Positions 1 through 32,487 of a DNA stretch of 32,487 bases are shown in pieces. The notes below the pieces were generated by a model. It did no database searches. It saw only the letters and a list, made by a program, of their open reading frames with translations, and was not told the DNA's origin. The translations under genes and the position numbers were made by a program. Each line of letters begins with the position of its first letter. Position 1 is the stretch's first letter. The stretch is taken from the NCBI GenBank assembly GCA_005772955.1, contig SXID01000149.1, positions 86,594 to 119,080 on the forward strand, in the 5' to 3' direction. This stretch comes from Planctomycetia bacterium (GTDB lineage Bacteria > Planctomycetota > Planctomycetia > Gemmatales > Gemmataceae).

Positions 1-388
1 CTTCGATCCGCAGCGCGCGGAGTGTCCGCGTGACCGGTGCCGCGGTCAGCGCTTGCGCGAACCGGTTGGTCAGCCACTCGACGCGCAGTTCGGTGAGATA
101 TCCGCGTGCCCACCAGTGTTCGGCCCGCGGTCCCGAATCGTCGCGGTCGAGTAAGTGCGGTGCGAGGTCGCCGAGCCACTCGCGTTCGTGCGCCACAAGC
201 AGTTCGGCTTCACGCGTTTTGAGGATGTCACGCTCATCCATTGAGCGAGAACCGTCTTCGAGGGCAAGCTGAACTTGCATGAACTCACCACGCGGGTCGT
301 CTTGTTCCGCGAGGTAATCGGCGTAAGCGCACCACCCCGCGAGGTCGTCCGGGTTCGCGGCCAGTGAGTTCTCGAATGCTTCGCGCAT
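1..388 (-). CDS. TIGR02996-domain protein, probably leucine-rich-repeat type (3' end outside window)
   Basis: The 129 visible residues begin MREAFENSLAANPDD and continue with YADYLAEQDDPRGEFMQVQ. This is the signature of the TIGR02996 repeat-companion domain, a paralogous N-terminal domain known mainly from Gemmata-type planctomycetes and often followed by leucine-rich repeats. The end of the visible part (TRTLRALRIE) looks like the beginning of such repeats, but the window stops there. The ATG at 388 has a GAGGTG ribosome site seven bases upstream and lies only 14 bp after the stop of the STM4011-type radical SAM gene, so it is very likely the fourth gene of that operon. In Salmonella the corresponding cassette includes STM4015, which I recall as a leucine-rich-repeat protein, so this gene may fill the same slot; that is inference. 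No enzymatic role can be assigned. Confidence 0.8.
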   Translation of the reverse strand, partial: MREAFENSLAANPDDLAGWCAYADYLAEQDDPRGEFMQVQLALEDGSRSMDERDILKTREAELLVAHEREWLGDLAPHLLDRDDSGPRAEHWWARGYLTELRVEWLTNRFAQALTAAPVTRTLRALRIE

Positions 389-402
389 GTGACACCTCGC
401 TT

Positions 403-1353
403 CTAGCGGTAGCCGTCGGGGATGCGCTCGAGCACACCCGCGCCGAACGTGTCGTACAGCTTCAACCGGTTCAGGTGGACGTACCCGATGTGGCACCCGC
501 ATGTGTCGTTCGTGCAGAGCCGCTCTTGCAGACACGCCTCGAAGTTGGTGTCGTAGATGTTGCCAATCGGTTCCTTGATGAAGTGACACCGGCGCACGGT
601 GCCGTCGCCGTCCACCGAGATGACTCTACTCCCGGCTCGGCACGGTTGGTCGCGGCTCGCGTGGTACTCATTGTTCAACGGGAACAAGTGGTCAATCCGC
701 GTGAGGGAGTCGATCATTTCCGGCGTGTAGTAAGGCGAAGAACCCCTCCCCCCAACCCCCTCCCCTAAGAAGGGAGGGGGAGCAGAAGTCTGAAGCCCCT
801 CCCTTCTTAGGGGAGGGGTTGGGGAGGGGTTGCTTCCCCGCTTGAAGGCGTTCACCCAGAGGTACACGTCACGCGGCAACTCGCTCCGAAGTGCGGCGAG
901 CTCTGCGAGATGCTCCTTCAACCCAACCACGCCCACGCTGAACCGCACGCCGCGAGCGATCAGTTCGCGGCACTTCGCGAGGAACCGGTCGCGGGTCGTT
1001 TCGGACGGGTGGAACGTACACCATAGCGCCAACTTCGACTTGTCGCACGCTTCGACCCAATCGAGCTTGCACGAAATGTTTGTCTGAATCGCGGCCTTCG
1101 TTACGTGCGGCATCTGCGTGAGTGCCGCGAGCGCGTCTTGATACCACTTGCGAACGAGCGCTTCGCCCCACGGTGTAAACAGCACGCCGACGCGGTCCGC
1201 GGTGCGTGTGCCGACCCACGCGACGAACTGTTCCAGACATTCGCGGTCGTGCGCGAGTTGTTCGCTCGTTTCGGTGCGCTTTGCGAACGGGCAGTAGTCG
1301 CACGCGTAGTTGCAACTTGACAGCGGCCCGCGATAGAGGATCGAGAGGTTCAT
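403..1353 (-). CDS. STM4011-family radical SAM protein
   Basis: A 316-residue radical SAM enzyme. The cluster motif is CNYACDYC (C14-x3-C18-x2-C21), which binds the 4Fe-4S cluster that cleaves S-adenosylmethionine. The C-terminus has a SPASM/twitch-like set of cysteines (about residues 249-300: CRAGSRV, VRRCHF, EACLQE, CTNDTCGC) suggesting one or more auxiliary Fe-S clusters, as in peptide-modifying enzymes. The ATG at 1353 overlaps the stop of the upstream gene (ATGA). The longer open frame upstream is only the shadow of that gene. Compared with what the fold needs, there is an insertion of about 33 residues (about 173-206) coded by a palindromic repeat at 737-836, and the frame stays open through it. 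Substrate unknown. The family call rests on motif, size and the STM4012/STM4013-type neighbours. Confidence 0.85.
   Translation of the reverse strand: MNLSILYRGPLSSCNYACDYCPFAKRTETSEQLAHDRECLEQFVAWVGTRTADRVGVLFTPWGEALVRKWYQDALAALTQMPHVTKAAIQTNISCKLDWVEACDKSKLALWCTFHPSETTRDRFLAKCRELIARGVRFSVGVVGLKEHLAELAALRSELPRDVYLWVNAFKRGSNPSPTPPLRREGLQTSAPPPFLGEGVGGRGSSPYYTPEMIDSLTRIDHLFPLNNEYHASRDQPCRAGSRVISVDGDGTVRRCHFIKEPIGNIYDTNFEACLQERLCTNDTCGCHIGYVHLNRLKLYDTFGAGVLERIPDGYR
737..836. repeat. Palindromic repeat inserted in frame inside the radical SAM gene
   Basis: About 100 bp. The left arm, from GAAGAACCCCTCCCCCCAAC onward, is repeated in inverse orientation on the right, ending GGGGAGGGGTTGCTTC. Arms are about 43 bp with a loop of roughly 11 bp. 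Its inner part (CCTCCCCTAAGAAGGGAGGG) is itself palindromic. On the gene's strand it codes a proline/glycine/arginine-rich stretch (PSPTPPLRREGL ... PPPFLGEGVGGRG) with no stop. A longer relative lies at 28412-28553 inside hpnE. Confidence 0.9.
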
Positions 1354-2669
1354 TTCGCTTCGTACTCCGCCATGAGCGCGCGCACGCGGGCCGAGAAGAA
1401 CCACGGCCCGAGCGCGTCGGAGCGTTCCAGTCCGAGCGGCGTGGGAACCCACCGGCCCGCGCCGAACGCGAGCAACCCCGCCTCCGCGAACGCGTGCGAC
1501 GCGGGGAAGTCGTCGACCGCTTCGGTGCCGAATCGCGCGGTGTAGTGGGACACGTCCAGCCCTTCGACGTTCAGGATCGACTGAATCAGGTAGCGTCGTT
1601 GTTGCTCGTCGCGGTCGAGTGCGAAGCCGTGGTCGGCGGTTTGAAGTTCGTCGCGGGTGCGAGAGAGGTAGTCCGCGATGATTTCCTTCACGCTCTTGGG
1701 CTGAACCGCGTAGTCGAGCGAGTAGTGCAGGCTTCGCGTATACGACCGCGCGCCACAACCGAGGCCGATCATGCCGTCTTCCTGGCAGCAGTAGTTCGGC
1801 ACAACCGGCGGGCTTACGCCGCGCCGGAACATCCGCATCGATACCTGGTCGTAACCGGACGCGAGCAGCACGTCGCGCCCTTCGCGGTAGCACGCTAGCC
1901 GCGTATCGTCCCATGCCTTGTGCGACCGACCAAGACCGGTCAGCGGTCGCACGTACAGCGGGTACAGGTACAGCTCTTCCGGTTCGTAGCGGAGCGCTTC
2001 CCGGAGTGAATACAACCACGTTTCGACCGTCTGACCGGGAAGGCCGTAGATGAGATCGAGGTTGAGTGTGGGGAAGTTCGCTCGCGTGAGCAGTGACAAC
2101 GCGGTGTCAACGTCCGCACGTGATTGCGGGCGCCCGGAGTTAGCCGCTTCCGCTTCGATGAAAGACTGCACACCGATACTCACGCGATCCACGGCGCGAG
2201 ACTTCAGCAGCGATACCTTCTCCGCGGTCAGCGTATCGGGCGAGGTCTCCACACCGACCGAGACCGCGTGCGGATTCACGCCCATCACTTGCTCGGCGAT
2301 GTCGAACACTTCGCCCAGTTCGGATTCGCTCAGAAAGGTTGGCGTTCCGCCGCCGATCGCGAAACGGGCGAAGCGCGCGTCCGGGATCGCGTCGCGCACG
2401 GCTTCGGCCTGCCGGCGGAGTGCGTCGAGGTAGAACGCGACGAGATTCTGCTTCGGGTTCGCGGTGGTGAACAGGTTGCAGAACCCGCACCGCATCGTGC
2501 AGAACGGCACGTGAACATAGAGGAACAGCCCGGTTCGCGCTTCGTCTCGCCACACCTCGCGCAGCGGTTTCGGCGTGAACGGTCGGTACGCGGTCTTGTG
2601 CGGGTACGCGTACACGTACGCGCGATACGCGCTCCCTTGCAACACCGGGTGCAGTTCCGTTGCGATCAT
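1350..2669 (-). CDS. STM4012-family radical SAM protein (HemN-like)
   Basis: A 439-residue radical SAM protein of the coproporphyrinogen-dehydrogenase-like (HemN/HemW) branch. The motif is VPFCTMRCGFCNLF with cysteines at 57, 61 and 64. FAIGGGTPTFL (the GGGTP motif that contacts SAM), ETSPDTLT, VSIGVQSF, LDLIYGLPGQT and GLGCGARSYTR follow in the order usual for HemN-like proteins. The opening residues (LQGSAYRAYVYAYPHKTAYRP) are typical of the STM4012 family rather than of true HemN. The start at 2669 is chosen because it gives a 4-bp ATGA overlap with the upstream hydrolase gene and because residues before it look like read-through of that gene. The stop overlaps the next start in the same way. 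It is unlikely to act in heme synthesis; within the cassette it probably modifies the same unknown substrate as its neighbours. Confidence 0.87.
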   Translation of the reverse strand: MIATELHPVLQGSAYRAYVYAYPHKTAYRPFTPKPLREVWRDEARTGLFLYVHVPFCTMRCGFCNLFTTANPKQNLVAFYLDALRRQAEAVRDAIPDARFARFAIGGGTPTFLSESELGEVFDIAEQVMGVNPHAVSVGVETSPDTLTAEKVSLLKSRAVDRVSIGVQSFIEAEAANSGRPQSRADVDTALSLLTRANFPTLNLDLIYGLPGQTVETWLYSLREALRYEPEELYLYPLYVRPLTGLGRSHKAWDDTRLACYREGRDVLLASGYDQVSMRMFRRGVSPPVVPNYCCQEDGMIGLGCGARSYTRSLHYSLDYAVQPKSVKEIIADYLSRTRDELQTADHGFALDRDEQQRRYLIQSILNVEGLDVSHYTARFGTEAVDDFPASHAFAEAGLLAFGAGRWVPTPLGLERSDALGPWFFSARVRALMAEYEAK

Positions 2670-3475
2670 TCGTTCCCCTGCTGTAACACAAACTCCGCGT
2701 ACGGCACGTCCCACACGACGGGGTGCGCGAGTCGGTGCCCGGTGTGGCCGTCTTCACCGTACGCGGTACCGTGGTCCGAGCAGATCACCGCGAGCCATGG
2801 CCCGCGCTTCCGCAGGCCCGCGAACAACCGGCCGAGTTCGCCGTCCACGTACTCCAGCGCCGCGGCGTGCGACTCGATGGTATCGTCAGTTGCGCCGTTC
2901 AGGTAGAAGCAGTTCGGCTGGTGAATCGCGGATATGTTCACGAAGAAGAACACGCGCTGTGTTGGCGGAAGTTCCGCGACTCGGCGCAGCGCGAGATTCA
3001 CTTGATGCTCGGTTGATCGCGAGTCGGTGACGCCGAGTTCCGGGGACCAGTGGCTTTCGTCAAACAACCCCGGTAGCACGTTGCCGAGCGGCGTGAGTTG
3101 GTTGAAGAACCCCACACCGCCGATGCAGATCGTGTGATACCCACTCGCGCGAAAGCCCGCGACGATGTCGGGCGCGTCGAACACTGCGGTTCCTTCACTG
3201 GTCGTTTCACTTCCAGGGAAGCGCAGCGCGAACAGTCTGGGGTGCTTTCCTGGCGCTGTCGGCGTGGGCAGGAACCCCGCGAAGAACGCACTGTGCGCGG
3301 CGAACGTGAAACTGCCGGGCGTGTGCCGCTTCTCCCACCCGCCTGCGGGCAGAATCGCGCTCAGGTTCGGTGTGCGGCACCGCGCGTGCAGGTCCGCGGC
3401 CACGTCGTAACGCAGCGTGTCGAGCGTGACAACCAGCACGTCGTGTGTTCCGATCAACCGACTCGCGTTCAGCAT
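2666..3475 (-). CDS. STM4013-family hydrolase (alkaline phosphatase superfamily)
   Basis: A 269-residue hydrolase of the alkaline phosphatase/sulfatase superfamily. Metal-site motifs are visible: VVTLDTLRYD near the N-terminus, TPGSFTFAAHSAFFAGF (position of the catalytic Thr/Ser), and SDHGTAYGEDGHTGHR near the C-terminus (Asp-His and His ligands). No signal peptide is seen, so it should be cytoplasmic. The frame is open up to a GTG at 3544 with a GGGGTG upstream of it, which is an alternative start; I prefer the ATG at 3475 because MLNASRLIGTHDVLVVTLDTL matches where family members begin, although its ribosome site is poor. It heads the operon with the two radical SAM genes and is divergent from lhgO, whose start is 80 bp away. 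The reaction is unknown; phosphoester or sulfate-ester hydrolysis is what the fold suggests. Confidence 0.83.
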   Translation of the reverse strand: MLNASRLIGTHDVLVVTLDTLRYDVAADLHARCRTPNLSAILPAGGWEKRHTPGSFTFAAHSAFFAGFLPTPTAPGKHPRLFALRFPGSETTSEGTAVFDAPDIVAGFRASGYHTICIGGVGFFNQLTPLGNVLPGLFDESHWSPELGVTDSRSTEHQVNLALRRVAELPPTQRVFFFVNISAIHQPNCFYLNGATDDTIESHAAALEYVDGELGRLFAGLRKRGPWLAVICSDHGTAYGEDGHTGHRLAHPVVWDVPYAEFVLQQGNE

Positions 3476-3555
3476 GGTGGAATGGTAACGCACGGCGCGC
3501 ATTCCGAACATCTCGGAGGGTGGTGTGATTTCACGCGTGTTCACATAATCACCCC

Positions 3556-4749
3556 ATGCACACCACAGACGTACTCATCATCGGTGGCGGGATCGTCGGC
3601 CTCGGAACCGGGCTTGCGCTCGCGGGTCGCGCGACGGTGACCGTCGTGGAAGCCGAACACCGCGTCGCGCAGCACCAGACCGGCCACAACAGCGGCGTGA
3701 TTCACTCTGGTCTCTACTACAAGCCGGGTTCAGAGAAAGCTCGCAACTGTGCCGCGGGTCGCGAACTGATGTACCAGTTCTGCGAAGAGAACGGCGTGCC
3801 GCACGACCGTTGCGGCAAACTCGTCGTCGCAACCGATAATCGAGAGGTAAAGGCGCTGGCCGAACTCGAACGCCGCGGCGCCGCGAACGGCCTTCGTGGT
3901 ATCGAGCGCCTGAGCGCCGAGCAGATGCGCGAGATCGAACCGCACGTGAGAGGTGTCGCGGCGCTTCGCGTACCCGAAACCGGCATCGTGAACTACAAGG
4001 CGGTTTCAGAGGTATACGCACGGAAGATCGCGGAAGCGGGAGGCAGCGTTCGCACCGACACGAAGTTCCTCGGCTGCACGCGCGAGCTGGGCGCGATTAA
4101 CGCGGAGACAACCGCTGGCCCGATTCGCGCGAAACTGTTGGTGAACTGTGCCGGGTTGTACTCGGATCGTGTCGCGCGGCTGTGCGGCGTCGAACCCGGT
4201 GTGCGGATCGTGCCGTTTCGCGGTGAGTATTACGAACTAAAGCCGAAGGCCGAGCACCTCTGTAAACACCTTATCTACCCGGTGCCGGACGCGAGCCTGC
4301 CATTTCTAGGCGTCCACTTCACGCGCATGATCGGTGGCGGGGTCGAGTGCGGTCCGAACGCGGTCCTCGCGTTCCGGCGCGACGGTTACCGCTTGCGCGA
4401 CATCAGCGCAAGCGACATGTTGGAACTCGCGCGCTACGTCGGCTTCTGGAAGATGGCGCGCCGGTTCTGGTGGACCGGCGCGCACGAGATGTACCGCTCC
4501 GCGAGCAGGCGGGCGTTCTGGCACGCACTGCGGAAGCTCATCCCCGAAGTGTCGTTTCACGATCTGGTTCGTGCCGGTGCCGGTGTTCGCGCGCAAGCAG
4601 TCGCGCCGGACGGCAAGCTCGTGGACGATTTCTTCATCCGCCAGGCGAACCGCATGATTCACGTCCTGAACGCGCCTTCGCCCGCGGCAACGGCGTCGAT
4701 TGCGATTGGACGAAGCATTGCGGAGATGGTGACGAAGGAACTCGTTTAG
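3556..4749 (+). CDS. lhgO: L-2-hydroxyglutarate oxidase
   Basis: A 397-residue FAD-dependent oxidase of the DAO family that oxidises L-2-hydroxyglutarate to 2-oxoglutarate, a metabolite-repair and lysine-catabolism step; electrons go to quinone or oxygen depending on the enzyme. The N-terminus has the dinucleotide fold VLIIGGGIVGLGTGLAL (residues 6-22). HNSGVIHSGLYYKPGS (about 44-59), VPETGIVNY, LLVNCAGLYSDRVA, PFRGEYYEL and GVHFTRMIGGGVECGPNA are family hallmarks. The C-terminal HVLNAPSPAATASIAIG is the usual second FAD contact. Length fits the family (about 395-400). It is divergent from the radical SAM operon and monocistronic by context. No clear ribosome site precedes the ATG, so the start is supported by the immediate dinucleotide fold. 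Confidence 0.95.
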   Translation: MHTTDVLIIGGGIVGLGTGLALAGRATVTVVEAEHRVAQHQTGHNSGVIHSGLYYKPGSEKARNCAAGRELMYQFCEENGVPHDRCGKLVVATDNREVKALAELERRGAANGLRGIERLSAEQMREIEPHVRGVAALRVPETGIVNYKAVSEVYARKIAEAGGSVRTDTKFLGCTRELGAINAETTAGPIRAKLLVNCAGLYSDRVARLCGVEPGVRIVPFRGEYYELKPKAEHLCKHLIYPVPDASLPFLGVHFTRMIGGGVECGPNAVLAFRRDGYRLRDISASDMLELARYVGFWKMARRFWWTGAHEMYRSASRRAFWHALRKLIPEVSFHDLVRAGAGVRAQAVAPDGKLVDDFFIRQANRMIHVLNAPSPAATASIAIGRSIAEMVTKELV

Positions 4750-4779
4750 CGCGTGGCCCCGGCGGGGCCACCGCTAAAC
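4744..4779. terminator. Hairpin overlapping the stop codon of lhgO
   Basis: GTTTAGCG-C-GTGGCCCC pairs with GGGGCCAC-CGCTAAAC around a tiny loop: two 8-bp stems with one bulged base. There is no T-run, but the position at the 3' end of lhgO, facing minus-strand genes, fits a transcription end or mRNA-stabilising hairpin. Confidence 0.6.
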
Positions 4780-4953
4780 TGGTGGAACGAGCAAGTTCCC
4801 TCTTTCCAATCCGCCTCGATCGTTTTTCCTTCGCGCCTCGTTCGCCAGTAACCATCGCGCCAGCGGGGCGACTACCTCGCGCTCGATCGCGCGTTGCAGT
4901 GGGCGCGGTGTAGCCGCCCTTGTGTCGGAACACGTAGATCGGAATGCGGAAAT
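4774..4953 (-). pseudogene. Fragment resembling the C-terminal tail of a ClpB/ClpA-type AAA+ ATPase
   Basis: In one minus-strand frame, from about 4905 down to 4774, the sequence reads PRPLQRAIEREVVAPLARWL and then LANEARRK before stopping at a TAG. The pattern 'RPLQRAIEREVxxPLA' is the end of the small domain of ClpA/ClpB ATPases, where the motif is usually 'GARPLxRxIqxxvxxPLA'. Nothing of the ATPase core is present: upstream the frame meets a stop at 4954-4956 and the residues (TRAATP) do not match. It therefore looks like a remnant left by deletion. The match is short, so chance resemblance is possible. Confidence 0.4.
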
Positions 4954-4993
4954 TCATGGATGCTATCGCGGTCTTCGTCGGCTTTGCGGTCCC

Positions 4994-5033
4994 AGCCCCA
5001 GGGTAGCGCCGCGAAGCGCATTGACCCTGGGCT
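4994..5033. repeat. Short inverted repeat with AGCCC(C)AGGGT arms
   Basis: AGCCCCAGGGT at 4994-5004 and ACCCTGGGCT at 5024-5033 are inverted copies around the spacer AGCGCCGCGAAGCGCATTG. It lies in the 327-bp gap between lhgO and the DUF1080 gene, downstream of both, and is followed by a small CCCCTTCGGGG hairpin at 5043-5053. It looks like an intergenic palindromic element, not a regulatory site of a known type. Confidence 0.55.
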
Positions 5034-5076
5034 TTGGATACAACCCCTTCGGGGGAAATACTTCGGCGGAATGCGG

Positions 5077-6120
5077 TCACTTCACTTCGACAACCCACAC
5101 GTTGCGGAACACCACTGGGTCGCCGTGGTTCTGGAACTGGAATGGCCCGGGCATCGCGTTCTCGGGCTGTCCGCCGGGGCACTCCTTCGGGAACTCGATG
5201 TTGTCGTGAATCTTCACGCCGTTGTGGTAAACCGTCGCGCGGCCGTTCTTGGTCTTCTTGCCGTCGGCGCCGAACGCGGCCGGCGTGAACTCGATGTCGT
5301 AGGTCTGCCACACCAGCGGCGGGAGGCACATGTTCACGCTCGGCTTGTGTTGCGTGTAGATACCGCCGCACTCGTTGTTCTCGCCGTTGAGCCCGAAGCT
5401 GTCGAGCACCTGACACTCGTAACGGTCCTGGAAGTACACGCCGCTGTTCCCGCGACCCTGGCCGGCACTGTTCGGCATCCACGGCAGGCGGAACTCCACG
5501 TGCGCCTTGAACGCGCCGAACTTCGCCTTGCTCTTCACGCCGACGTCGAGGTACTTGCCGTCGGAGAGTTCCTTGATCTTGCCGCCCGTCCAGTTCTTCT
5601 CGTCGCCTTCCTTACCGAACAGCACGACCGCGCCTTCCGGCGGCTTCTCGCCGATCGTCTTCGACTTCCGCTCGACGCGGGTGAGCGTCGTTTCAATCTT
5701 CGTGCCATCCTTGAGCGTGAACTTTCCGCCCGCGATGCTCCCGCTCAGATCCTTGCCGGTCACGGCCGCGGTCTCGCCGTCGCGCTTCGCGGTCGCCTTC
5801 AGCGAGGTCTTGCCGTCCGATCCGGCGCCCGGCAGACCGCCCATGTACACCTTCACGTCGAACTCGCCCAAACCCTTCGCGATCACGTGCGCGCCGACCC
5901 TCTTGTCGCCGGAGTTGAGTTTGATGGTGCCCTCGTACTCGCCCTGAATGGCGAAGTCGGGGTCTTTCACGGCGTCTTTTGGCTCCGCGATCGCGATCCG
6001 CTCCTTCTTCTTGGGCGGCTCCTTCTTCTCTTCCTTCTTGTCCTGGGCGGTCGAACCGGCAAAGCCGGCAACTAGGACGAGGCCAGCGGCGAGCAGGCCG
6101 GCAAGCAACGGACGGATCAT
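5077..6120 (-). CDS. Secreted DUF1080 (3-keto-disaccharide hydrolase-like) protein
   Basis: A 347-residue exported protein. Residues 1-26 (MIRPLLAGLLAAGLVLVAGF...) form a signal peptide ending near STAQ. A Lys/Glu-rich linker (KKEEKKEPPKKKER) follows. Residues about 50-150 are a small beta-rich region ('GEYEGTIKL...VYMGGLPGAG'), and residues about 165-347 are the DUF1080 beta-jelly-roll, with the typical GNSGVYFQDRYECQVLDSFG and the C-terminal FQNHGDPVVFRNVWVVE. DUF1080 proteins are abundant in planctomycetes and some members act on 3-keto sugars; activity here is inferred. The start at 6120 is preferred over an open codon at 6156 because it places the signal peptide at the N-terminus and has AGGTG upstream. 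It stands alone, in minus orientation. Confidence 0.87.
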   Translation of the reverse strand: MIRPLLAGLLAAGLVLVAGFAGSTAQDKKEEKKEPPKKKERIAIAEPKDAVKDPDFAIQGEYEGTIKLNSGDKRVGAHVIAKGLGEFDVKVYMGGLPGAGSDGKTSLKATAKRDGETAAVTGKDLSGSIAGGKFTLKDGTKIETTLTRVERKSKTIGEKPPEGAVVLFGKEGDEKNWTGGKIKELSDGKYLDVGVKSKAKFGAFKAHVEFRLPWMPNSAGQGRGNSGVYFQDRYECQVLDSFGLNGENNECGGIYTQHKPSVNMCLPPLVWQTYDIEFTPAAFGADGKKTKNGRATVYHNGVKIHDNIEFPKECPGGQPENAMPGPFQFQNHGDPVVFRNVWVVEVK

Positions 6121-6252
6121 TGATGCACCTGGGAGGGAGAACGGGCGTGGCCGCACGGGCGCGACACGCCAATTGTCGCGGTGGGCGCCGCCGCGTCAAT
6201 GGGCTGATCGAACTGACTTTCTTCGCCGCACCGCGGCGCGTAAAGTGGAAGC

Positions 6253-6714
6253 ATGGAGCAAACGCACGACGAAGTGACCGCGTACCATGAGGCCGGGCAC
6301 GCGGTGATCGCGCTGGTGCTCGGCCGCACCATCCACAAAGTGAGCGCGCTGCCGAACCGCGAGCGGATGGGCGAAGTGCGATTCGGCAAGAGCGCGAAAA
6401 CCACCGACGACTGGGTCGAACGCGAGATACTCATCGCGTTGGGCGGGATGGCCGCGGAAGCCCGACACAGTGGCGTCTACGCGATGGACGAGGCCACGCA
6501 AGACCTGCGATTCGTGCGCCGACTCGCACTGGAACGCAAGTCGGAGCGGCAGGTCGAACGGTACGAACAACGGATGCTGGACAAGGTCGAGTATCTTCTC
6601 GCGGATGAGGGCAATTGGAAGGCGGTAGAGTTGATCGTCGCGGAACTGCTGAAACACGGCGCGATCAGCGGAAGGGCGGCGCGGCACTTGTTTGAATTGG
6701 CGACGGCGGAGTGA
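6253..6714 (+). CDS. Stand-alone M41 (FtsH peptidase-like) metalloprotease domain protein
   Basis: A 153-residue protein beginning MEQTHDEVTAYHEAGHAVIA. HEAGH (residues 13-17) is the zinc-binding HExxH of FtsH-type (M41) peptidases. The segment DEATQDLRFVRRLALE carries the Asp in the ATxDL context that supplies the third zinc ligand in FtsH. LGGMAAEARHSG also matches the FtsH peptidase core. There is no AAA+ ATPase domain and no transmembrane segment, so it is a cytoplasmic peptidase-domain-only protein, much shorter than FtsH (about 640 residues). The substrate and the partner ATPase, if any, are unknown. It ends just before a strong hairpin and converges on the SUI1/lgt genes. Confidence 0.75.
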   Translation: MEQTHDEVTAYHEAGHAVIALVLGRTIHKVSALPNRERMGEVRFGKSAKTTDDWVEREILIALGGMAAEARHSGVYAMDEATQDLRFVRRLALERKSERQVERYEQRMLDKVEYLLADEGNWKAVELIVAELLKHGAISGRAARHLFELATAE

Positions 6715-6715
6715 A

Positions 6716-6745
6716 GCGAACCCCGCCCTTGCGGGCGGGGTTCGC
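6716..6745. terminator. Bidirectional hairpin between convergent genes
   Basis: GCGAACCCCGCCC pairs perfectly with GGGCGGGGTTCGC across a 4-base loop (TTGC), directly between the stop of the M41-like gene (6714) and the stop of the SUI1 gene (6746). There is no T-run, but a 13-bp GC-rich stem exactly between convergent genes is the expected form. Confidence 0.75.
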
Positions 6746-7303
6746 CTAACCGCCGGCGCGCTTCACCCTGTAGCCGAGTTTCTCCAGTTCCTGCGCGAGC
6801 TTGTCACGATGATCGCCCTGGATCTCGATGCGGCCGTCCTTCGCGGTGCCGCCGGTGCCGCACTTGTTCTTGAGCAGCGTCGCCAGTTCCTTCAGCGCGT
6901 CCTCGTTCAGTGGCAATTCCGACACCACCGTGACGCCCTTTCCTTTTCGCCCCGCGGTTTCGCGGCTGAGCTTCACCGTGTGAACCTTCTTCGGTGGCGG
7001 TGGTGGCGCGGGTCTGGGCGGTAACTCTTTGTCGCTGCCGCCGAGAAGGCGCGCGATCAGACCGGCCGCGGCGGCATCCAGATCACCCGCAGCCCACTTC
7101 TCGACGCGCCCGGTCCAGCCATCCGGCACCACGGTGTCGAGCGGAACGATCACCTCCACACCCGCGATCGCCACCGGCGCGACCGTCGCGCCACGCCACG
7201 GCATTCCGAGCTTCGTCGCGGTCGTGTCGAACGCGGTACACGCGGCCTCCGCTTTCGCGAGGGAGTCGCAAACGAACAGCGCGATGCGAACTGCTTTGGC
7301 CAT
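6746..7303 (-). CDS. SUI1/eIF1-like (YciH-type) translation factor with N-terminal extension
   Basis: A 185-residue protein. The C-terminal 75 or so residues (from HTVKLSRETAGRKGKGVTVV through CGTGGTAKDGRIEIQGDH to LEKLGYRVKRAGG) are a SUI1 domain, the bacterial homologue of eukaryotic eIF1 (E. coli YciH). Such proteins influence start-codon fidelity on the 30S subunit; the exact bacterial role is modest or unclear. The first 90 or so residues (MAKAVRIALFVCDSLAKAEA ... LIARLLGG) are not part of SUI1; I do not recognise them. A proline-rich linker (PPRPAPPPPPKK) joins the two parts. The ATG at 7303 lies 2 bp after the stop of lgt, so the gene is probably co-transcribed with it. The longer open frame upstream is a shadow of lgt. 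Confidence 0.8.
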   Translation of the reverse strand: MAKAVRIALFVCDSLAKAEAACTAFDTTATKLGMPWRGATVAPVAIAGVEVIVPLDTVVPDGWTGRVEKWAAGDLDAAAAGLIARLLGGSDKELPPRPAPPPPPKKVHTVKLSRETAGRKGKGVTVVSELPLNEDALKELATLLKNKCGTGGTAKDGRIEIQGDHRDKLAQELEKLGYRVKRAGG

Positions 7304-7305
7304 GT

Positions 7306-8718
7306 TCACGCGCCCGTTTTGGCTTCCGTGGTTCCCGGGACCGCAATGGTCACCGCGGGCATTGCCGCAGCGGGCGTGACCGGCTCCTTCGGCGGCGGCA
7401 GCGGTTCTGGGGGCGTCGGCATCGTGCGCCGCAGGTAGATTTCGATTCCCACGGCCGCGACGAAGATCACCACGCTGCCCCACTGCGAGAGCGTCAAGCC
7501 GCCGCCGATGGTCGGCTCGATGCGGAGCGACTCGTTGATGAACCGGTGCGCCGAATAGCCGACCATGAGCAAAACCATCAACTGACCGTCGTGCCGGCGG
7601 TACGGGTAGTACGCGAGTAGTAGCAGAATGAGCAGACCCATGCTCACCGTTTCGTAGAGTTGCGTCGGGTACAACCCGACGGTCGTGGGCGCGAACCGCA
7701 TGGTCTCCGGTTTCTCGGCGCCGCGTTCGACTGTGAGCGTCAGTGCCGAACGGCCCCGGGGCCACTCGTTCGCGAGCACTTCGAGGTAGTCGCGGACGTG
7801 GAAGTCAAGCCCGACGCCGTCTGGAACCGAAAACCGCGCGTCCTTGTACTTCTCGTGTGAGTCGAAGAGCGCGCGAGGCTTCCCACCGGGGCCGGTCACT
7901 ACTCTCGCGCCCTTCTCCTCAAGCGCCTTCGCGGCCGGCTGCACCTTTTCTTCTGCGCCGCCGAGGTCGATCACGATGTAGTTCGGCTCGCCATCCACAC
8001 CGATCACGCGGTCGCCGGGCTTGATGCCGGCCTTCGCCGCGGGCGACCCAGTTTCAACCTTCGCCACGACCGCACGCGGGTCTTCGAGCACGTTACTACG
8101 CTGCCGCGGTTCGAGCGTGAACCCGGTCGTGGTCTGGAGGTGTTCATCACGCACGAGTAGTGGCCTCGCGTGCGCCGGCAATAAGGGGAAGTGCGCCGCG
8201 CCGAGCGGCACCGTGCGGCACTCCTCGCACGCGACTTGCCCCCAGCAGCAGCCGTTGAGGTAACACCCGATGCGGCCGATCGCGAGACCCAGCGCCAGCA
8301 GCGGCGCGACCGAGTCCGCGAGCCGCCACCCCGACACGTCGAGACGCCTCAGGATGAAGTGGTAGAAGAGGCCGTAGCCGAGTACGCCGCCGAGCGCGGA
8401 ACCGTAGAAGATGATCCCGCCTTCCCAGATCTTGAAGAACGCACCCGCGAGGCCGGCGATGCTCTGGTCCGGGAAGTGGTGCGAATACTGGATCATGTAC
8501 AGGACACGGGCGCCGACGATCCCGGACACGAACAGCCAGATGACCAGATCCTGATACCGCTCCGGCGGCATGTTGGCGGTCTTCTTGGCGCGCCGCGACC
8601 CCCATACGGTCACCGCGATGAAGCACACGAACAGCATCGCCCCGAACCCATACATCGGGATTCCGTCGGGCGGGAACGAGTTCTTGAAGAGCGGGATCGT
8701 GAACAGAACTTGTTGCAT
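7306..8718 (-). CDS. lgt: Prolipoprotein diacylglyceryl transferase with PDZ-like insertion
   Basis: A 470-residue polytopic membrane enzyme that transfers diacylglycerol from phosphatidylglycerol to the lipobox cysteine of prolipoproteins. Lgt landmarks: MYGFGAMLF, SGIVGARVLYMI, WEGGIIFYGSALGG, AIGRIGCYLNGCCWG (about 147-162, with the conserved Arg and Asn), YPTQLYE (about 351-357) and HRFINESLR (the C-terminal essential Arg region). Usual Lgt length is about 260-300; the excess comes mainly from about 180 residues inserted between the GRIG motif and PTQLYE. This part contains VVAKVETGSPAAKAGIKPGD followed by RVIGVDGEP, a PDZ core. The family's conserved His of 'FHGG' is Tyr here (FYGS), as in several non-proteobacterial Lgts as far as I recall. 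A proline-rich tail follows the last membrane segment. The inserted domain should lie on the periplasmic side if the topology resembles E. coli Lgt. Confidence 0.9.
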   Translation of the reverse strand: MQQVLFTIPLFKNSFPPDGIPMYGFGAMLFVCFIAVTVWGSRRAKKTANMPPERYQDLVIWLFVSGIVGARVLYMIQYSHHFPDQSIAGLAGAFFKIWEGGIIFYGSALGGVLGYGLFYHFILRRLDVSGWRLADSVAPLLALGLAIGRIGCYLNGCCWGQVACEECRTVPLGAAHFPLLPAHARPLLVRDEHLQTTTGFTLEPRQRSNVLEDPRAVVAKVETGSPAAKAGIKPGDRVIGVDGEPNYIVIDLGGAEEKVQPAAKALEEKGARVVTGPGGKPRALFDSHEKYKDARFSVPDGVGLDFHVRDYLEVLANEWPRGRSALTLTVERGAEKPETMRFAPTTVGLYPTQLYETVSMGLLILLLLAYYPYRRHDGQLMVLLMVGYSAHRFINESLRIEPTIGGGLTLSQWGSVVIFVAAVGIEIYLRRTMPTPPEPLPPPKEPVTPAAAMPAVTIAVPGTTEAKTGA

Positions 8719-8752
8719 GGGGATTCCCAGTCACCTGATCGCGGGTTTTGTC

Positions 8753-8894
8753 TTTTCCCTCTCCCCCTTGCGGGAGAGGGTGCCGAGGCTTTGCGAGATG
8801 GGTGAGGGGTCGCGGCTTCTGAGGGTTATCGTTTCGCCCCTCACCCCGCCGCGAAGCGCGGCGACCCACTCCCGCAAGGGGAGAGGGGAAAACG
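8753..8894. repeat. Nested palindromic intergenic element upstream of lgt
   Basis: About 142 bp in the gap between moxR-like and lgt. The ends are inverted copies: TTTTCCCTCTCCCCCTTGCG on the left and CGCAAGGGGAGAGGGGAAAA on the right. Inside are a second inverted pair (GGGTGAGGGG near 8806 and CCCCTCACCC near 8837) and a small CCGCCGCGAAGCGCGGCG hairpin. The end arms share the CCCTCTCCC...GCGGGAGAGGG core found at 28470-28495, 9955-9979 and 23474-23497. No coding potential is seen. Confidence 0.8.
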
Positions 8895-8926
8895 AAGAGA
8901 CGAACCATACGGTTCGTGGCCCGTTT

Positions 8927-9901
8927 TTACGGCACCGGCAGCCGATCGAGCACTCGCTTCACCAGCGATTCGGGGCGCAGGTCTTCGGCTTCCGCCTCGA
9001 ATGAGATCACGAGCCGGTGCCGCAGCACGTCCGGTGCGGCGGTCTTCACGTCTTCCGGCGTCACGTACCCGCGGCCCGCCAGGAACGCATGCGCCTTTGC
9101 GGCGCGGAGCAGCGCGATCGCGGCCCGCGTACTCGCGCCTAACTGAATGAGGCCGGTCATGTCGAGTCCGTAGTCCGCGGGCTTGCGCGTGGCGCGGATC
9201 ACGTCGATCATGTACTCCTTCACCTTCGCATCGACGTATACCGAATCCACCGCCTGCCGCAACACCTCCAACTCAGTCGCTTCGAGCACCGGCGCGATGT
9301 CCACAGACGTCGCCAACCCGCCCATGCGATCTAAAACCGCAAGTTCGTCGGCGCGGCTCGGGTAGTCGATCACCACCTTGAGCATGAACCTATCGACCTG
9401 CGCCTCAGGCAGCGGGTACGTTCCCTCTTGTTCGATGGGGTTCTGGGTCGCGAGCACGAAGAACGGGCGCGGCACTTTCAGCGTGTTCTCGCCGATGGTG
9501 ACCTGGCGTTCGGCCATCGCTTCGAGCAGCGCGCTTTGCACCTTCGCGGGGGCGCGGTTGATCTCGTCTACCAGGACTACGTTAGCGAACACCGGCCCCT
9601 GCTTCACGGTGAACTCACCGGTCCGCGGGTTGTAGATCTGCGTACCGATCACGTCTGCGGGAAGCAGGTCCGGCGTGAACTGGATGCGTGAGAACCTGAG
9701 GTGCAGCGCGCTCGCGACGGTGCGCACTGCGAGCGTCTTCGCGAGGCCCGGCACGCCTTCAAGGAGCACGTGCCCGTCGGTGAGCAACCCGATAAGCAGC
9801 CCGTCGATCAGTTTACGCTGGCCGATGAGAACGCTTTCGACCGCCCGATAGAACGGGTCGAGCTTCGGCCGGAGTTTCTCAATGGTCGCCGGGTCGGTCA
9901 T
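8927..9901 (-). CDS. MoxR-family AAA+ ATPase
   Basis: A 324-residue MoxR-type AAA+ ATPase, a chaperone-like family that often helps assemble or activate metal- or VWA-domain proteins. Walker A is GVPGLAKT (about 49-56) and Walker B is NVVLVDEINRAPAKVQSALL. The family motifs IQFTPDLLPADVIGTQIYN, RPFFVLATQNPIEQEGTYPL and EAQVDRFMLKV (sensor and arginine-finger region) are all present. The ATG at 9901 is chosen over an in-frame codon at 9940 because of an AGGGAG ribosome site six bases upstream and because MTDPATIEKL is a natural start. In many planctomycetes such a gene precedes DUF58 and VWA-domain genes, but here the next gene is lgt across a repeat element, so its client cannot be inferred. 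Confidence 0.92.
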   Translation of the reverse strand: MTDPATIEKLRPKLDPFYRAVESVLIGQRKLIDGLLIGLLTDGHVLLEGVPGLAKTLAVRTVASALHLRFSRIQFTPDLLPADVIGTQIYNPRTGEFTVKQGPVFANVVLVDEINRAPAKVQSALLEAMAERQVTIGENTLKVPRPFFVLATQNPIEQEGTYPLPEAQVDRFMLKVVIDYPSRADELAVLDRMGGLATSVDIAPVLEATELEVLRQAVDSVYVDAKVKEYMIDVIRATRKPADYGLDMTGLIQLGASTRAAIALLRAAKAHAFLAGRGYVTPEDVKTAAPDVLRHRLVISFEAEAEDLRPESLVKRVLDRLPVP

Positions 9902-9954
9902 GTTACTCCCTGATCGCGCCGCGAAGGCGCGGACCGGCACCTGCTGTTATCTCT

Positions 9955-9979
9955 GCCCTCTCCCCTCGCGTGAGAGGGC
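9955..9979. repeat. Short hairpin, half-copy of the CCCTCTCCC element
   Basis: GCCCTCTC at the left pairs with GAGAGGGC at the right around CCCTCGCGT. It sits between the divergent MoxR and S9 peptidase genes and shares its core with the element at 8753-8894. The rest of this 274-bp gap shows no gene. Confidence 0.55.
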
Positions 9980-10175
9980 GAAGAATAAGACCACGTTCGC
10001 TTCGCGTCTACCTCATGATACAGACGACTGCGCCGGAGAAAGCTACCCTGCCGGTTGAATCGACTCTGCTGGTGGGGCAATTGGGCGAGGTTGGGAAAAA
10101 CTGCTGGCGTCCGACCATCCCTTCGCGATAAACCTAACGCTACTGCCTTGCTGTCGCTCCAAAAGAGGTTCTCCC

Positions 10176-13100
10176 ATGCTGCGATTCGCGTACCCACGTT
10201 CGCGCGGGATCGCGGCGATTGCCCTGTTTGGGCTACTCGTCGCGTCCGCAGGTCCGCTCTCGGCACAGCCCACCAACAAGAAGGTACTCACGTACGCGGA
10301 GTACGACATCTGGCGCACCGCCAGCGGGGTCACACTCTCGCGCAACGGGCAGTACGTCGCGTACCTCATCGGCTCCGAAGGCGCGGACGGCGAAGTCGTC
10401 GTGCGGCACGTCGCGAGTGGCAAGGAGTTCAAGTTCCCGCGTGGTGCCGCTACTGGATTTGCGGCACTCGGCACTAGCCCGCGATTCACGCCCGATAGCA
10501 AGAAGGTACTGATCCCACTCACGCCGACGCGGGCGGAACTGGAGAAAGCGAAGGCCGACAAGTTGAAGGCCGAAGACTATCCGAAAGCCGCGCTCGCGAT
10601 AATCGACCTGCCGAGCGGAAAAGAGGTGGATCGCATCGCGGGTGCCAGTTCCTTCCAGGTCGGCGGCGAAGGCAACGGGTTCCTCATTTACCGCAAATCG
10701 ACGACACCCGAACTGGGCAAGGGCGACACGAAGGAGCCAACGGGACCGCCGGTCAAGGGGAAGAAGGGCGGGTTCCCGATTCCGGGCACGACGCCGCCGG
10801 TCCAAACGACGAGCTACGGCTCTGATCTCTTCCTCCGCGACCTCTCTGGTACGACCGACCGCACCATTCTCAACGTGACCGAGTACAGCCTCTCGGCCGA
10901 CGAGAAGACGCTCGTGTACATGGTGTCATCGAAGACCGAAGTAAAGAACGGCGTCTACACGCTGAACCCGAAGTTCGGGACCGGCGGTTCGCCACTGAGG
11001 ACCGGCGTGGGCAAGTATTCGAGCCTCACCTGGGACGAGAAGCAGAACAAGCTCGCGTTCTTCTACGACGACAGCCAGATTCCCTCGGCAACGCTCGCGC
11101 CGGCCCCACACCCGGCCGGCACACCGGTGGGCACATCCATCGGCGCCGCACCGACCCCGCCACCTCCGGCGCAGTATCGCGTGTTCGTGTGGGACCGCCA
11201 CGCGAAAACCGAATCGAAGCCCATCGCGCGTGTTCCGCTCGGCACGGTCGGCGGGTTCGGCGCGCTCGTGGCCCCCGTAGTCGCGGCCAGAGCGCCCTCG
11301 GTGCCGGACGCGGTCACCGAAGTACTCGGGCCTGACACGCCCGGCTTGAAGAAGGGCTGGACGCTCACGAGCAATGCGCTGAGCTTCTCGCAGGACGGAA
11401 CCAAGATCTACGTCGCGACCGCGCCTGAACGGCCACGTCCGACTGGACCGACCGCGCCTGACGACATCCAACTTGATCTGTGGCACTGGAAAGACGGCGC
11501 GCTTCAACCGATGCAAAAACTCCAGGCCGCGCAGGACCGCGCACGCACGTTCGGCGCGGTGTTTCTGCTCGACACGAAGCAGTTCCGCCACCTCTCAGAC
11601 GCCGACGTGACCGTACAGCCCGGCCCCGGCGACTGGGCGGTGAGCACGGACAACCGCAAGTACAAGCACATGACCGGCTACGCGTTCCCGGTGCCCACCG
11701 ACTACGCGCTCGTGAACATCCGCTCGGGAGTGACGCAGCCGCTCGCGACCGCGAGCACCATCGGGTTCACCCTCTCGCCCAACGGGAAGTACCTGCTGTC
11801 GTTCGACGGCAAGGACTGGTCAGCGGTTTCCGTCCCCGAGGGCAAGAAGGTAAACCTCACCTCCAAACTCACCGTGAAGTTCTTCGAGGAGGATCACGAT
11901 TCGCCCAGTACCGCCCCGCCCTACGGTGGCGTGCAGTGGACCGCCGACGGCAAGAGCGTGCTGGTCAGCGACCGGTACGACATCTGGAAGATCGCGGTCG
12001 ACGGCAGCAACGCGGAGAACCTCACGAAGATCGGCCGCACACAGGGTCTTCGCTTCACGCTACTGAGGCCGCGTAGCCCGGACGATCGCACGCCGATCGA
12101 GCGCACCGTCGACCTGAGCAAACCGCATCTGCTCGGTGCCGAGAACCTCACCACACGCGATACGGGTTTCTACCGGCTCGAACCTGGCTCGAACCCAAAG
12201 ATGCTCCTGATGGGCGCACGCGCCTATGGGAACCCGACGAAGGCGAAGGACGCCGACGTGTACCTGCTCACGGTGCAAACGTTCTCGCAGTACCCGGACT
12301 ACTACGCCACCACGCCGGACTTCCACGAACTGAAACGCGTGACCGACATCAACCCGCGGGTGAAGGATTACAACTGGGGCAAGGCGGAGTTGGTCAAGTA
12401 CAGCAGCACCGACGGCACGCCGCTGCAAGGCATCCTCATCAAGCCGGAGAACTTCGACCCGTCGAAGAAGTACCCGATGGTGGTGTACATCTACGAGCGG
12501 TTGTCGGAGAACCTGCACCAGTTCCGCGTGCCGAATGTGGTTCGCGGGCAGGTCATCAACCCGACGTTCTACGCGAGCAACGGCTACCTCGTGCTGATGC
12601 CGGACATCGCGTACAAGATCGGCTTCCCCGGTCCGAGCGCGATCAAGTGCGTGCTGCCCGCGATTCAAGCCGTGGTCGATAAGGGTTGCGTGAACGAGAA
12701 CGCGATCGGCATCAACGGGCAGTCGTGGGGCGGCTACCAGATCGCGTACATGATCACGCAAACGAACCGCTTCAAGGCCGCGGTCGCGGGCGCGCCGGTT
12801 TCAAATATGGTGAGCGCCTACGACGGCATCAGGTGGGGCAGCGGCTTACCGCGACAGTTCCAGTACGAGAAGACGCAGAGCCGAATCGGGGCGACTCTAT
12901 GGGAAGCCCCGATGCGATACATCGAGAACTCGCCGGTGTTCATGGCGGACCGCGTGCAGACGCCGCTGTTGATGATCCACAACGACCAGGACGACGCGGT
13001 GCCGTGGTATCAGGGCATCGAGTACTTCCTCGCTTTGCGGCGGCTTGGCAAGGAGGTGTACCTGCTCAACTACAACGGCGAGCCGCACAACCTGGCGAAG

Positions 13101-13259
13101 CGCGCTGCAGCCCGCGACTTCGCGATGCGGATGTTCCAGTTCTTCGAGTGCCATCTGAAGGACAAGCCGGCACCGGAATGGATGGAGAAGGGCGTGCCGT
13201 TCCTCGACCGCGAGAAGGAAAAGGAGCAGTGGAAGAAACTGTACGGTAAGGAGAAATGA
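10176..13259 (+). CDS. Secreted S9 prolyl oligopeptidase-family peptidase
   Basis: A 1027-residue serine peptidase of family S9. The N-terminus (about 1-31, GIAAIALFGLLVASAGPLSA) is a signal peptide, so the enzyme is exported. The middle is a long beta-propeller region with TolB/WD-like pieces (for example LSRNGQYVAYL, FSQDGTKIYVAT, LSPNGKYLLSF, WTADGKSVLVSDRYDIW). The C-terminal alpha/beta-hydrolase domain contains the triad: Ser850 in GINGQSWGGYQ, Asp939 in MIHNDQDDAVPW and His971 in NYNGEPHNL. It probably degrades peptides in the periplasm. Length is greater than typical S9C enzymes (about 650-850) because of an enlarged propeller with proline-rich loops. AGAGG lies about eight bases before the ATG. 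A strong hairpin follows its stop. Confidence 0.92.
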   Translation: MLRFAYPRSRGIAAIALFGLLVASAGPLSAQPTNKKVLTYAEYDIWRTASGVTLSRNGQYVAYLIGSEGADGEVVVRHVASGKEFKFPRGAATGFAALGTSPRFTPDSKKVLIPLTPTRAELEKAKADKLKAEDYPKAALAIIDLPSGKEVDRIAGASSFQVGGEGNGFLIYRKSTTPELGKGDTKEPTGPPVKGKKGGFPIPGTTPPVQTTSYGSDLFLRDLSGTTDRTILNVTEYSLSADEKTLVYMVSSKTEVKNGVYTLNPKFGTGGSPLRTGVGKYSSLTWDEKQNKLAFFYDDSQIPSATLAPAPHPAGTPVGTSIGAAPTPPPPAQYRVFVWDRHAKTESKPIARVPLGTVGGFGALVAPVVAARAPSVPDAVTEVLGPDTPGLKKGWTLTSNALSFSQDGTKIYVATAPERPRPTGPTAPDDIQLDLWHWKDGALQPMQKLQAAQDRARTFGAVFLLDTKQFRHLSDADVTVQPGPGDWAVSTDNRKYKHMTGYAFPVPTDYALVNIRSGVTQPLATASTIGFTLSPNGKYLLSFDGKDWSAVSVPEGKKVNLTSKLTVKFFEEDHDSPSTAPPYGGVQWTADGKSVLVSDRYDIWKIAVDGSNAENLTKIGRTQGLRFTLLRPRSPDDRTPIERTVDLSKPHLLGAENLTTRDTGFYRLEPGSNPKMLLMGARAYGNPTKAKDADVYLLTVQTFSQYPDYYATTPDFHELKRVTDINPRVKDYNWGKAELVKYSSTDGTPLQGILIKPENFDPSKKYPMVVYIYERLSENLHQFRVPNVVRGQVINPTFYASNGYLVLMPDIAYKIGFPGPSAIKCVLPAIQAVVDKGCVNENAIGINGQSWGGYQIAYMITQTNRFKAAVAGAPVSNMVSAYDGIRWGSGLPRQFQYEKTQSRIGATLWEAPMRYIENSPVFMADRVQTPLLMIHNDQDDAVPWYQGIEYFLALRRLGKEVYLLNYNGEPHNLAKRAAARDFAMRMFQFFECHLKDKPAPEWMEKGVPFLDREKEKEQWKKLYGKEK

Positions 13260-13275
13260 GTGCGAGAGCCGTGGT

Positions 13276-13306
13276 TTGGTTTTAGCCCCTTCGGGGCTAA
13301 AACCAA
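13276..13306. terminator. Bidirectional terminator-like hairpin
   Basis: TTGGTTTTAGCCCC pairs over 14 bp with GGGGCTAAAACCAA around a TTC loop (a CTTCGG-type stable hairpin). It lies between the stop of the S9 peptidase (13259) and that of the convergent lipoprotein gene (13342); the A/T-rich stem base gives short T-runs in both directions. Confidence 0.8.
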
Positions 13307-13341
13307 CAACTTGCGTGTTGGAGCGTTCACGGCATTCGCAC

Positions 13342-13815
13342 TTACCGCAACCCCGCGAGACTGCTGTGAGCGTGTCCGCTGTCGCGGATCTGCTTGACGC
13401 TTACCGGAGTGGACGGCTTCACGCCGGGGCGAGCGTAGTACACCTTCACCTTCGACAACTCGGTGTCGGCCGGGATTCGGTGCTGCGGGGTCGCGGGACG
13501 CCCAGATTCTTCGCCCGGAAGTTGCACCATCCAGCGGTCGTTACCGGGCAGGTCGTAGAGCGTGAGCGTGCGTGTGTGTTCGTCGTAGTTAATGCGATCG
13601 GCTTCGGGCGGTGGCAGTTGCGCCCGGCCCGTAACCCACGCGGGGTCATTCGCGCCGTTTGTGGAGTGCGGTGACGAGTCCGCGCCGGGTGGGACGACCG
13701 AGCCGCAACCAAGCAGAGCAACCGGGAACGCCACCAGCACCGCGAGCCGCGCGCGTCGCCCCCACGCCCCACGCGAGGTAAGTTCCGGCGATCGAGGTGT
13801 CCGTAACGCGGTCAT
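13342..13815 (-). CDS. Small predicted lipoprotein of unknown function
   Basis: A 157-residue protein I do not recognise. The N-terminus carries basic residues (GRRAR) followed by LAVLVAFPVALLGCGS; LLGC is a lipobox and Cys37 would be the lipidated residue. The mature part is hydrophilic, with YDEHTRTLTLYDLPGNDRWM and a C-terminal VKVYYARPGVKPSTPVSVKQ. The start at 13815 is fixed by an unusually good ribosome site (GGAGGAGG) six bases upstream; the open frame extends further upstream without a lipobox rationale. It is convergent with the S9 peptidase gene. Confidence 0.72.
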   Translation of the reverse strand: MTALRTPRSPELTSRGAWGRRARLAVLVAFPVALLGCGSVVPPGADSSPHSTNGANDPAWVTGRAQLPPPEADRINYDEHTRTLTLYDLPGNDRWMVQLPGEESGRPATPQHRIPADTELSKVKVYYARPGVKPSTPVSVKQIRDSGHAHSSLAGLR

Positions 13816-13874
13816 GGAAACCCTCCTCCGTGGGGCGGTTTTTGTCGCAGGCGATTCGTGCCCGCGACCTACAT

Positions 13875-13903
13875 ACTTGAAACGTAGCACCTAACTCTGT
13901 CAA
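13875..13903 (-). promoter_or_regulatory. Candidate sigma-70-like promoter for the lipoprotein gene
   Basis: On the minus strand a perfect TTGACA (13903-13898) is followed, after 17 bases, by TCAAGT, a poor -10 match. Spacing and position, about 60 bp upstream of the ATG at 13815, are right, but the -10 is weak and planctomycete promoters are poorly defined. Confidence 0.3.
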
Positions 13904-13944
13904 GCGGAAGAGTCTACAAACGGAAAACCGGCCCGCAAACTGGT

Positions 13945-14136
13945 TCAGTCCCGTACCCAGATCAACCCGGCAGTGAACGCCGTCACGCCAACCAACCCGA
14001 CCATCAGCGCGGTTACGGACAGGTCGTCAGTGAGCCAGACGCGTGCAGACGCCGACCCGGTCAGAACGGAAGACACCCCCCAGATCGCGGTCGCCCCGCC
14101 GGCCACCGCGAGGAACATGCCAATAAGCCGCTTCAT
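13945..14136 (-). CDS. 63-residue membrane protein of unknown function
   Basis: MKRLIGMFLAVAGGATAIWG starts the first of two hydrophobic segments (about 3-25); the second spans about 41-60 (VTALMVGLVGVTAFTAGLIW) and the protein ends VRD. Between them is SASARVWLTDDLS. The ATG at 14136 has AGGGGGG four bases upstream, which decides it over the open codons at 14196. No family is recognised. A two-helix inner-membrane protein is all that can be said. It lies between the DUF11 gene and the lipoprotein gene, all on the same strand, but the gaps (129 and 101 bp) do not show an operon. Confidence 0.65.
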   Translation of the reverse strand: MKRLIGMFLAVAGGATAIWGVSSVLTGSASARVWLTDDLSVTALMVGLVGVTAFTAGLIWVRD

Positions 14137-14237
14137 GTGCCCCCCTGAAGACGGGCCAGCGGGTTCCCCACAAGCCCCCATATTCCTCTGGCACACGAAA
14201 CAGGGTTTGTCACGTCACATCGCTCGTCTAAAGCATC

Positions 14238-15923
14238 CTACTTCGGGCCGCCGATCACCTCGACCATCTTCTCCGTTTGCATGGGGCGGTCGCCGAGGCA
14301 CTCCGCCGCCATGCGCACGCGGAACCATGCCTGATCCGCCTTCTTCCCCTCGAACGTCAGCGTGTAGGTCTTCTCGCCGTAACCCGGAATCGTCTCCGAA
14401 GCGAACAGAACCGCGTTGTTCTCGACGCGGACCTGCGGCGTCGTCTGCACCACGCTCACGTTGTCCGGCACGTCGATCTGTACTCGCACGTTCCGCGCCA
14501 CCTCGCCACCGGTGTTCTTCACCTTCACCGTGAACACGCCCTGCTTGCCCACCTGCACCGTGAGCGGGTCGAACCTGGTTTCCCACGCGATCGCCGCGAT
14601 CCCGGCGAACGTGGTCGCGAGTTCCTGCGATGCGCGCGTGCCGCGGGTGTCCGACGCGCTGCTAACCACCACCCGCCGACCGGTCGTGTTCGCCTTGATC
14701 GCATAGCGGAAGGACTGTGCCTCGCCGGGATCCAATCGCGGCACCTGCCACACAACCGTGTCGCGGAACAGTTGCCCGCCATCGGTCTTCTGGGTCGGTT
14801 TGCAGTCGGCCGGAATCGTGCCGGTTACCTTCAGGTTCGTGCTTGGCAGCGTGCCAGTGTTGCGAACCACGATCTCGTACCGCGCGGACTCGCCCGCATT
14901 CACCACACCGGTTGGACCCGTGAGTTTCACTTCCAGCCCTGGCACGAGCACCTGTGTGCGCGCCTCAGCGGGTTTGTCCGGCACGAGTTTCTGGCCGGTC
15001 ACGCTGGTAAGGGTGAACACGTCCTTCGCCTCGCGCGCCGTGACACGATACTCGATCACCTTCCGTTCGCCGGGTTGAAGTTTCGCGATCTCCCACGCCC
15101 ACTGTTGCCCCTCGGCCTGCTGAACTCGCTTCGCACCGGCCGTGACCGGTTCCATCTCTGCGGACGCGGGCAGGTTCTCCAGCACGCGAACGTTCTCGGC
15201 GGGAACCTTCCCGGTGTTCTCCAGCAGTACGCGAACGGTGTACGTCTCGTCTCGAACGATCTGCTTCGGCGCGGTCTTGGTCACCTTGACCGTGGGCTTG
15301 CCGATCTTCGTTGTGACGGCCTGGCCGTGCTCGTACTTCACGTACGCGAGGTTCTTCAACTCAGTGACGTTCGGCTTGTGGCGCAGCGTCAGTTCGATCG
15401 TTTTCGACTCGCCCGCCTTGAGCGTGCCCAAGGTCCAGACGAGCTGTCCCGGTTTGTCACCCGGTGCCGGCTTGTCGGCCAACGGTTCGGCCTTCACCAC
15501 GGCTTCGACTTCCGCCGCGAGCGGGTTGCGCACGGTAACCGAATGCGCGTCCGCAGCAGAGACGTTCTGCACGGTAATGACGTACTTGATGTCGTCGCCG
15601 GGCATCATGTCGGCTGGCACGCGTACGCGAATGGTGACAACCGGGTGCGGCGGGTCGGGGACGTTCGTCGCGGCCCGCGGCGGATTGCCGAATTTCGCGG
15701 GGACACGCTCCTTGAACTGCGCCGGCTCCACGCTCGGATCGGTGAATTCGATCGGCGGCAGCCTCTCCGGTTCTTTCTGCGGCACAGCCGGCAGGTTGCG
15801 GAAGTTGAGTTCCGGGGGCGGCACTGGATTCTGCGCGGGCGCGGCCAGCGCGACGACGGCCCACACCGCGACGACCGTTGCCCCGCCGACCGCCGCCGAC
15901 CGCATGTGCTTCCACTGAGACAT
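14238..15923 (-). CDS. Exported DUF11-repeat surface protein
   Basis: A 561-residue exported protein built from about four immunoglobulin-like DUF11/CARDB-type repeats. The N-terminus (about 1-29, AAVGGATVVAVWAVVALAAP) is a signal peptide. A proline-rich stretch follows (about 30-90). Repeats begin near residues 95 (RVRVPADMMPGDDIKYVITV), 195 (VKVTKTAPKQIVRDETYTVR), 320 (VPGLEVKLTGPTGVVNAGES) and 430 (FDPLTVQVGKQGVFTVKVKN); each carries the 'G-Y-x-I-x-V-x-N-x-G' pattern. No membrane anchor or sorting signal is seen at the C-terminus, which ends EKMVEVIGGPK. Planctomycetes encode many such proteins, thought to belong to the cell envelope. GGGAGG precedes the ATG at the right distance. Role: structural or adhesive, inferred. 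Confidence 0.83.
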   Translation of the reverse strand: MSQWKHMRSAAVGGATVVAVWAVVALAAPAQNPVPPPELNFRNLPAVPQKEPERLPPIEFTDPSVEPAQFKERVPAKFGNPPRAATNVPDPPHPVVTIRVRVPADMMPGDDIKYVITVQNVSAADAHSVTVRNPLAAEVEAVVKAEPLADKPAPGDKPGQLVWTLGTLKAGESKTIELTLRHKPNVTELKNLAYVKYEHGQAVTTKIGKPTVKVTKTAPKQIVRDETYTVRVLLENTGKVPAENVRVLENLPASAEMEPVTAGAKRVQQAEGQQWAWEIAKLQPGERKVIEYRVTAREAKDVFTLTSVTGQKLVPDKPAEARTQVLVPGLEVKLTGPTGVVNAGESARYEIVVRNTGTLPSTNLKVTGTIPADCKPTQKTDGGQLFRDTVVWQVPRLDPGEAQSFRYAIKANTTGRRVVVSSASDTRGTRASQELATTFAGIAAIAWETRFDPLTVQVGKQGVFTVKVKNTGGEVARNVRVQIDVPDNVSVVQTTPQVRVENNAVLFASETIPGYGEKTYTLTFEGKKADQAWFRVRMAAECLGDRPMQTEKMVEVIGGPK

Positions 15924-16147
15924 ACCGCACCCTCCCTGAACGTGCCGGCTTCACCAGGCTCGCGGTGGCGGTATAGCGTCTCGCGCGAATCTGCGAAAGA
16001 TCAGTCGGCGCGGTAGCGGTACGCGGTCCCATCTGGCAAAATGAGTCGTACACGCGGGCGCGAATCAATCTTGACGGCGGTTCAATATCCGCGTGCCGCG
16101 GGCGAACTGCAAATAACGAGCATTCCTGTCGCGCGAGACTTCAATCC

Positions 16148-16717
16148 ATGAGCGTCGCCGAAGAACTGGACAAGCTCAAGAAGATGCGCGACGACGGGAC
16201 CATCACCGAGGAACAGTACGAGCGCGCCGTTGCCGAACTCGAAGACGAACGCGAAGAGGCCCGCGTCCGTGCCCGCCGGCGTGACCGCGACGACCGCGAC
16301 GAAGACGAGGAGCGGCGCCCGCGTCGGAGACGACGCGACGACGAAGAGGAAGAGGAAGAGGGACTGTCGCCCCGTCAGTTGGAGCAGAAAAAACGCGAGT
16401 GGGCGATGTGGCTCCACCTGTCGCTGCTGGTTGGGCACTTCGCGCTGCTCGTCGGGATCGTCGGGCCGATCCTCATGTGGCAGTCGAAGAAGGACGAGTG
16501 GCCGAAGATCGACCGCCACGGCAAGAACGCGGTCAACTGGCTCATTTCCTATTACCTCTACCTCGCGATCAGCTTCGCGCTGTGCTTCGTGTTCGTCGGC
16601 TTCGTACTGCTCCCCGTGGTGATCGTTCTGGGCATCGTGTTCCCGATCATGGCCGCGATGAAGGCGAACGAGGGCCAGGTGTGGAAGTATCCGCTCGCGA
16701 TCCCGTTCCTCACGTGA
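16148..16717 (+). CDS. DUF4870 membrane protein with SHOCT-like N-terminus
   Basis: A 189-residue protein. Residues 1-35 (VAEELDKLKKMRDDGTITEE ...) resemble the short SHOCT oligomerisation motif. Residues about 36-75 are an extremely charged Arg/Asp/Glu tract. From about 80 (KKREWAMWLHLSLLVGHFAL) comes a DUF4870 domain with three hydrophobic segments; GPILMWQSKKDEWPKIDRHG followed by KNAVNWLISYYLY is the family's most conserved part. Function is unknown. It is divergent from the DUF11 gene (224-bp gap) and converges on the next membrane-protein gene. Confidence 0.83.
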   Translation: MSVAEELDKLKKMRDDGTITEEQYERAVAELEDEREEARVRARRRDRDDRDEDEERRPRRRRRDDEEEEEEGLSPRQLEQKKREWAMWLHLSLLVGHFALLVGIVGPILMWQSKKDEWPKIDRHGKNAVNWLISYYLYLAISFALCFVFVGFVLLPVVIVLGIVFPIMAAMKANEGQVWKYPLAIPFLT

Positions 16718-16762
16718 CACCTTGGACATCCCAGAAGATCTGCCGCACCCGGGCGGCGTGGG

Positions 16763-17818
16763 TCAGCGTTGGTCTGTTCGGGGGAGCGCGTCGGCCACTT
16801 CGATCCGCCAGTTGCAGAAGGCCAGCAGCGGGACGGCCGCTTTCGGCGCCGGCTCTGGAGACGCGCGTTCCACGACAAACAACTCGACGCGGTTCAGACC
16901 CGGTGTCAGGTGAAGTGGGATCGCCGCCGTGTTCTCATTCGGCAGCGAGAGCGTGCCCGTGTGGTTATTCAAACGGTAGCCGAGTGTGCGGACATCGCGG
17001 TTCGGGTGCGCCGGACCAGCGCTTGTGGTGGCGATCAACCGCACGCACTGGGGTCGCCCGGTGCCGTTGTGGATCAAGAGTGTTGTTGGTGTGTTGCCGA
17101 TCCACACCCCTGGTCGCCACTCAGCGTCCCAGATCATTTCCTGAGTGCCCGCGACTCCCAGGACGGTCACTGCGTCGCGGTCTTCGATCAACTTGAGTCG
17201 GGAGCCGACCCAGCGCACCGTTTCCGGCGGCGCGTACGCGTTCTTTTCCAGGAGCGTGAACCGGGCTTTCGGGAGGTACAGGTCCGGCTCGGGACACTTG
17301 ACGAGCCGCGCCCAGTTTTTCAGCGACCGCTCCCACGCGGGGGGCCGGAACTGGAGCGGTACACCGCGTACGCCGAGTTCCGCGATTGCCATGTGGTTGT
17401 CGGCGGCGTGACCCAGAGCCATGTCCACCGGTTCGTTGCCGACGATGTTCCGGATCGCAGTAGTGTCGCTCTGGCGGGCGATTGTCCGATACGGTTGAAC
17501 GGAGTGGACGTACCGGTCCGTTGTGGCGCGGAATTGTGGAACCCGGAGGCCGATCGTCGCGACCATCAGTGCTGCCAAGATCGCGACACGCGCCCGGCCC
17601 CATCGGGCCGCGGCCATCGGCACAGCCAGAGCGGCGGCACCAGCGAGCGTCAGTGGGTAAATGATGCCTTGGAACGAGTGAAGCAGACTCAACCCGAGCA
17701 GCCACGAGCCGGGAATGACCAGCGCGAAGCCCGCCAGAGCAACCGCGGCTGGTTGCCGGTACCAGAGGGCAAGCCCCAGCACCACCACGAGAACCGCGGC
17801 CGACCCGTACAGCAGCAA
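16763..17818 (-). CDS. Membrane protein, unknown function; 5' part probably lost to a frameshift
   Basis: The continuous open frame begins at a TTG (17818) and codes 351 residues. Residues 1-100 hold three or four hydrophobic segments (YGSAAVLVVVLGLALW, VALAGFALVIPGSWLLGLSL, IIYPLTLAGAAALAVPM, ARVAILAALMVATIGL). The remaining 250 residues are soluble, probably periplasmic, with a beta-rich end (TPGLNRVELFVVERASPEPA). The arrangement resembles C-terminal halves of polytopic glycosyltransferase-like membrane proteins, but I recognise no signature. The same composition continues upstream in this frame without a start (a basic stretch ending HSLLKPRTEKLL) and then switches to another frame (next entry). 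It follows the PP2C gene on the same strand. Confidence 0.6.
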   Translation of the reverse strand: MLLYGSAAVLVVVLGLALWYRQPAAVALAGFALVIPGSWLLGLSLLHSFQGIIYPLTLAGAAALAVPMAAARWGRARVAILAALMVATIGLRVPQFRATTDRYVHSVQPYRTIARQSDTTAIRNIVGNEPVDMALGHAADNHMAIAELGVRGVPLQFRPPAWERSLKNWARLVKCPEPDLYLPKARFTLLEKNAYAPPETVRWVGSRLKLIEDRDAVTVLGVAGTQEMIWDAEWRPGVWIGNTPTTLLIHNGTGRPQCVRLIATTSAGPAHPNRDVRTLGYRLNNHTGTLSLPNENTAAIPLHLTPGLNRVELFVVERASPEPAPKAAVPLLAFCNWRIEVADALPRTDQR

Positions 17819-17987
17819 CTTCTCCGTTCGCGGTTTGAGAAGCGAGTGCGGGCGGTTCGAGGTCCAGCGACACGGGGAGCACCACAGCCCAGTTCGTCGG
17901 TGTGCCGGGCACGCCCACCTTGTCCCGCGGCGCGTAGAAGATCGCGAACGCAGGGACTACCGTCGCCACATAATGGAGAGAGGCCAC
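17819..17987 (-). pseudogene. Out-of-frame 5' segment of the membrane-protein gene
   Basis: From a GTG at 17987 this frame reads VASLHYVATVVPAFAIFYAP and then RDKVGVPGTPTNWAVVLPVS, a membrane segment plus loop with the GC-rich third positions of real genes here. It turns into low-quality sequence after about 17840, where the frame one base over takes over and continues to 16763. A one-base indel near 17830-17900 would join them. The segment is open further upstream to the PP2C stop. Either a real frameshift (decaying gene) or a sequence error. Confidence 0.45.
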
Positions 17988-18047
17988 TTTATTCGTCGGA
18001 GAATGCCAAGCCCGCCCAATCCGGGCAAGGTCAACCGCGCGCCGGCG

Positions 18048-18839
18048 TCACTTCCAGAGTTGCCACCACTTGCGCGGCGGCTCGCGTCGGAACGGCGTTT
18101 CCGGTCCCTCAAACGCGATCACCGCACAAGTGCAGTTGTCGCGCGAACCGGCCAGGATCGCGTGTTCGATGATCGCTTCGGCGCAGGTGGTGGTGTCGGA
18201 GATGGTCCGGCAGGCGGTCAGAATGGTGCTGTCGGGGATGTGGTTCGTGATGCCGTCTGTGGTGAGGATGAGCCGGTCACCCGGCAGCGGGGTGAGGGAG
18301 ATGATTTCGAGCGGAGCGGGAACTTCCCCACCGAGAACGTAGATGAGGACGTTTCGGAGGTTGGGGTTCGCGTCGGTCGCGTTCGTGTCGTCAATGGCGC
18401 CCCGGCGGACCAGTTCGTTCCACGCAGTGTGCGGTCGCGTCAGCGGCTCGATCCGTTCGCCAGTAACTCGATGCGTCATCGCGTCACCGAGCCAGGAAAG
18501 GAACACGCGGTCGGAACGCACCAACGCGAGCGCGACGGAAGCGCCCCAGGCACAGCCGTCTTCGTCGGGTTGGGTGCGAAACGTTTCGGACGCGGTCCGA
18601 AACGCTCGCTCGATCAGCGTCCGCGGATCGGGCGATCCCTCCAACCCCTCGCGAATCGTGCGCTGAATGATGTCGGCCCCGACCGCTCCCGCACGACTCG
18701 GCCCGTCTCCCCAACTCCCGCCAGCGTCGAACACGGCACAAAGACCAACGGTGCTATCGATGAGCAGGTGATCTTCGTTCGCTCGCCGGTGCGAACCAAT
18801 CTCCGTGCGGCCCCCCGCGCGGAACCGCACGCCGCTCAC
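18048..18839 (-). CDS. PP2C-family protein phosphatase
   Basis: A 263-residue PP2C (PPM) serine/threonine phosphatase. Motifs: TEIGSHRRANEDHLLID (the NED near the N-terminus), GLCAVFDAGGSWGDGPSRAG (metal-binding Asp, with DAGG in place of the usual DGMGG), VFLSWLGDAMTHRV (the GD motif), RLILTTDGITNHI (metal Asp) and AGSRDNCTCAVIAF (the C-terminal GSxDNxT with the last metal Asp). All metal ligands appear present. The GTG at 18839 overlaps the stop of the DUF1501 gene (GTGA), indicating translational coupling. A separate later GTG at 18830 is possible. It is cytoplasmic, with no membrane segment. It would oppose Ser/Thr kinases, which are numerous in planctomycetes; no kinase is in the window. 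Confidence 0.87.
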   Translation of the reverse strand: MSGVRFRAGGRTEIGSHRRANEDHLLIDSTVGLCAVFDAGGSWGDGPSRAGAVGADIIQRTIREGLEGSPDPRTLIERAFRTASETFRTQPDEDGCAWGASVALALVRSDRVFLSWLGDAMTHRVTGERIEPLTRPHTAWNELVRRGAIDDTNATDANPNLRNVLIYVLGGEVPAPLEIISLTPLPGDRLILTTDGITNHIPDSTILTACRTISDTTTCAEAIIEHAILAGSRDNCTCAVIAFEGPETPFRREPPRKWWQLWK

Positions 18840-20185
18840 GCGAGTACCTCGCGGATTGGGTGACCCCACGGGCACAGCGTAAAGGGCCGCGCGAGCCGGT
18901 CGCGCAGTTCCAGATCGTGCGGAACGCCGAGACACTCGTAAATGGTCGCGATCACGTCCGCCGGCGTCACCGGGTTGCGGCTCGGCTTTCCGCCGATCTT
19001 GTCGCTCGCGCCGTGAACGTACCCGCCCTTGATCCCGCCACCGGCCAGAACCAGCGAGTAGCAGAAGTTCCAGTGATCGCGCCCGGCCCCGTTCGTGTTG
19101 ATCTTCGGCGTGCGGCCGAAGTCGCCGACCACAACCACAAGAGTCCGCTCCAGCATCCCGCGAGCGGAGAGGTCGTCGAGCAGCGCGGAGTACGCCGCGT
19201 CGAGTTGCGGGAGCAGTTGGCCCTTGAGCTTCGTGAAGTTGTTGCCGTGCGTGTCCCAGGTGGCGTTCGCGTCCGGCGCCCACGACACGCACGCGACCCG
19301 CGTCCCGGCTTCGATCAAGCGGCGCGACAGCAGCACGCTCTGGCCGTAAATGTTGCGGCCGTAGGCGTCGCGGAGTTTCGCAGGCTCGCGGTCGATGCGG
19401 ACCGCGTCGCGCATCGCCGGCGCCGTGAGCAGGTCGAACGCCTTCGCGCGGATGCCGTCGAGGTCGTCCGTAGACGCACCCCTCCGGGTTGCGGCTAACT
19501 TGGATTCCAACTGCTTGCGCGCGTCGAAGCGAGAGGGATCGATGTCCGGCCCCAAGGTAAGTTCGGGCAGCGCGAAGTCGGCCGCGTTCGGGTCGCGCAG
19601 GATGATGAGCGGGTCGCGCGGCTTGCCGAGCCAGCCGCCGAAGAATCCCGGTTGCGGCGGCCCGCCGGCGCCTTCTTTCGTGATGTACGGCATCAGCACG
19701 TGCGGCGGAACTGCGGTCGCGGGCGGGCGCTGCATTCCCACAACCGAGCCGATGCACGGGTAATCATCCGGTCGCGCTCCTCCTCCGATCTCACCGCGAT
19801 CGTGTCCCGTGAGGGCGCAGTACACCGCGGCCGCGTGCGCGTTGTTCACGCTGTGGTTCGCTGAGCGGATCACCGTGCAGCGGTGCATCTGGCGTGCGAA
19901 CTTCGGCAGGTGTTCACCGAACAGCACGCCGGGCACGCTGGTCTGAATCGTCTTGAATTCGCCGCGCACTTCCGGCGGCGCGTCCGGCTTCGGATCCCAC
20001 ATGTCGAGGTGACTCGGCCCGCCATCCAAGAAGATCACGATGCACGCGTCCGCGCTCGCGGACGTGCTGGAACGCGATTCCTTCGCCTGGAGCAATTGCG
20101 GAAGCGAAAGCCCGAGGTACGACGCGGCCCCGGCTTGAATCATCTGCCGGCGCGAGATGCGCGGACCGAGGCAGTTCGATTGCAT
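18836..20185 (-). CDS. DUF1501 protein, Tat-exported
   Basis: A 449-residue DUF1501 protein, a family in the alkaline phosphatase/sulfatase superfamily and expanded in planctomycetes. ISRRQMIQAGAASYLGLSLP near the N-terminus is a twin-arginine signal. Family motifs are ACIVIFLDGGPSHLDMWDPK, YCALTGHD, ACVSWAPDANATWDTHGNNF, LLDDLSARGMLERTLVVVVG then DFGRTPKINTNGAGRDHWNF, and TPADVIATIYECLGV. The ATG at 20185 puts the signal at residues 8-30; the open frame extends far upstream but without family residues. In many planctomycetes DUF1501 genes sit next to DUF1549/DUF1553 (cytochrome-like) genes, but here the partner is a PP2C gene. Function is not established. Confidence 0.9.
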   Translation of the reverse strand: MQSNCLGPRISRRQMIQAGAASYLGLSLPQLLQAKESRSSTSASADACIVIFLDGGPSHLDMWDPKPDAPPEVRGEFKTIQTSVPGVLFGEHLPKFARQMHRCTVIRSANHSVNNAHAAAVYCALTGHDRGEIGGGARPDDYPCIGSVVGMQRPPATAVPPHVLMPYITKEGAGGPPQPGFFGGWLGKPRDPLIILRDPNAADFALPELTLGPDIDPSRFDARKQLESKLAATRRGASTDDLDGIRAKAFDLLTAPAMRDAVRIDREPAKLRDAYGRNIYGQSVLLSRRLIEAGTRVACVSWAPDANATWDTHGNNFTKLKGQLLPQLDAAYSALLDDLSARGMLERTLVVVVGDFGRTPKINTNGAGRDHWNFCYSLVLAGGGIKGGYVHGASDKIGGKPSRNPVTPADVIATIYECLGVPHDLELRDRLARPFTLCPWGHPIREVLA

Positions 20186-20274
20186 GATGAGGTCTACCAG
20201 CGGAGTGGAGGCGGGTGAATTGATTGTGCGGTAAGTGGTCTCGAAACGCAAGCGCGACGTGAGTGAGGGAACTG

Positions 20275-20301
20275 CTGCCGAACCGCGCGGCGATTCGGCA
20301 G
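20275..20301. terminator. Hairpin between DUF2760 and DUF1501 genes
   Basis: CTGCCGAA and TTCGGCAG form an 8-bp stem around an 11-base loop, 43 bp downstream of the DUF2760 stop (minus-strand direction). No T-run follows; it could be a transcription end or mRNA structure. The rest of this 158-bp gap shows nothing. Confidence 0.35.
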
Positions 20302-20343
20302 GGGCTTTGTCCTTGTCAGACCTCCCTCGACCACTGCGGCGTG

Positions 20344-20937
20344 CTACGCGATCTGCACCTCGGCCGGTTGCAGCACGAACTCGTCGGCGCCTTCGGCCGG
20401 GGTCGCAAGTTTCAGCTCCTTCACGCGCCAGCCCGGATGTTGAATTGCTCCCTTGAACGGCGGCTCGCCGGTCACGTTGCCGACCACGCGAATCGCGGAC
20501 GGGTCGAACCCCTTCGGCACCGATACCTGTTCGTCCTCGTTGCCCGGCAGGATCGGTTCCAACACCAGATGTTGCTTCAATGCGGCTTGTGCCTTCTTGT
20601 GAACCTCGCGAACCGCCTGGCCGATCTGTTCGTCGCTCGCGCCCCGAATGTCTTCGAGCAGAAAGTCCACCAACCGCGACTCCGCTTGAAGCAGCGCGAG
20701 CATCCGCAGCGGTGCGCCGCTCGGCTTCACCGGCTTCGGCGGTTCGATCTGCTTGAGTTCCGCGCCCGCGAGGACCGCTTGCAACTTCGCCGCGAACGCC
20801 GCGTCCTGATTCGCTTTCCCTGCGAGCGCTAACCCCTCGAACGCTTTGCCGAGGCTGCCCGCTCGCGCGATCGCGAGGCCCAGCGCCGCGAGGAACCCAA
20901 CCGGTACGCCGATCGCCAACCCGATCACAATGTCCAT
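20344..20937 (-). CDS. DUF2760 protein
   Basis: A 197-residue protein. Residues 2-25 (DIVIGLAIGVPVGFLAALGL) form one N-terminal membrane anchor. The domain after it has the DUF2760 signature: PLRMLALLQAESRLVDFLLE, DIRGASDEQIGQAVREVHKK, and the end PPFKGAIQHPGWRVKELKL. As I recall, DUF2760 genes are usually next to genes for Hsp70-family proteins; none is seen here. The ATG at 20937 is the natural start for the membrane segment. Role unknown. Confidence 0.85.
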   Translation of the reverse strand: MDIVIGLAIGVPVGFLAALGLAIARAGSLGKAFEGLALAGKANQDAAFAAKLQAVLAGAELKQIEPPKPVKPSGAPLRMLALLQAESRLVDFLLEDIRGASDEQIGQAVREVHKKAQAALKQHLVLEPILPGNEDEQVSVPKGFDPSAIRVVGNVTGEPPFKGAIQHPGWRVKELKLATPAEGADEFVLQPAEVQIA

Positions 20938-21461
20938 GTTTCCCTCTGTTCCGTGGAACGCGGACGAGACGCCCGCATTCCCTTTGAAAGTACGACGACC
21001 GCTCACCCGAGAGCAAAGAACGGGCGGGACGCCAGGAACTGCCGGATCGCGGCTGTTATACGGATGGGTAAGGCTGGCGAACTGCGGTGGCTCCGCCGGT
21101 TGTGCCATCCGAGAAGCGGAAACGACGATCGCGCGGCACTGGCGGATGGTAGCGGTGGCCCTAAAATACCCAGATGATTCGATCGTGCTAGAAACGAGAA
21201 TCGGTGGGTATGCCCCGCGACGTGGCGAGGCGGGTCCTGCTTGTTCGCGGCGCATCGGCCGCCGCGCCACGGAACGGCGTGCGAAACGCGGCGCAATCCT
21301 GGTCCTCATGGCGTGCTCGGCCGACGACCTGACGAAACCGGAAGACCGCGATCCGATACACGCGCGGGTGTGCCGGCTCGGTTCGTAGCCCCGGAGGGGC
21401 GCTGGATGGTAGCCGGCGTTCTCTCTGAGGGCTGAAGACGAAGTCGTTGAGGACGTTTTGC
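20938..21461. other. 524-bp intergenic region between divergent genes
   Basis: No convincing gene on either strand: short open frames here have poor composition and no ribosome sites. It contains the promoters of DUF2760 (minus) and asnB (plus). A short GCCCC-GGAG-GGGC hairpin at 21388-21400 within TAGCCCCGGAGGGGCGCTGG looks like one of the dispersed palindromes of this genome type. A CGGTGGCTCCGCCG hairpin occurs near 21086-21099. Confidence 0.5.
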
Positions 21462-23444
21462 ATGTGTGGGATTGCGGGGATGTTCGACCTGAGCGGCCAA
21501 CGGCCGGCGCCCCTTGGTGTCGTGCCCGCGATGGCACAGGCCATCTTCCACCGCGGCCCGGACGAAGACGGTTACCTCGAACGACCCGGACTACACCTCA
21601 CCAACCGCCGGTTGTCGATCGTCGGACTCGCCGACGGACAGCAGCCGATCGCGAACGAAGACAAGAGCGTCTGGACTGTCTTCAACGGCGAGTTCTTCGA
21701 CTACAAGGAGAAGCGAGCGGCGCTCGAATCGAAGGGCCATATTTTCCGCACGCATACGGACACCGAACTCATCCCGCACACGTGGGAAGATCACGGTGCG
21801 GGAATGCTCGAACACCTGAGGGGGCAGTTCGCGATCTGCGTGTGGGACAGCCGCACCAACGAGGTGCTGCTCGCCCGCGACCGCTCAGGCATTTGCCCGC
21901 TGTTCTACACGGTCGTGAAGCACGACGGCTCTGACTGGCTCATGTTCGCTTCGGAAATGAAGGCGCTGTTCGCGTCCGGTCTCGTCGATCGCAGAGCGGA
22001 CATGCAAGGGCTGAACCACATCTTCACCTTCCTGGCACTGCCCGGTCCCACGACCGTCTTCCAGGGCATCAAGAGCATCGCGCCTGGCCGGTATCTGCAC
22101 TTCAAACTGGGGCAGACGACAGCAGAACAGGCGACGACGCAAAAAACCTACTGGCAGATCACGTACCCGGACCAGGGGCACGAAGACTACGGCGCCGACG
22201 AGAAGAAGATCGTTGACGGCTTCGAGGAAGTGCTGTTCAACGCGGTCAAGCGGCGCGTGTGGGCCGATGTGCCGGTCGTATCGTACCTCAGCGGCGGCGT
22301 TGATTCGAGTCTCGTCGTCGCGATGGCGAACAAGGTGATGGGCCGGCCCATCCCGACGTTCACAATCTCCATTACCGACAAGAAACTCAACGAGAAATCC
22401 GAAGCGCTGCAGGTCGCGAAACACCTCGGCTGCGAACCGGTCGTGGTCGATTGCGGACACGACGAGATCCGCACCGGCTACCCAGAGTTGATCGCCGCGG
22501 CCGAGTTTCCGGTTATCGACACGTCGTGTCTGGGACTGTTGCACCTGGCTCGCTCGGTCCACCAGAGCGGCTACAAGGTCGCGCTCACGGGCGAAGGCGC
22601 CGACGAGTGGCTTGCCGGATACTCGTGGTTCAAGATCCGCAAGCTCGTGGGCTGGATGGACAAGATCCCAGGCGTGCCGCTCGGCTATGCGATGCGCCAG
22701 TTCTTCCAGATCGTCAACGGCCAACCGCGGTTCTCCTACGCGTCGTACCGCAACACGCAGCGGCACATGGGCGGGTCGAACGGTTGGTTCGACATGTACG
22801 GCATGGTCAGCACGAACAAGCTGCGGTTCTTCACCGGCGCGGCGCGGGAGCAAATCCTCGCACGATCGGCGTTCGAGGATCTCGACATCTCACCGGACCT
22901 TTATCGGTGGCACCCGTTCAACCGGCAGATGTATTTCGGCGGGCGTGTGATGCTCCCTGGTCACCTGCTTGCGAGTAAGGGCGACCGCATCGCGATGCAC
23001 TCGTCCGTCGAAACGCGCTACGCCTTCCTGGACGAGGATGTGATCGCGTATATGGCGAAGGTCCACCCGCGATGGAAACTCCGCGGCATCATGAACGATA
23101 AGTACATCGAGCGCAAGGTTGCGGAGCGCTGGTTGCCAAAAGAGATTGCGTGGCGGAAGAAGAAGATGTTCCGTGCCCCGATGGACAGTTGGTCGGCGGT
23201 TAGCGGCGAGCCGAAGGCGAACGCCGGTCAAACGTGGATCGATCAGGTACTCTCGCCGGACGCGATCCGCAAGACCGGGTACTTTGACACGGGCGCGGTG
23301 GAGAAGGCCCGCCAGCGCCTCGCGAAGCCCGGTGGCGGACTCTCTCGCACCAGCATCGAAATCGGCCTTACCGGTGTGCTGGCCACTCAGTTGTGGCACC
23401 ACTTGTATTTAGGTGGCGGTTTGTGCGATCTTCCTGTGCGGTGA
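21462..23444 (+). CDS. asnB: Asparagine synthetase (glutamine-hydrolysing)
   Basis: A 660-residue enzyme that makes asparagine from aspartate, glutamine and ATP. The start at 21462 is fixed by MCGIAGMF: Cys2, exposed after Met removal, is the glutaminase nucleophile; the ORF could also open 15 bases earlier at a TTG, but that would bury the Cys. GAGG lies upstream. The N-terminal Ntn-hydrolase domain (about 2-210) shows FHRGPDEDGYLE, NRRLSIVGLADGQQPI, VFNGEFFDY and LLARDRSGICPLFY. The synthetase domain has the PP-loop YLSGGVDSSLVVAMANK (about 273), GEGADEWLAGYSWFK and ETRYAFLDEDVIAYM. Homologues also serve in making surface polysaccharides or natural products, where the amide acceptor differs; its position ahead of an exporter and squalene genes makes a non-housekeeping role possible. 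Confidence 0.93.
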   Translation: MCGIAGMFDLSGQRPAPLGVVPAMAQAIFHRGPDEDGYLERPGLHLTNRRLSIVGLADGQQPIANEDKSVWTVFNGEFFDYKEKRAALESKGHIFRTHTDTELIPHTWEDHGAGMLEHLRGQFAICVWDSRTNEVLLARDRSGICPLFYTVVKHDGSDWLMFASEMKALFASGLVDRRADMQGLNHIFTFLALPGPTTVFQGIKSIAPGRYLHFKLGQTTAEQATTQKTYWQITYPDQGHEDYGADEKKIVDGFEEVLFNAVKRRVWADVPVVSYLSGGVDSSLVVAMANKVMGRPIPTFTISITDKKLNEKSEALQVAKHLGCEPVVVDCGHDEIRTGYPELIAAAEFPVIDTSCLGLLHLARSVHQSGYKVALTGEGADEWLAGYSWFKIRKLVGWMDKIPGVPLGYAMRQFFQIVNGQPRFSYASYRNTQRHMGGSNGWFDMYGMVSTNKLRFFTGAAREQILARSAFEDLDISPDLYRWHPFNRQMYFGGRVMLPGHLLASKGDRIAMHSSVETRYAFLDEDVIAYMAKVHPRWKLRGIMNDKYIERKVAERWLPKEIAWRKKKMFRAPMDSWSAVSGEPKANAGQTWIDQVLSPDAIRKTGYFDTGAVEKARQRLAKPGGGLSRTSIEIGLTGVLATQLWHHLYLGGGLCDLPVR

Positions 23445-23462
23445 TCTGGATTGCATTGAGGT

Positions 23463-23511
23463 GACTTTGGTATTGCCCTCTCCCGCAAGGGGAGTGGGCA
23501 ACACCAAAGTC
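23463..23511. repeat. Intergenic hairpin of the CCCTCTCCC family
   Basis: GACTTTGGTATTGCCC and GGGCAACACCAAAGTC form long inverted arms around a CTCTCCCGCAAGGGGAGT hairpin. It lies in the 124-bp gap after asnB and may end or process the asnB message. Confidence 0.65.
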
Positions 23512-23534
23512 GCCCCAGGCTCGCGACCGACAGC

Positions 23535-23563
23535 TTCCGACCTTCGACCTTACGACTTTCGAC
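23535..23563. repeat. Degenerate heptamer tandem repeat just before the permease start
   Basis: TTCCGAC-CTTCGAC-CTTACGAC-TTTCGAC: four near-copies of a 7-mer ending six bases before the ATG at 23569, in the place where a ribosome site is expected. Confidence 0.6.
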
Positions 23564-23568
23564 CCGCT

Positions 23569-24696
23569 ATGAGCTACGCCCTCCAAACTCTCTGGCACGA
23601 ACGACAACGGTACGCCTCCGGTGTACTCGCAGTGACGTTCTCGGCCGTACTCATCGCGCTGCAGTGCGGACTGCTGCTGGGCCTGTTCAAGATCACGTCG
23701 ATCCCGGTGGACAACACCACCGCGGACCTGTGGGTTGGGTCGCAGGAAGTGCCAAGCGTCGACCTCGGGAAACCGATCCCCGAGTCATACCTGTCGCGGG
23801 TCGCGGGCATGTCGGGCGTGGACCACGTCGAACTATACGTTGCCCACTTCGCGAACTTCACCAAGCCGGCTGGTGGCACCGAACTGTGCTACCTGCTGGG
23901 GAGCAGTCTGAACGACGACGCGGTCGGGACGCCCGTGGTCCTCACCCGCGAACAGTGTGACTCGCTGACCATGCCCAACGCCATCATCGTCGATGAGTCG
24001 GACGTGAAACGACTCGGTCTCGACAACCCCGAAGGCAAAGCAAAGATCAATGGTAAGGACGTGACTCTCGTGGGTACCGTGCGTGGGCTGAAGAGCCTCG
24101 CAGCGCCGTGGGTGCTGTGCAGCACGCACACCGCTCGGCACCTGCTCGGGTTCCTCATGCCCGCGGACCACGTCACGTACCTGCTAGCCCGGTGTACGTC
24201 GCCGGCACGCGCGAAGGAAGTGGCGGCTGAACTGCACTCGCAGTACGGCACGGAGATGGGCGTGTACACATCCGAAGAGTTTTCGCTCCGCTCGCGCAAG
24301 TACTGGCTGTTCCGTACGAAGGCCGGCATCGCGATCGGGTACGCGGCGCTCCTTGGTCTGGTTGTGGGCGCCGTCATTACCGCCCAGACGCTCTACTCCG
24401 CGACCGCCGCGAACGCCAAGGAGTTCGCCATCCTGTTGGCGCTCGGCGTTCCGCGCTGGCGGATCTCGCTGATGGTGTTGGGTCAGTCGTTCTGGGTCGG
24501 CGTGATCGGCATCCTGCTGGCGTACCCCGCGTGTCTGGGGCTGAAGTACGGTGCCAAACAGGTCGGCGCAGATGTGGACCTCCGTTGGGAGGTGTTGCTC
24601 GGCACCACCGTCTTGACGATCGTCATGGCGATCGTTTCCGGCGTCTTCGCCTTGCGAAGCGTCCGGCAGATCGAGCCGATGACCCTGTTGCGGTAG
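23569..24696 (+). CDS. DevC/FtsX-type ABC transporter permease
   Basis: A 375-residue inner-membrane protein with FtsX/MacB topology: an N-terminal membrane helix (about 18-45, ASGVLAVTFSAVLIALQCGL), a periplasmic domain of about 210 residues with 'LWVGSQEVPSVDLGKPIPES', and three C-terminal helices (about 257-370). AANAKEFAILLALGVPRWRI is the conserved cytoplasmic region contacting the ATPase, and the protein ends SVRQIEPMTLLR, typical of the FtsX domain. The start at 23569 (MSYALQTLWHERQRY) matches DevC-type beginnings; the open frame upstream runs through repeat sequence. With the next two genes it forms a DevBCA-like exporter; no ribosome site is visible, only the heptamer repeat. Confidence 0.87.
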   Translation: MSYALQTLWHERQRYASGVLAVTFSAVLIALQCGLLLGLFKITSIPVDNTTADLWVGSQEVPSVDLGKPIPESYLSRVAGMSGVDHVELYVAHFANFTKPAGGTELCYLLGSSLNDDAVGTPVVLTREQCDSLTMPNAIIVDESDVKRLGLDNPEGKAKINGKDVTLVGTVRGLKSLAAPWVLCSTHTARHLLGFLMPADHVTYLLARCTSPARAKEVAAELHSQYGTEMGVYTSEEFSLRSRKYWLFRTKAGIAIGYAALLGLVVGAVITAQTLYSATAANAKEFAILLALGVPRWRISLMVLGQSFWVGVIGILLAYPACLGLKYGAKQVGADVDLRWEVLLGTTVLTIVMAIVSGVFALRSVRQIEPMTLLR

Positions 24697-24748
24697 TCCG
24701 ATTTTGTCAGAAGTCGAGCCGGGAGCGTGAACGACTGGAGAAGCCCCG

Positions 24749-25501
24749 ATGACCCGCGACGAAGGACAATCCATGCGCTGGGCCGGAAGCAGTTCGACGC
24801 CGAGTTTGAAGGGTGTGAACCTGGTTCGCACCTTCGGCGACGGCACGGCACGGCGCGCGGCTCTGCACGAGGTGTCGATCGAACTGTTCCCCGGTCAGAT
24901 CGTGCAGTTGATGGGACCGTCGGGCAGCGGCAAATCGACGCTCCTTGCAATCCTCTCGGGACTGCTCGAACCGGACTCCGGGCAGGTACTCGCGGACGAT
25001 GACGGGGTGTTGCGCGACGTGTGGCAGATGACCGGCAAGGAACGCGAGCAGTACCGCCGCAAGCACACCGGGTTCATCTTCCAGGGGTACAATCTGTTCC
25101 CAGCGCTGACGGCGCGGCAGCAACTGGAGATCGTGCTAAGGTGGGGCGAGGGCGCCGCCACCGGCGACGCCCGCCGCCGTTCCGACGAGATGCTCGACCG
25201 ACTTGGCCTCGGAAAGAACAAACACAAGAAACCGGCTCAACTGTCGGGCGGCGAGAAGCAACGTGTCGCCATCGGTCGGGCGCTGGTGAAGAACCCGAGT
25301 TTCATGTTCGCCGACGAACCGACGAGTGCGCTCGACTGGGAGAACGGCCAGAAGGTGATCGAACTGCTTCGCGACGCCGCCCACCAGAGGGGGGCGTCGG
25401 TGCTGTGCGTGTCACACGACCACCGCATTCTGCCGTTCGTGGACGTGTACTACCACCTGGACGACGGACACCTGGAACGGCGGGCGCTGCCCGTGGAGTA
25501 G
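24749..25501 (+). CDS. DevA/LolD-type ABC transporter ATP-binding protein
   Basis: A 250-residue ABC ATPase of the MacB/LolD/DevA class. Walker A is GPSGSGKST (56-64), the Q-loop is FIFQGYNLFPALTARQQLE, the signature is QLSGGEKQRVAIGRALVKNP, Walker B is FMFADEPTSALDWENG and the H-loop is VLCVSHDHR. It powers the permease coded 52 bp upstream. A GGAG nine bases before the ATG supports 24749; an internal Met at residue 9 is an alternative. The next gene (membrane fusion protein) uses an almost identical leader (CTGGAGAA...CCCC-ATG), suggesting common translational control or recent co-evolution. Confidence 0.93.
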   Translation: MTRDEGQSMRWAGSSSTPSLKGVNLVRTFGDGTARRAALHEVSIELFPGQIVQLMGPSGSGKSTLLAILSGLLEPDSGQVLADDDGVLRDVWQMTGKEREQYRRKHTGFIFQGYNLFPALTARQQLEIVLRWGEGAATGDARRRSDEMLDRLGLGKNKHKKPAQLSGGEKQRVAIGRALVKNPSFMFADEPTSALDWENGQKVIELLRDAAHQRGASVLCVSHDHRILPFVDVYYHLDDGHLERRALPVE

Positions 25502-25615
25502 CCCTTGTAAGCTGGGCACTGCTCACCACGTTTCCGCGGCACGAAACCGTGGCGCGGAAAAGAGAAGAGATTGGCGGTGCCCACCCTGCGAAGGACGCCC
25601 AAACTGGAGAACCCC

Positions 25616-26743
25616 ATGAATTGGCTCCGCAAGATGCGACCGGTGTTGATCGTGGTCGGTCTGGCGTTGGTGATCGGCAGTCTGGTAGGCGCCCGCGCGC
25701 TGACCAACGGCAGTCTCGCCGACGTATCCGGTAAGGGCGACACGGCGCCGCGCAGCGCCGGCGGGCCGATCGTCCTGGCCACGGTGGACACCGACCCGCC
25801 ACCGGTCTCTTACGGCCTGCCGCCGGTACTCCAGTCCGGCACCGTGCTGAAGGTGGCCGTCAAGGACGGCGACGAGGTGAAAGCCGGTCAGGAACTGTAC
25901 GCCTTCGACTCGACCATTCAGCAGAAAGACGTGGATCGCGCGAAGGCCGCTGTCGCCTACGCCGAGACAAAGGTGAAGCAGGCCGAAGAACTCGCCGTGC
26001 AGCACAAAGCGACCATCGAGTTTACGGAGGCGTCCGCGAAGAAGAACGCCGAGCGCAAATTCACGCTCGCACAGGCGTACTCCGCCTTGGTTCGCGAAAC
26101 GCTCATCAAAGGCTACCGGATCGAAAAGATCCCGGAAACCGAGTGGGAAGAGAAGTTGAAGATTGACCCAACGCTGTACAAGGCGCGGGTCGATCAAGAA
26201 ACGGCCGCGGGCGAACTCGATGTGATCAACGCGAGGCTCAAGCAGTTGGTGGCGGTTGACCCGAAGGTGCAGATCGACGAGGCAAAGGCCGCGGTCGAGC
26301 AGGCTAAAGCTGAGCAGGGGAAGGCGCAGGCGGCGGTGGACCTGTGCGTCCTCAGGGCGAAGACGGCCGGAACGGTGGAGCAGGTGTCGATCAGCCCCGG
26401 CACCACGCTTGGCATCAGCACGCGGACCCCGGCACTGTGGCTGATTCCGGGCGGCCGGCGGGTCGTGCGCGCCGAAGTCGAGGCCGAATTCGCCCACCGA
26501 GTCGGCTCCGACCGCATTGGAAAGAAAGTCACCGTCATGGATCACAGCAACGCGAAGCTCACGTACACCGGCACCGTGCGCCACATCGGGAACACGTTCC
26601 TGCTCAAGCGAGCCAGCACGGAGAACTTCCTCGGCGGCGACACTCGCGTGATCGAGGCCGTGATCGACATGGACGAGGACACCCCGCCCGGCAAGCCGCC
26701 CCTTCGCGTCGGCCAGCGCGTGCGCGTGAACTTGGGCCAGTGA
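25616..26743 (+). CDS. DevB/HlyD-type membrane fusion protein
   Basis: A 375-residue periplasmic adaptor. An N-terminal anchor (about 6-30, MRPVLIVVGLALVIGSLVGA) is followed by a biotinyl-lipoyl-like half-motif (SGTVLKVAVKDGDEVKAGQE), a long alpha-helical hairpin (about 100-250, with AKAAVAYAETKVKQAEELAV and DEAKAAVEQAKAEQGKAQAA), the second lipoyl half (KTAGTVEQVSISPGTTL) and a beta-barrel (about 290-375). ATG 25616 is chosen for the ribosome site GGAG nine bases upstream; a GTG at 25571 is less likely. It completes the exporter with the two genes before it. No TolC-like outer-membrane partner is in the window. In cyanobacteria DevBCA exports heterocyst glycolipids; the cargo here is unknown. 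Confidence 0.88.
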   Translation: MNWLRKMRPVLIVVGLALVIGSLVGARALTNGSLADVSGKGDTAPRSAGGPIVLATVDTDPPPVSYGLPPVLQSGTVLKVAVKDGDEVKAGQELYAFDSTIQQKDVDRAKAAVAYAETKVKQAEELAVQHKATIEFTEASAKKNAERKFTLAQAYSALVRETLIKGYRIEKIPETEWEEKLKIDPTLYKARVDQETAAGELDVINARLKQLVAVDPKVQIDEAKAAVEQAKAEQGKAQAAVDLCVLRAKTAGTVEQVSISPGTTLGISTRTPALWLIPGGRRVVRAEVEAEFAHRVGSDRIGKKVTVMDHSNAKLTYTGTVRHIGNTFLLKRASTENFLGGDTRVIEAVIDMDEDTPPGKPPLRVGQRVRVNLGQ

Positions 26744-26750
26744 CTTGGAA

Positions 26751-26834
26751 GGATGAAGGATGAAGGATGAAGCCAACAATTGTGAGGGTGTGGAGGGCGT
26801 GCCGGTTTCATCCTTCGTCCTGCATCCTACATCC
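26751..26834. repeat. Opposed heptamer arrays over the start of the squalene synthase gene
   Basis: Three perfect GGATGAA units (26751-26771) are followed 35 bp later by four units of the complementary heptamer (TTCATCC, TTCGTCC, TGCATCC, TACATCC; 26807-26834). The two arrays can pair into a hairpin that would include the ATG at 26760. Confidence 0.8.
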
Positions 26835-27695
26835 TTGAGCGAGTCGTTCGACGCCTGTCGTGCGATCACCTCCGCGGCGAACAGCTCCTTCCCCCTCGCG
26901 TTCCGCTTGCTCAACCCCTCCAGGCGCCGCGCGATGTACGCGCTGTATGCCTACATGCGAGTGACCGACGACCTCGCGGACGAACCGTCCGACCCCAACC
27001 AGAAGCGCCAGTCGCTTGCGACATGGCGCGAAAGTCTGAACGCCGCGCTCGCGGGTGTGTTCACGCACCCGGTTCACCCAGCGCTCGTCGAAACCGTGCG
27101 GCGGTTCGGCATCCCATCGCAGTACCTCTTCGACGCCATCGACGGCATGGAGACTGACACCGGACCCGTGCGGATGCTCACGTTTGCGGAACTATACCCG
27201 TACTGCTACCGGGTCGCGTCGGCGGTGGGGCTGGCGTGCGTCCGCATCTGGGGTACGCGACCCGGCGTGACGTTCGCCGAGACCGACCCGCCCGCGGAAG
27301 CGGCCGGGATCGCGTTCCAGATCACGAACATCCTGCGCGACCTGGCCGAAGATTCCGCCCGCGACCGCGTGTACCTTCCGGCCGACGAACTCGCGCAGTT
27401 TGGTTGCCCACCAGAGCGGTGGACCGATCCGGCCGCGGCCGAACGCTTCCGCGAACTAATGCGGTTCCAGGTGGCTCGCGCACGCGACTCCTACCGTAAG
27501 GGCGCGGCGCTGATCCCGCTGCTCTCGGACGAAGGGCGGGCGATTTTTCACGTGATGCACGGCACCTATCGCGGGTTGCTGGACGAGATTGCGCGGCGCG
27601 ACTACGACGTGTTCACGCGCCGCGTGCGCGTGCCACGGTGGCGCAAGTTGCTCGCGTGCGGGACCGGGTACTTCGTGAAGTGGGGCGTGCTGTAA
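26760..27695 (+). CDS. Squalene/phytoene synthase family protein (HpnD-like)
   Basis: A trans-isoprenyl diphosphate synthase of up to 311 residues that condenses two farnesyl diphosphates head to head, giving presqualene diphosphate (HpnD) or hydroxysqualene (HpnC). The two Asp-rich motifs are present: RVTDDLADE (about 67-75) and NILRDLAEDSARDRVYLP (about 190-207). FPLAFRLLNPSRRRAMYALY is the usual entry to the first. NILRDLAED and placement directly before hpnE favour HpnD; the N-terminal FPLAFRLL looks partly HpnC-like. ATG 26760 is the only upstream ATG in frame, but residues 2-25 come from the heptamer repeat and lack homology; a TTG at 26835 (MSESFDACRAITSAA) may be the real start. It overlaps hpnE (TAATG). 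The second HpnC/HpnD gene is not in the window. Confidence 0.85.
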   Translation: MKDEANNCEGVEGVPVSSFVLHPTSLSESFDACRAITSAANSSFPLAFRLLNPSRRRAMYALYAYMRVTDDLADEPSDPNQKRQSLATWRESLNAALAGVFTHPVHPALVETVRRFGIPSQYLFDAIDGMETDTGPVRMLTFAELYPYCYRVASAVGLACVRIWGTRPGVTFAETDPPAEAAGIAFQITNILRDLAEDSARDRVYLPADELAQFGCPPERWTDPAAAERFRELMRFQVARARDSYRKGAALIPLLSDEGRAIFHVMHGTYRGLLDEIARRDYDVFTRRVRVPRWRKLLACGTGYFVKWGVL

Positions 27696-29191
27696 TGCGG
27701 AACTCACAATCCGCAATCGTCATTGGCGGTGGCCTCGCGGGTCTCGCCGCCGCAGTGAGCTTGGCGGAGCGCGGGTTTAAGGTCGCGGTGCTGGAATCGC
27801 GCGCGCGGCTCGGCGGGCGCGCCGGGTCGTTCACCGACCCCGCAACCGGCCAGATGGTCGATGCGTGCCAGCACGTGAGCATGGGCTGCTGCACGAATTT
27901 CGCGCACTTCCTCCGCACCATCGGAGTCGATCACCTCCTGTCGCCGCAGCCGAAGCTGTACTTCGTGACGCCGGACCGCCGGACTAGCGTGTTCAAGGCG
28001 GACCCGTGGCCGGCTCCGTTCCACCTCGGCCGTGCGCTGATGTCTGCGCACTACCTCACGCCATTGGACAAACTTCGCGTGGCCTACGGCCTGGCCCGGA
28101 TGCTCTGGGAACGCCCGGACGCGGACCCGCCGCTCTTGCCGTGGCTGAAGGCGCACCGCCAGAATCAGCGCACCATCGAGCGGTTCTGGGCAATCGTGTT
28201 GACGAGCGCGCTGAACGAGACGGTGGATCGCGTTGGCCTGAAGTACGCGCGCAAGGTGTTCCGCGACGGCTTCGTGCGGCACCGTGACGGGTTCACGGTC
28301 CACGTGCCGGCGGTGCCCCTCGGCCGGCTCTACGGCGACGAACTCCGCGCGTGGCTTTCTTCGCGTGGGGTGGAGGTGCGGGAGAACGCTGGAGTGAAGC
28401 GATTGGTGATGGAAGAACCTCTCCCCCCAACCCCCTCCCCTAAGAAGGGAGGGGGAGCCGGAGGTTTGTCTTTGCCCTCTCCCTTTGCGGGAGAGGGACT
28501 GAAGGCTCCCCCTCCCTTCTCAGGGGAGGGGGCTGGGGGGAGGGGTTGTCTTCGAGCCATCGAACTGCGCGACGGCTCCACCCTGTCCGCCGACTGGTAC
28601 GTGTTGGCGGTGCCGTTCGACCGTGTCACGGATCTGCTGCCGGAAGAACTCGCACGCGAGCCTTACTTCGCCAACGCGAAGAACCTCACGCCGTCGCCCA
28701 TCACGAGCGTTCATCTGTGGTTCGACCGCCCCGTGATGAAGCTCCCGCACGCGGTCCTCATCGACTGCCTGGGTCAGTGGGCGTTCGATCGCGGTGAGGT
28801 CGCACCAGGTGAGTTTTATCTTCAGGTGGTGGTGAGCGCTGCACGTGACCTGAAGGGCTTGGGCCGCGACGAGATCCAGCGGCTCATCGTGGAGGAACTC
28901 GGGAAGGTGTTTCCGCCGGTCGCGCAAGCGAAGTTGCTTCGTGCAAAGGTGATAACCGAACACACCGCGACGTTCAGCGCGGTTCCCGGCGTGGACCGTT
29001 GGCGGCCGGTTCAGGGGTCACCGGTGGCGAACCTCGCGGTGGCCGGCGACTGGACCCTGACTGGGTGGCCCGCGACAATGGAGGGTGCTGTCCGGAGCGG
29101 CTACCTCGCGGCCGAAACGATTCTGGAGCGAGCCGGGCAGCCAGCGAAACTGGTGCAGCCGGAGTTATCGGAGTCGCCACGCTCCGCGTGA
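27695..29191 (+). CDS. hpnE: Hydroxysqualene dehydroxylase HpnE
   Basis: A 498-residue FAD-dependent amine-oxidase-fold protein that reduces hydroxysqualene to squalene in the HpnCDE route from farnesyl diphosphate. SAIVIGGGLAGLAAAVSLAE (6-25) is the FAD fold; LGGRAGSFTDPATG follows. VDACQHVSMGCCTNFAHFL, FWAIVLTSALNETVDRV and the C-terminal AVAGDWTLTGWPATMEGAVR match HpnE. ATG 27695 overlaps the previous stop. About 47 residues (about 239-285: PLPPTPSPKKGGGAGG ... PPPFSGEGAGGRG) are coded by a palindromic repeat and have no counterpart in normal HpnE (about 420-460 residues). The last residues (SPRSA) and the stop lie in a second repeat. The insert sits at a surface-loop position between NAGVKRLVMEE and LRAIELRDGS, so the enzyme could still work. 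Confidence 0.9.
   Translation: MRNSQSAIVIGGGLAGLAAAVSLAERGFKVAVLESRARLGGRAGSFTDPATGQMVDACQHVSMGCCTNFAHFLRTIGVDHLLSPQPKLYFVTPDRRTSVFKADPWPAPFHLGRALMSAHYLTPLDKLRVAYGLARMLWERPDADPPLLPWLKAHRQNQRTIERFWAIVLTSALNETVDRVGLKYARKVFRDGFVRHRDGFTVHVPAVPLGRLYGDELRAWLSSRGVEVRENAGVKRLVMEEPLPPTPSPKKGGGAGGLSLPSPFAGEGLKAPPPFSGEGAGGRGCLRAIELRDGSTLSADWYVLAVPFDRVTDLLPEELAREPYFANAKNLTPSPITSVHLWFDRPVMKLPHAVLIDCLGQWAFDRGEVAPGEFYLQVVVSAARDLKGLGRDEIQRLIVEELGKVFPPVAQAKLLRAKVITEHTATFSAVPGVDRWRPVQGSPVANLAVAGDWTLTGWPATMEGAVRSGYLAAETILERAGQPAKLVQPELSESPRSA
28412..28553. repeat. Palindromic repeat inserted in frame inside hpnE
   Basis: About 142 bp. Left arm CCCCCCAACCCCCTCCCCTA then AGAAGGGAGGGGGAGCC; the right arm is its inverse with few changes (arms near 48 bp). 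The middle holds CCCTCTCCCTTTGCGGGAGA, the core of the intergenic elements at 8753 and 23463. It adds about 47 codons without a stop. Confidence 0.9.
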
Positions 29192-29270
29192 TGACCGCCG
29201 CGCAGCGGCAATCTTGCGAAGCGAAGACAGACGCCGCTCTTCGAGTGGCCATCACGAGGAGCGTGATGAC
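29176..29270. repeat. Imperfect inverted repeat overlapping the end of hpnE
   Basis: GCCACGCTCCGCGTGATGAC (29176-29195) and GCCATCACGAGGAGCGTGAT then GAC (29248-29270) are related as imperfect inverted copies, each itself nearly palindromic. The hpnE stop TGA (29189-29191) lies inside the left copy. Confidence 0.6.
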
Positions 29271-29374
29271 TACGATCTGGCAGTTCCGTTGACCCGTACC
29301 ACGCGCACCGGTTAAACTCGCACCACACCAACCGTTACACGCGCCCGCCTTTGAGTGTGGGCGAGGAGTTTTAG

Positions 29375-29866
29375 ATGAGTTTCGGCGATGATGCCGGCAT
29401 CGAGTTCGACACCGCGAAGGGTCGCGACTGGCCGAGCGTGCGGCAGTTCAATGTGTTTCTCTCGAACCGCATGGGCGCGCTGCTCGACCTTGTCCGCCGG
29501 TTCGAGCAGACCGACGTGCGAGTTGTTTCGCTTACCGTCGTGGAGACGGCTGACTGCGCCATCATCCGCCTCGTGCCGAGCGACTACGAACGCGGCTTCG
29601 AGATCCTCACGGCAGCGAAGTTCGCCTTCACCGAGAGCGACCTGCTCGTGGTGAAGTTGCCCGATGATGACCGACCGCTGTTGACGATCACCAAGGCATT
29701 ACTCAGCGCCGAGATCAACATCTGTTACATGTACCCGCTGTTGATCGGGGTCGGGCCGATGGGCAACACCGCAATCGCGGTGTACCTGGACGACTTCGAG
29801 AGTGCCGCGGCAGCGCTCGAAGGGCAGGGATTCACGTTGTTCACCGAAAGTGATCTGATGGAGTGA
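29375..29866 (+). CDS. ACT-domain protein
   Basis: A 163-residue protein made of two tandem ACT-like domains (about 20-90 and 92-160). The first begins VRQFNVFLSNRMGALLDLVR and continues through DVRVVSLTVVETADCAIIRL; the second has LLTITKALLSAEINICYMYP then LLIGVGPMGNTAIAVYLDD, the usual ACT beta-alpha-beta order with the 'G-x-L' turn replaced by GALLD. ACT domains bind amino acids and regulate enzymes; no catalytic domain is attached, so it may be a free regulatory subunit or sensor. GAGGAG lies eight bases upstream of the ATG. It is 183 bp after hpnE on the same strand, separated by a repeat, so it may be a separate unit. Nearby asnB is a possible target, but that is speculation. Confidence 0.85.
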   Translation: MSFGDDAGIEFDTAKGRDWPSVRQFNVFLSNRMGALLDLVRRFEQTDVRVVSLTVVETADCAIIRLVPSDYERGFEILTAAKFAFTESDLLVVKLPDDDRPLLTITKALLSAEINICYMYPLLIGVGPMGNTAIAVYLDDFESAAAALEGQGFTLFTESDLME

Positions 29867-30021
29867 CGCTCTGTTCGACGATCCGGAAGCGTAAGTGACC
29901 TGAACGATCAATTTTTCTCTCTCCTTCGGGAGAGGTCGCATCACACCAACCGAAGACATCACATCGCGCCACGTCGGAGTTCCGACACCGTTTTCGCAAC
30001 CCTTCTGACTGCGGAGTCCAT

Positions 30022-30047
30022 TACCCAACCCGATTTCTGGTTGGGTA
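30022..30047. terminator. Hairpin downstream of the ACT gene
   Basis: TACCCAACC pairs perfectly with GGTTGGGTA over 9 bp around CGATTTCT. It lies between convergent genes, but 155 bp past the ACT stop and without a T-run. Confidence 0.4.
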
Positions 30048-30252
30048 GCGGAGACGAAGACGAATCGCGCTGCCCCCACATCCCGGCGCGGATTTGCAGT
30101 TCCAATGCCGTGGTCACGGTAACATATTTCGGCGACCCGTTATCACCCATGAGCGGCCCCCCCGCTGTCCCGCGAAGCCGCGAGTGGCAACACGTGAGAC
30201 GACGCGCAGCACAGTATCGCGCTTGTGCCACCGAACGCGTGAAGCTGGAAAG

Positions 30253-30360
30253 TAGCAGGCACACTCCGTGTGCCGTCGCTTCGCAACTCAAGAACATCAA
30301 ACGAATATCGCTCAGCTTTTCTGACCGTCACAGCAACGGCACACGGAGTGTGCCTGATAC
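30253..30360. repeat. Palindromic element with GGCACACTCCGTGTGCC ends
   Basis: About 108 bp. The left end CAGGCACACTCCGTGTGCCG and the right end CGGCACACGGAGTGTGCCTG are perfect inverted copies, and each end is also self-complementary. When translated, the ends read HTPCAV and GTRSVPA, strings I recall from spurious small proteins annotated in planctomycete genomes, which points to a widespread repeat family. Confidence 0.8.
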
Positions 30361-30380
30361 TTTGAAGTCCCAAACGCGAG

Positions 30381-32264
30381 TCACTCTTTCTTGATTGTGA
30401 ACTGGTCGAACAGATGCCCTTCGTGGTCGATTGCCTTCAGGTTGAGCGTGCCCTGGTGAACCGTGACGTAGCAGTAATGGTAGTCGGAACGGAACTGGTC
30501 CTTGAAGAACGTCGGTGTTGGGGCGAAGTTTTCCAACCGCCCGCCACCACCGCCGCTCGTGAGGTACACGACGCCGTTCTGCTGATCCACCTTGCCGTCG
30601 CGGATCGGCCACGTGCGCTCATACACGTGAACGTGCCCGTTGAACACCATGTCCACCTTGTACTTCTCGTAGAGTGGCACGAAGTTCCGCACTCGCACAT
30701 CGCCGTAGTTACTCGACCCCTTCCACGTGTTGCCGTAGTCGTCGTCGTCCGAGCAGTACGCGGGGTGGTGATGGTAGCAGATCTTCCACTTTGCGGTGGA
30801 CGCGGCCAGCGCCTTGTCCAGCCACTTGTACTGCTCGCCATCCGGTTTCAGGTTCCGCTTGCCGTTGGTGTCGAGGACGAAGAACTCCGCGTTGCCGTAG
30901 GTGTACGAGTAGTAGTATTCCGGCTTCGGGAGCGCGAAGTACTTGTAGTAGTGCGGGTGGTCCTTCTCGTGGTTCCCGATGCACGGGAACACCGCGACGC
31001 GGCCGAATAACTCCGCACACGGCTTGAACAGGTCGCCGGTCCATTGCGCCTTCGAGGCGCCGTCATCGACCACGTCGCCACAGTGGACGACGAAGTTCGG
31101 CCGGCGTTCCCACATCAGTTTCGCGACCTTCCCCGTGATGACCGGGTTCCGCTGTGTGTCGCCGATCACCGCGAAACTGTACGCGTCGGACGGCCCCGGT
31201 GCGGTCATGAACGTCATCGGCTTGCTTTCCACTTTGCGTCCCTGCCCGTCGGGACACACGACGCGGTAGAAGTATTTCGTGTTTGGTTCCAGTCCCGTGA
31301 GCGGAACTTCGCCCATTGTGTCGGCCTTCTCGACCTTCGACTGTTGCTTCGGTGGGAACGTGGTGCCGTACTCGACGACCGCGGTGCTGGCTTCTTCGGT
31401 CTCCCACATCACCGTGATGCCGGTGCGCGTGACGTACTGCAGATACGGTTCGACCACGAACTTCGGCCCTTCGGGAAGCGCCGAGGGAGTTGCTGCGAGT
31501 GCCTTGTCCGGCTCAAAGTGGGCGCTGATTTGCTCTGGTGTGATCGCGTGCGGGCAGAGCATGAGTTCCTTGATCGCGCCGTGGAGCGGGAAGTCCTCGT
31601 CGTCGTCCTTGTAGCGCCCGATCACGAGCGGAGCGGCCTTCGCGTACCTGATCGGGCCGGCCTGCGCAGCGCTGGTCGAATCCAACTGTCCGTTCACGAA
31701 CAACCGCATCTGCTTGCCGTCGTACACGGCCGCGACGTGATACCACTTCCCGCGTGCGCAATCGGTCTTCGACTCCAGGTAGGTCATCTTCTTGGTGGCG
31801 TCGGTCGTGAGGCCGAAGAAGAACTTCTTCTTGTTGGAACCGACCACGAACCCGTATTCGTTCGGGCCGTTGTCCTGGAAGCAACCGAGGATACCGGCCC
31901 ACTCGGTCGGTTCATCGACGCGGACCCACGTGACCACCGAGAGAGCCTCTTTGGGGAGGAACTCGGCTGAGGGGGTGACTCGCTCTTTGAGCATCACGCC
32001 GTCGTCCGGCCCGGTAAGATGGAGGTGTGGTGCCAGTCCTTCCGCGACGAACTTCGGCGATCCGAGCAGGGTACCCGGCAGTTTCCCTTCTTTGTCCGCG
32101 ACGGTCTTGCCGGTCACGCTGTTGGGGTCGAAGACCCAGTGTGCCGACGGCTTGAGGTCGGGCCGCGGTGCGGCCGAAGTCGGCTCGTTCCGCAGGAACG
32201 CGACCGCGAGCACGGTGAGAGTGCACGCACCGGCCCCACCGACTTTCGCCCACGTTTTTGACAT
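30381..32264 (-). CDS. Secreted LamG plus purple-acid-phosphatase-like metallophosphoesterase
   Basis: A 627-residue exported protein. Signal peptide about 1-32 (KVGGAGACTLTVLAVAFL). Residues about 40-245 form a LamG/concanavalin-like domain (LSVVTWVRVDEPTEWAGILG, KWYHVAAVYDGKQMRLFVNG, HGAIKELMLCPHAITPEQIS), which often binds carbohydrate. Residues about 260-355 are the fibronectin-like N-domain of purple acid phosphatases (YVTRTGITVMWETEEASTAV, LTGLEPNTKYFYRV). From about 365 comes the metallophosphoesterase domain: GDTQ (about 368), HCGDVVDDG (about 395), GNHEKDHPHY (about 428), HHHPAY and NGHVHVYERT (about 541), giving the two-metal ligands. It probably releases phosphate from organic esters outside the cytoplasm. 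The start at 32264 gives the signal peptide; heptamer repeats lie directly upstream where a ribosome site would be. Confidence 0.88.
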   Translation of the reverse strand: MSKTWAKVGGAGACTLTVLAVAFLRNEPTSAAPRPDLKPSAHWVFDPNSVTGKTVADKEGKLPGTLLGSPKFVAEGLAPHLHLTGPDDGVMLKERVTPSAEFLPKEALSVVTWVRVDEPTEWAGILGCFQDNGPNEYGFVVGSNKKKFFFGLTTDATKKMTYLESKTDCARGKWYHVAAVYDGKQMRLFVNGQLDSTSAAQAGPIRYAKAAPLVIGRYKDDDEDFPLHGAIKELMLCPHAITPEQISAHFEPDKALAATPSALPEGPKFVVEPYLQYVTRTGITVMWETEEASTAVVEYGTTFPPKQQSKVEKADTMGEVPLTGLEPNTKYFYRVVCPDGQGRKVESKPMTFMTAPGPSDAYSFAVIGDTQRNPVITGKVAKLMWERRPNFVVHCGDVVDDGASKAQWTGDLFKPCAELFGRVAVFPCIGNHEKDHPHYYKYFALPKPEYYYSYTYGNAEFFVLDTNGKRNLKPDGEQYKWLDKALAASTAKWKICYHHHPAYCSDDDDYGNTWKGSSNYGDVRVRNFVPLYEKYKVDMVFNGHVHVYERTWPIRDGKVDQQNGVVYLTSGGGGGRLENFAPTPTFFKDQFRSDYHYCYVTVHQGTLNLKAIDHEGHLFDQFTIKKE

Positions 32265-32265
32265 T

Positions 32266-32300
32266 GGTGTTTGGTGTTTGGTGTTTGGTGTTTGATGTTT
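32266..32300. repeat. Heptamer tandem repeat (GGTGTTT) at the phosphatase start
   Basis: Four perfect GGTGTTT units plus GATGTTT, beginning one base upstream of the phosphatase ATG (complementary strand). On the gene's strand the unit is AAACACC. Confidence 0.9.
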
Positions 32301-32419
32301 GGGCTGCGCGTTTCCAGTGCGCAGTGCCAGAACGGGAGAATTAAACAGTAGGCCGTATTGACTGAATCTGGGCCGGGTGCGATAGCGGGGTAACGAATTT
32401 CGTTGCCTTGGAGCGTGCC

Positions 32420-32487
32420 ATGCTCAGCCGCCACGACATCAGTGATGACCACTGGGACCGCATCCGTCACCTGTTGCCCGGTCAAGC
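32420..32487 (+). CDS. IS5-family transposase, N-terminal fragment cut by the window edge
   Basis: Twenty-two residues are visible: MLSRHDISDDHWDRIRHLLP then GQ. The pattern 'L-x-D-x-x-W-x-x-I-x-x-L-L-P' is the start of the DUF4096/IS5-type (insertion sequence IS5 family) transposase N-terminal domain. GGAG lies nine bases upstream of the ATG. The left end of the insertion sequence should be between about 32301 and 32419, but I could not define a terminal repeat because the other end is outside the window. Confidence 0.72.
   Translation, partial: MLSRHDISDDHWDRIRHLLPGQ

Follow-up and report, generated by a model that had tools for sequence, protein, structure and literature searches.

The STM4011–STM4015 gene cluster of this Gemmataceae bacterium rather likely modifies the terminal glutamate of its own leucine-rich repeat (LRR) protein. 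The LRR protein is probably what the cluster enzymes work on, since its terminal glutamate is the type of protein end on which the closest known relatives of the cluster's ligase act. The genes described here are all on the minus strand, and the left edge of the window (the whole analysed stretch of 32,487 nucleotides) lies inside the cluster; features reaching past that edge are numbered in locus L001.

Positions 2666..3475, minus strand: STM4013-family hydrolase of the alkaline-phosphatase fold, 269 aa, ATG start (NF038075, 415 bits, cutoff 250).
Positions 1350..2669, minus strand: STM4012-family HemN-like radical SAM protein, 439 aa (NF006067, 603 bits, cutoff 380).
Positions 403..1353, minus strand: STM4011-family radical SAM protein, 316 aa, with extra C-terminal cysteines (NF038073, 389 bits, cutoff 200).
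Positions 745..829, no strand assigned: dispersed palindromic element, in frame within STM4011, adding about 30 residues.
Positions 1..388, minus strand: 5' part (129 codons) of the TIGR02996+LRR gene, an STM4015 homologue, with its ATG at 388 (TIGR02996, 43.6 bits, cutoff 29).
L001 12382..11156: the entire TIGR02996+LRR gene, 408 aa, C-terminal end ...GREGDWE.
L001 11119..9695, beyond the left edge: WGR+TIGR02996+LRR gene, 474 aa, C-terminal end ...GDPE.
L001 9698..8547, beyond the left edge: STM4014, 383 aa, with a GTGA 4-bp overlap (246 bits, cutoff 175).

The coordinates agree with the preliminary description of this DNA, in which the STM4013, STM4012 and STM4011 genes were joined by 4-bp overlaps and followed 14 bp further on by a TIGR02996 gene. 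The ATGA at 2669-2666 combines the STM4012 start with the STM4013 stop, the ATGA at 1353-1350 is the overlap of STM4012 with the STM4011 start, and the ATG of the TIGR02996 gene, which crosses the left edge, lies 14 bases past the STM4011 stop. The three family calls made there stand, and the STM4014-type gene that was to be sought left of position 1 is present; all four enzymes score over the curated cutoffs of their own NCBIfam models. Beyond the window edge, and so outside the sequence available to the preliminary description, lie another LRR gene and the ATP-grasp ligase STM4014, which complete the five-family cluster. The arrangement is real and not due to chance, since STM4011 occurs in 14 of the 102 genomes of the order and at least 516 stretches in a scan of GTDB genomes encode relatives; in a Pseudomonadota sample it was found in one of 398 genomes, namely the sample's own centre. 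The palindromic element of STM4011, which the preliminary description does not mention, is an inverted repeat with 39-nt arms that are 85% complementary. Its half-site occurs 123 times in the genome (control pattern, 0), and the insert is also found in L032 and is missing from L021 and L022.

The TIGR02996 protein had been suggested to be a planctomycete-specific companion that may replace STM4015, and this view is not supported. Its C-terminal part matches the STM4015 model (2e-14, profile positions 167-276), and fusions of WGR, TIGR02996 and a nearly full-length STM4015 (209–236 bits, likewise under the 275-bit cutoff) occur in Myxococcus xanthus and in a second myxobacterium; on these grounds an unrelated substitute is rejected. 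The gene does encode the leucine-rich repeats that had been looked for in it (LRR_6, 1.6e-07). The two LRR proteins of the window genome match some 110 of the 290 positions of NF038076, with 53.3 and 55.4 bits, where family membership takes more than 275 bits across the whole model; judged by these matches, they are diverged STM4015 homologues outside the equivalog. The cluster resembles the STM4011–STM4015 families (NF038073, NF006067, NF038075, NF038074, NF038076) in that all four enzyme families score above cutoff and are contiguous with LRR genes, and annotations on a Salmonella plasmid, in Deinococcus and in Paenibacillus show the same genes. It differs in that the LRR genes are duplicated and carry TIGR02996 (one also WGR), in that their products match the STM4015 model only towards its C-terminus and stay below its cutoff, and in that STM4014 falls into a separate, long-branched clade. 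Loci carry one, two or four LRR copies.

The expectation that related genomes keep the TIGR02996 gene beside the enzymes was borne out in 7 of the 14 STM4011-bearing genomes of the order. Of the other seven, three have classic STM4015; one (G074, a single contig) has the LRR gene and STM4014 together, some 0.9 Mb away from the remaining three; two (G008 and G030, fragmented assemblies) have the LRR gene on a separate contig from STM4011; and in G007 no LRR gene was recognised. In the Gemmataceae, the LRR gene and STM4014 have been exchanged as a pair, and STM4011–4013 have not. The argument is that STM4014 rejects the larger clade: in the topology tests, rejection was seen for STM4014 only (p-AU 0.0004). 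A clade confined to the TIGR02996 clusters was not rejected in the subset trees of STM4011 (0.08), STM4012 (0.87) and STM4013 (0.06).

Of 91 intact and distinct LRR proteins, 89 have a glutamate as their last residue; the sample is not random since it comprises the best 80 of at least 516 confirmed loci plus the Planctomycetota loci. A terminal glutamate is found in all 20 representatives at <50% identity and in 6/6 RefSeq-annotated STM4015 proteins (Salmonella, Bacteroides, Paenibacillus, Deinococcus), which were taken from 5 of the 13 plasmid records that gave a match. Both LRR proteins of the window genome end in E, as do classic STM4015 members, and both show the wider STM4015-like pattern of a terminal glutamate after an acidic tail. 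On stretches without STM4011, the residue was seen in all five strong TIGR02996-LRR homologues, including the ones from the fragmented assemblies G008 and G030, in which a contig end may separate gene and cluster, and in none of six weaker paralogues. The controls were low: 2/91 for STM4011, 1/84 for STM4012, 4/75 for STM4013, 1/72 for STM4014, and 1/25 for readable TIGR02996 proteins from other parts of the genome. The exceptions are two Herpetosiphon LRR paralogues, mutual orthologues that end in Ala; in G074, Ser is the last residue encoded by a divergent TIGR02996-LRR-like gene (L238 3739-5115, 127 bits, under the threshold) that lies between STM4014 and the LRR gene with the terminal Glu. 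The 91 proteins remain from 97 distinct LRR ORFs scoring at least 200 after removal of six, none ending in E: the open-ended L157, the non-LRR WGR proteins of L097 and L148, and the seemingly truncated or frameshifted L063, L153 and second copy of L098. The L148 protein is a DNA ligase by scan. Eight ORFs scoring below 200 were set aside, and one of them, the cut-off reading frame of L065, ends in E.

The origin of this residue as a by-product of ATGA-type overlaps can be dismissed, because its codons are mixed (GAG 54, GAA 35), stop codons of all three kinds follow, and 54 of the 91 genes have no such overlap; STM4012 has a similar overlap in the window, yet ends in E in so few homologues. 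Over the preceding 24 tail positions, E makes up 11–13% overall and at most 53% at any single one; the next most conserved columns reach 60/91 and 59/91, and apart from the glutamate the tail of the 91 proteins has no near-invariant residue. Its net charge is −5.5 per 25 residues versus −1.2 in the LRR, and this acidic, variable part has low confidence in the predicted model.

ArgX, LysX and RimK are ligases that extend C-terminal glutamates. A search of the PDB with the STM4014 profile gave LysX as best and RimK as next match; the top match of the predicted structure (pLDDT 92.9) was ArgX solved with LysW (Foldseek 2.7e-11; Z 22.6), and the eight highest Z-scores all belong to ArgX, LysX or RimK, so that the predicted fold is of this kind. 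STM4014 falls outside both families proper (LysX_arch, 19.2 bits, cutoff 275.6; rimK_fam, 19.2 bits, cutoff 143.4). Residues R270 and N352 (L104 numbering) are invariant in 42/42 and align with R189 and N262 of E. coli RimK; in Pseudomonas RimK, the residues so numbered touch the last glutamate of the bound chain (excerpt of PMC10092738). Fold and residues alone are no proof of the acceptor, since the non-ligase PPIP5K2 reaches Z 21.3, about 1.3 below the best, and many amide-forming ATP-grasp enzymes have Arg and ExN residues of this kind (excerpt of PMC4431377).

Both radical SAM enzymes carry the CxxxCxxC motif of the superfamily. In STM4012 it is formed by C56, C60 and C63 and kept in 84/84, and the PDB relatives are HemN (1olt) and the methyltransferase NocN (9p2u). 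STM4011 has it in all 13 rows of alignment A1, where C14, C18 and C21 as well as C206, C224, C248, C253 and C255 are invariant; a PDB sequence search gave no relative at E 0.01. STM4013 matches Pfam Sulfatase (5e-07), and F56, T57, H61, D234, H235 and H251 are present in 75/75 homologues and D19 in 74/75; its PDB relatives, phosphodiesterases and sulfatases, are weak only.

The same observations may be read in other ways. The terminal glutamate and acidic tail might serve for docking only, as a handle for STM4014 or another member, the real substrate being a free small molecule or another protein. LRR proteins typically bind partners, the WGR and TIGR02996 fusions suggest additional ones, and the exchange of the LRR/STM4014 pair is as consistent with binding as with catalysis. 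We nevertheless hold this to be rather unlikely, because conservation is much tighter at the last residue than at those before it, which resembles a reacting group more than a docking peptide, and because the nearest solved ligases act on just such a C-terminal glutamate. It appears quite improbable that the tail is a RiPP-like core peptide, cross-linked by the radical SAM enzymes, given macrocyclic ester or amide bonds by a graspetide-like STM4014 and then cut off, even though STM4011 has SPASM-like cysteines, the graspetide ligase PsnB ranks seventh among the fold matches and some clusters have several LRR copies. None of the last 25 positions has K, S, T or C in a majority of the 91 proteins, so the nucleophile of a graspetide is not conserved and a graspetide core is rejected; apart from the glutamate, no tail residue is near-invariant. 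No peptidase was identified among the recurrent families of 443 neighbour ORFs at 69 loci, where most families are unannotated; the recurrent ones that could be named are DUF6745, accompanied by a small His-rich protein, and a family resembling a HAD hydrolase.

The preliminary description had suggested, from gene order and enzyme classes, stepwise modification of one substrate. Read as work on a free substrate, for which the TIGR02996 protein serves as scaffold in place of STM4015, this is now very unlikely, since that protein is itself an STM4015 homologue and the conserved glutamate would be left unexplained; the broader suggestion of a scaffold or substrate role gains support.

If the terminal glutamate is the chemical site, the STM4015-type proteins, including the window's TIGR02996-LRR protein, would offer it on a flexible acidic tail. 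STM4014 would use ATP to activate its carboxylate and join an amine-bearing group, which could be an amino acid, by analogy with RimK, or a different building block, by analogy with LysX. STM4012 and STM4011 would then remodel the tethered group, and STM4013, putatively metal-dependent and with Thr in the nucleophile place, would trim it or take off a phosphate. The product may be released, as from LysW-like or pearlin-like carriers, or retained on the protein, as with RimK or tubulin ligase.

For retention, the systems to compare are RimK with ribosomal protein S6 and tubulin-tyrosine ligase with tubulin; we know of no radical SAM partners of RimK. RimK adds glutamates to a protein C-terminus, and it is likewise an ATP-grasp ligase with the Arg and ExN contacts conserved in STM4014 (excerpt of PMC10092738). 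The difference is that STM4014 lies far below the RimK cutoff. Amino-group carrier systems (LysW with LysX/ArgX; Vzb22) use a kinase, a reductase and an aminotransferase where the STM401x cluster has radical SAM enzymes. Their loading ligase has the fold predicted for STM4014, and their carrier has a C-terminal glutamate and an acidic recognition surface (excerpt of PMC9303977). The STM401x cluster differs in having an LRR protein instead of a small LysW domain (Pfam gave only LRR and WGR above cutoff, and no LysW family was among the NCBIfam matches) and in that no release peptidase was recognised around it at the 69 loci. In the pearlins (3-thiaglutamate, 3-thiahomoleucine), a radical SAM enzyme is also among the builders of a small product at the C-terminal end of a ribosomally made carrier peptide, which a tRNA-dependent PEARL loads and a protease releases (excerpt of PMC9303977); neither a PEARL nor a release protease was recognised in the STM401x cluster.

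It is possible, if doubtful, that this is a third protein-tethered biosynthesis besides LysW-type carriers and pearlins, in which two radical SAM enzymes build a small, perhaps cofactor-like molecule on the terminal glutamate of a large LRR protein after loading by a LysX-like ligase, in at least 10 bacterial phyla. As far as openly licensed papers show, no functional work on STM4011–4015 was found. These genes occur in very different bacteria, and the near-invariant glutamate, the cluster's own LysX/RimK-like ligase and the two radical SAM enzymes make the C-terminal peptide of the LRR protein the place to look. Should a group indeed be built on that glutamate, the cluster would represent either a new small-molecule carrier-protein pathway or a new end-modification of proteins by radical chemistry.

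The positions that the preliminary description had assigned to the STM4013, STM4012 and STM4011 genes and to the start of the TIGR02996 gene proved exactly right when the window sequence was compared with the family models. The leftward extension that it had proposed brought in an STM4014 gene beyond the left edge (246 bits against a cutoff of 175), and the leucine-rich repeats (LRRs) that it had suggested looking for in the TIGR02996 gene are present. In L001, the longer stretch around this cluster, taken from a draft genome (5.9 Mb, 278 contigs), six genes run on the minus strand in the order STM4013, STM4012, STM4011, TIGR02996+LRR, WGR+TIGR02996+LRR and STM4014, the last three being:

L001, minus strand: TIGR02996+LRR protein, 408 aa
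L001, minus strand: WGR+TIGR02996+LRR protein, 474 aa
L001, minus strand: STM4014, 383 aa, GTG start with a 4-bp overlap with the preceding stop

A GDSL hydrolase gene follows STM4014 after a gap of about 110 bp. The STM4015 model matches both LRR proteins over about 110 C-terminal positions (2e-14 and 5e-15), under its cutoff. On the other side, 80 bp from STM4013, begins a divergent FAD-dependent oxidoreductase (window 3556–4749, plus strand), 2-hydroxyglutarate-oxidase-like by eye. The genome contains 42 TIGR02996 domain matches, just two of which belong to this cluster. A GC-rich dispersed palindrome at window 745–829 lies in frame within the gene for the radical SAM enzyme STM4011, lengthening the protein by about 30 residues, and is shared at the identical site by a related locus, L032; its half-sites recur at 28438–28454 and 28509–28525 and number 123 in the genome versus 0 for a control pattern.

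Within the order, STM4011 was found in 14 of 102 genomes. In seven of these, the window's genome included, STM4011 and STM4014 flank TIGR02996-LRR genes, present in one (L021, L023, L026), two (L001, L032) or four copies (L022, L031), and three have a classic STM4015 (L024, L027, L029). With one protein scanned per locus, TIGR02996 was over its cutoff in L021, L022, L023, L026 and L031. A scan of GTDB genomes, from which the best 80 of at least 516 loci were taken, extended the system to many phyla, including Bacteroidota, Actinomycetota, Chloroflexota, Verrucomicrobiota, Myxococcota, Acidobacteriota, Melainabacteria and Pseudomonadota; plasmid records added Deinococcota and Bacillota. Both LRR genes of Myxococcus xanthus encode WGR, TIGR02996 and a nearly full-length STM4015 region (223 and 236 bits, under the cutoff of 275), and these fusions bridge the classic and Gemmataceae LRR forms. 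Several STM4015 proteins also bear WGR domains. An Obscuribacter locus has, next to STM4011, a DNA ligase with two fused WGR domains (L148 8910–11180), and a similar WGR protein occurs at L097 8906–11053. The second cluster copy of genome G348 has STM4012 split into three ORFs (L074 728–2175).

The last residue of the LRR proteins is nearly invariant. Those 80 loci plus the Planctomycetota loci yielded 97 distinct LRR ORFs with a score of at least 200; 96 of them are closed, and glutamate was last in 89 of the 96; removal of two non-LRR WGR proteins and three truncated or frameshifted ORFs leaves 89 of 91. Both exceptions end in alanine and are the outermost of four LRR copies in two Herpetosiphon strains. 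All 20 representatives at <50% identity end in glutamate, as do 6/6 annotated STM4015 proteins, independently called, from 5 of 13 plasmid records. The remaining tail is variable, with classic ends such as RYVAVSE, YYVEIGE and RPILHAE and Gemmataceae ends such as GDYE, GDWE and ADIE; glutamate accounts for 11–13% of the 24 positions before the terminal one (highest single position, 53%). In the same loci terminal glutamate was found in 2/91 STM4011, 1/84 STM4012, 4/75 STM4013 and 1/72 STM4014 controls; among the readable TIGR02996 proteins from other parts of the window's genome (30 loci listed for the 42 matches) it was found in 1 of 25. The terminal codon is GAG in 54 cases and GAA in 35, the stops are TGA (37), TAA (31) and TAG (23), and 54 of the 91 genes have no overlap-type end. 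Among previously unused proteins from stretches without STM4011, all five strong TIGR02996-LRR homologues (287–563 bits) end in glutamate; six weaker ones (72–164 bits) have T, L, I, S, A and D as their last residues. One of these six is a counterexample: in genome G074 a divergent TIGR02996-LRR-like protein (L238 3739–5115), aligning with most of the LRR profile, ends in serine and lies between a Glu-ending LRR gene and STM4014. The LRR tail is negatively charged (−5.5 per 25 residues; −2 or less in 89/91), and in the predicted LRR structure (seven sequences, pLDDT 81.8) confidence drops to 64–31 over the last 30–40 residues.

STM4014 resembles ligases that act on protein C-termini. Its profile retrieved LysX first from the PDB (4e-07; 1uc8, 1uc9 and 3vpd, the last labelled S6 modification protein in the profile result and LysX in structure-search titles), with RimK next. 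The structure predicted for the L104 orthologue (pLDDT 92.9) was closest to LysW-bound ArgX (Foldseek 2.7e-11; Z 22.6; rmsd 2.9 over 272 residues). ArgX, LysX or RimK filled the first eight VIA rows, human PPIP5K2 came close behind (Z 21.3), and cycloserine synthetase DcsG and graspetide ligase PsnB held Foldseek ranks 6 and 7. K147, K190, D268, R270, D336, E350 and N352 are invariant (42/42), and R270 and N352 align with R189 and N262 of E. coli RimK, R189 being counted from the alignment. According to PMC10092738, R189 and N262 of Pseudomonas RimK contact the last glutamate of the bound chain; the comparison assumes a numbering common to both RimK proteins. STM4014 carries a slight net positive charge (mean +2.5, n = 73).

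The phylogenetic trees were all of a quick kind. In the one for STM4014, which covers 70 loci, the genes of the seven TIGR02996 clusters group in a single long-branched clade with full support; its nearest neighbours are two Myxococcota (support 93), and the classic Gemmataceae genes are placed away from it. For STM4011, one starred clade contains these clusters intermixed with two classic Gemmataceae clusters out of three. In subset trees of 21 or 22 rows, a single branch sets the TIGR02996 clusters together with L024 and L027 (9 rows; 8 for STM4013) apart from the rest for STM4011 (support 87), STM4012 (100) and STM4013 (98.6), whereas STM4014 rejects this group (p-AU 0.0004). In G074 the LRR–STM4014 pair lies, on one contig, about 0.9 Mb from STM4013-4012-4011. 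The tree conflict and this distant pair indicate that the LRR gene moves as a unit with STM4014.

Of the other enzymes, STM4013 keeps D19 in 74/75 and T57, D234, H235, H247 and H251 in 75/75 sequences; from alkaline-phosphatase-superfamily patterns we take T57 to be the nucleophile and the conserved D/H residues metal ligands. The nearest solved structures to STM4012 are HemN and the methyltransferase NocN; STM4011, with its radical SAM motif and five more invariant cysteines, had no relative in the PDB at E 0.01. Around STM4011-4015 clusters of several phyla, a DUF6745 protein (33 of 109 loci, three being duplicate contigs; e.g. L211 6884–8181) and a protein of about 100–120 aa with GHxH and HEEH-like motifs recur as an accessory module that did not turn up in any of the seven TIGR02996-type clusters. 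A HAD-hydrolase-like family recurs in 12 loci (e.g. L154 4864–5814, L134 5068–5763), with further HAD hydrolases at L208 6831–7565 and L211 8282–9109; Salmonella and Deinococcus cluster neighbours are likewise annotated HAD, without a BLAST match to the recurrent family.

In the open-licence literature the STM4011–STM4015 names surfaced in two papers, as STM4015 in a gene table (PMC2784778) and as a sigma-54 binding site listed at STM4013 (PMC3844500). Nothing was found there under the family names, TIGR02996 or DUF6745, and none of the papers listed for radical SAM, ATP-grasp, LRR and WGR together, or for carrier protein and C-terminal glutamate, pointed to this system; a graspetide survey (PMC8939145) lacks the terms leucine-rich, LRR, WGR and LysX. 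Related chemistry is described in two papers: in amino-group carrier proteins the loading site is the gamma-carboxylate of a C-terminal glutamate, pearlins are built on the C-terminus of a carrier peptide (PMC9303977), and RimK adds glutamates to the S6 C-terminus (PMC10092738). The STM4011-4015 cluster fits this logic, the modifiers here being radical SAM enzymes: by analogy, a group would be tethered at the C-terminus of the LRR protein and then modified by these enzymes. The presence of more than one LRR copy in some genomes is no less compatible with modification of the protein itself than with a carrier role.
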